Source: Bacterioplanes sp. | GTDB lineage: Bacteria > Pseudomonadota > Gammaproteobacteria > Pseudomonadales > Oceanobacteraceae | Assembly (NCBI GenBank): GCA_014859445.1 | Contig: JACUUC010000003.1 | Location: 1 to 64,000, forward strand | Length of the DNA: 64,000 nucleotides | Direction of reading: 5' to 3' | Shown: positions 1 to 64,000 of the stretch, in pieces | How the letters are laid out: the number at the start of each line of letters is the position of its first letter | How positions within the stretch are numbered: the stretch's first letter is position 1 | Notes under the pieces: generated by a model | Database searches by the model: none | What the model was told of the DNA's origin: nothing | Seen by the model: only the letters and a program-made list of their open reading frames with translations | Made by a program: the position numbers and the translations under genes

Positions 1-328
1 TTGCGGGCTTATGCCGATGCTGGTGAAAACTGGCAGTTATTCAGACCTTCCTTAGCAACATCCAATCCATATTATTCCAATAACATCAACAATCATTTCC
101 GTAAAACTCATCTAGTGTTCATACTGATAAGCCGCTATAAATCCATCCTACTGTGAACTTCAGCAATACCCTTTGAGCACGAGACAAGGTAACACCTTGT
201 CACATGATTCAAAAAGCCAGAAACACGACAAACGTCATGAGATACTCGTCGTTAATGAGAAATCGGTTACTATGCTGCGTCCCCTGATCACACTATCGTT
301 AATTCAGTCGCCCATGAGTGAGAACACA
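1..328. other. Left-edge region upstream of the RND operon
   Basis: No gene can be assigned with confidence. One plus-strand frame is open from base 1 to a TGA at 151-153 (it begins LRAYADAGENW) and could be the tail of an upstream gene, but 50 codons without a visible start prove little. No divergent regulator start is visible on the minus strand. The rest is the likely promoter region of the efflux operon and contains the palindrome at 183-201. Confidence 0.35.
183..201. promoter_or_regulatory. Perfect inverted repeat, possible repressor operator
   Basis: GACAAGGT and ACCTTGTC form a perfect 8-bp inverted repeat with a 3-nt centre (AAC), about 130 nt before the efflux operon start. Size and symmetry resemble an operator for a dimeric TetR- or MarR-type repressor, the usual controllers of RND pumps. 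No such regulator gene lies in the window, so the role is inferred from position only. Confidence 0.35.
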
Positions 329-1477
329 ATGAGTCTACTACAACGAATTCCAACACAAACTGCTGCCGCAGCGTGCGGTGTCTTACTGCTACTGAGCGGC
401 TGTAGCCAATCCAGTGACACCGAAGCAGGCTTCGGCCAAATGCCACCTTCTAGTGTTGAAACACTCACTCTCAGTAAACAAACTCTGGATTTAACCGACT
501 CCTTGCCCGGACGTATTTCAGCCATTCGTACGGCAGAAATACGTCCCCAAGTCAGTGGCATCATTCTGCGTCGCTATTTCACCGAAGGCGCAACCGTCAG
601 TGCCGGTGACAAACTGTATCAAATCGACCCCACCTTGTATCAGGCGGCATTGGCCAGTGCTGAAGCCCAATTGGCCGTTGCCGAGGCCAATGCCTACGCG
701 GCGCAGCTCAAGGCACAGCGCTACCGCCAGCTGTCTCAAACCGCCGCCGTCAGCGCTCAAGAACTGGATGAGTCCGAAGCCGCAGCCAAACAAACCCAAG
801 CTCAGGTTGCGGCTGCCAAAGCGGCCGTGCGCAGTGCTCGCATCAATTTAAGCCACACTGAAATCACGGCACCGATTGATGGCGTCATTGGTCGTTCCAA
901 CATCACCGAAGGCGCATTAGTGTCGGCTCAGCAGGCCAATGCCTTAGCCACCATTCGCCAACTATCACCGGTTTATGTGGATATTCAACGTCCCGCTGCC
1001 GCCGTCATGCGCATGCGCACCCAACCGTTAGCGCGTACCGTGACGCTTGAACTGGACGATGGCAGCGACTACCCCGAAGTCGGCGAGTTGCAGTTTTCCG
1101 ACATCAGTGTTGACCAGAGTACCGGTACCGTGAATGTGCGCGCACAATTCGATAATGCCGATGGTTTTCTACTGCCGGGCATGTTTGTTCGCACCCAAGT
1201 ACCCAGTGCTCGTCTCGAACACGCGATTTTAGTCCCACAGCAAGCCATTACTCGTCAATCCAGCGCCATTGCATCGGCGCTCGTGGTGAATGCCGACAAC
1301 ATTGTGGAATATCGTGTGGTGGATGTGAATCGTGCCATTGGTAACCAATGGTTGATTAAACACGGATTAGAAGAAGGCGAGCGCATCATCGTCAGCGGTT
1401 TGCAAAAAGTACAACCGGGCGCGACGGTCAACCCGCAAGATGTCACTGAGACATTCTTGCCCACGCAACCGCAATAA
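329..1477 (+). CDS. RND efflux periplasmic adaptor (membrane fusion lipoprotein)
   Basis: This is an AcrA/MexA-family adaptor that links an inner-membrane RND pump to an outer-membrane channel. With the ATG at 329 the protein has 382 aa and starts with a lipoprotein signal peptide ending in the lipobox LLSGC, so it should be anchored by an acylated Cys. The HlyD-type order is visible: a beta-barrel/lipoyl strand (RPQVSGIILRRYFTEGATV), an Ala-rich coiled-coil hairpin, a second lipoyl half (ITAPIDGVIGRS) and a C-terminal beta domain (LVPQQAITRQ). The frame extends back to 173, but those residues precede the signal peptide and are not expected to be translated; ATG 314 is a second candidate start. 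The pump gene follows after 15 nt. Substrate unknown. Confidence 0.9.
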   Translation: MSLLQRIPTQTAAAACGVLLLLSGCSQSSDTEAGFGQMPPSSVETLTLSKQTLDLTDSLPGRISAIRTAEIRPQVSGIILRRYFTEGATVSAGDKLYQIDPTLYQAALASAEAQLAVAEANAYAAQLKAQRYRQLSQTAAVSAQELDESEAAAKQTQAQVAAAKAAVRSARINLSHTEITAPIDGVIGRSNITEGALVSAQQANALATIRQLSPVYVDIQRPAAAVMRMRTQPLARTVTLELDDGSDYPEVGELQFSDISVDQSTGTVNVRAQFDNADGFLLPGMFVRTQVPSARLEHAILVPQQAITRQSSAIASALVVNADNIVEYRVVDVNRAIGNQWLIKHGLEEGERIIVSGLQKVQPGATVNPQDVTETFLPTQPQ

Positions 1478-1492
1478 GGAGCCGTAATCCTC

Positions 1493-4400
1493 ATGGCTAA
1501 TTTTTTCATTGACCGCCCCATTTTTGCGTGGGTCATCGCGATATTGATCATGCTCGCTGGCGTGATGTCCTTATCGACTTTACCGGTACAGCAATACCCG
1601 TCTATTGCTCCACCCGCCATCAACATTTCAGCGGTGTATCTGGGTGCCTCGGCACAAACCATTGAAGAAAGCGTCACTCAAGTGATCGAGCAAAACATGA
1701 CTGGCCTCGATAACCTGCTGTATATGTCCTCACAAAGCAGCAGCGCCGGCAGTGCGACCGTTTCACTGACTTTTGCACCAGGTACCAATCCAGACATCGC
1801 ACAAGTGCAAGTACAAAACAAACTGGCGCTGGCTGAAGCGTTACTGCCCATGGAAGTACGACAATTGGGCGTTAACGTCACCAAAGCATCGTCCTCATTT
1901 TTGATGGTGGTCGGCTTAGTCTCGGGCGATGGCAGCATGAACCGCAACGACCTAGCCGATTACGCCAACAGTCAATTGAAAGAAACGCTGTCACGGACAC
2001 CCGGTGTGGGCGAAGTACGCGTGTTTGGCTCGCAATACGCCATGCGAATTTGGTTACAACCCGACCGTCTAACCGCCTTTGGCTTAACCCCGTTGGAAGT
2101 TCGTGCGGCCATTGCCGAACAAAACAGTCAATTTGCCAGCGGCCAATTGGGCGGATTACCCGCGGTGGAAGGTCAGCAATTAAACACCACCATCATTGCC
2201 CAAACACGTTTAGAAAATACCGAGCAGTTTGAAAACATTTTACTGACCGTAAACCCAGACGGCTCGCAAGTGCGGCTAAAAGACGTTGCCCGTATAGAGC
2301 TGGGTGCCGAAAACTACTCCGTTGACAGTCGCTACAATGGCAAACCCGCTTCCGGCATGGCCATTCAATTAGCACCTGGCGCCAACGCCCTAGACACCGC
2401 CACCGCCGTACGAGAGCGCATCAGCCAACTCGAACCCTTCTTCCCGCGAGGCATCGACGTGGTCTATCCCTTTGATACCACGCCCTTTGTCAAACAATCC
2501 ATCGAGTCGGTGGTGTACACCATTTTAGAAGCCATCGTTTTGGTGTTCTTGGTGATGTACCTCTTTTTAGGCAACCTTCGTGCCACCATCATTCCAACCA
2601 TTGCCATCCCTGTGGTGTTGCTGGGGACATTTGCCAGCATGTCACTATTTGGCTACAGCATTAACACCCTCACTATGTTCGGTATGGTCTTGGTGATTGG
2701 CTTATTGGTGGATGACGCCATTGTGGTGGTCGAAAACGTTGAACGCGTAATGGACGAAGATGGCTTACCACCACGCGAAGCCACGCGTAAATCCATGGGA
2801 CAAATTACCGGCGCGCTCATCGGCATTGCCTTAGTCATGTCGGCTGTCTTTGTTCCTATGGCCTTTATGAGTGGCTCAACCGGTGCCATTTATCGTCAAT
2901 TCTCACTCACCATCGTCTCCGCCATGCTGCTGTCGGTACTGGTGGCGTTGATTTTAACGCCAGCACTTTGTGCCACACTGTTAAAGCCCATTCACAAAGG
3001 CGAGCTGGAGCATCAACCTGGCTTCTTTGGTTGGTTTAACCGCGCGTTTCACAAAGCCACCAACGGCTACGTGCACACCGCACGCGCCAGCTTATCGCGA
3101 CCCGTTCGCATGATCGTCATTTACGGTGGCTTGATTCTGGTGATGGGGTATTTATTTGTCCAGCTGCCGAAGTCTTTCTTACCGGAAGAGGATCAAGGCG
3201 TATTGATTACCTTGGTGCAATTGCCACAAGGCGCTACCTTAGATCGCACCATGGACGCCATGGCCGACATGGAAGCGCACTTCGCCAACGAGCCCGATGT
3301 TGAATCGGTTTTCACCGTGGGTGGTTTTAGCTTTGCCGGGCAAGGTCAAAACATGGGTATTGCCTTCATTAAATTGAAAGACTGGAGTGAGCGCAAAAAT
3401 CCAGAACAATCCGCAGCCGCCATTGTAGGGCGTGCCTGGATGGGATTAGGACAAATCAAAGACGCCATGATGTTCCCCATTAACCTGCCGCCCATTCCTG
3501 AACTCGGTACTGCCTCCGGCTTTGACGTCATGCTGCAAGACCGCAATAACTTGGGGCATGAGAAAATGATGAACATCCGTAACCAATTACTCGGCATGGC
3601 CGCACAAGACCCGCGCTTGGCGCAAGTGCGTCCGAATGGCATGGCAGACGAACCCATCTTCCGCATCGACATTGATTACGAAAAAGTGAAGTCGTTAGGC
3701 ATCAACATCAGCGATGTCAATGCCACACTGGCAACCGCGTGGGGTGGATCGTACGTCAATGACTTCCTTGACCGTGGCCGCGTGAAACGCGTGTACGTAC
3801 AAGGCGATGCGCCCTACCGCATGCTGCCCAGTGACATTGAGCATTGGCACGTACGCAACCGCCAAGGTGACATGGTTCCCTTCAGTGCCTTCACACGCTC
3901 AAGCTGGGACTTTGGTTCGCCGCGATTAGAACGATACAACGGCATCAAATCATTGAACTTACAAGGCCAAGCCGCACCCGGTTACAGCACCGGCGACGCC
4001 ATGCAAGCCATTGAAGACTTAGTCTCACGTCTCCCCGATGGGGTGGGCATTGAATGGACAGGCATGTCACTGCAAGAACGCATGGCAGGCTCGCAAGCAC
4101 CCTTACTGTATGCCTTGTCGATTCTGGTCGTGTTCTTGTGTTTGGCCGCGTTGTACGAAAGTTGGTCAGTGCCCTTTGCGGTCATCCTGATTGTGCCACT
4201 GGGTATTTTAGGAGCCCTGATTGCCGCGAATCTCCGTGGACTGAATAACGATGTGTACTTTCAAGTCGCGCTACTCACCACCATTGGTTTAGCCGCTCGA
4301 AATGCCATTTTGATTGTTGAATTCGCCAAAGCACTGGTTGAACAAGGCAAAGGCTTGATGGATGCCACGCTTGAAGCTGCACGCATGCGCTTACGCCCCA

Positions 4401-4618
4401 TCATCATGACCTCACTGGCCTTCTCTTTCGGTGTGTTGCCTATGGCCATCAGCACCGGAGCAGGTGCCATGAGCCGTCAAGCCATTGGTACCGGTGTCAT
4501 GGGCGGTATTCTGGCGGCGACCTTCTTAGCGATCTTCTTCGTACCCTTGTTTTATGTGCTGGTCATGAAACTCTCTGGGCATAAAGACCCGGAACCGAGC
4601 ACGACAGAACCTCACTAA
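1493..4618 (+). CDS. RND multidrug efflux pump, HAE-1 family (AcrB/MexB-like)
   Basis: This 1041-aa proton-driven drug exporter has the family's normal length and starts with the typical [17 protein letters not shown]. The TM4 acidic pair is present as Asp407-Asp408 ([17 protein letters not shown]). In TM10 the position equivalent to AcrB Lys940, normally in the motif [12 protein letters not shown], is Arg936 here ([13 protein letters not shown]; codon CGA at 4298-4300). The arginine of [11 protein letters not shown] in TM11 is kept. It is transcribed with the adaptor gene upstream. No outer-membrane channel gene follows, so it probably shares a TolC-like protein encoded elsewhere. Family assignment is firm; substrate range and the effect of the Lys-to-Arg change are unknown. 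Confidence 0.95.
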
Positions 4619-4642
4619 ACTCACAGACTTTTGACGAAAAAA

Positions 4643-4694
4643 CCGTGTGCGCCAAGGACGGCGCACTCGAGTCGTTAGAGATCTATTCACGGCG
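4643..4694 (+). repeat. Dispersed CTCGAG hairpin repeat, copy 1
   Basis: A stem of GTGCGCC and GGCGCAC (4647-4653 and 4660-4666) closes a 6-nt loop. It is followed by CTCGAG and then, about 20 nt on, ATTCACGGCG. The same layout occurs at 32491-32589 (opposite orientation) and twice within 32634-32975. It lies between the converging pump and recJ genes, where it may act as a bidirectional terminator or RNA-stability hairpin. It has no run of T directly after the stem, so terminator function is uncertain. Confidence 0.7.
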
Positions 4695-4745
4695 TGTTGT
4701 GCGCATGACGAGGCCGAAGGACGTTTCAGAACGTTAACCGGTTGA

Positions 4746-6461
4746 TTAGATGGCCTCAGGTTCTAACGCCTGCACCATCAACTGCAACGACTGTTGACCG
4801 CGAAACTCATTCACAGACAACTGAAACGCCACCGACACCGTTTGAACATTGGCATTCGGCCACCGTGCTAAATCCACATTAAACCAAATCGCATCCAGCA
4901 TCAGTTGGCTGCCCTGCGGCTGCAATACCATCTTCAAATGACGCTCACCCACCAATCGCTGCTGCAACAACACAAACTGCCCCGAAAACACCGGCTCAGG
5001 AAAATGTTGCCCCCACGGCCCTGCCCAACGCAACTGCTCCGCCAACGCCATACTATACTCATCAACCGACAGCGCACCGTCCGTCTCCAAGCGTTGCTGT
5101 AACTGATTGTCACTCAGCAATCCACGACACACCGCATCAAAGCGCTGTTCAAACTCCGCAAAGCCATCAGCCACCAAGGTCAAACCCGCCGCCATCGCAT
5201 GACCACCGAACTTCACAATCAAATCCGGCGACTGCTTCGCCACCAAATCCAATGCATCACGAATATGCAATCCCGGAATCGAACGCGCCGATCCCTTTAA
5301 CTCGCCATTCTCACCCCGAGCAAACGCCACCACCGGACGATGCACCTTCTCTTTAATGCGCGACGCCAAAATCCCAATCACGCCCTGATGCCAATCGGCC
5401 TGAAACAAACTGACCCCCACCGGCACCGATTGCCAATTCATACGCTGCAAATGCACCAATGCCTGCTCTTGCATACCCTGCTCAATGTCTCGTCGCGCAC
5501 GATTCAAATCATCCAACTCATGAGCCAAGGTCAACGCGCTATGTGGGTCCTCTGTCAGCAAACACTCGATGCCATGCGACATATCATCCAACCGCCCTGC
5601 GGCATTTAATCGAGGCCCCACAGCAAAACCAAAATCCGCCGCCACAATCCGCTCAGGATCACGCCCCGCCACCTGCAACAAGGCACGAATACCGGGCTGA
5701 CAATGGCCTGCACGAATGCGACGCAACCCCTGCTCCACCAAAATCCGATTGTTGTGATCCAACGGCACCACATCCGCCACCGTCGCCAACGCCACCAAAT
5801 CGAGAAACTGCGCCATGTTCGGGGCCTGAGCGGTCGACAATAGCCCGTCTTGCAACAACCGCGCTCGCAACGCCAGCATCAAATAAAACACCACCGTACA
5901 ACCACAGGCCGCCTTCGATGGAAACGCACACACAGGCTGATTCGGATTCACAATTGCCGCCGCATCGGGGAGCACCTCGGCCGCCAAATGATGATCCGTC
6001 ACCAACACCGGAATACCCGCCTCATTCGCCGCCGCAACACCGGCCACCGAGGCAATGCCGTTATCCACCGTCATGATCAAATCGGGCTGCCGCTCGCGGG
6101 CAACCGCCACCAATTCGGGCGACAAGCCATAGCCAAAATCGAATCGATTGGGCACCAAGTAATCCACCTGAGTCGCCCCTAACGCCCGTAAGGCACGTAT
6201 CGCTAATGCGGTACTGGTGGCACCATCCACATCAAAGTCACCCACCACCAGTAGGCGTTTTCCTTCTAGTACCACAGGCAACAACAAGGCAACAGCACGG
6301 TCAATATCATGCAATGTGTGATACGGCAGCAGCGCACCTAAGCCCAGGTTTAACTCAGCCTCTGTGCGTATGCCACGACCCGCATAAATACGTGCCAACA
6401 CAGGTGGTAAACTTGATAACTCGGCAACAATCGGTGCTTCTCGCTGCACAATGCGAACCAT
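4746..6461 (-). CDS. recJ: Single-stranded-DNA-specific exonuclease RecJ
   Basis: RecJ is a 5'-3' single-strand exonuclease in recombination and mismatch repair. The frame opens at 6482, but the ATG at 6461 (MVRIVQREAP) is preceded by GAGGAG at good spacing, giving 571 aa, normal for the family. DHH-phosphoesterase motifs are visible: VVGDFDVDGATSTAL, MTVDNG, VTDHH and, further on, AVGPRLNAAGRLDD. The DHHA1 part contains KFGGHAMAAGLT, and an OB-fold region ends the protein. It stands alone here, converging on the RND operon. Confidence 0.95.
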   Translation of the reverse strand: MVRIVQREAPIVAELSSLPPVLARIYAGRGIRTEAELNLGLGALLPYHTLHDIDRAVALLLPVVLEGKRLLVVGDFDVDGATSTALAIRALRALGATQVDYLVPNRFDFGYGLSPELVAVARERQPDLIMTVDNGIASVAGVAAANEAGIPVLVTDHHLAAEVLPDAAAIVNPNQPVCAFPSKAACGCTVVFYLMLALRARLLQDGLLSTAQAPNMAQFLDLVALATVADVVPLDHNNRILVEQGLRRIRAGHCQPGIRALLQVAGRDPERIVAADFGFAVGPRLNAAGRLDDMSHGIECLLTEDPHSALTLAHELDDLNRARRDIEQGMQEQALVHLQRMNWQSVPVGVSLFQADWHQGVIGILASRIKEKVHRPVVAFARGENGELKGSARSIPGLHIRDALDLVAKQSPDLIVKFGGHAMAAGLTLVADGFAEFEQRFDAVCRGLLSDNQLQQRLETDGALSVDEYSMALAEQLRWAGPWGQHFPEPVFSGQFVLLQQRLVGERHLKMVLQPQGSQLMLDAIWFNVDLARWPNANVQTVSVAFQLSVNEFRGQQSLQLMVQALEPEAI

Positions 6462-6547
6462 GACACTCTCCTCTTTTTTCAAGCGCGCACTTTACCATGT
6501 CGCTACACCATCAACACCCACCTTCAACACCCGCCATCGACACCCGT

Positions 6548-7450
6548 TTACTCCGCAGGCCGAACACGTAAAAAGCGCGCAAAGCGCGGCAAACCCGTCG
6601 AGGTATAACCCGTATAGCGAAACGTCACACGCGTTCCCAGCGCGGGCGGTTGTTCACGCATGGCCTGCGTCAAACCAGAGCCCAATGCCAATTCACGACC
6701 ATCCTCCAAACGTACAACCAGTGCTCCCACCAAGCCCTGCGCCTGACCAGAACCTGGGCGATATCCGATAACCTCTCCGTCCATGTCGTGTTCAATTTTG
6801 TACTTTAAAAGATCGGGGCTGCGCCCAACACGATGACGAGCATTGGCACGATGCAGCATCACGCCTTCCGCTCCTTCAAATTCCAAAGCCTGTAACCAAG
6901 CGTGTAAGGCATCATGGTCCACAAAACGTCGCTGCGGTACGGCAACCACCCAAGGCTGATTCAACTGCGCAACGGTATATTGCAGGTGCTGTAAGCGCGC
7001 ATGAAACACGTCGTGCGCATTCGGCATATCAAATACTCGATACTGCATCGACTGCCATGCACTGTCGCTCAGAGCATCCTGACGACGCAACAAAGCACTG
7101 GTTTCATCGAAACGCTCTCGTCCTAACCATAATTCACCGTCCATGACCTCGGCTGGCCAGCCTTGCGTAAACCAATCGGGAGTTGGAATGATGCGCCCAG
7201 AACGTGAGCGCAGCTGCTTGCCATCCCAATAACCACGAACTCCGTCGTACTTTTCACTGACCCAATACGCAGCCACGTCGACCCCTTCCCTATACTGAGT
7301 GGCGAGCATGATGGGAGGAGGCAGCACGCCGGGTTCCGTATGCGCCGCATGGCCGAACAGCAAGGCCATGACCCCCAACGCATTGAGTAACCGCGCAAGT
7401 AATCGTGCAAAATAGCCACATTGTCTTCGTGCTAGCGCTGCTGCATTCAT
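6548..7450 (-). CDS. Periplasmic minimal ATP-dependent DNA ligase (Lig E type)
   Basis: This is a small ATP-dependent nick-sealing ligase of 300 aa. The N-terminus (about residues 1-38) is basic then hydrophobic, like a signal peptide, as is usual for the Lig E group, whose members are predicted periplasmic. Nucleotidyltransferase motifs are in order: motif I with the adenylated Lys67 (SEKYDGVRGYWDG), motif III MDGELWLGR, motif IIIa YRVFDM, motif IV EGAEGVMLH and motif V LLKYKIEHD. A short OB-fold follows (GALVVRLEDGRELALGSGL) and there is no zinc finger, helical DNA-binding domain or BRCT, so it is the minimal form. A GAGGATAGGG stretch precedes the ATG. Proposed roles in extracellular DNA uptake or repair are not established. 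Confidence 0.85.
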   Translation of the reverse strand: MNAAALARRQCGYFARLLARLLNALGVMALLFGHAAHTEPGVLPPPIMLATQYREGVDVAAYWVSEKYDGVRGYWDGKQLRSRSGRIIPTPDWFTQGWPAEVMDGELWLGRERFDETSALLRRQDALSDSAWQSMQYRVFDMPNAHDVFHARLQHLQYTVAQLNQPWVVAVPQRRFVDHDALHAWLQALEFEGAEGVMLHRANARHRVGRSPDLLKYKIEHDMDGEVIGYRPGSGQAQGLVGALVVRLEDGRELALGSGLTQAMREQPPALGTRVTFRYTGYTSTGLPRFARFLRVRPAE

Positions 7451-7572
7451 CCCTATCCTCGACTGTGGTAGTGTAGATAGGCTTTACTGAACCAAGATTG
7501 CACAGCAAGCTCCACGGTTACTCACGCGTTTCGTACTTTTTTATGAATGTTTTTTATGAGTGAGACGGTTTC

Positions 7573-8004
7573 ATGCGCTATTTATTAGGACTGGGCAGTA
7601 ACATTGCGCCCTTACAGCATCTGGCCAGTGCTAGGCAGGCTTTGACCCAACAGGGTGAATTATTAGCAACATCACCCACCGTAGAAACCACGCCGGTTGG
7701 CGAGGGGTTCTCAGACGGTTTTTACAATCAATTATTGGTCATCGAAACGGATTTGGTGGCGCCCTTATTAAAACAACGCTTGCAACGCATTGAAGAACAA
7801 CTCGGACGTGAGCCGAAAACACCCGCACGCAAGCACCGAGATCGCCCCATTGATATTGATATTCTTGCACCACTGTCCGACGTCAACGATGCCTACCACA
7901 TCGAACTCGAAGACAGCTATTACGCCACCGTACAACAACAGTGGCGCAATGAATTAGACCGTACTCCGCTTACAGTGACAGAAACGTCTGATCATAACGA
8001 TTAG
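7573..8004 (+). CDS. folK: 6-hydroxymethyl-7,8-dihydropterin pyrophosphokinase
   Basis: HPPK transfers pyrophosphate from ATP to 6-hydroxymethyl-dihydropterin in folate synthesis. At 143 aa it is slightly shorter than well-studied HPPKs (about 160 aa). The N-terminal LLGLGSNI is present, and the signature KHRDRPIDIDIL lies at residues 87-98 with the catalytic Arg and Asp residues. Its 3' end overlaps the convergent folM-like gene by 35 bp. No folB is adjacent, unlike many genomes. It may be one of two HPPK genes in the genome; this cannot be told from the window. Confidence 0.85.
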   Translation: MRYLLGLGSNIAPLQHLASARQALTQQGELLATSPTVETTPVGEGFSDGFYNQLLVIETDLVAPLLKQRLQRIEEQLGREPKTPARKHRDRPIDIDILAPLSDVNDAYHIELEDSYYATVQQQWRNELDRTPLTVTETSDHND

Positions 8005-8680
8005 CCACAAAACGACCACCATCGACGCGCATCACAGTACCGGTCACCGCAGGCGAGGTGTGTAAGTACTCACAGGCTTGCACAATCGCGTCATAACCCA
8101 GTTCATGAGGAATCAGCGACTGCGACAACACTTTTTGTCGATAGGCATCGTCGTGTTCGGGTAAAAACTGAATGGGGCCGGGCTGAATCACATTCACTCG
8201 CACCTTACCCGCTAACCGTTGTGCCATACTCAACGACCAGTTTTGCAAGGCCGCTTTCGACGCACAATACACTGCAAAGCGCTGATTGGGGATATCCGCA
8301 TAAATGTCACTGATAGCGGTCATCGCGGCATGCGGAGCCCATGGCATGGCCTCCACCAGCAACGCCGGCGCCAGCACATGCACATGAAAGTGCCGATCAA
8401 AATGCACACTCAGATCATCGGCCTTATTGTCCGGCACAAAACACGACGCGTTATGAATAAAGCGATCAACCGGCCCTAACGCATTCACCTCATTGGCTAA
8501 GCGCTGAACCGACGCAGGGTCGGCCAAGTCCGCTTGCAAACAGATCAGATTAGGGTGCGGATCCAACTCACAATGACTGTGATAATGGGCAATCACGCGA
8601 TGCCCTTGCGCCAATCCGAACTCGGCTAACACCTTGCCTAAACGTCGTCCCGCACCGGTAATAAAAAGAGTTTGTTGCAT
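7970..8680 (-). CDS. folM: Short-chain dehydrogenase, FolM-like dihydromonapterin reductase
   Basis: This 236-aa SDR starts at ATG 8680 (MQQTLFITGAGRRLG) behind GAGG; the frame upstream to 8707 looks non-coding. It has the NADP-binding GAGRRLG loop, the NAG-equivalent IHNAS, the catalytic YCASKAAL and the C-terminal TGTVMRVDGGR typical of FolM, an enzyme that reduces dihydromonapterin and, weakly, dihydrofolate. Lying tail to tail with folK supports a pterin role. It could instead be a related pteridine reductase. Confidence 0.75.
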   Translation of the reverse strand: MQQTLFITGAGRRLGKVLAEFGLAQGHRVIAHYHSHCELDPHPNLICLQADLADPASVQRLANEVNALGPVDRFIHNASCFVPDNKADDLSVHFDRHFHVHVLAPALLVEAMPWAPHAAMTAISDIYADIPNQRFAVYCASKAALQNWSLSMAQRLAGKVRVNVIQPGPIQFLPEHDDAYRQKVLSQSLIPHELGYDAIVQACEYLHTSPAVTGTVMRVDGGRFVANRYDQTFLSL

Positions 8681-8773
8681 GCTTGGCCTCACACATAATG
8701 AACACAAAGTGGGTGTCGATAGCCGCCTACAGTAACGGCTTTATCGACACACGCCAAGCACACAACGGCGCTG

Positions 8774-11314
8774 TTAAGGATGCGGCAACAACTGCAGGGT
8801 CGGTTGAAAGTGTGCCTGTCGCTGCTGCGCATCATGAAACGGCAAGGTACGATTTTCCATCGACAACCACAGGTCAATTCCATCATCGTAATGAGGCGAA
8901 GCCGGATTGCCCGATTGCCCACCGGCCACCACCAATTGCAACGGTTCGTCTTGGCTAAAATCGACAATCAAACGCATAGCAGGAATGTTCCAAACGCGGT
9001 AATCCTTACCCAAATCATGACCCGCCACGTTCAATGTGTTGCGATTACCACCGGCCGGATACGGACCACGATCGGTATAGCGTGCAAGGGCATCCACGAC
9101 ATGGCCTTTAATACCCGGAATGTGCGGCCGCAAGTGCGTCGTTTCTGTTTGCCAGTGATAGGTTAATAACTGCCCCCACTGCCAAACCTGATCATCCGTG
9201 CCTAAACGACGCTGCAAATACGGCCATGTGGTTTGCAAGGCACGTACCACGATATCAGCCACACCTTCCTGATTTTCGGTGGTCACGTCATTCCAAAACG
9301 GCGCGTCCGCGCCGCGCAAAATATGATCTTGGTACGCCGAATAAGCACGACCATTCAAGGCCATCAACTGAGTCCATAACGCACCGTCATCCGGCCCGAG
9401 TTCATCCAGAAAAATAGCTCGAATCAAATGGTGCTCAAACGCCCCCCAGACCGCCGCTGCACGAGAATCCTCCGCCATGTGGCCATCAAAGGCTTGCAGC
9501 ACAGCCAAGGTTGTTAATGCCCAGCTGCGTTCTTGCTCACTCAACGCCGCCATTGAGGCCGTTAATGCATCCGTATCAGCAAACAGCGCCTGCTGTGCCT
9601 TAGCTACAAACAGATCGACACGATCAGCCTGCATTGCTTGCATAAAAGCCAAATCATGATCGTCACGACTCGCCAACATCTGCGCTAATCGTTCATAACG
9701 CTCTGGATAATACCAAGAGCTGGTCAAGGTCGGTGTGTAATCCGCCGCTACCGTACGATGATTCCCCGTACCCAACCAGCCTTGTTGCGGATTACGCTCT
9801 CGCGGTAACGACTCACCACCCCAAACGCCTTGCCACTCGTATTCTCCCGTCCAACCAGGGCTTGGAAAATGTCCGCTGCCCTTGGCACGCCGCGGATATT
9901 GCCCCGTCACCTGCCACGCCATCTCGGTAGCGGTACCGTAAATCACATTCAAGTGAATAAAACCGACCTCATTCAACACCCGCTCGGCCTCATCCATGGT
10001 TTTTGCCTGTCCCAACTGAAAAAAGGCATCAATGGTGTTATCGGGGTAGGTCGCCGTCCAACTTAACGCCAAACCAAAACGCGATGCCGTTTCTGGAGGG
10101 ACGATGGGGTGTTTGTTGCTGGCCAATAACGCCGAATTCAATAAGGGGCCATGACGCGTAGTTTGTACCGTCAATTCTCGATCGGGCTGACCTTTCACAC
10201 GAATCACTTCGGTGCGCTCGGCAACCGGATACCAGGCATCTTGATAGAGGTACTCCGTCACGCCATCGCGTTCACGCAATTGCTCTAAGAAGACATCTTG
10301 GGTATCCGCCATCACCATGGTTTCACCCCACGCAATATGACCGTTATAACCCGCCACCAGCGCCGGAATGCCCGGCAAGGTAATCCCCACACCGGAATAT
10401 TCAGGGCTTTGAACTTGCATTAACGTCCAGGTCGACGGCTGCGATAACAACAGGTGCGTGTCATTGGCAATGATGGTCGCTTGATTCGCTGTATGACTGG
10501 CCTGAACGCCCCAGTTATTGGAGGCGGCAATGCCTTGACCCGTGAGGTGTTTCATTTTTTCCGCAACTTGCTGCCATGCCTGCACATCCGCTTGCACACG
10601 ACTCAAATCCACATCGGCCAACTTAGCCGCTTCAGCAAAGTCGATGGCTTCATCCGGATAAATGGGGGCCAACCACGCTGCCTTTTCCCAACCGAGTTGC
10701 CCCGCCAATTGCAGAAACGCCAATTCCTCATGCAGGTTAAAACCCACGCCCAAATTCAACAGCACAAACAGACCAATGGTGTTGTGCGGTTGCCATGCTT
10801 CAGGCTGATAATCATTCAGCACCAATTCGAGCGGTAAGTGGCCTCGGTGCTGTTCGATAAACGCATTCACACCCGCACTGAATTGCGTCAAATACCCTTT
10901 CATGTCATCCGATAACGCGAGGTAGCGCTCATCAATAATTTGAGGAACGCCCAGTGTGCGCATGTACACATCCAGATCGATGGCGACCTCTCCGGCCATC
11001 TCAGACAATCGGCCACGCGCGAGTAAATTCATCGACACCATTTGCGCTAACCGATCTTGTGCCATCACATAACCGATGGCATAGGTTAAATCGTGCAGTG
11101 ATTCGGCTTCGATCAACGGCACACCGTACTCATCTCGGGCCACCTGAACCGGTGCCTGCAAGCCGGGCAACACCAAGGTATCCGATACCACCGACGCATG
11201 GCGCTTAGCGACCCAATCGAACATCCAACTGCACCCACTGAGGGAAACACTGAAAAGCAGTACCAGTGCTAGCAAACTACTGCGTTTAAACCACGAATTC
11301 TTATTATTGTTCAT
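8774..11314 (-). CDS. Penicillin-acylase-family Ntn hydrolase, predicted lipoprotein
   Basis: This 846-aa protein belongs to the penicillin amidase/N-acyl-homoserine-lactone acylase family of self-cleaving N-terminal-nucleophile hydrolases. The signal peptide ends in LSGC (Cys28), so it should be a lipoprotein; the position-2 residue after Cys is Ser, compatible with outer-membrane sorting. An alpha-chain region (about 40-230) precedes a linker and the new N-terminus Ser265 in GIAASNNWGV, which starts the beta chain. DTQDVFLEQL and the late GGNRNTLN match the family. Relatives cleave beta-lactams or quorum-sensing acyl-homoserine lactones; the substrate cannot be read from sequence. Confidence 0.85.
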   Translation of the reverse strand: MNNNKNSWFKRSSLLALVLLFSVSLSGCSWMFDWVAKRHASVVSDTLVLPGLQAPVQVARDEYGVPLIEAESLHDLTYAIGYVMAQDRLAQMVSMNLLARGRLSEMAGEVAIDLDVYMRTLGVPQIIDERYLALSDDMKGYLTQFSAGVNAFIEQHRGHLPLELVLNDYQPEAWQPHNTIGLFVLLNLGVGFNLHEELAFLQLAGQLGWEKAAWLAPIYPDEAIDFAEAAKLADVDLSRVQADVQAWQQVAEKMKHLTGQGIAASNNWGVQASHTANQATIIANDTHLLLSQPSTWTLMQVQSPEYSGVGITLPGIPALVAGYNGHIAWGETMVMADTQDVFLEQLRERDGVTEYLYQDAWYPVAERTEVIRVKGQPDRELTVQTTRHGPLLNSALLASNKHPIVPPETASRFGLALSWTATYPDNTIDAFFQLGQAKTMDEAERVLNEVGFIHLNVIYGTATEMAWQVTGQYPRRAKGSGHFPSPGWTGEYEWQGVWGGESLPRERNPQQGWLGTGNHRTVAADYTPTLTSSWYYPERYERLAQMLASRDDHDLAFMQAMQADRVDLFVAKAQQALFADTDALTASMAALSEQERSWALTTLAVLQAFDGHMAEDSRAAAVWGAFEHHLIRAIFLDELGPDDGALWTQLMALNGRAYSAYQDHILRGADAPFWNDVTTENQEGVADIVVRALQTTWPYLQRRLGTDDQVWQWGQLLTYHWQTETTHLRPHIPGIKGHVVDALARYTDRGPYPAGGNRNTLNVAGHDLGKDYRVWNIPAMRLIVDFSQDEPLQLVVAGGQSGNPASPHYDDGIDLWLSMENRTLPFHDAQQRQAHFQPTLQLLPHP

Positions 11315-11504
11315 GTCAATCTCATTGCTGTTACATCACAGACTCCGGCAACAAGTACCATCGTCCAACCACGAGCGAGTATGCAGAAAGGCCTAAATAA
11401 ACAACAGGGACTTTCTCGCCAAAACGTACCTTGCGCTTCTAAGCGATTACGTTACCCTTAGTCACCCATGATTCATCGCCCCATTAACCCATCGAGGTGT
11501 CATT

Positions 11505-11978
11505 ATGAGCTTGCACGAATTACCCCTTAACCAGCCTGCCCCATTATTCAGCACCCAAAATCAACGCGCCGAGACGGTCGCGCTGAGTGATTTTATCGGC
11601 AAAAAAGTCGTCCTGTATTTTTATCCCAAAGCCATGACCCCCGGCTGCACCACACAAGCTTGTGGCTTGCGTGATAGCCAAGCTGAATTGGCCGAGGTCA
11701 ATGCCATTGCACTGGGTATCAGCCCCGATGCCCCCGAAAAACTGCAACGCTTTATCGACAAATACGATCTCAACTTCGATTTATTGTCCGATGAAGATCA
11801 CGCCATTGCCGATCAATACGGCGTATGGGGACCAAAGAAATTCATGGGCAAAGAATACGACGGCATTCATCGCGTTACTTTCATTATCGATGAGCAAGGT
11901 GTTTTGCGTCACGTCATGGCCAAAGTCAAAACCAAGACACACCATGACGATGTGCTAGCAGTGCTAAAATCGCTGTAA
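11505..11978 (+). CDS. bcp: Thioredoxin-dependent peroxiredoxin Bcp/PrxQ
   Basis: This peroxiredoxin of 157 aa reduces hydrogen peroxide and organic peroxides with thioredoxin. The peroxidatic Cys48 and the resolving Cys53 lie five residues apart in MTPGCTTQACGLRD, the arrangement of the atypical two-Cys PrxQ class. The catalytic Pro/Thr and a later Arg of the fold are present. GAGGTGTC lies just before the ATG. A gene for an exported unknown protein follows 41 nt downstream on the same strand. Confidence 0.93.
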   Translation: MSLHELPLNQPAPLFSTQNQRAETVALSDFIGKKVVLYFYPKAMTPGCTTQACGLRDSQAELAEVNAIALGISPDAPEKLQRFIDKYDLNFDLLSDEDHAIADQYGVWGPKKFMGKEYDGIHRVTFIIDEQGVLRHVMAKVKTKTHHDDVLAVLKSL

Positions 11979-12019
11979 AATTTTCTTATCTTTTCGATGC
12001 GCTGGCCGATAGTAACAGC

Positions 12020-12946
12020 ATGAAAACACTGTTGATTGTTTGTCTTAGTTTATTGGCCAGCCACATGGCTCACGCCCACCGTTACCTAGGTTGCGGGGCG
12101 GGCGTGCATCAAACCCATTGGCAGGGCATTGACAATCGCTTACAGCGTGGGGCGGAACGCTATGCCATCGTACAGTGTCAGCTTGAACAGCAACCACTGC
12201 CAGATAACCGCCAGTGGTTTTACGCTTACCCCAACGTACAATGGCAGCAAGCGCAACCCACCGAACTGTCACGCTCTGGCTGGGATGCCAATCATCAAAC
12301 CATTGACCTTCAACTCCCACTCTATCGCCAGCGTGGTCACAGCGCGTATTGGCAAGGTATTTGGCACGAACAACACACCGAATTGGGTGATCAGCTGCAA
12401 GCCAGTCTGACTGTCCGTTCAGGTCAGCCTCCCAGCAGTAACGCCCAAGCGGTGTTGGTTCGCCAGAGACAACGTGACATCGGTATCGGCGTGGACTTAC
12501 GGCACTGGCAAGTTCCAGTGAATCAATTGCAACTGCGTTATCGACAAGTACAACAGCCGGTTGCCTATCAATGGATCACAGCGAACGAAACTGCACGCTG
12601 GTTTGGTAACAGTGAACGTGAGCTTTGGTTGTTACACATTGGCCACCAAGCCGAAGGCATTGGTTGGCGCTGGCCGTGGCACATCAGCCTCGGTTATGGT
12701 GAGCATGAGGTTGATCAACGACCAGCGGGAAGTTCGAGTCGAGACGCTCGTATGAGCCACCAACAGATAACGGTGCAAGTCGCTGCCGACTATCGGCATC
12801 GTTTCACACGCCGTTGGCACGGCCGCGTACAAGGCATCATCCAAGGTGAATACGGGTTGTACGATAGCGTCACGGCCGGTGCGCAAATACGCAATGATTA
12901 CGGCGTTCAATACACTTTATTGGCTTCGTTGGAGTGGCGAAACTGA
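12020..12946 (+). CDS. Exported protein of unknown function, possible outer-membrane beta-barrel
   Basis: I do not recognise this 308-aa protein. It has a clean Sec signal peptide, with likely cleavage after AHA near residue 19. The mature part is rich in Gln, Trp, Tyr and His, with alternating polar and hydrophobic residues. The last 100 residues (WHISLGYGEHEV, ITVQVAADYRHRF, GRVQGIIQGEYGLY, VQYTLLASLEWRN) look like amphipathic strands of a beta-barrel. It ends in Asn, not the usual terminal aromatic. It may be co-transcribed with bcp. It converges on the AraC-type gene. Confidence 0.6.
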   Translation: MKTLLIVCLSLLASHMAHAHRYLGCGAGVHQTHWQGIDNRLQRGAERYAIVQCQLEQQPLPDNRQWFYAYPNVQWQQAQPTELSRSGWDANHQTIDLQLPLYRQRGHSAYWQGIWHEQHTELGDQLQASLTVRSGQPPSSNAQAVLVRQRQRDIGIGVDLRHWQVPVNQLQLRYRQVQQPVAYQWITANETARWFGNSERELWLLHIGHQAEGIGWRWPWHISLGYGEHEVDQRPAGSSSRDARMSHQQITVQVAADYRHRFTRRWHGRVQGIIQGEYGLYDSVTAGAQIRNDYGVQYTLLASLEWRN

Positions 12947-12978
12947 GTCTATCAGCAGTGCGCTTATGAACCCTGGCC

Positions 12979-14034
12979 TTATGAACGCTGAGCCTGTGAA
13001 CGGTAAGTCTGAGGGCTGCAACCCTGCCAACGTCGAAAGGCGCGGGTAAAACCGCTGCTTTCCGCAAAGCCCAACTGCTCACCGATGTCCGTCATGGAGC
13101 AGTCCGTTTCTGCCAACAACTGCAACGCGCGGCGATGACGCTCTTCATTCAACAATTGCTGAAAACTGGTGCCTTGTTCATTGAGTTTACGCTGTAACGA
13201 GCGACCACTGATGTGCAGCTGACGGGCAAAATCGTCTCGCTCTAGCGCCAACGAGTCACTATCGCGCAGCCATTGAATCAAGCGCGTAACATCATCGGAT
13301 TGGTTTAGTAACGCCAATTGATCTTCCAGCATGCGTTCATGCATCGCGGCCAAATGCTCATCACCCAACGCTAACGGCTCTTGCATCAGTTCGGCGGCAA
13401 AAACAAGTGCATTGCGGTCGGCATCAAACACCACGGGGCATGCAAAAATACGCTGATACTGACTGACATCCGCGGGGGCAGAATGCTCACATTCAACGCG
13501 CAGCAAGGGCACACGACGACACGCTAGCCAGTTGGCAAAACTGCGTAACAACACCAACACCGCATCCACCTGATGACGGCTAAAATTCAACGCTTGCGGT
13601 TCATAACAAATGGCCGCTTCATCGCCGTCATGCTGCAAAAAGTAACGTCCGCCTTCGCTTAACAAACGACTGTAGCGGATGGATTTTTCAAAGGCAGCGC
13701 CCAAATTGTCACTGTGCAATAAGATCAACGCAAATAACTGAAAGTGACTGGGCTTCACCCATTCACCCATGCGCAAACCAAAGTCGTTGTTATTGGCCAA
13801 CCGTTCAGCCACACGCCATAAACGCAAGGTTTCGGTCAAACTGATGCGCGCGTGGTTGTTCTGCAACCGCTCTGGCGCCAGCTGCGCTTCGTGCAATAAC
13901 TCGTCCGTTGCTACCCCCTGCTGCTCGGCCGCCAACAGCAGTGCTTTAATCCACAATACCGATACGGTTTTCTCATCCGTCGACTGACGGACGCGGGTAC
14001 GACTGTGGTTATCTGTCATGTTCGTATTGCTCAT
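12979..14034 (-). CDS. AraC-family transcriptional regulator (PF12625-type sensor)
   Basis: This 351-aa regulator has an N-terminal arabinose-binding-like sensor of the OruR/ArgR-type group (about residues 25-215, with RISLTETLRLWRVAERL and FGLRMGEWVKPSHF) and a C-terminal double helix-turn-helix (about 260-348). The second helix region, MTDIGEQLGFAESSGFTRAFRRWQGCSP, is typical of AraC. Such regulators often control neighbouring catabolic or lipid genes. The divergent neighbour is the Mpo1-like gene, 149 bp away, a possible but unproven target. Confidence 0.88.
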   Translation of the reverse strand: MSNTNMTDNHSRTRVRQSTDEKTVSVLWIKALLLAAEQQGVATDELLHEAQLAPERLQNNHARISLTETLRLWRVAERLANNNDFGLRMGEWVKPSHFQLFALILLHSDNLGAAFEKSIRYSRLLSEGGRYFLQHDGDEAAICYEPQALNFSRHQVDAVLVLLRSFANWLACRRVPLLRVECEHSAPADVSQYQRIFACPVVFDADRNALVFAAELMQEPLALGDEHLAAMHERMLEDQLALLNQSDDVTRLIQWLRDSDSLALERDDFARQLHISGRSLQRKLNEQGTSFQQLLNEERHRRALQLLAETDCSMTDIGEQLGFAESSGFTRAFRRWQGCSPQTYRSQAQRS

Positions 14035-14183
14035 GCATCGATTAGGGTTATTTTTGTTGTCATGGTATTGATTAGGGCGGCCAACTGGCTCCCAAAAACA
14101 AGCGACTGTCTTGCGTGGATAAGCACATCCTCAACAAATGCAGTACAGTAACGGTGTCACAATAACGATAATAGGACAACGCT

Positions 14184-14663
14184 ATGAGCAAGAAAACCGC
14201 CGATCAATGGTTTGCCGAATACGGTGAAAGCCATCAAAACCGCACCAATAAACTCATTCATTGGGTGTGTGTCCCTTTAATTTTTGTCGTCATCATGGGC
14301 TTGTTATGGTCCATTCCTGTACCCAGTGTCATGGCATCCATTCCTTACCTAAACTGGGCAACCTTGTCAGCCATTGTGGTATTGGGATTTTACTGGCGGT
14401 TATCCACCAGTTTGGCCGTTGGCTTAACCCTATTTACCCTAGCCACCTACGCGTTACTCGCATGGTATGAACAACAAGCGGGCTGGCCTGCACTCTGGTT
14501 AACGTCCACCATTGGCTTTGTGGTGTTGTGGATTGGTCAATTCGTTGGTCATCATATCGAAGGCAAAAAACCCTCCTTCTTCAAAGACATTCAGTTTCTC
14601 TTGATTGGTCCTGCGTGGTTAATGGGCTTTATTTACCGTACATTGGGTATTCCTTACCGTTAA
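14184..14663 (+). CDS. Mpo1-like (DUF962) membrane protein
   Basis: This 159-aa protein starts with MSKKTADQWFAEYGESHQNRTNKLIHWVCVP, which carries the conserved HxxxxN...H signature of the DUF962/Mpo1 family. About four hydrophobic segments follow, then GQFVGHHIEGKKPSFFKD, the second conserved His motif. The yeast member Mpo1 is an Fe-dependent dioxygenase that alpha-oxidises 2-hydroxy fatty acids; activity in bacteria is inferred only. Divergent from the AraC-type regulator and followed by a MAPEG gene, suggesting a lipid-related pair. Confidence 0.8.
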   Translation: MSKKTADQWFAEYGESHQNRTNKLIHWVCVPLIFVVIMGLLWSIPVPSVMASIPYLNWATLSAIVVLGFYWRLSTSLAVGLTLFTLATYALLAWYEQQAGWPALWLTSTIGFVVLWIGQFVGHHIEGKKPSFFKDIQFLLIGPAWLMGFIYRTLGIPYR

Positions 14664-14777
14664 GGAGCCTCGGCCGGAAATGACCGCAAGGGTGGCACGA
14701 ATAACTCGTTGCAACCCGCTTGCGACATCGTATAGTCCAGCTTCTAGAACTACTTTGACAATAAAAAGGAAAACAAC

Positions 14778-15152
14778 ATGACTCAAGCCTATTGGTGCGT
14801 ACTCATTGCCGCATTGCTGCCCTACGTCTTCACCGGCCTCGCCAAAATTGGTGGTCGTCGTTACAACAACTATTCACCACGTGAATTTTTAGAGAAACAA
14901 GAAGGCTATCGCAAGCGTGCCCATTGGACACAATTGAACAGCTTTGAAGCGTTTCCTGCATTTGCAGCCGCTGTCATTATCGCGCACTTAGTGGGTGGCG
15001 ATCAGGCAACCATTAACCTCTATGCCATGGCCTTTATTGGTTTCCGTATTCTGTACGGCGTACTGTATTTGGCCAACCTTGCCGCCTTGCGCACATTGGC
15101 ATGGATGGGTGGTTTGGCGTGTGTGATTCTGCTCTTTACCGTCGGTGCCTAA
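14778..15152 (+). CDS. MAPEG-family membrane protein
   Basis: This small protein of 124 aa has four predicted membrane segments and belongs to the MAPEG family (membrane-associated proteins in eicosanoid and glutathione metabolism). NNYSPREFLEKQEGYRKRAHWTQLNSFEAFPAFAAAV carries the conserved Arg-rich loop and NxxE-type motif in which the Asn and Glu contribute to glutathione binding in studied members. A good AAAAGGAAAA stretch precedes the ATG. The bacterial substrate is unknown. Confidence 0.8.
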   Translation: MTQAYWCVLIAALLPYVFTGLAKIGGRRYNNYSPREFLEKQEGYRKRAHWTQLNSFEAFPAFAAAVIIAHLVGGDQATINLYAMAFIGFRILYGVLYLANLAALRTLAWMGGLACVILLFTVGA

Positions 15153-15171
15153 AACGCCATAAGGCACAAAC

Positions 15172-15205
15172 AAAAAAACGGTCACATTGCTGTGACCGTT
15201 TTTTT
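15172..15205. terminator. Bidirectional intrinsic terminator
   Basis: A perfect 14-bp stem (AAAAAAACGGTCAC and its complement) encloses the loop ATTGCT, with A and T runs on both sides. It lies between the converging MAPEG and groEL genes and should end both transcripts. Confidence 0.9.
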
Positions 15206-15246
15206 ATGGCTGCGCTCACGAATGAGCGCAAGACGCTGGGCAGCGT

Positions 15247-16899
<1,653 letters not shown>

Positions 16900-16942
16900 T
16901 CAACACAGTACGTAAGAAAAAACAGTACCTTGGTAGAAAGAG

Positions 16943-17236
16943 TTACGACTCCAATACGCCGTAGATATCGCTTTCGTTTAGCAGCAGCAATTCTTCACCA
17001 TCGACTTTGATGGTGTTAGAACCCGAGTATTTACCGAATACCACGGTGTCACCTACGCTAACGGCCAGTGGTTGAACTTTGCCATCGTTCAAAACGCGAC
17101 CAGTACCGACAGCAACCACTTCACCTTGATTTGGCTTTTCAGTGGCAGAACCTGGCAACAAGATACCGCCAGCAGTGGTTTGCTCTTCTTCCTTGCGACG
17201 CACAACGACGCGATCGTGTAAAGGACGGATTTTCAT
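16943..17236 (-). CDS. groES: Co-chaperonin GroES (Hsp10)
   Basis: This 97-aa protein forms the heptameric lid of Gro[16 protein letters not shown], the mobile loop ([16 protein letters not shown]) and the roof and C-terminal strands ([26 protein letters not shown]) are standard. GGAGATAG precedes the ATG. First gene of the groES-groEL operon. Confidence 0.98.
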
Positions 17237-17327
17237 TTGAAGCTATCTCCAATGTTAAAAGCACTATTGCTAAGCTCTAGTTTGGCAGTAGTCATCCACC
17301 ACCTGTCTAGAATTTGTGTATTGTTAA

Positions 17328-17353
17328 AGTTGGGTCGGCGTGCTGAATTTCAA
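17328..17353 (-). promoter_or_regulatory. Sigma-32-like heat-shock promoter of groES-groEL
   Basis: On the minus strand GTTGAAA (at about 17354-17348) is followed, after 12 nt, by ACCCAACT (17335-17328). These resemble the sigma-32 consensus CTTGAAA and CCCCATNT at allowed spacing, about 90 nt before the groES ATG. No CIRCE repeat was seen, so RpoH rather than HrcA control is likely. Confidence 0.55.
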
Positions 17354-17374
17354 CACCCTTACGCAAAAAAAATT

Positions 17375-17863
17375 CTATCGTTCGCGACGAAATTCGCCAT
17401 CAATCACATCGCCGTCTTGAGTGCCACCGTGTTCACGACGCTCAATCTTCATCGGGTCAATCACCTCAGCGCCGTAAACTTCACGCTCAGTGCGCACCAC
17501 CATTGACACAGGACGCCATTTTTTGATGGCTGCTTCGGCCAAGGCTATGCGCAATACAGGGATCAGTAACGCAAACCCAAAAGCATCGGTAATAAAGCCT
17601 GGGGCAATCAGCAACGCACCCGCCAGAGCCAACATCACCCCTTCGGCAATTTCACGAGCAGGGACGGTACCCTCACGAATGCGTTCATTAGCACGCAATA
17701 AGGTGGCGAATCCTTGCCAACGAATTAACTGCACCCCCACTAAGGCGGTTAAACCAATCAACGCAATGGTCCACAACGCACCAATCTCACCGCCGACTTG
17801 AATCAGCACGGCCAACTCCAGCAACGGCAAAACAATCAACAAAATGAATAGAGGCACAAGCAT
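17375..17863 (-). CDS. fxsA: FxsA-family inner membrane protein
   Basis: This 162-aa membrane protein has hydrophobic segments around residues 1-22, 27-47 and 75-110 with the family motif ALLIAPGFITDAFGFALLIP. E. coli FxsA, when overproduced, relieves exclusion of phage T7 by the F plasmid; its normal role is unknown. Like E. coli, it sits directly upstream of groES, but here the gap is about 138 bp and holds the heat-shock promoter. The charged C-terminal tail (DGDVIDGEFRRER) is hydrophilic. Confidence 0.88.
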   Translation of the reverse strand: MLVPLFILLIVLPLLELAVLIQVGGEIGALWTIALIGLTALVGVQLIRWQGFATLLRANERIREGTVPAREIAEGVMLALAGALLIAPGFITDAFGFALLIPVLRIALAEAAIKKWRPVSMVVRTEREVYGAEVIDPMKIERREHGGTQDGDVIDGEFRRER

Positions 17864-17945
17864 CTCCTAACGTTCTCTTACTCTGTCAATGGGGGTGGTT
17901 TAGGAAAAATCAACAACCCATCTAAAAAAGCCACCCGCGAAAACA

Positions 17946-17976
17946 AAACAGGGCCGGCAAAGCCGACCCTGTTTTG
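17946..17976 (-). terminator. Intrinsic terminator after ffh
   Basis: A 14-bp stem with one mismatch (AAAACAGGGCCGGC against GCCGACCCTGTTTT) closes a 3-nt loop. On the minus strand it is followed by a T-rich run. It lies 14 bp past the ffh stop and ends that transcript. Confidence 0.85.
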
Positions 17977-17989
17977 AGGCGCATCTCAA

Positions 17990-19381
17990 TTAACGCATAG
18001 GTGGCATACCACCGGGGCCGCCCATACCGCCCATGCCACCGGCACCGCCCATTGCGCGCATCATTTTTTGCATGCCGCCCTTGCCAGAGACTTTTTTCAT
18101 CATCTTCTGCATGGTCTTGTGCTGCTTAAGTACGCGATTCACATCTTGAATCTGCGTGCCAGAACCGGCTGCAATGCGCTTTTTACGGGAGCCGTTGATT
18201 TTATCCGGAAAACGACGTTCATCACGTGTCATCGAATGAATCACCGCCTCCATCTGTTTGAATTGACCCTCTGCGGCCGTCGTCTGCTTTGCCATTGCAC
18301 CCAAATTCCCCATGCCAGGCAATTTATCGAGCATCGATGTTAAGCCACCCATTTTCTTCATTTGCTGAATCTGATCCAAAAAGTCTTCTAAATCGAAGCC
18401 CTTACCTTTTTGAATTTTCTTCGCCAGTTGGTCGGCTTTGCTTTTATCAATGGTGCGCTCTGCTTCTTCGATCAGGGTGAGAATGTCACCCATATCCAAA
18501 ATACGAGACGCAACACGATCAGGATGGAAAGGCTCTAAGGCATCGACCTTTTCACCCATCCCCATAAACTTAATCGGTTTACCGGTAATATGGCGCACCG
18601 ACAAGGCCGCCCCACCACGTGCATCACCATCGGCCTTGGTTAAGATCACACCCGTTAACGGCAAGGCCTCATTGAAGGCTCGTGCCGTATTGGCCGCATC
18701 TTGACCTGTCATGGCATCCACCACAAACAGGGTTTCGATTGGATTGATGCCCGCATGCAATGCCTTGATTTCCGCCATCATCTCGTCGTCGATGGCTAAA
18801 CGACCAGCGGTATCCACCAACAACACATCGGCCGAGGCTTTTTTTGCCGCATCAATGGCGGCATGGGCGATATCAAGCGGTTTTTGATCAATGGACGATG
18901 GAAAGAAAATGGCACCGACGGCATCGGCCAAGGTTTCTAACTGCTTAATCGCCGCCGGACGATACACGTCGGCCGACACCACCATGACGCGTTTTTTCTC
19001 ACGCTCGATCAAATATTTGGCTAACTTACCCACCGAGGTGGTTTTACCCGCCCCCTGCAAACCCGCCATCAAAATAACGGCTGGCGGCTGTGCGGCCAAA
19101 TTCAACTTTTCGTTGGCATCGCCCATCACGGCTTGCAGCTCGTCATGTACGATCTTTAAAAACACCTGCCCAGGATTCAGGCTTTTCAGCACCTCGGTGC
19201 CAATGGCGCGCTGCTTTACTTGTTCAGTAAACGCTTTCACCACCGGCAAGGCCACATCGGCCTCTAACAACGCCATGCGCACTTCGCGCACGGTATCTTT
19301 GATATTGTCTTCTGTTAATTTGGCCTGACCCGTAATGCTTTTTAACGCACTGCTTAGGCGGTCGGTAAGACTCTGAAACAT
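17990..19381 (-). CDS. ffh: Signal recognition particle protein Ffh
   Basis: Ffh (SRP54) binds 4.5S RNA and signal sequences and delivers ribosomes to FtsY. The 463-aa protein has the N domain, the G domain with P-loop GLQGAGKTTSVGKLAK, DTAGR, TKADGDARGG and the C-terminal M domain (about 300-463) with the RNA-binding GSGTQIQDVNRVLKQ. The end is Gly/Met-rich. Divergent from ypjD, a common arrangement. No rpsP-rimM-trmD-rplS follows within the window. Confidence 0.97.
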   Translation of the reverse strand: MFQSLTDRLSSALKSITGQAKLTEDNIKDTVREVRMALLEADVALPVVKAFTEQVKQRAIGTEVLKSLNPGQVFLKIVHDELQAVMGDANEKLNLAAQPPAVILMAGLQGAGKTTSVGKLAKYLIEREKKRVMVVSADVYRPAAIKQLETLADAVGAIFFPSSIDQKPLDIAHAAIDAAKKASADVLLVDTAGRLAIDDEMMAEIKALHAGINPIETLFVVDAMTGQDAANTARAFNEALPLTGVILTKADGDARGGAALSVRHITGKPIKFMGMGEKVDALEPFHPDRVASRILDMGDILTLIEEAERTIDKSKADQLAKKIQKGKGFDLEDFLDQIQQMKKMGGLTSMLDKLPGMGNLGAMAKQTTAAEGQFKQMEAVIHSMTRDERRFPDKINGSRKKRIAAGSGTQIQDVNRVLKQHKTMQKMMKKVSGKGGMQKMMRAMGGAGGMGGMGGPGGMPPMR

Positions 19382-19527
19382 AGCGATAGACTCGAACCCG
19401 AAAAAATGTAGCGCCTAGTATAGCGGTAGCAGCCAAGGAAACCCAAGCGCAAACAACCCGTTGCAGCAAACGACCTTTTACCAATCGCTGGCTTATGCGA
19501 CACTCTGCCCATTGCAGAGGATGATGT

Positions 19528-20325
19528 ATGACAGGAATAGTAATCGCGATCATAGCCAGCGTTTTTTATCTCAGCGCGGCCTTTCGACAATGGCAAACGG
19601 TCACGGGGAAACAGCCACCAAACCGTGGTTTTGTGCTGCTAGCAACCATGCTGGGTACGCTGGCTCACTTAGCGTTTTTTGGCACCAACATGCTCAGCGG
19701 TCCTTATATTAATTTTGCATTCTTGCAAGTCGGCTCACTCATTGCGTGGGTTGTTGTGCTGTTGTTGTTGTTTGCCAGCTGGCGCAAACCCATCGACAAC
19801 TTGTTGATTGGCACACTACCCATGGCGTCGGCCGTCATATTATTGGCCGCCAGCTCCAATCAATACATACCATTAAAGAGTCTCAGCTACGGCTTAACTT
19901 GGCACATTTTAATGGCCATTTTGGCCTACAGTATTTTTATTATTGCCAGTGTTCAGGCGGTTTTGGTCGCACTGCAAAATCACTTTTTGAAACGTCACCA
20001 AACGCGTGGGCTGTTGCAAGCCTTACCCCCGCTACAAACCATGGACGCCTTACTGTTTCAAATGATTTGGCTTGGTATGGTTTTGCTTACCACCGCCTTT
20101 ATGGTGGGTTTTCCATTCGTATCCGACCTACTCGAACAAAAGTTGCTGCACAAAGTCGTGTTTGCTTGTATCGGCTGGTTGGTATTTGCAGGCTTATTAA
20201 TTGGCCGTTACCGCTCTGGTTGGCGAGGTGTCACGGCCAGTCGCTGGACTCTCACCGGCATGGCATTTTTAGTCTTGTCGTATTTTGGTTCGCGCATGGT
20301 GTTACAACTGATGGGCGCTGAATAA
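19528..20325 (+). CDS. ypjD: Cytochrome c assembly-type membrane protein YpjD
   Basis: This 265-aa protein has about eight membrane segments and the CcsA/CcmC-like core: the family region SLSYGLTWHILMAILAYSIFIIASVQAVLVALQ carries the conserved His used for haem handling. YpjD proteins are encoded beside ffh in most gammaproteobacteria, as here (divergent, 146 bp apart); their exact task is unproven. AGAGGATGATGT precedes the ATG. Confidence 0.88.
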   Translation: MTGIVIAIIASVFYLSAAFRQWQTVTGKQPPNRGFVLLATMLGTLAHLAFFGTNMLSGPYINFAFLQVGSLIAWVVVLLLLFASWRKPIDNLLIGTLPMASAVILLAASSNQYIPLKSLSYGLTWHILMAILAYSIFIIASVQAVLVALQNHFLKRHQTRGLLQALPPLQTMDALLFQMIWLGMVLLTTAFMVGFPFVSDLLEQKLLHKVVFACIGWLVFAGLLIGRYRSGWRGVTASRWTLTGMAFLVLSYFGSRMVLQLMGAE

Positions 20326-20344
20326 GCGCCCATACATTGACATC

Positions 20345-21013
20345 TTAACTTGGCCGGATGCGACTATAACCAAAGAACCAATAGCTGAGCAGACGACAGG
20401 TAAAATACACGACAAACCCGGCGAATACCGTATCACTTAAGAAGTGTCCTCCTTGCATGATGCGCACAACACTCATGACCACACCGGCACCGATGCCCCA
20501 CCACAACCATGCTCGACGACGAAAAATCCAAGCCAACGACATAAAGAAAAATGCCATTGCCGCATGACCACTAACAAAGGATGCACAGCTACGCGGACAG
20601 GCCTCATTGATAACAAAAGCCGGAGTAAATTGGCCACGCCCATCAAATTCAGCAACCGCCCGCGGACGTTCTCGATCAAAAGTCGGTTTAAACACATTGT
20701 GTACCAGTAAGCCCGGACCGATAAGCAAGACCAGCAATAAAAACAACCAAGGCCTACGCAATGTTGGTGACATCCCACCACGGAAAAACGATGTCAATAA
20801 GGTCAACAACATGAGTGGCAACAAAAAATGAGGCAGATAGCGAAACAGCCAATAAATCGATTCATTAATGGGGTGTTTGCCATACGTCCATGTTTGCAAT
20901 TGCGCATCATAGAAGAGTGCACTGAACCACAAATCGAGTTGCGGCCAGAGCACAAACAGCACCGCAAGCAGAAGACACAACAACCAATCAGCGTGTTTCG
21001 AGACAAAGGCCAT
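20345..21013 (-). CDS. PAP2-superfamily membrane phosphatase
   Basis: This 222-aa protein has about five membrane segments and the complete acid-phosphatase signature: KPTFDRERPR (109-118), SFVSGH with His150, and RIMQGGHFLSD with His190 and Asp194. The catalytic side faces the periplasm. Substrates in the family include undecaprenyl pyrophosphate, phosphatidylglycerol phosphate and lipid A phosphates; none can be chosen here. It converges on ypjD, 19 bp apart. Confidence 0.87.
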   Translation of the reverse strand: MAFVSKHADWLLCLLLAVLFVLWPQLDLWFSALFYDAQLQTWTYGKHPINESIYWLFRYLPHFLLPLMLLTLLTSFFRGGMSPTLRRPWLFLLLVLLIGPGLLVHNVFKPTFDRERPRAVAEFDGRGQFTPAFVINEACPRSCASFVSGHAAMAFFFMSLAWIFRRRAWLWWGIGAGVVMSVVRIMQGGHFLSDTVFAGFVVYFTCRLLSYWFFGYSRIRPS

Positions 21014-21168
21014 ACACAGGTTACTCCATACAAATGAACACGCAGTCTACCGAAATACCGTCCTAACACAATCAGCAAGCCAACATTGCTTCTGCTTTAG
21101 GCTACGGGTATGGTAAACGCCATCATTTTCTTAACTAGCATGGCAAACTCATTCGCAAGGAACCCACC

Positions 21169-22521
21169 GTGCTCTCTCCTTGGCAACCTAAATCCTTGTT
21201 CATATTCTTCACCAATTGGTTGTTATTTTGGCTATTACTACGCTATCTCCCCTTTGAGCCCAGTATCAATCAAGGCATCAGTTTATTGGTGCTGATCGCC
21301 ATTTTCTGGTTCACCGAAGTCATCCATGTCAGCATTACGGCCTTATTAGTTCCGCTATTAGCCGCCACGTTAGGCATATTTGATAGCATCACCGCACTGT
21401 CCAGTTTTGCCGACCCCATTATCTTTTTATTTTTAGGCGGTTTTGCTTTGGCCGCAGCCTTACGTGTGCAAGGGCTGGATCAGCGTATGGCACAATCCTT
21501 ATTGTCGCTCGCTGGCGGGCATTTAGGACGCGCACTCATCTTAATTTTTATCGTCTCTGCGGTGCTGTCGATGTGGATCAGCAACACCGCCACCACGGCG
21601 ATGATGCTGCCCTTAGTGTTAGGAATTTTACAAAAACTCCATCCCGAAAAACACCAAAACACCACCGTATTTGCACTACTCGGCATCGCCTACTGCGCCA
21701 GCATTGGCGGTATTGCTACCCTCGTTGGTAGTCCGCCCAATGCCATCGCCGCGTCTCATACCGGCTTAAGTTTCAGCGAATGGATGCGCATGGCCTTGCC
21801 ACTCACCTTACTGCTGTTGCCAATCGCCATCGGGCTGTTGTACTGGCGCTTAAAACCCAACCTCAACGACACTGTCATCATGGATGCCGGCGCCATTGAA
21901 TGGCGAGCAAGCCAAATCATCACTCTGATCATCTTTTTTGCAACCGTATTCGGCTGGGTATTCAGTAGCCCATTGGCGCAAGCATTAGGCGGAATTAGCC
22001 ATATCGATACCTGGGTTGCCATCATGGCACTGATTACCCTGACGGTCAGTGGCGTAACCGATTGGAAAAGCATCGAACGCAATACCGACTGGAGTGTTCT
22101 CATGCTATTTGGCGGCGGCCTATGTTTGAGCGCGGTGCTAAGCCAAACCGGAACCAGTGCCTTTTTGGCAGGCTACATCACTCAATGGTTAACGAACGCT
22201 TCGTTGTTTTGGACATTGCTTGGCATCACCACCTTTGTGGTGGTATTAACCGGATTTGCCAGCAATACCGCCAGTGCCGCCTTGCTGATCCCGCTGTTCA
22301 TGGCCATTGCCGAAAGCATGTCACTCAACCCCGTCATGATGGCCAGTATCATTGCCATTGCCGCCTCGTGTGCCTTCATGCTACCCGTTGCCACCCCGCC
22401 CAACGCCATTGTGTATGGCAGTGGCTATGTGCCACAAAAGGACATGCTGCGCACGGGGTTTTGGCTCAGTGTGGTCTGTATTTTGGTCATAAGCGCCTAC
22501 GCCCTACTCTTTTGGGCGTAG
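21169..22521 (+). CDS. DASS/SLC13-family anion symporter
   Basis: This 450-aa sodium-coupled carrier belongs to the divalent anion:Na+ symporter family (dicarboxylates or sulfate). Two inverted SNT motifs mark its two halves, ISNTATTAMMLPL and ASNTASAALLIPL, and each half has the Pro-Pro-Asn loop (LVGSPPNAIAAS and VATPPNAIVYGSG). The start is GTG at 21169 behind AAGGA at 7 nt. The gene stands alone. The substrate is unknown. Confidence 0.88.
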   Translation: MLSPWQPKSLFIFFTNWLLFWLLLRYLPFEPSINQGISLLVLIAIFWFTEVIHVSITALLVPLLAATLGIFDSITALSSFADPIIFLFLGGFALAAALRVQGLDQRMAQSLLSLAGGHLGRALILIFIVSAVLSMWISNTATTAMMLPLVLGILQKLHPEKHQNTTVFALLGIAYCASIGGIATLVGSPPNAIAASHTGLSFSEWMRMALPLTLLLLPIAIGLLYWRLKPNLNDTVIMDAGAIEWRASQIITLIIFFATVFGWVFSSPLAQALGGISHIDTWVAIMALITLTVSGVTDWKSIERNTDWSVLMLFGGGLCLSAVLSQTGTSAFLAGYITQWLTNASLFWTLLGITTFVVVLTGFASNTASAALLIPLFMAIAESMSLNPVMMASIIAIAASCAFMLPVATPPNAIVYGSGYVPQKDMLRTGFWLSVVCILVISAYALLFWA

Positions 22522-22608
22522 CATCGTGTTCCAACATAAGCAGCCGCCCAACCGCAAGCAACCTTAAAAAAACCGCGACAAGGATAAAGAAAATACGGTA
22601 CGCTATTA

Positions 22609-22625
22609 TTGTTATGTTATAACAA
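22609..22625. promoter_or_regulatory. Zur-box-like operator before the COG0523 gene
   Basis: TTGTTAT and ATAACAA form a perfect 7-bp inverted repeat with a 3-nt centre (GTT), 24 nt before the start. It matches the gammaproteobacterial Zur box, whose core is TGTTATANTATAACA. A similar but even more typical box lies at 24557-24569. Zinc-loaded Zur should repress here and release the gene under zinc limitation (inference). Confidence 0.75.
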
Positions 22626-22648
22626 ATAATTCGTAGTGAGACACCGTG

Positions 22649-23860
22649 ATGAACAACACCCCCGATCAACGCCTACCAGTGACCGTTTTATCCGGTTTTC
22701 TGGGCGCAGGTAAAACCACTCTGTTAAATCATCTGCTCACCAATCGCGAACAACGCCGTATTGCCGTGATCGTGAATGACATGAGCGAAGTCAACATCGA
22801 CGCCGCCTTTGTCCAAGACGAAGTGCAGCTCAATCGTGCCGATGAAAAACTCATCGAAATGAGCAACGGCTGTATTTGCTGCACGCTGCGCGAAGATTTG
22901 CTGATTGAAGTGCGCAAACTGGCTGAATCCGGTCGTTTTGACTACCTCGTCATCGAGTCCACCGGCATCGCCGAACCCTTACCCGTCGCCGAGACCTTTA
23001 CCTTCACCGACGAACAGGGCGTGAGCCTGTCCGACATCGCTCGTCTCGACACCATGGTCACCGTGGTCGATGCCGTGAACTTTTTAAACGACTTTGACGA
23101 AGCGCGCAGCCTGCAAGAGACCGAAGAGTCCCTCGGCGAAGACGACCACCGCAGCGTGGCGGACTTACTCATCGATCAAATCGAGTTTTGCGACAAACTG
23201 CTGATCAGCAAAACCGACCTCATTAATGAAGAACAGCTGCAACGCCTACAGGCGATTTTACGCAGCCTCAATGCCGATGCCGAAATCATCCCTATGGCCA
23301 AAGGCCAAATCGAATTGGCGCGCATCTTAAATACCCACAGCTTCGACTTTGAGCGTGCCGCACAAGCACCGGGTTGGCTGAAAGAGCTGCGTGGCGAACA
23401 CACGCCCGAAACCGAAGAATACGGCATCAACAGCTTTGTCTATCGTGCTCGCCGTCCGTTTCACCCACAAAAATTTTGGGATTTTCTGCACCAAGACTGG
23501 CGTGAAGGCAAATTGATACGCTCCAAAGGCTACTTTTGGCTGGCGACACGCCCCCACTTTGCCGCGCAATGGAGCCAAGCAGGCGGCATTGCACATTACG
23601 GCTTTGCAGGCATGTTTTGGAAAGTCATACCGGAAGAACGCTGGCCTCAAGATGAAGAGTCACTGGCGTACATTCGAGAAAAATGGCAAGAACCCTTTGG
23701 CGACATGCGTCAAGAACTGGTGTTCATCGGCCAAGGCTTAAACCAAGCTCACATTGAACAACAGCTCGATGACTGCCTACTGAATGACGACGAATTACTG
23801 GCCGGTAAAACCACTTGGCAAACCTTGCCCGATCCGTTTCCGGCATGGGAGGACGCATGA
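22649..23860 (+). CDS. COG0523 (CobW-type) GTPase, zinc metallochaperone
   Basis: This 403-aa G3E GTPase starts at ATG 22649 (a GTG directly before it is an alternative). It has Walker [16 protein letters not shown], the metal-binding CxCC motif in [13 protein letters not shown], Walker B-like [10 protein letters not shown], the guanine motif SKTDLI and a C-terminal CobW_C domain (about residues 265-395). Members behind Zur boxes, such as ZigA and ZagA, move zinc to client proteins during zinc starvation. The next gene overlaps its stop (ATGA), so the two are translationally coupled. The zinc role is inferred from the box and neighbours. Confidence 0.9.
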
Positions 23861-24480
23861 GTATCGCTCACGTTCACATGGGAGACGACTGGCAAGCCTT
23901 AGCCAGTATTTACCAACCCAACATCAATGGCAGCGTGGCACAAAACATGATGCCACTACTCGGTGACAGTGCTGCACTGAATGAAGCCATACAGCGCCTG
24001 CAAACCACTATCCATTCGCCGGATATTCGCTTGCACTGTGCTCTCGATGATCTGCCTCAAGCACTCATTGATGCGTTACCAACCGGCAATGGCATGGCCG
24101 AATTGGCACGCGCCATACACACCATCAGCGATGCCTTTTGCATCCTGTTTGAGTGCGATTCGGTGGCATTGCGGTTATCGCGTTTGAACAAAGCCATGTG
24201 TCCCAAATTTCACGTCGACCACATCCCGGTGCGCTTAATTTGGACGCTGGCCGGCCCCGGTACCGAGTGGCTGAGTGAAGACAACGCTGATCGCAGCCAA
24301 CTGGGCACACCGGGCGATGCGTGCCTTTGCCCCGGCGCCATACAGCAATTACAAGCCGGTGACATTGCCCTGATGAAAGGCGAAGGTTGGGAAGGCAACG
24401 AAGGCTTTGGTTTTATCCATCGTTCACCTGCAGTGAGCAGCCCCGAACCGCGCTTAGTACTCACCCTCGACCTTGCCTGA
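23857..24480 (+). CDS. DUF1826 protein, possible Fe(II)/2-oxoglutarate-type oxygenase
   Basis: This 207-aa protein starts at ATG 23857, overlapping the COG0523 stop by four bases. DUF1826 genes are known to sit beside Zur-controlled COG0523 genes; no function is established to my knowledge. The sequence shows [20 protein letters not shown] with His119 and Asp121, then [12 protein letters not shown] and FIHRSP with His188, and Arg199 eleven residues later. The order HxD...H...R is what Fe(II)/2-oxoglutarate oxygenases use to bind iron and co-substrate. Six cysteines are also present (61, 95, 100, 115, 156, 158). Oxygenase function is my inference; a plain metal-binding cupin-like protein is the alternative. 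Confidence 0.7.
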
Positions 24481-24556
24481 TTGGCACCGCGCAACACCGA
24501 GAACCCTTACTTTTTACAGGGCTGAAAAGTGAAAAATAGGGGTTCTCATTCAAAAA

Positions 24557-24569
24557 GTTATAATATAAC
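24557..24569. promoter_or_regulatory. Zur-box-like operator before the His-rich lipoprotein gene
   Basis: GTTATAATATAAC is a perfect 13-bp palindrome, identical in form to the core of the gammaproteobacterial Zur box, and lies 55 nt before the ATG of the next gene. It may control the lipoprotein and the TonB receptor behind it. Confidence 0.8.
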
Positions 24570-24624
24570 ATAGCATTCAACTCGGATATGGCATCCACCC
24601 GTTCAACGACATCAGGTATTCATC

Positions 24625-26052
24625 ATGAACACATCTCGTACTCACTTTCCGGCTAAATCGCTGCTGGTCTTGGCGATTAGTGGCGCCTTGGTCGCGTGTG
24701 GCGGCAGTAGCAGCAGTAAAAAAGACGAACACGATCATCAACACGATCATGATGACCATGCAGGCCGTTTACTGTTCTCTGTCAACAATAACGACACCTT
24801 GTTTGTGTACGACGAAGCCGAAAATGAGTTTGACGATATTGGTCGTGTCACTGACAAGGCAGCAACCTTGGTATTAGCGGATAACGGCCTGAGCGCGGCG
24901 GTATTAGCGGGAACTTCACTGAATATTGTTTTCTCTGGTTTGCATGACGATGAACACGATCATGACGAAGAACACGGTCATGACGACGAACACGATCATG
25001 ATGAAGAACACGATCATGATGAAGAACACGGTCATGATGAAGAACACGATCATGATGAAGAACACGATCATGATGAAGAACACGATCATGACAACGAACA
25101 CGATCACGCCGAACTGCTAGCCATCACACTAGATTCAGTAACCAAAGTCATTGCCACACGCGGTCATTTTTCAGCACTCAGCAACGGTGCCACGCAACTG
25201 CTCAATAGCGACGACATCGAAAATCCAATGTTGGCTTTTGAAACAGCCATCACGACACCCGCTAGCCAAACGTACCCTGGCATCGTATTGGATGCAGAAC
25301 ACCGTGTGTTCTTCGCGGATAATAATGCGTATGTGTATGACGGCATGGATGAAGAAGCCACGCTCGCTTGTGCAAACCCAACTCACCATGCCGAAGCCGG
25401 TGAGCTGACCGTTATAAACTGTGGCGGTACCGCCAAATACGTTGTGCTCGAAGCCCACGGTAATCATCACCACATTTACACGGGCGATGTAGCAGATCTT
25501 TCTGCCACCAACCTAACCAACCTGACCAGCAATGGTCATGACATCGTGGCATGGACCAGCAGCAACGCATGGATCATTGCGATGGATGAGCATGATGACA
25601 GCCACACACATGACATGGTAAGCATACAAGCGGCGAATGACTCGTTAACGGTTGAAGCCAGTGCATTAACATTGCCTGCACTAAATGATGCAAGTATTTG
25701 TCAGGCGGCCTTTGCCACTGAGGATAAAGACACCTTGGGCGTACTGACCAGCAATGGCCGTTTGCACCTAATCAACGTGGAAGACGATAAGAAAAATCGT
25801 ACCCTGGAGCTAGACAACACCAACACCGACTGCAACTCATGGCATTTGGCCGCAGGTGCGGAAGCGTTTTTGGTTGCTAACACCGTTGAATCAAAACTGT
25901 ATTTGATCGACGCTCACGATGGTCCGTATCACATTCACAGCCGCATCAACGATAGCCGCATCAGCGAATTAGCTCACATGGTGTACATGCATGTGTCTCA
26001 TGACGACCACGATGACCATGACCATGACGATCACAGCGGCCACGACCACTAA
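24625..26052 (+). CDS. Histidine-rich lipoprotein, likely periplasmic zinc-binding propeller protein
   Basis: This 475-aa protein has a lipoprotein signal ending in LVAC (Cys25). Three His/Asp-rich stretches follow: KKDEHDHQHDHDDH near the N-terminus, a long run at about residues 107-161 made of EHDHDE units, and the C-terminal tail (HDDHDDHDHDDHSGHDH). Between them, repeated blade-like segments (LLFSVNNNDTLFVYD, HRVFFADNNAYVYDG, GVLTSNGRLHLINV, SKLYLIDAHDGP) suggest a seven-bladed beta-propeller. This recalls the periplasmic zinc chaperone AztD, but that likeness is from memory and unaligned. With the Zur box before it and a ZnuD-like receptor after it, it probably captures or buffers zinc. 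Confidence 0.7.
   Translation: MNTSRTHFPAKSLLVLAISGALVACGGSSSSKKDEHDHQHDHDDHAGRLLFSVNNNDTLFVYDEAENEFDDIGRVTDKAATLVLADNGLSAAVLAGTSLNIVFSGLHDDEHDHDEEHGHDDEHDHDEEHDHDEEHGHDEEHDHDEEHDHDEEHDHDNEHDHAELLAITLDSVTKVIATRGHFSALSNGATQLLNSDDIENPMLAFETAITTPASQTYPGIVLDAEHRVFFADNNAYVYDGMDEEATLACANPTHHAEAGELTVINCGGTAKYVVLEAHGNHHHIYTGDVADLSATNLTNLTSNGHDIVAWTSSNAWIIAMDEHDDSHTHDMVSIQAANDSLTVEASALTLPALNDASICQAAFATEDKDTLGVLTSNGRLHLINVEDDKKNRTLELDNTNTDCNSWHLAAGAEAFLVANTVESKLYLIDAHDGPYHIHSRINDSRISELAHMVYMHVSHDDHDDHDHDDHSGHDH
24952..25107 (+). repeat. 18-bp in-frame tandem repeat encoding EHDHDE
   Basis: Eight full 18-bp units of the type GAACACGATCATGATGAA plus a 12-bp partial unit. Units differ at a few sites, mainly GAT/GGT (Asp/Gly) and the last codons. 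Since the unit is a multiple of three, copy-number changes by slippage would lengthen or shorten the metal-binding stretch without breaking the frame. Confidence 0.95.
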
Positions 26053-26090
26053 GATCGGCTACTGCTTTAAGTGGTAATCCAGTAAACTCC

Positions 26091-26110
26091 GGGCCAGTAT
26101 TCACTGGCCC
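26091..26110 (+). terminator. Hairpin between lipoprotein and ZnuD-like genes
   Basis: GGGCCAGT and ACTGGCCC form a perfect 8-bp stem with a 4-nt loop, 38 nt after the lipoprotein stop. A run of T begins only about 15 nt later, at the receptor's start region. It may be a leaky terminator that lowers receptor expression, or an RNA-stability element. Confidence 0.45.
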
Positions 26111-26130
26111 TTCGCCGTTGTAGGTTTTTT

Positions 26131-28245
26131 ATGTTTTCGCTTGCCTTTATTCGCCCGTCAAAACAGCCATTGTTGTTCGGCCTGTGCGCGCTGCCTATGC
26201 TGTCCGTTGCGCATACCGTCGATTTGGATACCGTCGTGGTCAGTAGTGCGGGGCAGAACTCCGTGTACGACGTTGCGCAACCGGTCAATGTACTGGGCAA
26301 AGACGCCATTGATGCCAACCCCGGCACGACGTTGGGTACGTTGCTGAACAACACACCGGGGATTGCCAACGCCGCTTTCGGTGCGGGCGTGGGTCGTCCG
26401 GTAATTCGTGGCATGAGCGGCAGCCGTGTGAAAATACTGGTCAACGGTAGTGACAGTGCCGATGTGTCGGCCATGAGTTCCGATCACGCGCCCATGGTCG
26501 AAACATCGAGCGCTGAACAAGTGGAAGTCATTTATGGTCCAGCAACGCTGATGTACGGCGGTAGCGCCATTGGCGGTGTCGTGAACGTGATTGATCGTCG
26601 CATTCATGAATTGCCCGACGACGGCATACGTGGCGAAGTGGTGTACAAAGGCAGCAGCAATGACAAAGGCTACAATACCAATGCCTTGCTGGATATGGGA
26701 CATGGCAACTGGACATTGCACCTTGATGGGTTCAAACGCGATACCGCCGATTATGCCAGTGGCGAACGTGGGCGCGTGCCTGCCAATGCCAATCGTGGCC
26801 GCATTGCCAACAGCGACAGCAGCGCGCAAGGCGGCGCCATTGCCCTCAGTTGGGCCGATGGCGTGAATGGTTTTATTGGCGGCAGCATCAGCACCCTCGA
26901 TTACGACTACGGTGTGCCCAATCTGAACAACGACGGTTATCGGGTGATTCCCAAGCAAGTGCGTTACGACCTAAAAGGCGCTTGGCGTCCCGACCCTAGC
27001 AGGGCTTGGGGCTGGTTAGAAGAATGGCGCACCGAGCTATCCTTTAATGATTATGAACACGCCGAAACCGAACCGGGCATGGACGTGGGCTTTTTCGACC
27101 AAGAAAGCTGGGAGTTGAGAAGCGTATTGCGTCACGCACCCATCGGTCGCTGGCAAGGCACCGTTGGGATTCAAGCGAAGTACAACACCCTTGGGCTGTG
27201 CCACAGCCATGACGGCTGCGACGGCGTGCCAAACTACAGCAATACCAATTGGGATGGCTCTAAAGGCACCAATCTTGACTTAATAAATGGCTATTTATTT
27301 TCTCACGACACACCCATGCCCCTCACCGAGACACAACAACTCGGGCTTTTTGTGGTGCAACAACGTGACTGGCAACAAGGCACATTAGAGTTAGGCGCAC
27401 GCTTTGATCAAGTAACCATTCAATCCGATCCAACTCCCATTCGCGTTGCGTATCGCCAGCAACGGGATTATTACGACGACGTGACCTTTACGCCCATGAC
27501 CTTATCGGCAGCGGGCACATGGATTTTGTCCGAGCAACAACGCCTTGGATTAAGTCTTGCTCGCGTGCAACGCGCTCCCGAAGCCACCGAGCTGTTCTGG
27601 AATGGCGATCACCATGCCACGTTTTCCTTCCAACTCGACAACCCCGACCTCGATCTCGAAACCGCCTACACTTTGGATGTGAACTGGCTCTATCAAGGGC
27701 AACACGATCAACTGCGCGTCGCACTGTTTTATTACCGCTTTCAAGATTACATTTACAACGACATGAAAGGTTTTACAGACCCTTTTGGTCATGGATCAGA
27801 TGTCTACCGCCACGAACAAGCCGATGCGCGCTTTCGGGGCGCGGAATTCAGCTGGCAACACGACTTTAGCGACCGTTGGCACCTAGACCTCACAGCCGAT
27901 GTGGTGCAAGCGGAAAAAACCAATGGCGATTCACTACCGCGCACACCACCCGCCAGCGTATTACTGGCCATGAACTACGAATGGAACCGTTGGGATGCAC
28001 GCATCGAAAGTAAATGGGTCGATGCACAAAATGCCACAGCCGAAAACGAACAAGCCAGCCAAGGCCATACGTTACTGAATGCACGCATTGCTTATCAACA
28101 GCGGTTTGCTCACAGTGATTTGATGCTGGCATTGGCCATCGACAACATCACCGATGAATACGCCATTAACCATGTGTCGTACCTAAAATACGCTGCACCC
28201 ATGCCCGGTCGTAATGTACTATTGAGCACACGCTGGCGTTTTTAA
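26131..28245 (+). CDS. znuD: TonB-dependent outer-membrane receptor, ZnuD-like
   Basis: This 704-aa TonB-dependent receptor has a signal peptide (to about AHT, residue 28), a TonB-box-like LDTVVVSSAG, a plug domain with RPVIRGMSGSRVKILVNG and VEVIYGPATLMYGGSAIGGVVNVID, and a 22-strand barrel ending in terminal Phe (LLSTRWRF). The plug, with SDHAPMVETSSAEQVEV, resembles ZnuD of Neisseria and relatives, which imports zinc; a loop rich in His, Cys and Asp (LCHSHDGCDGVPNYSN, about 357-372) could capture metal. It shares the Zur-box region with the His-rich lipoprotein. Zinc specificity is inferred; copper, nickel or haem are alternatives. Confidence 0.82.
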   Translation: MFSLAFIRPSKQPLLFGLCALPMLSVAHTVDLDTVVVSSAGQNSVYDVAQPVNVLGKDAIDANPGTTLGTLLNNTPGIANAAFGAGVGRPVIRGMSGSRVKILVNGSDSADVSAMSSDHAPMVETSSAEQVEVIYGPATLMYGGSAIGGVVNVIDRRIHELPDDGIRGEVVYKGSSNDKGYNTNALLDMGHGNWTLHLDGFKRDTADYASGERGRVPANANRGRIANSDSSAQGGAIALSWADGVNGFIGGSISTLDYDYGVPNLNNDGYRVIPKQVRYDLKGAWRPDPSRAWGWLEEWRTELSFNDYEHAETEPGMDVGFFDQESWELRSVLRHAPIGRWQGTVGIQAKYNTLGLCHSHDGCDGVPNYSNTNWDGSKGTNLDLINGYLFSHDTPMPLTETQQLGLFVVQQRDWQQGTLELGARFDQVTIQSDPTPIRVAYRQQRDYYDDVTFTPMTLSAAGTWILSEQQRLGLSLARVQRAPEATELFWNGDHHATFSFQLDNPDLDLETAYTLDVNWLYQGQHDQLRVALFYYRFQDYIYNDMKGFTDPFGHGSDVYRHEQADARFRGAEFSWQHDFSDRWHLDLTADVVQAEKTNGDSLPRTPPASVLLAMNYEWNRWDARIESKWVDAQNATAENEQASQGHTLLNARIAYQQRFAHSDLMLALAIDNITDEYAINHVSYLKYAAPMPGRNVLLSTRWRF

Positions 28246-28277
28246 CGCCGTGACGGTTGCCTAACTAGAGACACACG

Positions 28278-29468
28278 ATGACAACCCCATCTTCAACAGA
28301 CCGGTCAGGCTGGTCTGTTTTTGCTATTTTTTTACGTTTAGGCCTGACCTCTTTCGGTGGACCGATCGCACACTTGGCCTATTTTCGTGAGGAATTTGTT
28401 AGCCGCCGCCAGTGGCTCAGCGAACAAGGTTATGCCGATCTCGTGGCCCTTTGCCAATTTTTACCAGGGCCTGCCAGTAGCCAAGTCGGTATTGCCATCG
28501 GCTTTCATCAAGCCGGATATCGAGGGGCGCTGGCCGCCTGGCTGGGTTTCACCTTACCCTCCGCCCTTGCGCTAATCGCCTTTGCCATCGGCATTAGCCA
28601 CTATGCCGACAGCCTTGCCAGTGGTGTTTTTCAGGGTTTAAAAATTGTGGCCGTGGCCGTGGTCGCACAAGCCGTATGGGGAATGGGCAAAACACTGTGC
28701 CCAGATACACCTAGGCAATCTCTGATGCTCGTTGCCAGCGTGGTGGTCTTGCTACTGCCTAATACATGGACTCAAGTGGCGGTGCTTCTTGGCGCGGGCG
28801 TCATTGGCTGGCTCTGGTTTCAACCCACACCCCGTCAAGACAACTCAGTTTATCTCGGATCACGGCGTGCAGGAGCAACGTGGCTGGGTCTATTTTTTCT
28901 GTTATTGATTGCGCTACCCATTGCCGCCACCCTCTTTCCGAGTAGTACATTGGCGGTGTTCGACAGTTTTTATCGTGCCGGTTCATTGGTATTCGGTGGT
29001 GGTCATGTGGTGTTGCCGCTACTGCAGGCGGATGTCATGCACAACAACTGGGTGGACAGCGATGTGTTTTTAGCCGGTTATGGTGCAACCCAAGCCGTAC
29101 CCGGCCCACTCTTTACCTTTTCAGCATTTTTAGGCGCTTCCATGGACGCGTTTTCATCGCCTTGGCTGGGTGGTATGCTGGCATTAATCGCCATTTTCAT
29201 TCCGTCTTTTTTGTTGATATTGGGCGCACTGCCCTTTTGGGAGTCGCTGCGCCAACAGCGACCAACACAAGCGGCACTGATGGGCGTTAATGCCGCCGTG
29301 GTTGGCGTGTTACTCGCCGCACTCTATGACCCCGTTTGGACCAGCGCCATGCACAGTGCCAAGGACATGGCACTCGGCTTACTGGCTTTCTCTGCCCTGA
29401 TGTTTTGGCGTATACCGCCGTGGGGTGTGGTGATTGCGTGTGCCGTCATCGGTGGGGTGTGGTTGTAG
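28278..29468 (+). CDS. chrA: Chromate transporter ChrA
   Basis: This 396-aa two-domain member of the CHR family exports chromate. Both halves carry the family motif: FLRLGLTSFGGPIAHLAYFREEF with QFLPGPASSQVGIAIG in the first, and FYRAGSLVFGGGHVVLPLLQ with TQAVPGPLFTFSAFLGA in the second. It lies 32 bp after the ZnuD-like gene on the same strand, so read-through from the zinc operon is possible. No chrB regulator is near. Confidence 0.9.
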   Translation: MTTPSSTDRSGWSVFAIFLRLGLTSFGGPIAHLAYFREEFVSRRQWLSEQGYADLVALCQFLPGPASSQVGIAIGFHQAGYRGALAAWLGFTLPSALALIAFAIGISHYADSLASGVFQGLKIVAVAVVAQAVWGMGKTLCPDTPRQSLMLVASVVVLLLPNTWTQVAVLLGAGVIGWLWFQPTPRQDNSVYLGSRRAGATWLGLFFLLLIALPIAATLFPSSTLAVFDSFYRAGSLVFGGGHVVLPLLQADVMHNNWVDSDVFLAGYGATQAVPGPLFTFSAFLGASMDAFSSPWLGGMLALIAIFIPSFLLILGALPFWESLRQQRPTQAALMGVNAAVVGVLLAALYDPVWTSAMHSAKDMALGLLAFSALMFWRIPPWGVVIACAVIGGVWL

Positions 29469-29483
29469 AAAACCACGCCCTCA

Positions 29484-30473
29484 CTAAAACCGACGACTGA
29501 ACCGACGTCGATACTCCGTTGGCGTTAGTCCGGTTTTTTTGCGAAACAAACGGCGAAACGAACTGGCGTCTTCATAGCCTACGTCGTTCATCACCACATC
29601 CACGGTGCGTTCTGTTTCTTCCAATAATTTTTGTGCCGCCTCAATGCGAATCGACTGCACATAGGTATTGGGCGGCATATCCAAAGCGGCGTTAAAACGA
29701 CGAATCAAGGTACGCTTCGACACACTGAAACGATCCGCTAACGCTTCCACCGTAAACACATCGGCATAATGGCTTTCTAGCCACGCTTGCACCTGCTTAA
29801 TCAAATCGTCTTTGTGTGGTTTTGCCAAACGCATCAACGAATACGACAATTGGCTGTCTCGACGATAATCAATCACAAACGCTTTCGCCGTTTGAATGGC
29901 GGCATCAAAGCCCACATGGCGTTCAATCATGTGCAGCCCCAAATCAAACCACGCCAACCCACCCCCAGCGCAATAAATATGATCGTCGCGCGTTATTAAC
30001 TGATCGGCTTTTAAATCCACATCGGGGTATTGCTGCTCAAAACGTTCTTTAAAGCCCCAGTGAGTCGTGGCACTGCGACCACGTAAAATACCGGCTTCGG
30101 CCAATAAAAAATTACCGGTGCAGTTACCGGCAATGGTCCAACCTGCGCGATCGGCGCGCTGCAATAAGGACAGTAAGGCGTCATTGTCACGCAGCACCTC
30201 ATCAATATGACCACCGATGGTGGGCACAATGATGGCATCCACGTGGTCGATGTCGTCGTAACTCAAATGCGCGCCCAACTGCAGGCCATTGATGCAACGA
30301 ATGGGTTGACCATCGGGGCTGGCGATGCGCACATGAAAATGCCGTTCGACGGCATCGCCTTGGATTTGATTCCAAGTAACGCCAGCTAGGGCAAACAAAT
30401 CCACCACGCCGGTAATGGCCGATGCCAGAGAGCGGTCGAATCCAATCACGATAATATTCAGCATAATTGTCAC
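29484..30473 (-). CDS. GlxA-family transcriptional regulator (DJ-1/PfpI plus AraC HTH)
   Basis: This 329-aa regulator has an N-terminal class-I glutamine-amidotransferase-like DJ-1/PfpI domain (about 1-195, with the nucleophile-elbow region IAGNCTGNFLLAEAG) and a C-terminal AraC helix-turn-helix (about 225-325, VDVVMNDVGYEDASSFRRLFRKKTGLTPTEYRRRF). The start is either GTG 30473 or ATG 30464; neither has a good ribosome site. The inverted repeat CACTTA/TAAGTG (30471-30488) overlaps the start and could be an autoregulatory site. It is divergent from the acyl-CoA dehydrogenase gene, its most likely target. Confidence 0.88.
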   Translation of the reverse strand: MTIMLNIIVIGFDRSLASAITGVVDLFALAGVTWNQIQGDAVERHFHVRIASPDGQPIRCINGLQLGAHLSYDDIDHVDAIIVPTIGGHIDEVLRDNDALLSLLQRADRAGWTIAGNCTGNFLLAEAGILRGRSATTHWGFKERFEQQYPDVDLKADQLITRDDHIYCAGGGLAWFDLGLHMIERHVGFDAAIQTAKAFVIDYRRDSQLSYSLMRLAKPHKDDLIKQVQAWLESHYADVFTVEALADRFSVSKRTLIRRFNAALDMPPNTYVQSIRIEAAQKLLEETERTVDVVMNDVGYEDASSFRRLFRKKTGLTPTEYRRRFSRRF

Positions 30474-30571
30474 TTATGGCTTTAAGTGTGGCTATATTGA
30501 CGATTAACCCACGGCATGACAACCCTGATACTGGTCATAAGAGTCATTTAATTGCCCTTTGGAGTGTCCTC

Positions 30572-32374
30572 GTGTCAAAACTGATCAGTGTGAAAGACCT
30601 CGAATTTTTGCTGTACTCGGTATTTGATGCCGAGCAACTCACGCAAACACCGCATTATGCCGACCACGACCGCACCACGTTCGATGGTATTTTGACTACC
30701 TCCGCACGCATTGCCGAAACGTACTTTGCGTCACACAACAGCAAGGCGGATGAGCACGAACCGCAATTTGACGGTAAAACCGTGACCACCATTCCGGAAG
30801 TGAAAGAGGCTTGGCAGCATTTTGCCCAGTCTGGCTTACTCAATGCGCGTCATACCTATGAAGACGGCGGCATGCAGTTACCGTCATTGATTCACATGGC
30901 AGCGAACGCGTTTTTCATGTCGGCCAATCCATCCACCGCCGGTTATCCGTTTTTAACCAGCGCGGCCGCCAACGTCATTCATGCGTTTGGCAATGACGAA
31001 CAAAAGTCGACGTTTTTACCTCCGATGTTCGATGGCCGTTTTGCTGGCACCATGGCGCTGACAGAACCGGATGTGGGTTCATCACTGGGCGACTTAACCA
31101 CCAAAGCGATTCCCGCTGCCGATGGCACGTACCGGATCAAAGGCCAGAAAATGTACATTTCTGGCGGCGACCAAGACATTACCGACAACATTGTGCATTT
31201 GGTGCTGGCGCGTATTGAAGGCGCCGAAAAAGGCGTGAAAGGCATTTCGCTGTTTATTGTGCCGAAATTCCTCACCAATCCCGATGGCACACTGGCCGAG
31301 CGCAACGACGTGCAACTGGCTGGTTTGCTGCACAAAATGGGCTACCGTGGTACCACCTCAACCGTACTGAGTTTTGGCGAGCAGGATCACTGCGTCGGCT
31401 ATTTAATCGGCGAAGCTGGCCGTGGTCTGATGTACATGTTCAAAATGATGAACGAAGCGCGTATTGGTGTGGGCTTGGGTGCCGCCATGATTGGTTACCG
31501 TGGTTACCTGGAATCGCTCGATTACGCCCGCAACCGGCCTCAAGGACGTGCACCGGCAGAAAAAGATCCGCACAGCAAACCGCTGAACATCGTTGAACAC
31601 GCCGATGTGAAGCGCATGTTGTTGGCACAAAAATCCTATGTGGAAAGTTCGCTGGCACTCTGTTTACTGGCGGCCCGTCTGGTCGATGAACAAGAAGCCA
31701 GCACCGATGCGCAGCAGCGCGAAGACAGCGGCATGCTGCTGGATTTAATCACACCGGTGGTGAAATCGTTTCCGTCGTTTTATGGCCCTCGCGCCAATGA
31801 TTTGGCCATTCAGGTCTTAGGCGGCTCTGGCTATACACGCGAATATCCGGTGGAACAATGCTACCGCGACAACCGTCTGAATCCGATTCACGAAGGCACA
31901 CACGGCATTCAGTCGTTGGATTTATTGGGCCGGAAATTGTGGCAGCACAATGGCAAGGGCCTGAAATTATTAATGGCGCGCATTCACGCCACCCTCGCTT
32001 CCGCCAGTCAGAAAACTGAGCTGGCAACACTCGTGGGCGAATATCAAGCCAACCTAAAAACCGTACAGGAAACCACCTTATTATTAGGCGGCGCATTGCA
32101 AAAAGGTCAGGTCACAGAGGCATTAGCCAATTCAGCCTTGTATCTGGATATGATGGGCAAAACCATCATTGGCTGGCTGTGGCTGGAAATGGCCGACAAA
32201 GCGCTGAATACCTTTGCTGACTCTAACGCCGAAGATGATCAGGCGTTTTTAGCCGGTAAGTTACAAGCAGCGCAGTATTTTATTCGTTGGGAATTACCCG
32301 AAGTACAGCATCAAGCGCGCCTGCTGCAAGGCCTTGATCGCACGTGCTTGGATATGCAGGCGAATTGGTTCTAA
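30572..32374 (+). CDS. Acyl-CoA dehydrogenase, large DmdC/AcdA-like type
   Basis: This FAD enzyme of 600 aa belongs to the long acyl-CoA dehydrogenase group with an extra C-terminal domain. The frame opens at 30467, but GTG 30572 (VSKLISVKDLEFLLY) has GGAG 7 nt upstream and matches the family start, which also frees it from overlap with the divergent regulator. It has FAGTMALTEPDVGSSLGDL, KGQKMYISGGDQDI, the catalytic-base region QVLGGSGYTREYPVEQCYRDNRLNPIHEGT and the C-terminal four-helix bundle. The group includes 3-methylmercaptopropionyl-CoA dehydrogenase DmdC, but the substrate is not decidable. A crotonase gene follows beyond the repeat region. Confidence 0.9.
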   Translation: MSKLISVKDLEFLLYSVFDAEQLTQTPHYADHDRTTFDGILTTSARIAETYFASHNSKADEHEPQFDGKTVTTIPEVKEAWQHFAQSGLLNARHTYEDGGMQLPSLIHMAANAFFMSANPSTAGYPFLTSAAANVIHAFGNDEQKSTFLPPMFDGRFAGTMALTEPDVGSSLGDLTTKAIPAADGTYRIKGQKMYISGGDQDITDNIVHLVLARIEGAEKGVKGISLFIVPKFLTNPDGTLAERNDVQLAGLLHKMGYRGTTSTVLSFGEQDHCVGYLIGEAGRGLMYMFKMMNEARIGVGLGAAMIGYRGYLESLDYARNRPQGRAPAEKDPHSKPLNIVEHADVKRMLLAQKSYVESSLALCLLAARLVDEQEASTDAQQREDSGMLLDLITPVVKSFPSFYGPRANDLAIQVLGGSGYTREYPVEQCYRDNRLNPIHEGTHGIQSLDLLGRKLWQHNGKGLKLLMARIHATLASASQKTELATLVGEYQANLKTVQETTLLLGGALQKGQVTEALANSALYLDMMGKTIIGWLWLEMADKALNTFADSNAEDDQAFLAGKLQAAQYFIRWELPEVQHQARLLQGLDRTCLDMQANWF

Positions 32375-32404
32375 TGACGAGCGTTGCTCGGTGATGCTTT
32401 GATA

Positions 32405-32476
32405 TCGCTCGGCCGTGTTTTAACGGTACTTTGACATCGCTCGGCCGTGTTTTAACGGTGCTTTGACATCGCTCGG
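32405..32476. repeat. 32-bp tandem repeat, about 2.3 copies
   Basis: The unit begins TCGCTCGGCCGTGTTTTAAC and recurs at 32405, 32437 and 32469 (the last copy is cut after 8 bp). Units are nearly identical, with no spacers. Origin unknown. Confidence 0.85.
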
Positions 32477-32490
32477 TGATACGATGACGT

Positions 32491-32589
32491 GTTGCTGGAG
32501 TCGATTCACGAACACGCCGTAAACCCATCCATGGGGGCTCGAGTGCCACATCCATGTGGCACACGGTTCGTTCATCGACCACCAGCAAC
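32491..32589 (-). repeat. Long imperfect palindrome with CTCGAG hairpin repeat, copy 2 (minus orientation)
   Basis: The ends, GTTGCTGGAGTCGATTCACG and the complement of its partner at 32566-32589, pair over about 23 bp with few mismatches. Inside lies the CTCGAG module in reverse: on the minus strand GTGTGCCACATGGATGTGGCAC, CTCGAG, then TTTACGGCGT. The inner stem TGCCACA/TGTGGCA is compensated relative to the other copies (GTGCGCC/GGCGCAC), so the hairpin, not the bases, is conserved. Confidence 0.75.
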
Positions 32590-32633
32590 GTCAGCTCACC
32601 GTTTCAATACCATCGAGCTATTTCAATAACAAC

Positions 32634-32975
32634 GAGCGATGTCTGCAAAACAGCGTAAAGCAGCAATACCGCGCCATGATTCTCAGAGCTGACCGTGTGC
32701 GCCAAGGATGGCGCACTCGAACCTCCACGGAAGGATTCACGGCGAGTCAGCGAGTGAAACAAGGCAACGTGTTGATGGGCTCTAGCAAATTCAACATGGC
32801 AAGCGAGCGATGTCTGCAAAACAGCATAAAGCAGCAACACCGCGCCATGATTCACAGAGCTGACCGTGTGCGCCAAGGATGGCGCACTCGAGCCTCCATG
32901 GAAGGATTCACGGCGAGTCAGCGAGTGAAACAGGGCAACGTGTTGATGCGCTCTAGCAAATTCAACATGGCAACG
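32634..32975 (+). repeat. 171-bp tandem duplication with CTCGAG hairpin repeat, copies 3 and 4
   Basis: Unit 1 spans 32634-32804 and unit 2 32805-32975, both beginning GAGCGATGTCTGCAAAACAG. They differ at only a few bases. Each carries the GTGCGCC/GGCGCAC hairpin, CTCGAG (or CTCGAA) and ATTCACGGCG. The start of a third unit's end piece (CAACGTGTTGATG) follows directly. Confidence 0.9.
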
Positions 32976-33012
32976 TGTTGATGCCATCTATAAAAAACAA
33001 ACAGGTATTCAC

Positions 33013-33795
33013 ATGAACGAAAAAATACTGATCGAAAGCAGCGACCATATTCTGACCATTACCTTTAATCGGCCAGAAAAAATGAACGCCCTCGACCCAG
33101 AGAGCTTTTACCTACTGGCACAAGCACTGCACCGCTTACAACACGACAATACCTTACGCGTCGGTATCATCCAAGCCAACGGCGAACACTTTACCGCCGG
33201 ACTGGAACTGGAAAAATGGGCACCCATTTTTGCTAAGGGTAAAATGCCAGAACTCCCCGCAGAACACCTAGACCCCTACGGCATCAGCGGTGAACTACTC
33301 ACCAAGCCCCTAATCATCGCCGCACAAGGCATTTGCTACACCTCCGGCCTAGAACTGCTTCTCAATACCGACATTCGTCTTGCGACCGCCGAAACACGCT
33401 TCGCACAACTGGAAGTCAAACGCGGAATCTACCCTTGCGGCGGTGGCACCGTGCGGCTGCCAGAAGAAATCGGTTGGACACGAGCGCAACGATACTTACT
33501 CACCGGTGATGAATTTACCGGACAACAAGCGTATGAATGGGGCATGATTACCGAATTATGCAGCGCCGACACCTTACAAAACCGTGCTCGTGAATTGGCA
33601 CTGCGCATTGTCTCCGCCGCACCGCTCGGCGTGCAGGCCGCGTTGAAATCCTCCAAAACCGCACGCCTGCACGGTGACACTGCGGCATTAACGCACGTGT
33701 TTGACGACATGCCAGCGGTAATGCGCAGCGACGATGCCATGGAAGGTGTAAAATCCTTTATGGAACGGCGCGCAGCGGTCTTTACAGGACGTTAA
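33013..33795 (+). CDS. Crotonase-family protein (enoyl-CoA hydratase/isomerase-like)
   Basis: This 260-aa crotonase has the oxyanion-hole segments EHFTAGLELEKW and GICYTSGLELLL. Aligned by eye with classical enoyl-CoA hydratase, the first catalytic Glu is kept (Glu134 in FAQLEVKRGIYPCGG) but the second is replaced by Arg160 (GWTRAQRYLLTGD). A simple hydratase reaction is therefore doubtful; isomerase, thioesterase or other crotonase chemistry is possible. It may serve the same pathway as the acyl-CoA dehydrogenase upstream, from which the repeat region separates it. Confidence 0.85.
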   Translation: MNEKILIESSDHILTITFNRPEKMNALDPESFYLLAQALHRLQHDNTLRVGIIQANGEHFTAGLELEKWAPIFAKGKMPELPAEHLDPYGISGELLTKPLIIAAQGICYTSGLELLLNTDIRLATAETRFAQLEVKRGIYPCGGGTVRLPEEIGWTRAQRYLLTGDEFTGQQAYEWGMITELCSADTLQNRARELALRIVSAAPLGVQAALKSSKTARLHGDTAALTHVFDDMPAVMRSDDAMEGVKSFMERRAAVFTGR

Positions 33796-33802
33796 TCCGA
33801 TA

Positions 33803-34261
33803 CTACATCGCCTCAGGAAAATCAGGCGCATCACCCAAGTCGGGGGTCAGCGGGTTATCTGGCTCGTTATCCCCCCATTGACTGGCCAAATAATCGTGAA
33901 TGGCCGCGTCGATTTTGTCCTGCATACCGGCCAGCCCTTGATTACCGAATAAACGATTAAACTCAAAAACGTACGGATGATGCCCCACCATGGCAATATC
34001 AAAACCACCATGATCAATCCCCAACCCCAGCGCTAACTTTTCCACCAACGCACACGCTTCCGGCGGCAAAATACCCGTTTCAATCTGCCCGCCTTTGGCC
34101 ACGTTATTATAAAAGCCCTGCTCCGCTTGAATACGCCAGTAGCCACCGATAATGCGGTTACCCACCCACACGATGCGCAAATCACGATCAATGGGCAAAT
34201 ACTCTTGCGCATAAATCACGGGCGTCTGTGCCAAAAGACCCAAAAAAAGCACAAATATCAC
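33803..34261 (-). pseudogene. 5'-truncated RimK-like ATP-grasp gene remnant
   Basis: The 152-aa frame matches only the C-terminal half of an ATP-grasp ligase: QEYLPIDRDLRIVWVGNRIIGGYWRIQAEQGFYNNVAKGG-type strands and the Mg-binding GGFDIAMVGHHPYVFEFNRLFG. Whole proteins have about 300 aa. The first codon would be a GTG with no ribosome site, and a TGA lies in frame just upstream; no N-terminal half occurs in the remaining 80 bp before the chemoreceptor gene. The frame is otherwise intact, so loss of the 5' half may be recent. Confidence 0.65.
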
Positions 34262-34344
34262 TATTGATAAAACTATATTTCATTCACGACCTATACTGAA
34301 ACAAACCAGCGATACGATACCGGCTTTTGCAGAGCGGAGTGCTT

Positions 34345-36480
34345 ATGAAGTCCCTACAGTCCCTACCCTTACGCAGCAAACTGTTTGCCATTACGTTAAC
34401 CGCCATCTTATTGTTGGCCGCCGTGTTAACTTGGCGCAGTTATCAAGGCATTACCCAGCTAAGTAACGACATTGCCGCACAAAGCACCGATAATTTAACG
34501 CGCGCAGCGGTGCAACAGCTGCAAACCGAAACCCATGCCTACGGCGAACAAATCAGTAATTACCTGAACGCGGCATATCGCATTCCGTTAACCATTGCCG
34601 CGATCATCAGCGACTCCATGCAGAACACCTACACCAGCATGTTGCGCGAACAAGTCAGCGAAATGCTCGGCTCCGCACTCAAAGCCAACACCGACATCAG
34701 CTCCAGCTATGCCCAGTTTGAGGCCAATGGTTACGATGGGCTTGATGCCGAGTTCATTGCATCGGGCTTAATTCATAGCTCAGAAAGTCGAGGCAGCTTA
34801 GAAATTTACTGGGTACGTGACGATGACGGCAGCCTTAGCCAAATCAAAGTAGACGACCCTGATGAAAAATACTTTGATGCCCGTAACGAATTTGGTATCC
34901 GTGAATCGGAATGGTATTTGTGTGGCCGTGACAAGAAAGTACCTTGCCTCATGGAGCCCTACTTATACGAAATTCGCCCCGGTGAAAACCAACTAATGAC
35001 CAGCCTCACCGTGCCCATCCTGTCCAATGGACAATTCAAAGGCCTAACGGGTGTGGATGTGAATTTGCCCGTCTTCCAACAACTGACCAAACAGCTCAGT
35101 GCGAACTTGTATCAAGGAGCCGCCAAGGTCACCTTGCTAAGTGAAATGGGATTGATTGTGGCTTCCAGTCACTATCAAGAGCACACTGCCCGCCCCATTA
35201 CCGAAGCCCGTCCTCAACATGGTACTCGCCTGCATCAGCTGCACCAACAAAATGGCCTATGGATCAGTGACGACACCATTCATGTTGCTCGCGCCATCAG
35301 CATACCCGCAGCAAACAGTACATGGTCACTCATCATCGAATTACCGCTGAATGTCGCGCTGGCCGATTTAGCCGCACTGACCGAACTCATTGATGGTGAA
35401 CAAAACTCCGTCTTAGCCAGTCAATTACTGCTTGCCGTCATTCTTGCCGCCATGGCCATGGGCGTCATTACCTTATTAATTCGCTCCATCACCGAGCCGC
35501 TGCACACCTTAAACAAGCAGGTACAGCAACTGTCCAGTGCCGAAGGCGACTTGTCACAGCGTTTGCAACTGGATACCCATGCGGAATTGATCGAACTCAG
35601 CCAAGGCTTTAATCGCTTCTTAACCAAGTTACGCGATCTGGTCATGAGCTTAAAAGACGTTAGCCAAGGCGTGCGTGAACGTTCTAACGAAAACTTGGGT
35701 ATCAGTCAGCAAACCCGCCAAGGCACAGACGCTCAGCAACACGAAATGGATAATGTCGTGACCGCCACGCAAGAAATGTCGGCCACCGCACAAGAAGTGG
35801 CACGCATCGCTTCCGACGTTGCAGTCAAAACCAAAGACATGCACGGCAACATTCGTCAGTCGCAGCAACACTTATCGGGTTCGGTTGACACCGTGCTCGA
35901 ACTCAGCAGTAACATGCAAACCGCCAGCGAGTCCATCAGCAAAGTGTCTGAACGCTCCGAAGACATCAACCGCATTTTAGTCGTGATTCGTGGCATTGCC
36001 GAACAAACCAACCTGTTGGCACTGAACGCGGCCATCGAAGCGGCTCGAGCAGGCGAACAAGGCCGTGGTTTTGCCGTCGTTGCCGACGAGGTACGTACGC
36101 TTGCCTCGAAAACCCAAGAGTCCACCGAAGAAATCAACAGCATGATTGGCAGCTTGCAAGACGAAGTCAAAGCCGCGGTCTCCATCATTGACGACGGCAG
36201 CAAAAAAGCCGAATCGGCCATGGAATCGACACGATCCGCGCACTCATCATTGCACGAAGTGGTGCAAGCCATCAGTGAAATTTCCGACCACATCGACCAA
36301 GTGGCAACGGCCGCCGAAGAGCAAAGCAGCGTCAGTGAAGACATCACCCGTAACCTAACAGTGATCGGTGATGCCACCAATCATCTGGCCGAGCTGGCCC
36401 AGCAAGCCAGCGGTAGTAGCCATCACGTGAACGAACAACTGGATCAACTGGATCGTCAACTGGGGCAGCTACGAACCTAA
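34345..36480 (+). CDS. Methyl-accepting chemotaxis protein with dCache sensor
   Basis: This 711-aa chemoreceptor starts at ATG 34345 with GGAG 7 nt upstream; the frame runs back to a TTG at 34327. A first membrane helix (about 10-30) is followed by a large periplasmic double-Cache domain (about 40-340, with [22 protein letters not shown]-like and [21 protein letters not shown]), a second membrane helix (about 355-378), HAMP, and a signalling domain with the conserved tip [20 protein letters not shown]. The ligand is unknown; dCache domains often bind amino acids. No CheB/CheR-binding pentapeptide is visible at the C-terminus. Confidence 0.93.
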
Positions 36481-36544
36481 CAAGTAGGCATCGAACAAGC
36501 CCATCAACTCATACCAGCAGCGTCTTACTCAGAAAGACGGACAC

Positions 36545-36573
36545 AAAAAAGGGGAATCAACGATTCCCCTTTT
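36545..36573. terminator. Bidirectional intrinsic terminator
   Basis: GGGGAATC and GATTCCCC pair around AAC, flanked by six A on the left and TTTT on the right. It separates the converging chemoreceptor and Tim44-like genes. A run of TTTTC repeats follows on the right. Confidence 0.88.
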
Positions 36574-36635
36574 CTTTTCTTTTCTTTTCTTTGCTTCGCC
36601 GATCCGTTACTTAATCAGCAAACGCGATCAACCGC

Positions 36636-37541
36636 TTATTCCGCTTCAATACCCACCAACATCCACGGTGAACCATCAACGGTTAAATCACGCTCTAAGT
36701 GCCATACGTCGTAGATACCGTCTTCCGACTTTTCCAGCGCATCACGACATAAACCACGGAACAACAAACTGATTTCAGCGACCTCACCTTGACGACCTGC
36801 CGCCACGATTTCTGCCGATAACGACACCACCTCGGTTTGTGGTGGCACCATTAATCGGTTGCGTTGCTGCTCTAAGGCATCACACAAGGCTGGGCTGACG
36901 TAATCACGAATGACCGTCATGTCGCCATCGTTCCATGCGTGCTGCAAGGTGCGGTAATGCGCCAACGCCCCCTCAACAAAGGCATCGGCATCAAACCCTT
37001 CAGGTAAATTAATCGCGCTGGCATGACTGGAAAGCGGCGATGCATCAAACCCCTCAGGTAAATTAACCGCACTACCGGATGATACCGAGGCAGATGACGA
37101 AAAAGGCGCTGACGACTGACGCGACTGCACACCGTCAGGCATACCCGCATACGCTGGTGCTTGTGAAGCGCGCAGTCGGCGAAACAGCCAAATGCCGCCA
37201 CCCACAATCACCAACAACAGCAGGATATCCATGAACTGAATCCCCTCAAATGCGCCGCTGCCTAGCAGGTAGGCAAACATGCCACCGACCAACAAACCAC
37301 CCAGCATACCGCCCATCATGCCCGTACGGCCTGGTTGTGCGGCGTTCTGCCCTTGCTGATTTTGCTGCTGGCTCTGTTGTTGGTCTTGCTGTCGCTGACG
37401 CTGCTCCGGTGCATTACGCTGTTGTGCCGGTGTGGCTTTTTTGCCAAAACCACCACCGCCACCTAAACGACGAGCATCCGCCTCGGCAACCCAACCCACG
37501 GTGAGTAACACCGCCAGTGTCATGGTAAACAATGATTTCAT
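36636..37541 (-). CDS. Tim44-like domain membrane protein
   Basis: This 301-aa protein starts at ATG 37541 behind GAGGAAT; the longer frame to 37661 is not credible. It has a signal peptide (to about ADA), a Gly-rich then Gln-rich low-complexity stretch (residues about 25-70), two hydrophobic segments around a Gly/Met-rich turn, and a C-terminal Tim44-like domain (about 175-300, AFVEGALAHYRTLQHAWNDGDMTVIRDYVSPAL). A short internal duplication, NLPEGFDA, occurs twice. The Tim44-like domain in bacteria may bind lipid or translocon components; function unknown. Confidence 0.85.
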   Translation of the reverse strand: MKSLFTMTLAVLLTVGWVAEADARRLGGGGGFGKKATPAQQRNAPEQRQRQQDQQQSQQQNQQGQNAAQPGRTGMMGGMLGGLLVGGMFAYLLGSGAFEGIQFMDILLLLVIVGGGIWLFRRLRASQAPAYAGMPDGVQSRQSSAPFSSSASVSSGSAVNLPEGFDASPLSSHASAINLPEGFDADAFVEGALAHYRTLQHAWNDGDMTVIRDYVSPALCDALEQQRNRLMVPPQTEVVSLSAEIVAAGRQGEVAEISLLFRGLCRDALEKSEDGIYDVWHLERDLTVDGSPWMLVGIEAE

Positions 37542-37557
37542 GCAATATTCCTCAATA

Positions 37558-39672
37558 TTAAAGAACACGCATACCGGGCTGAGCGCCTTCGTGCGGTTCC
37601 AACAACCATAAATCGGCACCACCCGGCCCTGCGGCCAGGACCATGCCTTCGGATACACCAAATTTCATCTTACGCGGTGCCAAATTCGCCACCACCACCG
37701 TCAACTTACCTTGCAAATCTTGCGGCGCGTAGGCCGCTTTAATACCGGAAAACACGTTGCGCGTTTCGTTATTGCCAATGTCCAACGTCAATTGCAGCAG
37801 TTTCTCTGCACCTTCAACGTGCTCGGCACGCACAATACGAGCAATGCGCAAATCGACTTTGGCAAAGTCCGCAAACTCAATGGTGTCGGCAATTACTTCC
37901 GTGCCGTCTTCGCGCAATTCGGGGCCTTTGTTTTTGCTTTTCGCGGGTTTGTCTTTCACCGCGGCCACCTTTGTCGTACTGGCCGCAGCGGCCGGAGCCG
38001 CCAAACCGGTTTCCTTCGCCAACTCAGACTGGGTTTCTTGTAAAATGGCTTCCACTTTACTCAACTCGGCACGGGCTAACATGGGCGTAAAACCGTCAAT
38101 AGCATGACCCAGCAAAATCGTTTTACGTGAATCCCACGCCAAATCATCCAGCTTCATAAAGGCTTGGGTTTTCGCCGCTAATTCTGGCAATACCGGCGCT
38201 AAGTAAGTCATCAACTGACGGAAACAGTTCAATGCCACCGAACACACCGCCAACACCTCGGCTTCGCGTCCGGGTTCTTTGTTCATCGCCCACGGCGCTT
38301 TTAACTGAATGTACTCATTGGCTCGATCCGCCAACGCCATGATTTCTTTCATGGCACGCCCAAATTCACGCTTTTCGTACAACTCGGCAATCACATCACC
38401 ACGATCAATAAAGGCTTGCACCATCTCGGGCTCGGCGCACTCGGCACTTAATACCCCACCGCCTTTCACCACAAAATTCGCGGTACGGCTGGCAATGTTC
38501 ACCAGTTTATTCACCAAATCCGCATTCACACGCTGGACAAAATCTTCCAAATTCAGATCAAAGTCATCCACACTGCTGCCCAGCTTGGCGGCAAAGTAAT
38601 AGCGCAGATACGACGGGTTTAAATGATTCAAAAACGTGCGCGCCTTAATAAAGGTGCCGCGTGATTTCGACATCTTCGCACCATTTACCGTCACAAACCC
38701 ATGCGCATTCACCGCCGTTGGGGTACGGAAACCCGCTGCCGATAACATGGATGGCCAAAACAACGCATGGAAATTAATGATGTCTTTACCGATGAAGTGA
38801 TACACCTCGGCGTTCGAGTCAGGGCGCCAGTACTCATCAAAATCGAGGTCATCACGGCGATCACACAAATACTTAAAACTGGCCATGTAACCGATAGGCG
38901 CATCCAGCCACACATAGAAGAACTTACCCGGCGCATCCGGAATTTCAAAACCAAAATACGGCGCATCGCGCGAGATATCCCACTCTTGCAGGCCCGAGTC
39001 CAACCACTCGGCTAACTTATTCGCGACCTCTTCTTGCAAGGTGCCCGACCGTGTCCACTCTTGTAAAAACGCCTGAAAATCGGGCAGTTTGAAAAAGTAA
39101 TGCTCCGATTCTTTTTCAATTGGTGTCGCACCGGAAATCACCGAATACGGGTTCACCAAATCGGCCGGTGTATAGGTCGCGCCACAGGCTTCGCAGTTGT
39201 CGCCGTATTGATCGCCTGCGCCACACTTAGGGCATTCGCCCTTAATGTAACGATCGGCCAAAAATAACGACTTTACCGGATCGTATAATTGCTTGATGCG
39301 GCGCACGGCAATGTGACCTTTATCGCGGCAGGCGGTGTAAATGTACTCTGCCAATTCGCGGTTTTCATCACTGTGCGTGCTGTGAAAATGATCAAACGCA
39401 ATATGAAACGCAGCAAAATCCGCCTCGTGTTCGGCCTTCACATTGGCAATGAGTTGTTCTGGGGTAATGCCTTCTTTTTCGGCACGCAGCATGATGGCGG
39501 TGCCGTGGGCATCATCGGCGCACACATAGGTGCATTGATGACCACGGGATTTTTGAAAACGCACCCAAATATCGGTTTGGATGTATTCCAGCAAATGGCC
39601 AAGGTGAATAGAGCCATTGGCATAAGGCAAGGCACTGGTGACTAAGATTTTACGAGCGTTCGATTCGGTCAT
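37558..39672 (-). CDS. metG: Methionyl-tRNA synthetase
   Basis: The 704-aa class I synthetase charges tRNA-Met. It has the HIGH-type motif [18 protein letters not shown], a four-Cys zinc knuckle [18 protein letters not shown], the KMSKS loop [10 protein letters not shown], an anticodon-binding region and, after a Lys/Ala-rich linker (about 565-590), a C-terminal tRNA-binding OB-fold ([23 protein letters not shown]). It is slightly longer than E. coli MetG because of the linker. The Tim44-like gene starts 16 bp past its stop. Confidence 0.97.
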
Positions 39673-39733
39673 GACAATTCGCTACGGTGGCTCAACATAA
39701 AGGAGCGCCATTGTAGCGACTAATGGTAACGCC

Positions 39734-41038
39734 TTACAAATCGGATAACGGTTCGTAACCTGGCACCAGACTGAACTTCGCTGTACGCACCATATTGTCT
39801 TTGATCTGCATGATTTCGACACGGTACTGGCCAATCAACAAACACACGGGGGCGTCGGGAATATGCTCTAACGACTCCACAATCAAACCACTGATCGACT
39901 TAGGCCCATCGGTCGGTAGATCCCACACCAACGCCTTATTCACATCACGAATGAAGGCTGTGCCATCGACAATGTAACTGCCGTCCTCTTGAGGATGCAC
40001 ATCAGGCGAATTCGAGGTAGACACATCCGTCGTAAACTCACCGACAATTTCTTCCAAAATGTCTTCCAGCGTACAAATACCTTGAATATCACCGTACTCA
40101 TCCACCACCAAGGCGATGCGACGTTGATTTTTCTGGAAATTAAATAACTGCGTATGCAGAGGAGTACTTTCCGGAATAAAGTAAGGCTCGCGACAATGCT
40201 GTTCAATGCCCTGACGAATGCTGTCTTTGCTGTTTTCCGCCATGGTCAAAAAGCGACTGACATTACGCGTGTGCAACACACCAATCACGTCATTGATGTC
40301 ATTGCGATACACCGGCAAACGCGTGTGCTGCGTGGTGCGTAACTGCTGCAAAATGTCATCCACCTCATCGTCCAAGTCAATGCCAATGACTTCGTTACGC
40401 GGAATCATGATGTCATTCACCGTCATGTGCTCTAAGTCGAGAATACTCAACAGCATCAGCTTATGACGCTTTGGAATCATGCCACCCGCTTCGCGCACCA
40501 CCGAGCGTAATTCCTCGGTACTCAAATTGTCTGGCACCGCATTGTTTACATCGACACGAATCAAGCGCAACAACGCATTGGCAATGGTGTTCACAAACCA
40601 GACAAAGGGATACAGCGCCCACTGCAAAAACTGCAACACGGGCGCCGCCGGAAAGGCAATTTTTTCGGGGCGCAGTGCCGCCAAGGTTTTTGGCGTCAGC
40701 TCGGCAAAAATCAACACCACCAAGGTGAACAATACCGTATTCACTAGCACCGCCAAATCGGGATTATCCGGCCATAAGCGCTGACTGATGATGGTGGCTA
40801 ACGCCGCTGCCGCAAAGTTAACCAAGTTATTGCCCGTAAGGATCGTACCGATCAACCGATCGGGTTTATCCATTAACGCCGCCGCACGCATCGCACCTTT
40901 ATGCTTATTTTTCGCCATGTGCCGCAATCGGTAGCGGTTCAACGACATCATGCCGGTTTCCGAACTGGAAAAGAATGCCGAAATCACAATCAAAACGGCC
41001 AAAATAGAAAACAGAACACTCAATGGAATGTCGTTCAA
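39734..41038 (-). CDS. CNNM/CorB-type membrane protein with CBS domains (YfjD-like)
   Basis: This 434-aa protein has an N-terminal DUF21/CNNM transmembrane domain (about 1-180, with SSSETGMMSLNRYRLRHMAK), a pair of CBS domains (about 205-330) and a CorC_HlyC domain at the C-terminus. It resembles the CorB/YfjD group that is linked to Mg2+ export or cobalt/magnesium resistance. In many relatives it lies by ypjD and ffh; here it is 20 kb away, upstream of metG. Confidence 0.88.
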   Translation of the reverse strand: MNDIPLSVLFSILAVLIVISAFFSSSETGMMSLNRYRLRHMAKNKHKGAMRAAALMDKPDRLIGTILTGNNLVNFAAAALATIISQRLWPDNPDLAVLVNTVLFTLVVLIFAELTPKTLAALRPEKIAFPAAPVLQFLQWALYPFVWFVNTIANALLRLIRVDVNNAVPDNLSTEELRSVVREAGGMIPKRHKLMLLSILDLEHMTVNDIMIPRNEVIGIDLDDEVDDILQQLRTTQHTRLPVYRNDINDVIGVLHTRNVSRFLTMAENSKDSIRQGIEQHCREPYFIPESTPLHTQLFNFQKNQRRIALVVDEYGDIQGICTLEDILEEIVGEFTTDVSTSNSPDVHPQEDGSYIVDGTAFIRDVNKALVWDLPTDGPKSISGLIVESLEHIPDAPVCLLIGQYRVEIMQIKDNMVRTAKFSLVPGYEPLSDL

Positions 41039-41212
41039 GACACAACCCTAACCTAACCAGAAAGACGTCATGATAGGCGTTGGCGTCGCCCTGTCAATCG
41101 GCAGCCACTTCGGCCGCCGCACTTCGGCACTGCACAATGACGACGTTCGGTGTAGAATGCGGCCTTTTCTAATCTCACTATTCGCCTTTGTTTACGCCGT
41201 TCGGGAGCTACC

Positions 41213-42058
41213 ATGGATTTACGTCAACACCAAGACACCTTGTTTCGTACCGTGCAATTCGCGCTCGACGAAGACATCGGCAGCGGCGACATCACGGCAC
41301 AACTGATTCCGGCCAACGAACGTGCCAAAGCACGCATCATCTCACGCGAACGGGCCATCGTTGCTGGAACGGCATGGGTCAATGAAGTGTTTCGTCAGCT
41401 CGACCCCACCGTGCAGATCACCTGGCGAGTGAGCGATGGTCAATGGGTACGCCCCAATCAAGTCTTATTTGAACTGAGCGGCCCAGCTCGCTCGTTATTA
41501 ACCGGCGAACGCTGCGCCTTAAACTTTTTGCAAACCCTATCCGGCACCGCCACTGTTTGTCGTCACTATGCCGACCACGTGCAAGGCACCGGCGTAAAAT
41601 TACTCGATACACGCAAAACCCTACCCGGCCTACGCATCGCACAAAAATACGCCGTACACGTCGGCGGCTGCTACAACCACCGCATTGGCTTGTACGACGC
41701 CTTTTTAATTAAAGAAAACCACATCATGGCCGCCGGTGGCATTGCCGCCGCCGTACAACAAGCACAACACATTGCGCCCGGCAAACCCATCGAAGTCGAA
41801 GTCGAAACCGAACAACAGCTCGATCAAGCCATCGACGCTGGAGCACACATTATTATGCTCGACAACTTCAGCCCCAGCCGTATGCGTGAAGCTGTGCATC
41901 ACACCCGCGCGCGCCAACCGCAAGTTAAGCTGGAAGCCTCGGGCAACATCACCAACACCACCTTGCGCCCCTACGCCGAAACCGGCGTGGATTACATCTC
42001 GATTGGCGCACTCACAAAAGATTGCAAAGCCATCGACCTGTCGATGCGGTTGGTGTAA
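41213..42058 (+). CDS. nadC: Quinolinate phosphoribosyltransferase (nicotinate-nucleotide pyrophosphorylase)
   Basis: NadC converts quinolinate and PRPP to nicotinate mononucleotide, in NAD synthesis. The 281-aa protein has [12 protein letters not shown], the PRPP/quinolinate-binding [48 protein letters not shown] and [33 protein letters not shown] lies 5 nt before the ATG. A promoter-like pair, TGCACA (41131) and TAGAAT (41153), is 16 nt apart upstream. Its place beside pilA is usual in gammaproteobacteria. Confidence 0.96.
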
Positions 42059-42344
42059 TGCCTCACGTCACCTTCAAGACTTAGACGACGATGGCCAATT
42101 TTTTGCCACAACGTGCACTTTTTTCACCACTAAAGTGACCTTTTTTGTCACTTTAGTGAGCTTTGATCACACATTCACCAGCAGTAATGCGACACAAGTC
42201 ATACTTTACTAAAAAACCCAAAATCAAGGACTTGCACACCCCTAAGAAGCTTGGCACACTGCCTTCACTGTCGTAATGACACGGCGAAGCGGCTTCACCG
42301 CTTTACCCCATAATTAGAATCTCGCATGCGAGTGGAGAAAGACT
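42059..42344. promoter_or_regulatory. nadC-pilA intergenic region with perfect inverted repeat
   Basis: CACTAAAGTGAC (42128-42139) and its exact complement (42147-42158) enclose CTTTTTT, giving a 12-bp hairpin about 190 nt before pilA. A related CACTTTTTTCAC precedes it. It could be a nadC terminator (the T run is in the loop, which is unusual) or an operator. A smaller hairpin AAGCGG/CCGCTT follows nearer pilA. I found no convincing sigma-54 site. The pilA ribosome site GGAGAAAG is strong. Confidence 0.55.
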
Positions 42345-42827
42345 ATGACAAACCAAAAAGGTTTTAGCTTAATTGAATTGATGATCGTGATCGCGATCAT
42401 CGGTATTTTGGCTTCTGTGGCGGTGCCACAGTATCAAGACTATGTATTACGTACCGATGCAACTAACTCCTTAGCAGTTGCACGCCCATTGCAATTGGCT
42501 GTGGGTGAATATGCCGCTCGCTTCTCTGAGTTACCAGGCGATTGGGATGATTTAACGGGCTATACTGGTATTAATGATGACCCAGAATCTCACTCTGCCG
42601 GCAATATCGCAGAAATTGATTTGTCTGATGATGACTTAGCTGTTTTAACACTAACATTTAAAGGTACTGGTGATGGTGTTCCAGCTAAACTAGCTGGTAA
42701 AACATACGAGTTAGTACCTGAAATTAACGACAATGGTGTTGTTACTTGGTCTACTAGCACAAGCAACGTAACTAATGATGATAGCCTGCCCGAACTACCT
42801 ATCAAGTACTTGCCACGTACTAAGTAA
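42345..42827 (+). CDS. pilA: Type IV major pilin PilA
   Basis: The 160-aa prepilin has a short leader MTNQKG cut before Phe by PilD, then the invariant hydrophobic N-terminus [28 protein letters not shown] with Glu5. The mature part (about 154 aa) has no cysteine, so the usual C-terminal disulfide loop is absent; the tail is [13 protein letters not shown]. Codon use is strongly biased to GGT, GCT, GTT and ACT, unlike its neighbours, as in a highly expressed gene. Followed by a strong terminator, so probably its own transcript. Confidence 0.93.
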
Positions 42828-42841
42828 GACTGCAGGACTGT

Positions 42842-42870
42842 AAAAAACCGACCTTCGGGTCGGTTTTTTT
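42842..42870 (+). terminator. Strong intrinsic terminator after pilA
   Basis: AAAAAACCGACC and GGTCGGTTTTTT pair around the stable tetraloop TTCG, with seven T. It separates the pilA transcript from pilB. Confidence 0.93.
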
Positions 42871-43009
42871 ATGCCCGTTTTCTGCTTACCATCAAATTCA
42901 TGGGCTTTTTTTGCAGGCCATCGCACAGTTTCCCCGCCTCTTGCTAGCGCTCATCGCGCCCCTCTGGTATGTTGCCTTATCATAATAAACACCGTTAGGA
43001 ATCGTGATC

Positions 43010-44710
43010 ATGGCGTTATTGACTGGCCTACCGCGCCGCTTGGTGGAGCAGCAATTACTGAGTGCGCAACAAGCGCAAGAACTCCTTGAACAAGCGCGCC
43101 AGAATAAGCAGCATTTTGTCGCTGCCGCCGTGGCCGCCGGAAAAGTGAAAGCACGCCCGTTGGCCATGCTGGCCGCCGAAGAATTTGGCCTGCCTTTACT
43201 GGATTTGGCCAGCTTCGATTTGGAATTACTCGAGACCGAATTAGTCAGCCGCGAATTGATTGAAAAGCACCGGGTATTGCCGTTATTTAAGCGCGGTAAT
43301 CGCTTGTACGTGGCACAAAGTGACCCCTCGGCCATGCTGGCCATCGACGAAATCAAATTCAACACCGGCATGACGGTGGAATCGGTGTTGGTCGAAGAAG
43401 ACAAACTGCACAGCGCCGTTGACCGATTTTTGAATGCCAGCGACACGTCAATGGGGGATTTGGGCGGTGAATTAGACGACATCGACCTAGAAGACCCCGA
43501 CGCCAAAGAAAAACAAGCCGCGAAAGAGGCCGAAACCGACAGCGGTGATGACGCGCCCATTGTCCGTTTCATTAACAAAATGCTGCTCGACGCCGTCAAA
43601 GAAGGCGCGTCGGATTTGCATTTCGAGCCGTACGAAAAACGCTATCGCGTGCGTTACCGCACCGACGGTATTTTGCATGAGGTATCCAGCCCGCCCATTA
43701 ACTTGGCCGGTAAGATTGCCGCGCGGTTAAAGGTGATGTCGAAAATGGACATTTCTGAGCGTCGCTTACCGCAAGATGGCCGCATCAAAATGAAACTGTC
43801 GAAAAACAAAGCCATCGACTTTCGCGTGAACACCTTGCCGACACTGTGGGGCGAAAAGGTGGTGTTGCGGATTCTGGATTCGTCCTCAGCCCAGCTCGGT
43901 ATCGACATGCTGGGTTACGAGCCCGACCAAAAAGACTTGTACATGGCCGCGTTGGCGAAACCACAAGGCATGATTTTGGTGACGGGGCCAACGGGCTCTG
44001 GCAAAACCGTGTCGCTGTACACGGGTTTGAACATTCTGAACGTGGAAGGCACCAACATTTCCACCGCCGAAGATCCGGTTGAAATCAATCTCGAAGGCAT
44101 CAACCAAGTGAACGTGAATGCTCGGGTTGGATTGGACTTTGCCTCAGCCCTTCGTTCGTTTTTACGTCAAGATCCTGATGTTGTCATGGTCGGTGAGATT
44201 CGAGACCTCGAAACCGCCTCCATCGCCATCAAAGCCGCACAAACGGGCCACTTGGTGTTATCCACCTTGCACACCAACAGCGCCGCCGAAACCCTCACGC
44301 GCTTGGCCAACATGGGCGTGCCTGCCTTTAACATTGCCACGTCCGTGAGCTTGATCATTGCTCAGCGCTTGGCTCGACGGTTATGCTCTAAATGCAAACA
44401 ACCGGCGGATGTGCCAGAACAGGCGTTGTTAGACGCTGGTTTCAGCCAAGAACAATTGGCCACGGCCGAAATTTACCAACCGGTGGGTTGCGAACAGTGC
44501 AATGGCGGTTATAAAGGTCGCGTGGGTATCTACGAAGTCGTTAAAATGACGGATTCGATCTCGCGTATTATCATGGCCGGTGGTAACTCCATCGAAATCG
44601 CCGACTGTGCCCGCAAAGAAGGTTTTAACAGCTTGCGTACCTCGGCGTTACAAAAAGTGGCCCAAGGTGTGACCAGTTTGGCCGAAGCCAACCGCGTAAC
44701 CACGGATTAA
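43010..44710 (+). CDS. pilB: Type IV pilus extension ATPase PilB
   Basis: PilB is the cytoplasmic hexameric motor that polymerises pilin. It has 566 aa from ATG 43010, chosen because TAGGA lies 9 nt upstream; GTG 43004 would be too close. The N-terminal MshEN-type domain (about 1-150) is followed by the ATPase: Walker A GPTGSGKT, Asp box, Walker B DPDVVMVGEIRD and His box TGHLVLSTLHTN. The zinc Cys4 site is present: CSKCKQPAD and CEQCNGG. First gene of pilB-pilC-pilD. Confidence 0.96.
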   Translation: MALLTGLPRRLVEQQLLSAQQAQELLEQARQNKQHFVAAAVAAGKVKARPLAMLAAEEFGLPLLDLASFDLELLETELVSRELIEKHRVLPLFKRGNRLYVAQSDPSAMLAIDEIKFNTGMTVESVLVEEDKLHSAVDRFLNASDTSMGDLGGELDDIDLEDPDAKEKQAAKEAETDSGDDAPIVRFINKMLLDAVKEGASDLHFEPYEKRYRVRYRTDGILHEVSSPPINLAGKIAARLKVMSKMDISERRLPQDGRIKMKLSKNKAIDFRVNTLPTLWGEKVVLRILDSSSAQLGIDMLGYEPDQKDLYMAALAKPQGMILVTGPTGSGKTVSLYTGLNILNVEGTNISTAEDPVEINLEGINQVNVNARVGLDFASALRSFLRQDPDVVMVGEIRDLETASIAIKAAQTGHLVLSTLHTNSAAETLTRLANMGVPAFNIATSVSLIIAQRLARRLCSKCKQPADVPEQALLDAGFSQEQLATAEIYQPVGCEQCNGGYKGRVGIYEVVKMTDSISRIIMAGGNSIEIADCARKEGFNSLRTSALQKVAQGVTSLAEANRVTTD

Positions 44711-44753
44711 CCGCGTGCGACACACAACGCAGCGCAAAGGATGAAGAATAGTT

Positions 44754-45980
44754 ATGGCAAAAAAAGACAATAAGGTCGCCTTTGTTTGGGAAGGCACCAA
44801 TCGACGTGGCCAGTCCATCAAAGGGGAATTGATGGGGCAAAACGCGGCGATGGTCAAAGCGCAATTGCGCAAGCAAGGCGTGACACCGAAAAAAGTCAAA
44901 AAGGTGGCGCAGCCCTTGTTTGGGCTGGGTGGCAAGTCGGGTAAAAAGATCAAATCGCAAGACATCACCTTTTTTACTCGCCAAATGGCCACCATGATCA
45001 AAGCCGGTGTGCCCTTGGTGCAGTCGTTTGATATTGTCGCCGATGGCGTCGATAACCCAACCATGAAAGAACTGGTGTATGAAATTCGCGACACAGTCTC
45101 CGCCGGTAACGATTTTGCCTCGGCGCTCAAACAGCACCCCGAATATTTCGATGAGCTGACCTGCAATTTGGTGGAATCGGGCGAGCAAGCAGGTGCGTTG
45201 GAATCCATGCTCGACAAGGTGGCCGTTTACAAAGAAAAAACCGAAGCACTGCGCGCCAAGATCAAAAAAGCATTGATGTACCCAGCCATTACCTTAATCA
45301 TTGCGTTTATTGTCACCGTGCTACTATTGGTCAAAGTGGTACCCACTTTCCAAGACATGTTCAACAACTTTGGCGCTGAATTGCCCGGGCCAACCCAATT
45401 TGTGGTGATGCTCTCGGAAGTGGCGCAAGCTTATTATCTGCATGCCTTTGCCTTGCTCATTATCGCCGGGGTCGGTTTTACGCAAGCGCTAAAACGCTCG
45501 AAAGCCTTTAGTAACGGCTTTGAACGCTTCACCTTAAAAGTACCCGTGTTTGGTGATTTGATTCGTAAAGCTGCCGTGGCTCGTTATGCCCGCGTACTAT
45601 CCACCACGTTTGCTGCTGGCGTGCCCTTAGTCGAAGCGCTCGATTCGGTGGCCGGTGCAGTGGGCAATGTGGTGTATAAAGACGCGGTACTACGAATTCG
45701 CGACGAAGTATCGCAAGGTCAACAAATGCACTTTGCCATGCGCTCCACCGGCGTATTCCCCAATATGGTGGTGCAAATGACCAGTATTGGTGAAGAATCC
45801 GGTGCGCTGGATGCCATGCTCGACAAAGCCGCTACGTATTTTGAAGAAGAAGTCGATAACGCAGTTGAAAGCATGACGGCGATGTTAGAGCCTATGGTCA
45901 TGGCCTTTTTAGGGGTGGTTATTGGTGGTTTGATCGTCGCCATGTACTTGCCGATCTTCATGATGGGGGACGTGGTTTAA
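44754..45980 (+). CDS. pilC: Type IV pilus inner-membrane platform protein PilC
   Basis: PilC (408 aa) is the membrane platform on which PilB and PilT act. It has two T2SF domains (about 70-195 and 275-395; ITFFTRQMATMIKAGVPLVQ and RYARVLSTTFAAGVPLVEAL) and three membrane helices, the last ending at the C-terminus. It follows pilB by 43 nt and overlaps pilD by one base. Confidence 0.96.
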   Translation: MAKKDNKVAFVWEGTNRRGQSIKGELMGQNAAMVKAQLRKQGVTPKKVKKVAQPLFGLGGKSGKKIKSQDITFFTRQMATMIKAGVPLVQSFDIVADGVDNPTMKELVYEIRDTVSAGNDFASALKQHPEYFDELTCNLVESGEQAGALESMLDKVAVYKEKTEALRAKIKKALMYPAITLIIAFIVTVLLLVKVVPTFQDMFNNFGAELPGPTQFVVMLSEVAQAYYLHAFALLIIAGVGFTQALKRSKAFSNGFERFTLKVPVFGDLIRKAAVARYARVLSTTFAAGVPLVEALDSVAGAVGNVVYKDAVLRIRDEVSQGQQMHFAMRSTGVFPNMVVQMTSIGEESGALDAMLDKAATYFEEEVDNAVESMTAMLEPMVMAFLGVVIGGLIVAMYLPIFMMGDVV

Positions 45981-46864
45981 TGCAAACCCTGTCCTATTTG
46001 GGGAGCGAGCTTTGGCTGTCTGTTCTGACGGTTCTGATTATCAGCCTCTTGGTCGGCAGTTTTTTGAACGTGCTCATTTTGCGTTTGCCGATCATGATGT
46101 TTCGTCAGTGGCAACGCGATTGCGCTACCCTGCCCGAGTCGTTACCCGACCATCCGGCGCTGAAGCAGCCCGATCAGCCCTACAACTTGTTCAAACCCGA
46201 TTCTCATTGCCCTCAGTGCCATGCGCCGGTACGGGCTTGGCAGAATATTCCCATCATCAGTTGGTTGTTGCTGAAAGGTCGTTGTGCGGCCTGTGGCACA
46301 GGCATTGGCGTACGTTACCCCATCGTCGAGTTGGTCACCGCCTTGTGCAGTGTGACCTTGTTGTGGGTGTTTCCGTGGGGTTGGGAGCTGGCCGCCATGT
46401 TGATCTTTACGTGGCTTCTGATCAGCTTAACCGTGATTGATATTGACCATCAGCTGCTGCCCGACCAACTCACCTTTGCCTTGTTGTGGCTCGGGCTGTT
46501 GGTGAATAGCCAAGGGCTATTTGTGTCGTTACACGACGCGGTGTACGGTGCGGTCGTGGGTTATGGCGCGCTGTGGTCGGTGTTTTGGCTGTTTAAACTG
46601 GCCACCGGCAAGGATGGCATGGGGTATGGCGATTTTAAACTGCTGGCCGCACTGGGTGCTTGGCTCGGCGTGCAAGCCTTACCCATGATTATTTTGCTGT
46701 CGTCCGTGGTGGGTGCCGTAGTCGGCATTTTGGGTATTTTGATATTGGGTCGTGATAAAAATATTCCGATACCCTTTGGCCCCTATCTGGCCGCCGCAGG
46801 TTGGATTGCCGCCTTGTGGGGCAATGACATCAGTGCTTGGTATTTTGCCCATTGGGCTTGGTAA
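45980..46864 (+). CDS. pilD: Prepilin peptidase/N-methyltransferase PilD
   Basis: PilD cuts prepilin leaders and methylates the new N-terminus. The 294-aa protein has the N-terminal methyltransferase-linked domain with two CxxC pairs (CPQCHAPVRAW and CAACG, about residues 73-100) and two catalytic aspartates in DIDHQLLPDQLT and GYGDFKLLAALGAWLG. About eight membrane helices. Start codon overlaps the pilC stop (TAATG), so the two are coupled. Confidence 0.96.
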   Translation: MQTLSYLGSELWLSVLTVLIISLLVGSFLNVLILRLPIMMFRQWQRDCATLPESLPDHPALKQPDQPYNLFKPDSHCPQCHAPVRAWQNIPIISWLLLKGRCAACGTGIGVRYPIVELVTALCSVTLLWVFPWGWELAAMLIFTWLLISLTVIDIDHQLLPDQLTFALLWLGLLVNSQGLFVSLHDAVYGAVVGYGALWSVFWLFKLATGKDGMGYGDFKLLAALGAWLGVQALPMIILLSSVVGAVVGILGILILGRDKNIPIPFGPYLAAAGWIAALWGNDISAWYFAHWAW

Positions 46865-46889
46865 ACACAATATTCGCTAAGGGTGGTGC

Positions 46890-47507
46890 ATGAGTCGGTG
46901 GGTATTGGGATTAACAGGGGGCATTGGCAGTGGTAAAACCGCCGCCAGCAACTGGTTTGCACAGCGAGGATTGGTCGTGGTCGATGCCGATGTGGTCGCG
47001 CGTGAGGTAGTGCAACCGCAGCAACCGGCATGGTGTGCCATACGCGACCGTTACGGCGCCGACGCCTTGCTGGATGACGGCCAACTGAATCGTCCGTGGT
47101 TGCGCACGAAGGTGTTTGCCGATGCGGCCGAACGAGTCTGGTTAGAGCAACAAACCCACCCGGCCATTCGTGATGCGATTGTACAGCAATTGCAACGCGC
47201 CCAATCGCTGTATGCGGTGCTGGTGTCGCCGCTGCTGTTTGAAAGCCAACAAGTGCAGTTAGTACAGCGGGTACTGGTGATTGATGTGGATGAAACCACG
47301 CAACTGCAACGTGCCAGTGCGCGTGATGGCAACGACGAAGAACAAATCAAACGCATTATCCAGGCGCAAATGCCGCGTGCGGAACGCTGTGCCCGCGCCG
47401 ATGATGTGGTGAATAACGAAGGTGATCTCGCTCATCTGCAACAGCAACTACACGCCCTGCACACGCGTTATGTGCCGTTGGCGCAACCCTCATCGAGAAC
47501 GCTATGA
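46890..47507 (+). CDS. coaE: Dephospho-CoA kinase
   Basis: CoaE (205 aa) carries out the last step of coenzyme A synthesis, phosphorylating the 3'-OH of dephospho-CoA. P-loop GLTGGIGSGKTAASN, DADVVAREV and the LID region (ARDGNDEEQIKRIIQAQM) are present. It lies 25 nt after pilD and overlaps yacG by four bases, the common pilD-coaE-yacG order. Confidence 0.95.
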   Translation: MSRWVLGLTGGIGSGKTAASNWFAQRGLVVVDADVVAREVVQPQQPAWCAIRDRYGADALLDDGQLNRPWLRTKVFADAAERVWLEQQTHPAIRDAIVQQLQRAQSLYAVLVSPLLFESQQVQLVQRVLVIDVDETTQLQRASARDGNDEEQIKRIIQAQMPRAERCARADDVVNNEGDLAHLQQQLHALHTRYVPLAQPSSRTL

Positions 47508-47710
47508 AAGTACAATGCCCTACCTGCCAAAAAGACGTGGAGTGGATTGCCAGCAACGTCGATCGCCCTTTTTGCAGCGCCCGCTGCCGCTTGATTGATT
47601 TAGGCGAATGGGCCAGCGGCAATCACGCCATTCCTGGCCCCAGTCTGGATGAAGCGCTGATGTCGGAGCAGCATCCAGAACTCGAACAAACGCCACCGAC
47701 GCATCATTAA
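47504..47710 (+). CDS. yacG: YacG zinc-finger protein (DNA gyrase inhibitor)
   Basis: This 68-aa protein binds zinc through four cysteines, Cys5-Cys8 (CPTC) and Cys24-Cys28 (FCSARC), followed by the family's RLIDLGEWASG. E. coli YacG binds GyrB and inhibits gyrase. Coupled to coaE through ATGA. The C-terminal tail (ELEQTPPTHH) is disordered. Confidence 0.93.
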   Translation: MKVQCPTCQKDVEWIASNVDRPFCSARCRLIDLGEWASGNHAIPGPSLDEALMSEQHPELEQTPPTHH

Positions 47711-47740
47711 TGCCTTCCAAACAATGAATACGTCAGCGTT

Positions 47741-47767
47741 GCCTAGTGCGACATTCTGTCACTAGGC
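47741..47767. promoter_or_regulatory. Inverted repeat before the copper chaperone gene
   Basis: GCCTAGTG and CACTAGGC form a perfect 8-bp inverted repeat with an 11-nt spacer, 30 nt after the yacG stop and 55 nt before the PCu(A)C gene. It lacks a T run. It could be an operator of the copper gene or a weak terminator of the pilus operon. Confidence 0.4.
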
Positions 47768-47822
47768 AGTCTGTTGCGGTTAGTCTATCCTTGCGAGCAT
47801 ATACCCCTTTGGAGATAGACGC

Positions 47823-48335
47823 ATGATGTTGTCCTTTCGATCGGCATTCACCTTGACGGTCTGCATCGCCTTACCGTATGCGCCCATGGCGCATTCCACG
47901 AACCACAATCACTCAAGCCCTGATCACTCAAGCCCTGATCACTCAAACCACGACAGTGCGGCACACCATCATGCCAGCACCATGACCGTCACGAATGCCA
48001 AAGTTCGCCAGCCGATTCCTGGTCGCACGATGAGTGCGGCGTTTATGCAAATCAGTAACCAAAGCCAACAGGACATCGAATTGGTCAGCGCCCGTGCGGA
48101 TTGGAGTGAGCGCATCGAAATTCATACACACTTGCACGAAAATGGCGTGATGAAGATGCGTGAAATCGAGTCATTGCCCATTGCTGCTGGCAGCAGTGTG
48201 ACCTTACAACCCGGTGGTTTGCACCTGATGCTGTTCGGTTTATCGCCCAATTTGTCAACCCGCTTACCGCTGGAGTTGTGTTTTAGCGATCAGCACTGCA
48301 TCACGATAGAGGCCGAGCTGTACGACCCGCGCTGA
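47823..48335 (+). CDS. PCu(A)C-type periplasmic copper chaperone
   Basis: This 170-aa exported protein delivers Cu(I) to cytochrome c oxidase in family members. After the signal peptide (to about AHS) comes a His/Ser/Asp-rich stretch (residues about 24-50) built from 15-bp DNA repeats encoding SSPDH. The PCu(A)C domain has the motif H(M)x10Mx21HxM: IHTHLHENGVMKM followed by GLHLMLFG. GGAG precedes the start. Alone on its strand; the neighbouring der gene converges. Confidence 0.88.
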   Translation: MMLSFRSAFTLTVCIALPYAPMAHSTNHNHSSPDHSSPDHSNHDSAAHHHASTMTVTNAKVRQPIPGRTMSAAFMQISNQSQQDIELVSARADWSERIEIHTHLHENGVMKMREIESLPIAAGSSVTLQPGGLHLMLFGLSPNLSTRLPLELCFSDQHCITIEAELYDPR

Positions 48336-48364
48336 GTCAACCAAACGACTGGGTACGTCTTACC

Positions 48365-48396
48365 AAAAAGCCGCACTCATTGAGGGCGGCTTTTTT
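48365..48396. terminator. Bidirectional intrinsic terminator
   Basis: AAAAAGCCGC and GCGGCTTTTT pair around an 11-nt loop that can itself pair (CTC/GAG). A and T runs flank it. It ends both the copper chaperone gene and the long minus-strand operon finishing in der. Confidence 0.9.
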
Positions 48397-48423
48397 AGTT
48401 GCACGGCGGGTTGATACGCCGGT

Positions 48424-49920
48424 TTATTTATTCTTGTTGCGTTGTTTACGCGCTTTTTCGAGTTTGGTTTTACGAATATTGGCGGTACGCTCAACGGCTT
48501 CGGCGCGGCGGCGACTGCTGTGACGCACTTCCTTCTCACGCTCGGCAAACGGGTTTTCGCCTTGACGGAATTCCAAACGGATGGGCGTGCCTTTAATGTC
48601 CAACACACGCCGATAGGTATTGGCCAAGTAACGGCGATAATCTTCGGGCAGTTCGCGCGTTAAATTGCCATGCACCACAATAATCGGTGGGTTAGACCCA
48701 CCTTGGTGCGCATAACGCAATTTCGGACGACGATTGCGAATAATAGGGGGCTGATGGCTGGCCACGCAGTCTTCGAGAATACGGGTGAGCATGTTGGTTG
48801 ACCACTTCGCCATGGCCGACTGATACGCTTGATCAACCGACTCGTACAAATGCCCGACGCCGGTTCCGTGCAAGGCTGAAATAAAGTGCATTTCAGCAAA
48901 GGTTAAAAAGTCGAAACGACGGTCGATTTCATCTTTCACGCGCTGCTTTTCATGCGCTTCCATACCATCCCATTTATTGATGGCGATGACTAGGGCACGT
49001 CCCGAATTCAGAATAAAGCTGAGCATGTGCAAGTCTTGCTCGACAATGCCGGTGCGCGCATCGAGCACCAAAATACACACATGGCAATCTTGGATGGCTT
49101 GCAAAGTTTTGATGATGGAAAACTTTTCGGCCGCTTCGGTGATGTTTTTACGTCGACGAATACCGGCCGTATCAATCAAGGTGTAATCTTGTCCGTGACG
49201 CTCGTACGGGATGTAAATACTGTCGCGTGTGGTCCCCGCTTCATCGTAAACGACGACGCGTTCTTCACCCAAAAAGCGGTTGATTAACGTCGATTTACCC
49301 ACATTCGGGCGGCCCACTACGGCAATTTTGATGCCTTTGACATCCAACTGCTCATGACTAACCTCAGTGTCAGCGTCGTCTTCTTCATACACGTACACAT
49401 TGTTATCAACGGGATCTGGCTCTGGGCGTGGTGCCGCTATGTCCATCACGTAGTCAATCAGGGTATTGATACCACGATTGTGTGCCGCCGCAATCGGAAT
49501 GGCTTCGCCCATGCCCATTTCGAAAAACTCGGCCAACACCACATCGGGGTTACGACCGTCGATTTTGTTCGCGATGAGATACGCTTCTTTGTTATTGCGG
49601 CGCAAGTACTCGGCAATCATGCGATCACCAGCGGTGATACCGGCACCGGCATCCACCATAAAGAACACGATGTCGGCTTCATTCATGGCTTGATAGCTTT
49701 GTTGCGCCATCGCCTCGTCAATGCCTTCTTCTTGACCGCTGATGCCACCGGTATCAATGACAATGAACGGGCGATCGCCGACTTTGCCTTCGCCGTACTT
49801 ACGATCGCGTGTTAAACCCGCAATTTCGGCCACCAATGCATCACGACTTTTCGTTAGACGGTTAAATAACGTTGATTTTCCGACATTCGGACGACCAACA
49901 AGAGCAATAACAGGAACCAT
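48424..49920 (-). CDS. der: Ribosome-assembly GTPase Der (EngA)
   Basis: Der has two tandem GTPase domains and helps assemble the 50S subunit. The 498-aa protein shows two P-loops ([12 protein letters not shown] and [14 protein letters not shown]), two DTGG/DTAG motifs, ANKID and NKWD, an acidic linker between domains ([10 protein letters not shown]) and a C-terminal KH-like domain with a basic tail. Last gene of the run from trmJ. Confidence 0.97.
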
Positions 49921-49965
49921 GGGTATTAACCGCCTTCAATCGTTCAACAAGTAAGATCCGCGCCA

Positions 49966-51195
49966 TTAACCGCGTGGATGCAAAGAGAGTAATAATAATT
50001 CGCCGTGATTGGTGTAAACCAACACGCCTTGCTCAGTCGCTACCATACGACTGCGCACGCCAAAGTCACGACCACGCAACGCGCGCCAATTGGTGGCTTC
50101 GGTTTGATTGGGATAGCTCACATGAATCGGTTTGGGACGAATCAACAGCCGTCCAACCAAATCACCATCCACTTGACGCAGTAAATGCACATAGCCTTCA
50201 CGATCAGCAACGGCAAGATAACCATCAATGGCCGTCACAGGGCCCACATGTCGACCTTGTAACGCCGTTTGCTGCCATTGACTGGCGCCATTCATCAAGT
50301 CATACGCACGAATTCGACTGTCATCCAGCGTCAGATACAGACTGCCCAGTGCAATCTCGGGGGCCGAATAACTGGAACCGGCTTCTTGCCAACGTACGTC
50401 ACCATTTAAGCCGATGGCGGCCACATTGCCATGATAACTGGCGGCGTAAATCATGCCGTTATGCCATAACGGCGTGCCGTCGATATCGACCAATCGCTCT
50501 AATTCCGAACGGCCGTCGGCCGTTGCTAGGCGCACATCCCAACGAGGAATACCCAACACTTTATCAAGCGCCAAAACGCGACCCGTCGCAAATCCGGCAA
50601 TCACAAATTGATCCAGCACCAAGGGGGCGGAAGTACCACGCAAGGTTAAAATCGGCATGGCGTTTTCGTACGTCCATGCTTGACGGCCATCACGGCGCTC
50701 AAAGGCGGTGATGCGACCATCCACGGTTTGTACAAACACGCGACGACGATCAACACCGACGGGAGCAATCGCTTCTGAGGTCAATCGAGCGGACCATTGA
50801 TGGCTACCATCCTCAGCAGACAATGCGTGCAACTGACCATCTAAGGTGGTGACAAATAACTCGCCATTGTCATGAGTAATACCGCCGGTGATTGGCACCG
50901 ACAATCGCTGACGCCACTGTGTACGGCCATTCGTTAACGACAGCGCATAGACGCTACCATCCACCGATACGGCGTAGACCGTTTGCTCGACCACGGCCAA
51001 TTCAATACGGTTGTAAGCATCCCCTGGCCCCTCGCCCAATTGCGTTCGCCACGCGACGTTCAAATCCACGCTGTTTTTCAACGGCGCTAAAGAGGAATTC
51101 GTCACATTGGCGTCATCACCCTCTGTTGAGCTGGGCTGACTGGCGCAACCCACCAACAAGAAAAGTGATATTGCAGCAATTAGGCGCAGTAACAT
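49966..51195 (-). CDS. bamB: Outer-membrane assembly lipoprotein BamB
   Basis: BamB is the beta-propeller lipoprotein of the BAM complex that inserts outer-membrane proteins. The 409-aa protein has a signal peptide with lipobox LVGC (Cys near residue 17) and repeated PQQ-like blades (GSVYALSLTNGRTQWRQ, GQLHALSAEDGSHQW, GRITAFERRDGRQAW). Its start overlaps the yfgM stop by one base, so the two are coupled. Confidence 0.95.
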   Translation of the reverse strand: MLLRLIAAISLFLLVGCASQPSSTEGDDANVTNSSLAPLKNSVDLNVAWRTQLGEGPGDAYNRIELAVVEQTVYAVSVDGSVYALSLTNGRTQWRQRLSVPITGGITHDNGELFVTTLDGQLHALSAEDGSHQWSARLTSEAIAPVGVDRRRVFVQTVDGRITAFERRDGRQAWTYENAMPILTLRGTSAPLVLDQFVIAGFATGRVLALDKVLGIPRWDVRLATADGRSELERLVDIDGTPLWHNGMIYAASYHGNVAAIGLNGDVRWQEAGSSYSAPEIALGSLYLTLDDSRIRAYDLMNGASQWQQTALQGRHVGPVTAIDGYLAVADREGYVHLLRQVDGDLVGRLLIRPKPIHVSYPNQTEATNWRALRGRDFGVRSRMVATEQGVLVYTNHGELLLLSLHPRG

Positions 51196-51857
51196 TACGC
51201 TTCTCCGGTCGATACAAGGTGATCAATTTTACGTTGCAACACTTGTGCGCTCGCACCGCTTTCTTGAGCAGCCGTCAAAGCACGAGTGTACGCAGCAAGC
51301 GCCGAGACGGTATCGCCTTGTAACCAATACGCATCGCCCTTAATGGTCTCAAACTGAACCAAAAACGCCCCATCAACGTTACCCGATAACGTCACCAAGG
51401 CCGCGTCGTATTGTTCCGTTTGAACTTGTAACGTGGCTAAGCGCGCACGCGCACTGTGTACAATCGCGGGTTGTTTGCTACTACCGATCAATTGTTGTAA
51501 TTGCTCAATGGCCGCCGTGTAATCACCCGCATCAGCCGCAAAACGCGCACTGAATAACTGACCAAAATCGCCATAAACGGTATCGTTAAAGTCGGTTATT
51601 AATTGTTCGGCCAACGCTTGTGCTTGCACACGACTGGCATCGGTTTGCGCACTGAGTGGTTGCGCCACCGTATCAATCAGTTGCGAATAAACCATGGACG
51701 CGGCTTCGCCTTTGGCTTGTTTATTGTCTTGGTAGCCGTTCCAACCAAACCAACCACCGGTAACCAACACCAAGGTGACGACTAAGCCAGTACCATTTTT
51801 CTGCCACCAGTTTTTAATGGCTTCGACTTGTTCTTCTTCGGTTCTCATATCCGTCAT
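51195..51857 (-). CDS. yfgM: YfgM-family tetratricopeptide membrane protein
   Basis: This 220-aa protein has one N-terminal membrane helix (about 22-42, GLVVTLVLVTGGWFGWNGY) and a periplasmic TPR-like domain. E. coli YfgM attaches to SecYEG with PpiD. RTEEEQVEAIKNWWQKNG is the typical cytoplasmic N-terminus. It lies between hisS and bamB as in most gammaproteobacteria. Confidence 0.93.
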   Translation of the reverse strand: MTDMRTEEEQVEAIKNWWQKNGTGLVVTLVLVTGGWFGWNGYQDNKQAKGEAASMVYSQLIDTVAQPLSAQTDASRVQAQALAEQLITDFNDTVYGDFGQLFSARFAADAGDYTAAIEQLQQLIGSSKQPAIVHSARARLATLQVQTEQYDAALVTLSGNVDGAFLVQFETIKGDAYWLQGDTVSALAAYTRALTAAQESGASAQVLQRKIDHLVSTGEA

Positions 51858-51889
51858 TTGCCTTTCCCCGCAAAATGCCTATTGTTTTG

Positions 51890-53173
51890 TTATGAATACA
51901 GTTGTTCGTTCAGCCACGCAGCGACATCCGCTTGCGCTAAAGTCACTTGTTCGCCATCCACACGCAAATCTTTGATCACGATTGTACCTGCACTGAGTTC
52001 ACTGTCACCTAATATCAGAGCAAACCGTGCACCACTCTTGTCGGCTTTTTTCAGCTGACTTTTGAAGCTACCGCCACCACAGTGAGTTAGCACACGCAAA
52101 CCCAGCGCCTCATCACGCAACTGATTGGCAAGCAATAACGCCGCTTGATCGGTGCCATCACCCACCGCACACAAATACACATCCACGGTGTGTAATACCG
52201 CTGATGGAATGCGCTCAAGCGTTTCTAATAATAACACCAGGCGTTCAACACCCATGGCAAAGCCTACCGCCGGTGTGGGTTTGCCACCCAACTGCTCAAC
52301 CAAACCATCGTAACGTCCACCGGCACAAACCGTACCTTGTGCACCCAGTTTGTCGGTGACCCACTCGAATACGGTTTTGCAATAATAATCGAGGCCACGC
52401 ACTAAGCGCTGGTTGATTTCATACGACACGCCAGCGGCATCCAATATCGAACGCAAACGCGCAAAATGCTCGCGACTGTCGTCATCGAGATAATCGTGCA
52501 ACTGGGGCGCATTCGCCAAAATGGCTTGTGTATTCGCGTCTTTACTGTCCAGCACACGCAGTGGGTTGCTGTGCAAACGGCGCTGACTGTCTTCATCCAA
52601 TTGATCAAGATGCTGCGTTAAATACTCGACCAACGCATCACGATAGCGCGCACGGGCGTCATTGCTACCCAAAGTATTCAGTTGCAAGGTCACGGCATCG
52701 GTTAAACCCAACATCGCCCACAAACGAGCGGTCAATAAAATGACTTCGGCATCAATGTCGGCACTGGCAATACCAAAGGTTTCGACCCCGATTTGATGGA
52801 ATTGGCGGTATCGGCCTTTTTGCGGGCGCTCGTGGCGAAACATGGGGCCGGTATACCACAAACGCTGAGTTTGATTGTACAGCAACCCATGCTCTTCACA
52901 GGCACGGACACAGCTGGCGGTGCCTTCTGGACGCAAGGTCAAACTGTCGCCATTGCGATCCTCAAAGGTGTACATTTCCTTTTCGACGATATCGGTGACT
53001 TCACCAATGGATCGTTTAAACAACGCCGTTTGCTCAACAATGGGCATACGAATTTCGTCGTAGCCAAACGAAGCCAGAACTTCTTTTACCGTGCCTTCCA
53101 AGTATTGCCACACTGGGCTTTGCTCGGGAAGGAGGTCGTTCATGCCACGAATGGCCTGAATTTTCTTACTCAT
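51890..53173 (-). CDS. hisS: Histidyl-tRNA synthetase
   Basis: The 427-aa class II synthetase charges tRNA-His. It starts [16 protein letters not shown] and has motif 2 ([12 protein letters not shown], then [26 protein letters not shown]), the His-A loop [15 protein letters not shown], motif 3 [14 protein letters not shown] and a C-terminal anticodon-binding domain. Usual length and place, after ispG. Confidence 0.97.
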
Positions 53174-53198
53174 AACGAAGACGATTTCCTAACAATGA

Positions 53199-54308
53199 TT
53201 AGTCACTGACGATGACGTTTTGACGCTGTGCATCCAAGTCGGCTGCCCGTTGACGAATTAACCGTTCCAAGTCGTCAACTAAATGGTCATTACTGAGTTT
53301 TTCGGCGGGTTTGCCATCGATGTACACCAAATTCGGTTGGCCACCGGTTAACCCCAAATCCACCTCTTTGGCTTCGCCGGGGCCATTCACAACGCAGCCA
53401 ATGACGGCCACATCCATGGGAGTGCGAATGTCTTCAACACGTTGCTCCAGCTCATTCATGGTTTTGATCACGTCAAAGTTTTGCCGTGAGCAGCTCGGAC
53501 AAGCAATAAAGTTAATGCCACGCGAGCGCAGCTTTAATGACTTCAGCATGTCCCAGCCCACTTTGACTTCTTCCACTGGATCGGCCGCCAATGAAACACG
53601 CACGGTATCACCAATGCCATCCCACAACAGCAAACCCAAACCAATGGACGATTTCACGGTACCACTGCGTAAACCACCCGCTTCCGTAATCCCCAAGTGC
53701 AATGGCTGTTCAATTTGACTGGCAATTTTGCGATAGGCCGCGACCGTCATAAAGATGTCCGAGGCTTTTAAACTCAATTTGAAATCGGGAAAATTCAAAC
53801 GATCTAAGATGTCGATATGACGCATGGCCGATTCAACCAGCGCATCGGGCGTGGGTTCACCGTATTTCTTTTGCAAATCTTTTTCCAATGACCCAGCATT
53901 CACGCCAATACGAATGGGAATACCATGATGGCGAGCGGCATCCACCACCGCGCGGACACGATCTTCACGACCAATATTGCCGGGGTTGATACGCAAACAA
54001 TCCACCCCCAACTCCGCTACCCGCAACGCAATTTTGTAGTCAAAGTGAATATCGGCAACCAGTGGAATCGTTACTTGTTGGCGAATTTTGCCAAAGGCCT
54101 CAGCGGCATCCATGCTTGGCACCGACACCCGCACAATATCGGCACCGGCCTCTTGTACTCGTTGAATTTGTGCCACTGTGGCCGCCACATCGGTGGTTTC
54201 GGTGTTGGTCATGGTTTGAATGGCAATCGGGGCATCGCCACCCACCGCGACATCACCCACCCAAATTTTACGGCTTACACGACGTTGAATGGGGTTCACA
54301 AAGTGCAT
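53199..54308 (-). CDS. ispG: 4-hydroxy-3-methylbut-2-enyl diphosphate synthase IspG
   Basis: IspG is a [4Fe-4S] enzyme of the MEP isoprenoid pathway. The ATG at 54308 ([20 protein letters not shown]) is preferred over 54320, giving 369 aa and avoiding overlap with pilF. TIM-barrel features ([16 protein letters not shown]) come first, then the cluster cysteines [11 protein letters not shown] and [10 protein letters not shown] with the ligand Glu. It directly follows pilF; rodZ, usually between them, is missing. Confidence 0.96.
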
Positions 54309-54309
54309 A

Positions 54310-55101
54310 TTACTGCCCACCTGTTAACGATTGTTGGTACAAACGGTATTCTTCGGTATGAGAAAACTCTTGTTTCAATTGCGACCCGAAACGAATCGAG
54401 CGTGGCGTATCTTGTGCAATGGCAGCCAATTTAATACCCAACCACAAACTGTGCGCGTTGTGACGAGTTTGTTGACGCTCGGCAAGACGGTCGAAACGAT
54501 CAAAATAGCGCTGCGACTCTTCGTATTGCTGCAACTCAAACAACAAGGTAGATACATTCACCAGCGCTTCGACATTAAATGGCGCAAGACGCAGGGCTTC
54601 TAGGTAGGTTTCTACTGCTTGGCTTTCGCGCTCTTGACGATAGTAAACCATCGCCAACTCATTGTAGGCCGTGACTCTTCGATCGTAATATCGATCACCT
54701 GCCGCGGTGTTCAGGTGTCGCTCTGCATTGCTGAATTGACCCAGCTGGCTGTATGCACGACCAATGTGATGGTGTGCTGGCGTGTAACGACGATCCGCCC
54801 GCAGGGCACGCTGATGATACTCCACCGCCAGATCGGGTTCGCCCTCGGCTTGCCACACCAAGCCCATGGCATCGTTTGCTGGCGCGCTACGCTCGTTAAT
54901 TTCCAACGCTCGCTGCAGGCGCTGACGTGCTAAGTCGGGACGACCTTTTTGTAAATAACCCAAACCCAAATTGGTGTAATTCTCGACACTTTTTTCAGGT
55001 GAGGCTTTTTTCGTAAAACTGCTTTCCGTGGTGGTGACACACCCCGATAGCGTGATCAAACTGGTGAGTATGACAATGGTCGTTAGTCGTTGCAGTAACA
55101 C
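54310..55101 (-). CDS. pilF: Type IV pilus pilotin lipoprotein PilF (PilW-like)
   Basis: PilF is a TPR lipoprotein that helps the secretin PilQ reach and assemble in the outer membrane. The best start is GTG 55101, with AAGGAG 6 nt upstream; the ATG at 55134 would place extra residues before the signal peptide. The 263-aa protein has lipobox LSGC and about six TPR units ([28 protein letters not shown]). It overlaps no other gene and ispG begins just 1 nt past its stop. Confidence 0.93.
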
Positions 55102-55114
55102 AGTCGGCTCCTTG

Positions 55115-56248
55115 TCAGATGGCGCTCGGCGCATCGGACTCGTCTATTTGAACAGCATTGATATAGCGCGCACTGCGACGAGTGCGATCTTCCACACGAC
55201 CAACCAGTTGCCCACAAGCGGCATCAATGTCATCGCCACGCGTTGTGCGAATGGTCACGATATGACCTTGTTCAATCAGGTGATCGCGAAAGCGATAAAC
55301 GCGATTATTGCTGGGGCGCTTGTAGCCCGAATTGGGGAATGGATTAAAGGGAATCAAGTTAATTTTACAAGGCACTTGTTTCATCAATTGCGCCAATTCA
55401 ATGGCGTGTTCCATGTCGTCGTTTACACCATCAATCAAGGTATATTCGATGGTGGCTTTGCGACGATCGGGTAACTTGGCCAAATAACGATTGGTGGCTG
55501 CAATCAGCTCTTTGATCGGGTATTTTTTATTCAGCGGCACCAGTTGATTACGCAAAGCGTCATTCGGTGCGTGCAACGAAATGGCTAACGACACATCCGT
55601 CACATCACCCAATTTATCGATCATGGGCACCACACCCGAGGTACTCAATGTCACTCGGCGCTTGGACAAGCCATAGGCGTTATCGTCCATCATCAGGTGA
55701 ATGGCATCCACCACGTTATCGAAATTCAATAACGGTTCCCCCATGCCCATTAGAACGACATTGGTGATTTTCCGTTCGCGCCGCTCGCCCGGTTCATGAA
55801 AACTCATGGCCGCGACAAATACCTGCCCGATGATTTCGGACACGGTCAAATCTCGGTTAAATCCTTGTTTGCCCGTTGAACAGAAACTGCAATCCAACGA
55901 ACAGCCAATTTGTGAGCTGATACACAAGGTGCCACGCTCTTTTTCCGGAATGTACACGGTTTCAATGGAACTACCGCCTGGCATGCGCATTACCCACTTT
56001 TGTGTGCCATCGGTCGACACATCGTGGTACACCACCTCCGGTAGCGTAATCTCTGAAACTTCCGCTAACTTTTCACGCAATCCTTTACTCATGTTGGTCA
56101 TCTTCGAAAAATCCGATTCACCCAACTGATGGATCCATTTCAGCATTTGCTGCGCACGGAACTTCTTTTCGCCGATATCGGCAAAAAAGGCTTCCATTTT
56201 GGCGGGGGACAAACCCAACAGATTGATTTTTGGGGTGGCGTCAGACAT
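55115..56248 (-). CDS. rlmN: Dual-specificity RNA methyltransferase RlmN
   Basis: RlmN is a radical-SAM enzyme that methylates A2503 of 23S rRNA and A37 of some tRNAs at C2. The ATG at 56248 ([14 protein letters not shown]) gives 377 aa; sequence back to 56317 is non-coding. The SAM cluster motif [17 protein letters not shown] and [12 protein letters not shown] are present, and the second catalytic Cys is in [13 protein letters not shown] precedes the ATG. Confidence 0.96.
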
Positions 56249-56317
56249 CGGATAACCTTGAATAAAAACAAGCAAACAGGGGATCAAGCTGGGGATGCTA
56301 CGCACCCCCGAAGGCAC

Positions 56318-56743
56318 TTAGCGTGCGCAGATTTCTTCCGCAGCGAAGAAGTATGCAATTTCACGAGCAGCCGATTCCGCAGAATCCGAACCGTGAACGG
56401 CATTGGCATCAATGCTTTCTGCGAAATCCGCACGGATAGTGCCAGCTGCCGCTTCTTTCGGGTTAGTTGCACCCATCAATTCGCGGTTTTTAGCGATGGC
56501 GTTTTCGCCTTCTAATACTTGCACAACCACAGGACCAGAGGTCATGAAAGAAACCAAGTCTTTGAAGAAAGGACGCTCTTTGTGCTCTGCGTAAAAACCA
56601 CCGGCTTTTTCGTCATCCAATTTGACCATTTTAGCGGCAACCACTTGCAAACCGGCTTTTTCAAAACGAGAAACAATTTCACCGATTACATTTTTTGCAA
56701 CAGCGTCTGGTTTTACGATAGACAGAGTACGTTCAACAGCCAT
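56318..56743 (-). CDS. ndk: Nucleoside diphosphate kinase
   Basis: Ndk balances NTP pools through a phospho-His intermediate. The 141-aa protein starts [18 protein letters not shown] at ATG 56743 behind GGAG, and the active-site His is in [12 protein letters not shown]. It directly follows iscS in the operon, with a terminator-like hairpin between them. The whole iscUA-hscBA-fdx block that usually separates iscS and ndk is absent. Confidence 0.97.
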
Positions 56744-56782
56744 TTTAAGCTCCAATTAATTAAACAATAGGGTTCATAGAAT

Positions 56783-56809
56783 AAAACCCGCGAATTATAC
56801 GCAGGTTTT
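56783..56809 (-). terminator. Terminator-like hairpin after iscS
   Basis: AAAACCCGCG and CGCAGGTTTT pair with one mismatch around a 7-nt loop, with TTTTAT next to the stem on the minus strand. It lies about 45 bp past the iscS stop and before ndk, and could end the iscRS transcript. Confidence 0.5.
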
Positions 56810-56852
56810 GACGAAAGGTGTACGCTACGGCGTACGATACTTTTTTCGCGAA

Positions 56853-58022
56853 TCAGTTCCGCCGCAACCCCGTGACAACCCGTGTCACTTCTTGGATGGC
56901 AAACTCGACGTCTTCCGCTTGGGTAAATCGCCCCAACGAAAAACGCAAACCGGCATGAGCTAGGTCGTCACTGCGTCCAAGTGCTTTCAGCACATACGAG
57001 GGTGCCACCGTGGCAGAGTTGCAAGCCGACCCCGAAGACACCGCAACTTTGGCTAATGATGCCAATAAAATTTCACCGTCGACGCCTGCAAAGCTCACAT
57101 TCAAATGATGACCCACCCGCCGTTGCAAGTGGCCATTGAGATACACACCACCCAAGGCTTGCAAGCCTTGCCATAACTGATCACGCAAGGCCGTAATTCG
57201 CGTTTGTTCAGCGTGTTCTTGTTGCGCCAATTCGGCTGCTAAACCAAAACCCACTAACTGGTGCGTGGCTAATGTGCCCGAACGCAAGCCCCGCTCATGG
57301 CCACCACCGTGCATTTGCGCAACCAGACGATGTTGTTGTTCACGCTTAACATACAAAGCACCCACGCCCTTTGGGCCGTACACTTTATGGGCAGAGAGTG
57401 AAACCAAATCGGCCTGCCATTGCGCTACATTCACCGTCACTTTACCCAACGCTTGTGCGGCATCCACATGCAACAAGGCATCGTGTTTGGATAGCAAGGC
57501 ACCGATCGCGGCGATATCGGTGATGGTTCCTAATTCGTTATTCACGGCCATCAGGCTGACCAAGCAGGTATGCGGTTGCAGCGCGGCCTGCACCTGCTCG
57601 ACGTGAATTAAACCATCGGCGTCGGGGGCTAGGTAGGTGACATCAACACCGGCTTTCTGCACAACGGCGCAGGTATCCAAGACGGCCTTGTGTTCAATGG
57701 TCGAGGTAATAATGTGCAGCGGAGCATGGGCATCCTGCTGGCGACAGGCTTCCACCACCCCTTTAATCGCCAAGTTGTTGCTTTCGGTCGCGCCCGATGT
57801 CCAAACAATTTGTCGCGCATCGGCGTGAATTGCGTCGGCCACTTGCCGTCGCGCTTGCTCAACAGCCTGTTCCGCTTGCCAACCATACCGATGCGAACGT
57901 GATGCCGGATTGCCAAAATTACCGGTTTGCGTCAAACACCCCATCATGGCGTCGGCAACGCGTGCATCCACCGGGGTCGTGGCGGCATAATCAAAATACA
58001 CAGGAGTCATGTCTGTTTTCAC
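56853..58022 (-). CDS. iscS: Cysteine desulfurase IscS, C-terminally short
   Basis: This 389-aa PLP enzyme takes sulfur from cysteine. It has FDYAATTPVDARV, TSGATESNNLAIKG, the PLP-lysine motif SLSAHKVYGPKGVGALYV and the mobile loop SSGSACNSATVAPSYVLKALG with the persulfide Cys. Unlike E. coli IscS (404 aa) it ends VTRVVTGLRRN and lacks the last 20 or so residues (the part that contacts IscU). The start is GTG 58022 or ATG 58010; neither has a clear ribosome site. It follows iscR by about 20 nt. With no iscU near, its partner may be SufE/SufU-like or encoded elsewhere. Confidence 0.88.
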   Translation of the reverse strand: MKTDMTPVYFDYAATTPVDARVADAMMGCLTQTGNFGNPASRSHRYGWQAEQAVEQARRQVADAIHADARQIVWTSGATESNNLAIKGVVEACRQQDAHAPLHIITSTIEHKAVLDTCAVVQKAGVDVTYLAPDADGLIHVEQVQAALQPHTCLVSLMAVNNELGTITDIAAIGALLSKHDALLHVDAAQALGKVTVNVAQWQADLVSLSAHKVYGPKGVGALYVKREQQHRLVAQMHGGGHERGLRSGTLATHQLVGFGLAAELAQQEHAEQTRITALRDQLWQGLQALGGVYLNGHLQRRVGHHLNVSFAGVDGEILLASLAKVAVSSGSACNSATVAPSYVLKALGRSDDLAHAGLRFSLGRFTQAEDVEFAIQEVTRVVTGLRRN

Positions 58023-58042
58023 ACTATGATCGTTTCGATGGA

Positions 58043-58525
58043 TTATTGCACAGCTTGGTCATCAGCGTAGGTCGGTATACGCTTGCGCGTTTGTTCGTCT
58101 TGGCGCTCAGCGGTTAAACGAATCTCTTGTCGTTGAATCAAGCTGTGCAACGAAATATTGCTTAAAAAATCATGAATTTGATCGCTTAGATCGAGCCATA
58201 AATGATGGGTCAAACATTTTTCCCCATTCTGGCAATCACCCACGCGCTGACAGCGAGTGGCATCCATAGATTCATTCACGGCTTCGATAATTTCTGCCGT
58301 TTGAATCTCATCGGCACCGCGACTCAGCCGATAGCCGCCACCAGGCCCACGCACACTGGCCACCAAACCATTTCGGCGGAGCTTGGCGAACAGTTGCTCC
58401 AGATACGACAAGGAAATACCTTGCCGACCCGAAATGTCATTTAGGCTAACTGGGCCTTTCTCGGCATGTATCGCTAAATCCAACATCGCGGTAACGGCAT
58501 ATCGACCTTTGGTGGTGAGACGCAT
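58043..58525 (-). CDS. iscR: Fe-S-responsive repressor IscR
   Basis: IscR (160 aa) is an Rrf2-family repressor that senses Fe-S supply. The N-terminal winged helix ([47 protein letters not shown]) is followed by the three [2Fe-2S] ligands in [18 protein letters not shown], spaced Cys-x5-Cys-x5-Cys as in E. coli, with the ligand His nearby. A near-perfect type 1 IscR site lies upstream, so it likely represses itself and iscS. Confidence 0.95.
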
Positions 58526-58561
58526 GTGATGACTCCTAGTGTGTTCTTGCGCATTATGCTA

Positions 58562-58586
58562 ATAGCTGACTGTTTTAGTCAACTTT
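58562..58586. promoter_or_regulatory. Type 1 IscR operator upstream of iscR
   Basis: The 25-bp site has core GACTGTTTTAGTC flanked by ATAGCT on the left. It agrees with the type 1 IscR consensus (ATASYYGACTRWWWYAGTCRRSTAT) at nearly every position; one outer base differs (TTT instead of TAT). It lies 37 nt before iscR and overlaps the cysE stop codon (58575-58577), so the operator is embedded in the end of the upstream gene. Confidence 0.85.
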
Positions 58587-59384
58587 AGTCGACAACGGCA
58601 CATCGTCGCCAGCCGCCGCTTTTGCTTCACGCTCACTCAAGCTCACAAAGGCCTCTTGCTCCAATTCGGGCAATGCATCATCACAACTGTGATCACCCAG
58701 TTTGTGTAATGCCGTGCACATGGACTCGATTTTACGATCCACGGCGTGCATGTGATCCATCAAATTACTAATAGAACGCGCAATAGGATCTGGCATATCA
58801 TCGGTCATACCATAGGCATCAAAACCAATTTTTGCCGCAATTTCACGACGACGATCTTCATCTTGGGTCGAACTTTTACGCACAATACGACCCGGAATAC
58901 CAATTACGGTAACGCCCTCAGGCACCTCTTTTGTCACCACCGCATTGGAACCGACGCGCGCATGATCGCCAATGGTGATGGGCCCCAAGACCTTCGCTCC
59001 GGCACCCACGACCACCGAATTGCCGAGTGTTGGGTGACGCTTGCCTTTGTTCCAACTGGTGCCACCCAAGGTAACACCATGATACAAGGTACAGTCGTCG
59101 CCAATTTCCGCCGTTTCGCCGATCACCACACCCATGCCGTGATCAATAAAAAAGCGCCGACCGATGGTAGCACCTGGGTGAATCTCGATACCCGTAAACC
59201 AACGACTCATGGTCGATAGCCAGCGTGCCAGCCACTTAAAGCCTTTGCACCACAACCAATGTGCGATGCGATAATGAATGATGGCATGCAACCCTGGATA
59301 TGTGGTGACGACCTCAAAAGTGTTGCGTGCCGCTGGATCGCGCTCAAAGACACAAGCGATGTCTTCACGCAGTTGTTTGATCAT
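58575..59384 (-). CDS. cysE: Serine O-acetyltransferase CysE
   Basis: CysE acetylates serine, the first step to cysteine. The ATG at 59384 ([21 protein letters not shown]) is favoured; the frame runs to 59399. The 269-aa protein has an N-terminal helical domain and a left-handed beta-helix of hexapeptide repeats with [15 protein letters not shown] (catalytic Asp/His). It overlaps the end of trmJ by 20 bp and precedes iscR, as in Pseudomonas and Azotobacter, linking cysteine supply to IscS. Confidence 0.94.
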
Positions 59385-60186
59385 GCTGTTCATCCCCATT
59401 CGGTGCTTGAGTGGAATCGCTCACAACACCTTGCGTGTGTTGACGCTGTACCGTGGCTAAAATACCACGCAATATGTTGACTTCGGTTGTATCGAGTGCG
59501 GCTCGTTGAAACAGTCGACGCAATCGCGACATCAGTTGCTTAGGTGTATTGGGGTCGAGAAAGCCAATATCAAGGAGCGTTTGTTCCAAATGCAACATCA
59601 TGCCATTGACATCGCCATGACTGGCCAAAGGATGATCCCATTCCACCCCCCAAGGCTGATCCATCGTACCGGTTGCATCGTCGCCGGGGGTTGCTAAAGC
59701 CAGTGCGGCCAAACGCATTTCATAACTGATTAACTGTATCGCTTGCGCCACATTCAACGAGGAAAAATTCTCATCCGTTGGGATATGAACATGGGCATGA
59801 CACAAATGTAACTCTTCGTTGGTCAAACCGCGTGATTCACGGCCAAACACCACCGCAATTCGATTCCCTTGAGGCGCAATCGCCGCCGCTTTTGCTGCAC
59901 ACTGACGCGGCGTCAGTAATGGCCAAGGAATATGACGACTGCGAGCGCTGGTGCCAACCACCCAATGACAATCCGCAATGGCTTCTTCGAGGGTATCGAC
60001 AATGACGGCATTGTGCAAAATTTCATCGGCACGGGACGCACGCTGAATGGCCTCGTCATCGATACAGGCAATGGGATCCACTAAGGTTAATTGCGCTAAA
60101 CCCATGTTTTTCATGGCACGCGCCGCCGCACCAATATTGCCAGAATGGGTGGTATTCACCATCACGATACGAATGTCAGCAAGCAT
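59365..60186 (-). CDS. trmJ: tRNA Cm32/Um32 methyltransferase TrmJ
   Basis: TrmJ is a SPOUT methyltransferase acting on ribose 32 of tRNAs. The 273-aa protein starts [29 protein letters not shown] and has the knotted SAM-binding region [19 protein letters not shown] and [17 protein letters not shown]. First gene of the long minus-strand run, divergent from suhB. Confidence 0.95.
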
Positions 60187-60288
60187 AAAAGGCAGCCAGT
60201 TAGATTACGGGGTGCGAAGTGTAGCGCAAAACCCCTCGCTGCTGGTACAATCCGCCCCCACTTTGTTCTTTAAGAGATAGCGAATCCT

Positions 60289-61062
60289 ATGCAACCAATG
60301 GTAAATTTGGCGTTGCGCGCTGCGCGCAATGCTGGCCAAGATCTGGTCCGTCGACTCGATCGCTTCGACGCTTACAAAAGCACCGATCAGGAAAAGGCCA
60401 AGTTTATCGCCGACTGCACAATCGGTTTGGAAAAAGGCATCATTTTTGAGCTGAAAAAGTCACTGCCAGAAAACAATTTTTCCGGACGTGAAACTGGCCA
60501 ATATCATCACAACGACAAACAGCCCACATGGCAAATTTGCGTCATCGATGACATTGATAACTTTCGCGTAGGCATTCCCTCTTATGCCATCATCATCACC
60601 TGTCTCAATCAAGGCAAGGCCGAACATGCGGTCGTGGTCAATCCGTTAAATGGCGATGAGTTTTATGCCACACGGGGTCGCGGTGCCTATTTAAACAACC
60701 GCCGTATTCGTTGTGGCAACATCAATACCCTGTCCGATGCCTTAGTGGGCTACACGCAACCCGCCTCATTCAATGAAAAGGCACTCGAGCAACGAGAGCG
60801 CATTCAAAAGTTAATGGCAACCGCATTTGATTTACGCAATATTGGCTCTGCGGTTCTGTCGATGGCTTATGTGGCCGCTGACCGTTTTCACGCCGCCGTT
60901 TTGAGCAATGTGGATGATATGTCGATTCAGGCCGGTAGTCTGATTGCTTCTGAAGCGGGTTGTTTAATCGCCGATGTCAACGGCAAACCAACATTCTCAT
61001 CACCCGCGAATTTGGTGGTCACTAACCCTCGATTACTGAAGGCGTTGATCGCTCGCGACTAG
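60289..61062 (+). CDS. suhB: Inositol monophosphatase-family protein SuhB
   Basis: SuhB (257 aa) is an inositol monophosphatase and also joins the rRNA transcription antitermination complex in E. coli. The start MQPMVNLALRAARNAGQDLVRRLDR is typical. The metal site region WQICVIDDIDNFRVGIPSYA is altered: the family motif WVIDPLDGTTNF is here CVIDDIDNFRVGI, and the expected GGR/GEE motifs differ (GRETGQYHHND for the Glu-Glu region, DDMSIQAGSLIASEAG for WDxAAG). Phosphatase activity may therefore be lost, leaving the RNA role. An extended -10 element TGGTACAAT lies upstream at 60243-60251. Confidence 0.85.
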   Translation: MQPMVNLALRAARNAGQDLVRRLDRFDAYKSTDQEKAKFIADCTIGLEKGIIFELKKSLPENNFSGRETGQYHHNDKQPTWQICVIDDIDNFRVGIPSYAIIITCLNQGKAEHAVVVNPLNGDEFYATRGRGAYLNNRRIRCGNINTLSDALVGYTQPASFNEKALEQRERIQKLMATAFDLRNIGSAVLSMAYVAADRFHAAVLSNVDDMSIQAGSLIASEAGCLIADVNGKPTFSSPANLVVTNPRLLKALIARD

Positions 61063-61082
61063 CACACCCTGACCAATCCCCT

Positions 61083-61114
61083 CACCCGAAGTAAGCCGTC
61101 GCTGCCTTCGGGTG
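61083..61114 (+). terminator. Hairpin downstream of suhB
   Basis: CACCCGAAG and CTTCGGGTG form a 9-bp perfect stem with a 14-nt loop, 20 nt after the suhB stop. No T run follows, so it is either a weak or Rho-assisted terminator or an RNA-end stabiliser. Confidence 0.5.
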
Positions 61115-61132
61115 CAGAGCAATAAAACGCCC

Positions 61133-61369
61133 CTATACCCACATACCCAGCTGACGCAAACGGTAACAACTGCGTGGATTGCAATAAATCGTCACGGGCC
61201 GTGCTCTGTCACCGCTCATGATGATATACAAATCGGTAAAATCTGGGCTGGAATCAATAAAGGTCGCATTGTAGATGTGACCCGAGGCGAGTCCTTCCAA
61301 GGAGATGGACGTCGCATCGGACTGCAATAAAGTCGCTAACAGGAAGGCACCGATCAGAGATAAGTTCAT
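61133..61369 (-). CDS. Small exported protein of unknown function
   Basis: I do not recognise this 78-aa protein. A strong ribosome site (AAGGAGAG) lies 5 nt before the ATG, which supports translation. The N-terminus (MNLSLIGAFLLATLLQSDATS) is hydrophobic like a signal peptide but has no basic residue. The mature part has two cysteines (YCNPRSCYRLRQ) that could form a disulfide. It converges on suhB and stands apart from the chemotaxis genes. Confidence 0.6.
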   Translation of the reverse strand: MNLSLIGAFLLATLLQSDATSISLEGLASGHIYNATFIDSSPDFTDLYIIMSGDRARPVTIYCNPRSCYRLRQLGMWV

Positions 61370-61503
61370 ACGTCTCTCCTTGATCCGTACGGACTACAAA
61401 AGTAGTCGTAAGGTCGTTATCGTTTTTATCTGCTTTCAGTATAGCCGACAAATTCACCCTGTTAGGTTAAGTTCTCAGAAAACGGAGAAGATCCCCACGT
61501 TAT

Positions 61504-61899
61504 TCAGTGAGTCGAGCGTTTTAAGGAAACCAATAACTCGGCTTCACCGCGCGCCATGCCGCAACTCTCTACCAAATCATCGGCCGTCGCACCTAGACTG
61601 ATTAAGCGGCTGGCCTGTTCAAATACATCGTCATCCACGTTGGGCAATGCAACGTTGCGTTGTACCTGCTGCAACTTTGCCTCCAGCTCTTTGATTCGTC
61701 GTCCCATACCTATGGTACTTTTACTCAACGATTGCTGGGCTTGCTGCAGCTGTGCGTTATGCGATTCGAGCATGGAGATGTCTTGCTGATGCCTGCGTCG
61801 CAAAGAACGCAATGTCCACCATAGCGCAGCACAAACCAACAGCAATACCACATTGCTGATGGCCAATACCGTCAACCAGCCGAACGATAACAACGACAT
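61504..61899 (-). CDS. DUF2802 protein of the chemotaxis cluster
   Basis: This 131-aa protein has one N-terminal membrane helix, a coiled coil (about 35-85, LRRRHQQDISMLESHNAQLQQAQQSLSKS) and a C-terminal DUF2802 helix-turn-helix-like part (DVFEQASRLISLGATADDLVESCGMARGEAELLVSL). The ATG at 61899 has AAGGG 9 nt upstream. It starts 2 nt after the cheW stop. In Pseudomonas the equivalent gene ends the fli-che cluster after cheW. Function unknown. Confidence 0.85.
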   Translation of the reverse strand: MSLLSFGWLTVLAISNVVLLLVCAALWWTLRSLRRRHQQDISMLESHNAQLQQAQQSLSKSTIGMGRRIKELEAKLQQVQRNVALPNVDDDVFEQASRLISLGATADDLVESCGMARGEAELLVSLKRSTH

Positions 61900-61901
61900 A
61901 C

Positions 61902-62384
61902 TTACAACCCTTGAATTTCCGACCATTCTTCATCGGACATGAGCTTTTCTAAATCCACCAAAATAAGCAGCTCGTCATTTTTGTGACATACACCCTGAAT
62001 GAATTTAGCACTTTCCTCATTGCCGACATTCGGCGTCGTCTCTATCTCAGACTGACGCAAATACACCACTTCGGCCACGGCATCGACCAAAATACCCACA
62101 ACTTGATTCTCTGCTTCGATAATCACGATGCGAGTCTGATCGGTTGTGTCCGATGTCGCTAACCCGAAGCGCTGGCGCGTATCGATCACCGTCACCACAT
62201 TACCACGTAAGTTGATGATGCCCAGAACATACTGCGGTGCACCAGGAACTGGAGCGATTTCGCTGTAACGCAACACTTCTTGCACTTGCATTACGTTGAT
62301 ACCGTACGTTTCATTCTCTAAACGAAAAGTCACCCATTGCAAAACGGGATCTTCCATTCCTTTATTACCGGTAATCGTTGACAT
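61902..62384 (-). CDS. cheW: Chemotaxis coupling protein CheW
   Basis: CheW (160 aa) couples chemoreceptors to the kinase CheA. It has the full CheW fold: WVTFRLENETYGINVMQVQEVLR, APQYVLGIINLRGNVVTVIDTRQRFGL and VVGILVDAVAEVVYLRQSEIE. AGGATG precedes the ATG. It lies between the parP-like gene and the DUF2802 gene, matching the Pseudomonas and Vibrio order. Confidence 0.95.
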   Translation of the reverse strand: MSTITGNKGMEDPVLQWVTFRLENETYGINVMQVQEVLRYSEIAPVPGAPQYVLGIINLRGNVVTVIDTRQRFGLATSDTTDQTRIVIIEAENQVVGILVDAVAEVVYLRQSEIETTPNVGNEESAKFIQGVCHKNDELLILVDLEKLMSDEEWSEIQGL

Positions 62385-62497
62385 AAAACATCCTCACAAA
62401 GAAAGGCTTTGGCCTGACTGCGTCAAAAAACATGACATACTTACACTAACTATAGAAGACAGCACACACTGTACCAGTTAATTTCCAAACTTTTTTG

Positions 62498-63343
62498 TTA
62501 ACGCTTCACACGCCGATGTTGCTCAAGCATTCGCAACATACCGCTGACGTCAATCAAGGCACACATCTCAGAGATCACCGTACCGGCCAACCAAGGCCGC
62601 TTACTGCCTTCGCCACGCCATTTGATGGAGTCATGCTTTAACGTCATGGTGTCGCATATTTCTTGACAAGCCAATGCCCAAGGGGATCGATCGAGTTGAA
62701 TAATATAGCGATAGCCTTGATCAGCCAACAGCGCCCCCCGCTCAGGCATAATCAATCGCGCACTATCAACAATGGTCAAGGTATCGGTTTCACTTTGCCA
62801 AACGCCAAGCGACCATTTTGCCTGTCCAAATAGAGGAGTCACATCGTCATTGGCATTAAAAACGCCACCAAGCATGGGTAAAGGCAACGCCAATTTCAAA
62901 CCGGCTACTTTAAAAATCAAGCATTCGACACCGGCCGATGCCTGCCAATTGATACGAGCTTGCTCAGATGCCATGGCATCCAATTCGGTTTCCGATAACA
63001 CCGCTATCTCGGGTTCCGCAAGCTCAGGCTCAACAATCACCGGTGGCGCAATGGTCGTAGCGGCGGGCTCTGTCATCGTGACAGCAGGAGAGACTGGCTC
63101 CGTCGCCACAGGAATATCAGCCGGTAGAATGCTTGGCATCGGTTCTCGCAGCGCAACCGGTTTTGCCATTATCGACGTATCCACTGTCCGCTGAACAGGC
63201 GTGAGATTTTTCTCTGCCATGATCGTCTGATCGGACTGTGATGCAACAGACAGCTCCGTAGCCGTTACCAGCAAGTCATTCAAATAGTCTTGCAGTACGT
63301 CATCAACTGGGCTGGTTAATGATGACTTTGCGGTTAACGTCAT
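62498..63343 (-). CDS. CheW-domain protein, ParP-like array-localisation factor
   Basis: This 281-aa protein has a long N-terminal region of low complexity, rich in Pro, Val, Thr and Glu (about 1-130), and a C-terminal CheW-like domain (about 138-275, VECLIFKVAGLKLALPLPMLGGVFN). It lies between the ParA-type gene and cheW, as Vibrio ParP does; ParP keeps chemosensory arrays at the cell pole by binding CheA and ParC. ParP identity is inferred from order and layout. Confidence 0.8.
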   Translation of the reverse strand: MTLTAKSSLTSPVDDVLQDYLNDLLVTATELSVASQSDQTIMAEKNLTPVQRTVDTSIMAKPVALREPMPSILPADIPVATEPVSPAVTMTEPAATTIAPPVIVEPELAEPEIAVLSETELDAMASEQARINWQASAGVECLIFKVAGLKLALPLPMLGGVFNANDDVTPLFGQAKWSLGVWQSETDTLTIVDSARLIMPERGALLADQGYRYIIQLDRSPWALACQEICDTMTLKHDSIKWRGEGSKRPWLAGTVISEMCALIDVSGMLRMLEQHRRVKR

Positions 63344-63376
63344 AAGCTAACCTCCGCATGTGTGCCGAATTGGTTG

Positions 63377-64000
63377 TTATGCTGCATCATCTGCTTGCTC
63401 CAACTCGACCAATAAGTGCCGATAGGCACGCACTCCTCGCCCCTGTGCATCCAATTGATGAGGAAATACACCCTCATGACTGGCATCTCGCAAACGCGTA
63501 TCCACCGGAATCGCCTCTTTCCATAACGATTCAGGATACAACTGCCGCATTTCTTTCAATGTAGTGAGTGACGCCGTAGTGCGTCGATCAAACAACGTAG
63601 GAACAATCATAAAGGGCAATTGACGGTTTTGCGAACGCATCACCATACGTAACGTATGCACCATTCGCTCAAGCCCCTTTAAGGCCAAATGTTCCGTTTG
63701 CGTTGGTATGACTAAGCGTCGACAAGCGGCCAAGGCATTCACCAATAACACGCCTAAAATAGGGGGCGTATCCAACAAAACGTAGTCGTAGTCGTCCCAC
63801 AATTGCGCCAAGCTGCGTGCCAACACCAACCCCATCCCCTCTTGCCCACTCACCTGACGCTCTAGCGTCGCTAACGATGTGGTGGCTGGTAACAAGTGCA
63901 CACTAGTCAATGACGTCGGTTTGATAACCGATTGAACAAACGCTTTATCTTTATACCGCTGTTCAAAAAACAAATGATACAGACTGCGCTCTAAACGATC
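63377..64000 (-). CDS. ParA-family ATPase ParC (partial, 5' end outside window)
   Basis: The frame is open to the last base of the window, giving 207 residues of a ParA/Soj-type ATPase without its N-terminal Walker A part. The visible section has the deviant Walker B DYVLLDTPPILGVLLVNAL, IPTQTEHLALKGLERM and the C-terminal part VDTRLRDASHEG. In Vibrio and Pseudomonas this gene directs polar placement of chemosensory arrays with ParP. It starts beyond base 64000. Confidence 0.88.
   Translation of the reverse strand, partial: DRLERSLYHLFFEQRYKDKAFVQSVIKPTSLTSVHLLPATTSLATLERQVSGQEGMGLVLARSLAQLWDDYDYVLLDTPPILGVLLVNALAACRRLVIPTQTEHLALKGLERMVHTLRMVMRSQNRQLPFMIVPTLFDRRTTASLTTLKEMRQLYPESLWKEAIPVDTRLRDASHEGVFPHQLDAQGRGVRAYRHLLVELEQADDAA

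Follow-up and report, generated by a model that had tools for sequence, protein, structure and literature searches.

Lipoproteins encoded beside a TonB-dependent receptor are familiar from TbpB and SusD, and we know of no such lipoprotein partner for the ZnuD of Neisseria. To our knowledge, the route that zinc takes across the periplasm after its release by a TonB-dependent receptor is open. The closest described counterpart of the protein considered here is AztD, the zinc metallochaperone of the AztABCD system (PDB 6ck1, 6cmk, 6n01), which has a beta-propeller fold. According to PMC6689063, AztD contains a disulfide (Cys214–Cys231 in P. denitrificans), three pore histidines that make up site 1 (His124, His167 and His218) and a site 2 formed by His99, His102 and Asp104 on the hairpin of blade 2 together with the C-terminal His408; in a docking model, site 2 is positioned at the acceptor cleft. 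The same source describes AztD proteins as predominantly periplasmic in Gram-negative bacteria, and its section 6 names an ABC transporter, Fur and CobW, but no TonB receptor, as neighbours. In PMC7463823, binding by AztD depends on its His-rich motif at the N-terminus, and transfer does not. Zinc limitation in Paracoccus induces aztD and also a separate TonB receptor (PMC5387054).

The window, by which we mean the whole stretch of 64,000 nucleotides analysed here, contains a gene for a histidine-rich lipoprotein that is flanked by genes for ZigA and a DUF1826 protein on one side and for a ZnuD-like TonB-dependent receptor on the other (Table 1). The receptor gene starts 78 bp after the lipoprotein gene. 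Its product has ZnuD (4rdr, the closest solved structure) as its best PDB match, with an E value of 5.9e-59, followed by OprC at 2.4e-12; against the NCBIfam ZnuD model it reaches 284.9 bits, under the cut-off of 950. Together with the Pfam domains and the adjacency of receptor genes in relatives described below, the ZnuD match supports the placement of the lipoprotein gene in a TonB-receptor operon, as an earlier note on this DNA had proposed. The lipobox cysteine, Cys25, is invariant in the family alignment and is followed in the window protein by Gly, which we take, per the sorting rule, to direct the protein to the outer membrane. No Rfam families and no tRNAs were found in the 64-kb window.

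Table 1. Features of the lipoprotein locus, with positions numbered along the window
Feature	Position	Strand	Basis
Second Zur-like box, 1 mismatch	22611..22623		22 bp upstream of the ZigA gene
ZigA, zinc metallochaperone GTPase (COG0523)	22646..23860	+	NCBIfam NF038288, 707 bits (cut-off 600)
DUF1826 protein	23815..24480	+	Pfam PF08856, 169.8 bits
Zur-like box GTTATAATATAAC	24557..24569		Exact consensus match, 55 bp upstream of the lipoprotein gene
AztD-like beta-propeller lipoprotein (predicted), 475 aa	24625..26052	+	ORF; profile and fold comparison with AztD
Lipobox LVAC, residues 22-25 (L22-V-A-C25), Gly after Cys	24688..24699	+	Sequence
N-terminal His/Asp tract, residues 33-46, 5 His	24721..24762	+	Residue count
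Repeat loop rich in His and acidic residues (107-161); 19 of its 55 residues are His	24943..25107	+	Array, alignment
Cys249, counterpart of AztD disulfide cysteine	25369..25371	+	Alignment, 18/18 family and 8/8 AztD rows
Cys266, counterpart of other AztD disulfide cysteine	25420..25422	+	Alignment, 18/18 family and 8/8 AztD rows
Family motif DAHDGPYHIH, residues 429-438	25909..25938	+	Two family alignments
C-terminal His/Asp tract, residues 457-475, 7 His	25993..26049	+	Residue count
GC-rich hairpin between lipoprotein and receptor genes	26091..26110	+	Fold of 26053-26130: -26.3 kcal/mol, z -3.0
ZnuD-like TonB-dependent receptor	26131..28245	+	Pfam TonB receptor and plug

To locate possible Zur operators, we scanned the 2.89-Mb genome with GTTATANTATAAC, used here as our Zur operator consensus. 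Seven sites with at most one mismatch were recovered; the reversed control pattern also yielded seven, so that the number of boxes is no evidence, and what counts is their position and conservation. The box ahead of the lipoprotein gene is the only exact match to GTTATANTATAAC in the genome. Among 20 relatives, 13 carry a box with at most one mismatch within 160 bp upstream (0.015 expected from shuffles), and the other seven have none under the same limits. Judging from these sites, Zur probably regulates the lipoprotein gene under zinc starvation. The genome also contains a zur-like gene divergent to znuA on contig C5, and a single match to the ZnuA Pfam family, which scores 205 bits by the NCBIfam ZnuA model. 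Elsewhere in this genome, a Zur-like box precedes FolE2 and then a thrS-like gene, typical zinc-sparing genes (L103, C1:70722), and another precedes a gene for a bicarbonate transporter (Sbt_1, 367 bits) and, next to it, one for a carbonic anhydrase (L104, C27:25706), as if bicarbonate import backed up a zinc enzyme in starvation. Because His-rich tracts bind several metals, nickel, cobalt or copper might be handled here instead of zinc. Zinc is nevertheless indicated by ZigA, DUF1826, the ZnuD-like receptor, the Zur-like boxes and, behind a further box, FolE2; we consider a different metal very improbable.

Folding of the spacer was extended from the window to eight further loci. A GC-rich hairpin is seen in all nine (window, L079, L081, L082, L088, L093, L094, L096 and L112), with z at or below -2 in six and about -0.2 in three; in L081, L093, L094 and L096 it is followed by a U-rich stretch. 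The hairpin may act as a leaky terminator giving more lipoprotein than receptor.

The lipoprotein had been described as propeller-like in the earlier note, and structure prediction bears this out. An AlphaFold2 model based on an alignment of four sequences (pLDDT 73.7, pTM 0.73; the five models span 58.3-73.7) was compared with the PDB by Foldseek, and the top nine chains are all AztD (E 3e-15 to 2e-9). VIA-align gives Z scores of 32.4, 31.8 and 31.7 for three AztD entries (335-340 residues, 3.0-3.3 Å), with cd1 nitrite reductase as the next entry at Z 23.0. Profile comparison leads to the same protein: a family profile of 18 rows, none of them AztD, aligned by hhalign with a profile of eight AztD-type sequences at 99.0% and E 7e-18. 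After removal of the signal, repeat and tails, the comparison still returned 96.4%, with a score of 75.3 over 314 columns. For the trimmed profile, column-shuffled controls scored 13-17 (eight listed of 20) and the reversed control 14; 18 other ORFs picked up by the AztD model, mostly propeller-like, scored 9-24, and single AztDs 21-41. Counting against the relationship, single-sequence searches with the lipoprotein found no AztD, and the NCBIfam AztD model (NF038015, 400-bit cut-off) has no match in the window genome. When a profile of the family by itself was run against the PDB by hmmsearch, AztD ranked first, with an E value of only 0.022; an apparently stronger match at E 3e-8 was discounted, as its alignment had included the AztD-type row L026. 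The case for AztD therefore rests on hhalign, Foldseek and VIA-align. In a tree of 39 proteins, 19 AztD-type rows separate from 20 rows of the present family with 100/100 support. On the predicted fold and the profiles, the lipoprotein is thus a divergent relative or sister of AztD. Low Pfam and NCBIfam matches of the whole lipoprotein (DNA_pol_phi, EbpS and others) track the acidic, His-rich repeat and were rejected.

Alignment of the two families indicates which features of AztD have been kept and which lost. The disulfide cysteines are retained in all rows of both alignments (18 family, 8 AztD), with the same spacing of 17. Further likenesses to AztD are the His-rich termini, the zinc-regulon neighbourhood and, in a number of genomes, a shared position next to ZigA and DUF1826. 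By contrast, the site-1 histidines are found at each of the three positions in 8/8 AztD rows and in 0/18 family rows, and the site-1 motifs are absent from 20/20 family members while present in 19/19 AztD rows. With all three pore histidines replaced and the NCBIfam AztD model not reached, we rejected an assignment to AztD proper, and the lipoprotein should not be credited with AztD's high-affinity site in the pore. The repeat, which had been placed in the middle of the propeller-like lipoprotein, proves on alignment to be an insert that takes the place of the AztD site-2 hairpin. This insert is His/acidic and rich in candidate ligands. Unlike AztD, the window protein is a lipoprotein, its gene is followed by that of a TonB-dependent receptor instead of being a neighbour of AztC, and it has a new invariant HxH near the C-terminus. 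Here, Asp429, His436 and His438 are invariant across the family within a motif DxHDGxxYHxH, a possible replacement metal site. As site 2 of AztD joins the termini and the hairpin, the His tracts of the lipoprotein would come together on one edge.

The loss of the site-1 ligands and the disorder of the His tracts in the model would also suit a zinc buffer or sink, in which these tracts bind many zinc ions weakly and store or sequester them, with no hand-over to ZnuA. We keep this alternative mainly because the finding for AztD, that its His motif at the N-terminus matters for binding and not for transfer (PMC7463823), makes buffering the more natural role of such tracts. Starvation control of the Zur type and the pairing with a receptor are more suggestive of uptake than of storage, however, and the site-2 region lies near the modelled docking face of AztD (PMC6689063); we therefore regard storage as somewhat unlikely.

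The in-frame 18-bp repeat encoding a histidine comb, the principal observation of the earlier note, is confirmed. Tandem Repeats Finder delimits an array at 24943-25106 with a period of 18, 9.1 copies, 92% matches and a score of 258. Read in register (24952-25113), its units encode EHDHDE five times and EHGHDD, EHGHDE, EHDHDN and EHDHAE once each, and four of the nine are identical in DNA. Codons for the same residue one unit apart (a lag of six codons) agree in a fraction of 0.92 over 39 comparisons. Random synonymous codons would give 0.53 (sd 0.08; 0/2000 reach 0.92), and codons shuffled within the region 0.67 (0/5000 reach 0.92). Agreement so far above synonymous expectation argues for duplication of DNA, beyond selection for the same residues, and the 18-bp repeat is a genuine one of mutable type. 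In the AlphaFold2 model, the encoded loop joins strands 98-103 and 163-169 and is for the most part disordered or modelled with low confidence. Histidine accounts for 51 of the 475 residues, 19 of them in the loop, and the His-rich stretches previously remarked on at both ends are indeed present (Table 1). Other repeats in the window comprise a perfect tandem array at 47908-47946, with 2.6 copies of a 15-bp unit, a 32-bp repeat of 2.5 copies at 32397-32476 and a 171-bp direct repeat of 2.0 copies (95%) at 32633-32973, the latter two between acyl-CoA dehydrogenase-like and enoyl-CoA hydratase-like ORFs (named by eye).

Matches to the lipoprotein occur in 32 of 44 genomes of the same taxonomic family, and not every match is a relative. 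Two (L023 and L027) are, by eye, CDF-type transporters that match via His-rich loops only; three (L028-L030) were set aside with matches confined to the His-rich stretch, and L026 was set aside as AztD-type. Among the loci reported, 23 were accepted as relatives (L002-L022, L024 and L025) besides the window, to which L110 and L121 add two from another family of the same order, where 2/6 genomes matched. A search for related loci with the single protein found none. In 24 of 25 relatives, a receptor gene adjoins the lipoprotein gene downstream and shares its strand, and the remaining locus lies at a contig end; the pairing is seen in 19/20 of L079-L098 (L095 being the contig end), in 4/4 of L110-L113 and in L121. 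One lipoprotein gene, that of L088 (G043:C10), is broken into ORFs of 231 and 182 aa, although the neighbouring receptor gene is open; an assembly error or decay would account for this.

Such strict pairing of lipoprotein and receptor genes could also be expected of a surface-exposed capture lipoprotein that faces outward and presents zinc or zinc-bearing ligands to the receptor, in the manner of TbpB or SusD, whose folds and ligands, as generally described, differ from those considered here. In keeping with this alternative, the genome has a weak match to the SlipAM (surface lipoprotein assembly) domain, at 28.7 bits for a cut-off of 22, yet the gene is on a different contig. The nearest relatives, the AztD proteins, are moreover predominantly periplasmic in Gram-negatives (PMC6689063). 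We think outward capture unlikely; the lipoprotein would more probably act behind or at the receptor.

In the 18 members that could be aligned, the length of the insert ranges from 8 to 55 residues, and several relatives have short loops, the shortest (L012) without any His; a long comb is thus not essential to the family. Arrays are present in the same loop in other lineages, with units that differ from that of the window: 18 bp in L004 (3.1 copies, 94% matches), 18 or 21 bp in L006, 15 bp in L007 (3.9 copies, 72%) and 12 bp in L005 (2.7 copies). In L110 the array is perfect and comprises 10.2 copies of a 9-bp unit. Supported branches of the tree place L004 and L006 each with array-free relatives; the tree is used here for these positions and not for a count of array origins, as rows without an array had been assigned to no group. 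The window genus is represented by one genome, and the evidence for variation in unit number comes from a homologue, that of L121 and L123, the latter being the L110 gene in another locus. These two loci belong to two genomes of one genus, from two congeneric species, and pairwise alignment of their genes shows 1228 of 1257 aligned bases to be identical (97.7%), with an indel of 45 bp, or five 9-bp units, in the homologous loop as the only gap. In-frame change of copy number, which the earlier note had anticipated as possible without a frameshift, is therefore directly seen, in a homologue.

These data also bear on whether the comb matters at all. The range of loop lengths, the perfect 9-bp array of L110 and the 45-bp difference between congeners resemble plain slippage, such that the repeat might be a neutral product of slippage in a tolerated, disordered loop, with function residing in the propeller and the C-terminal motif alone. 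But several lineages have arrays in this one loop, built from different units, and His, Asp and Glu are abundant in almost every loop, including short ones; we hold neutrality to be possible, if doubtful.

Outside the present family, 13 further loci in this order (L125-L137), with matches chiefly in the N-terminal part, encode AztD-type proteins that are lipoproteins by eye where read. They share with the window protein the fold family, by sequence, and an outer-membrane partner gene, but differ in keeping both sites, the site-1 and site-2 (HGDH-like) motifs being present in 11/11 tested. A gene for an outer-membrane protein adjoins in 13/13; the partner is a TonB receptor in nine (a weak match, 109-116 bits, in seven) and a His-rich protein of the 384-aa type in four, and these four loci also contain ZigA or DUF1826. 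In those loci that have a TonB receptor, the AztD gene comes second, whereas in the window the lipoprotein gene comes first. The order ZigA-DUF1826-AztD is found in L038 and L132, and in Salipiger aztD lies beside zigA and DUF1826. The pairing of AztD-type proteins with outer-membrane receptors thus looks general in the order, with the present family as a branch without site 1. The proposal of an AztD-like chaperone moved to a TonB-receptor operon consequently holds for the AztD-like fold and the receptor operon; it fails in that the protein is not AztD proper, and in that AztD-type lipoproteins beside outer-membrane receptors are too widespread in the order for a one-off move. In L038, L039, L129, L132, L134 and L137, a His-rich protein of outer-membrane type (~384 aa), with no Pfam match, lies near the AztD-type lipoprotein, and L038 and L039 also contain the start of an apparent ZnuA-like gene. 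This suggests that the ~384-aa protein is another outer-membrane partner, of a kind that Pfam does not identify.

Taken together, the results lead us to favour, with moderate confidence, an outer-membrane propeller lipoprotein that is derepressed through Zur along with its ZnuD-like receptor, and that takes up zinc behind or at the receptor and hands it on to ZnuA. On zinc starvation, Zur would release the lipoprotein and receptor genes from repression. Zinc would enter through the receptor and, once released by it, the flexible His/Asp/Glu tracts of the lipoprotein would catch it, hold it loosely and pass it to the ZnuA of the window genome. In the course of divergence, pore site 1 of AztD would have been lost and the site-2 hairpin would have become a long, disordered histidine comb, whose length changes in either direction, by whole codons, through tandem duplication. 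Zinc binding, the direction of transfer, the partner and the effect of repeat number are here all putative, being deduced from genes and their predicted products. A more specific version, to which we give only tentative credence, makes the system a dedicated zinc relay in bacteria of this order, from the TonB receptor through the AztD-like lipoprotein to ZnuA, with the docking hairpin as a contingency locus. If this were true, the number of comb units, and hence zinc capacity, would shift by replication slippage with the reading frame intact. Overall, the lipoprotein is best read as an outer-membrane protein that relays or buffers zinc behind the receptor and has a histidine comb of mutable length.

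No description of a pair of AztD-like lipoprotein and TonB receptor was found in the titles and abstracts of the open-licence PMC papers that our searches listed. We regard the protein as a conserved, well-placed AztD-like lipoprotein of the zinc regulon, whose variant form and partnership we did not find described. The receptor-chaperone pair is a concrete candidate for the zinc step across the periplasm, in cultured bacteria such as Thalassolituus marinus. In addition, the natural series of loop lengths, which includes two congeners whose genes differ in length by five units only, makes the relation between His-repeat number and metal capacity testable.
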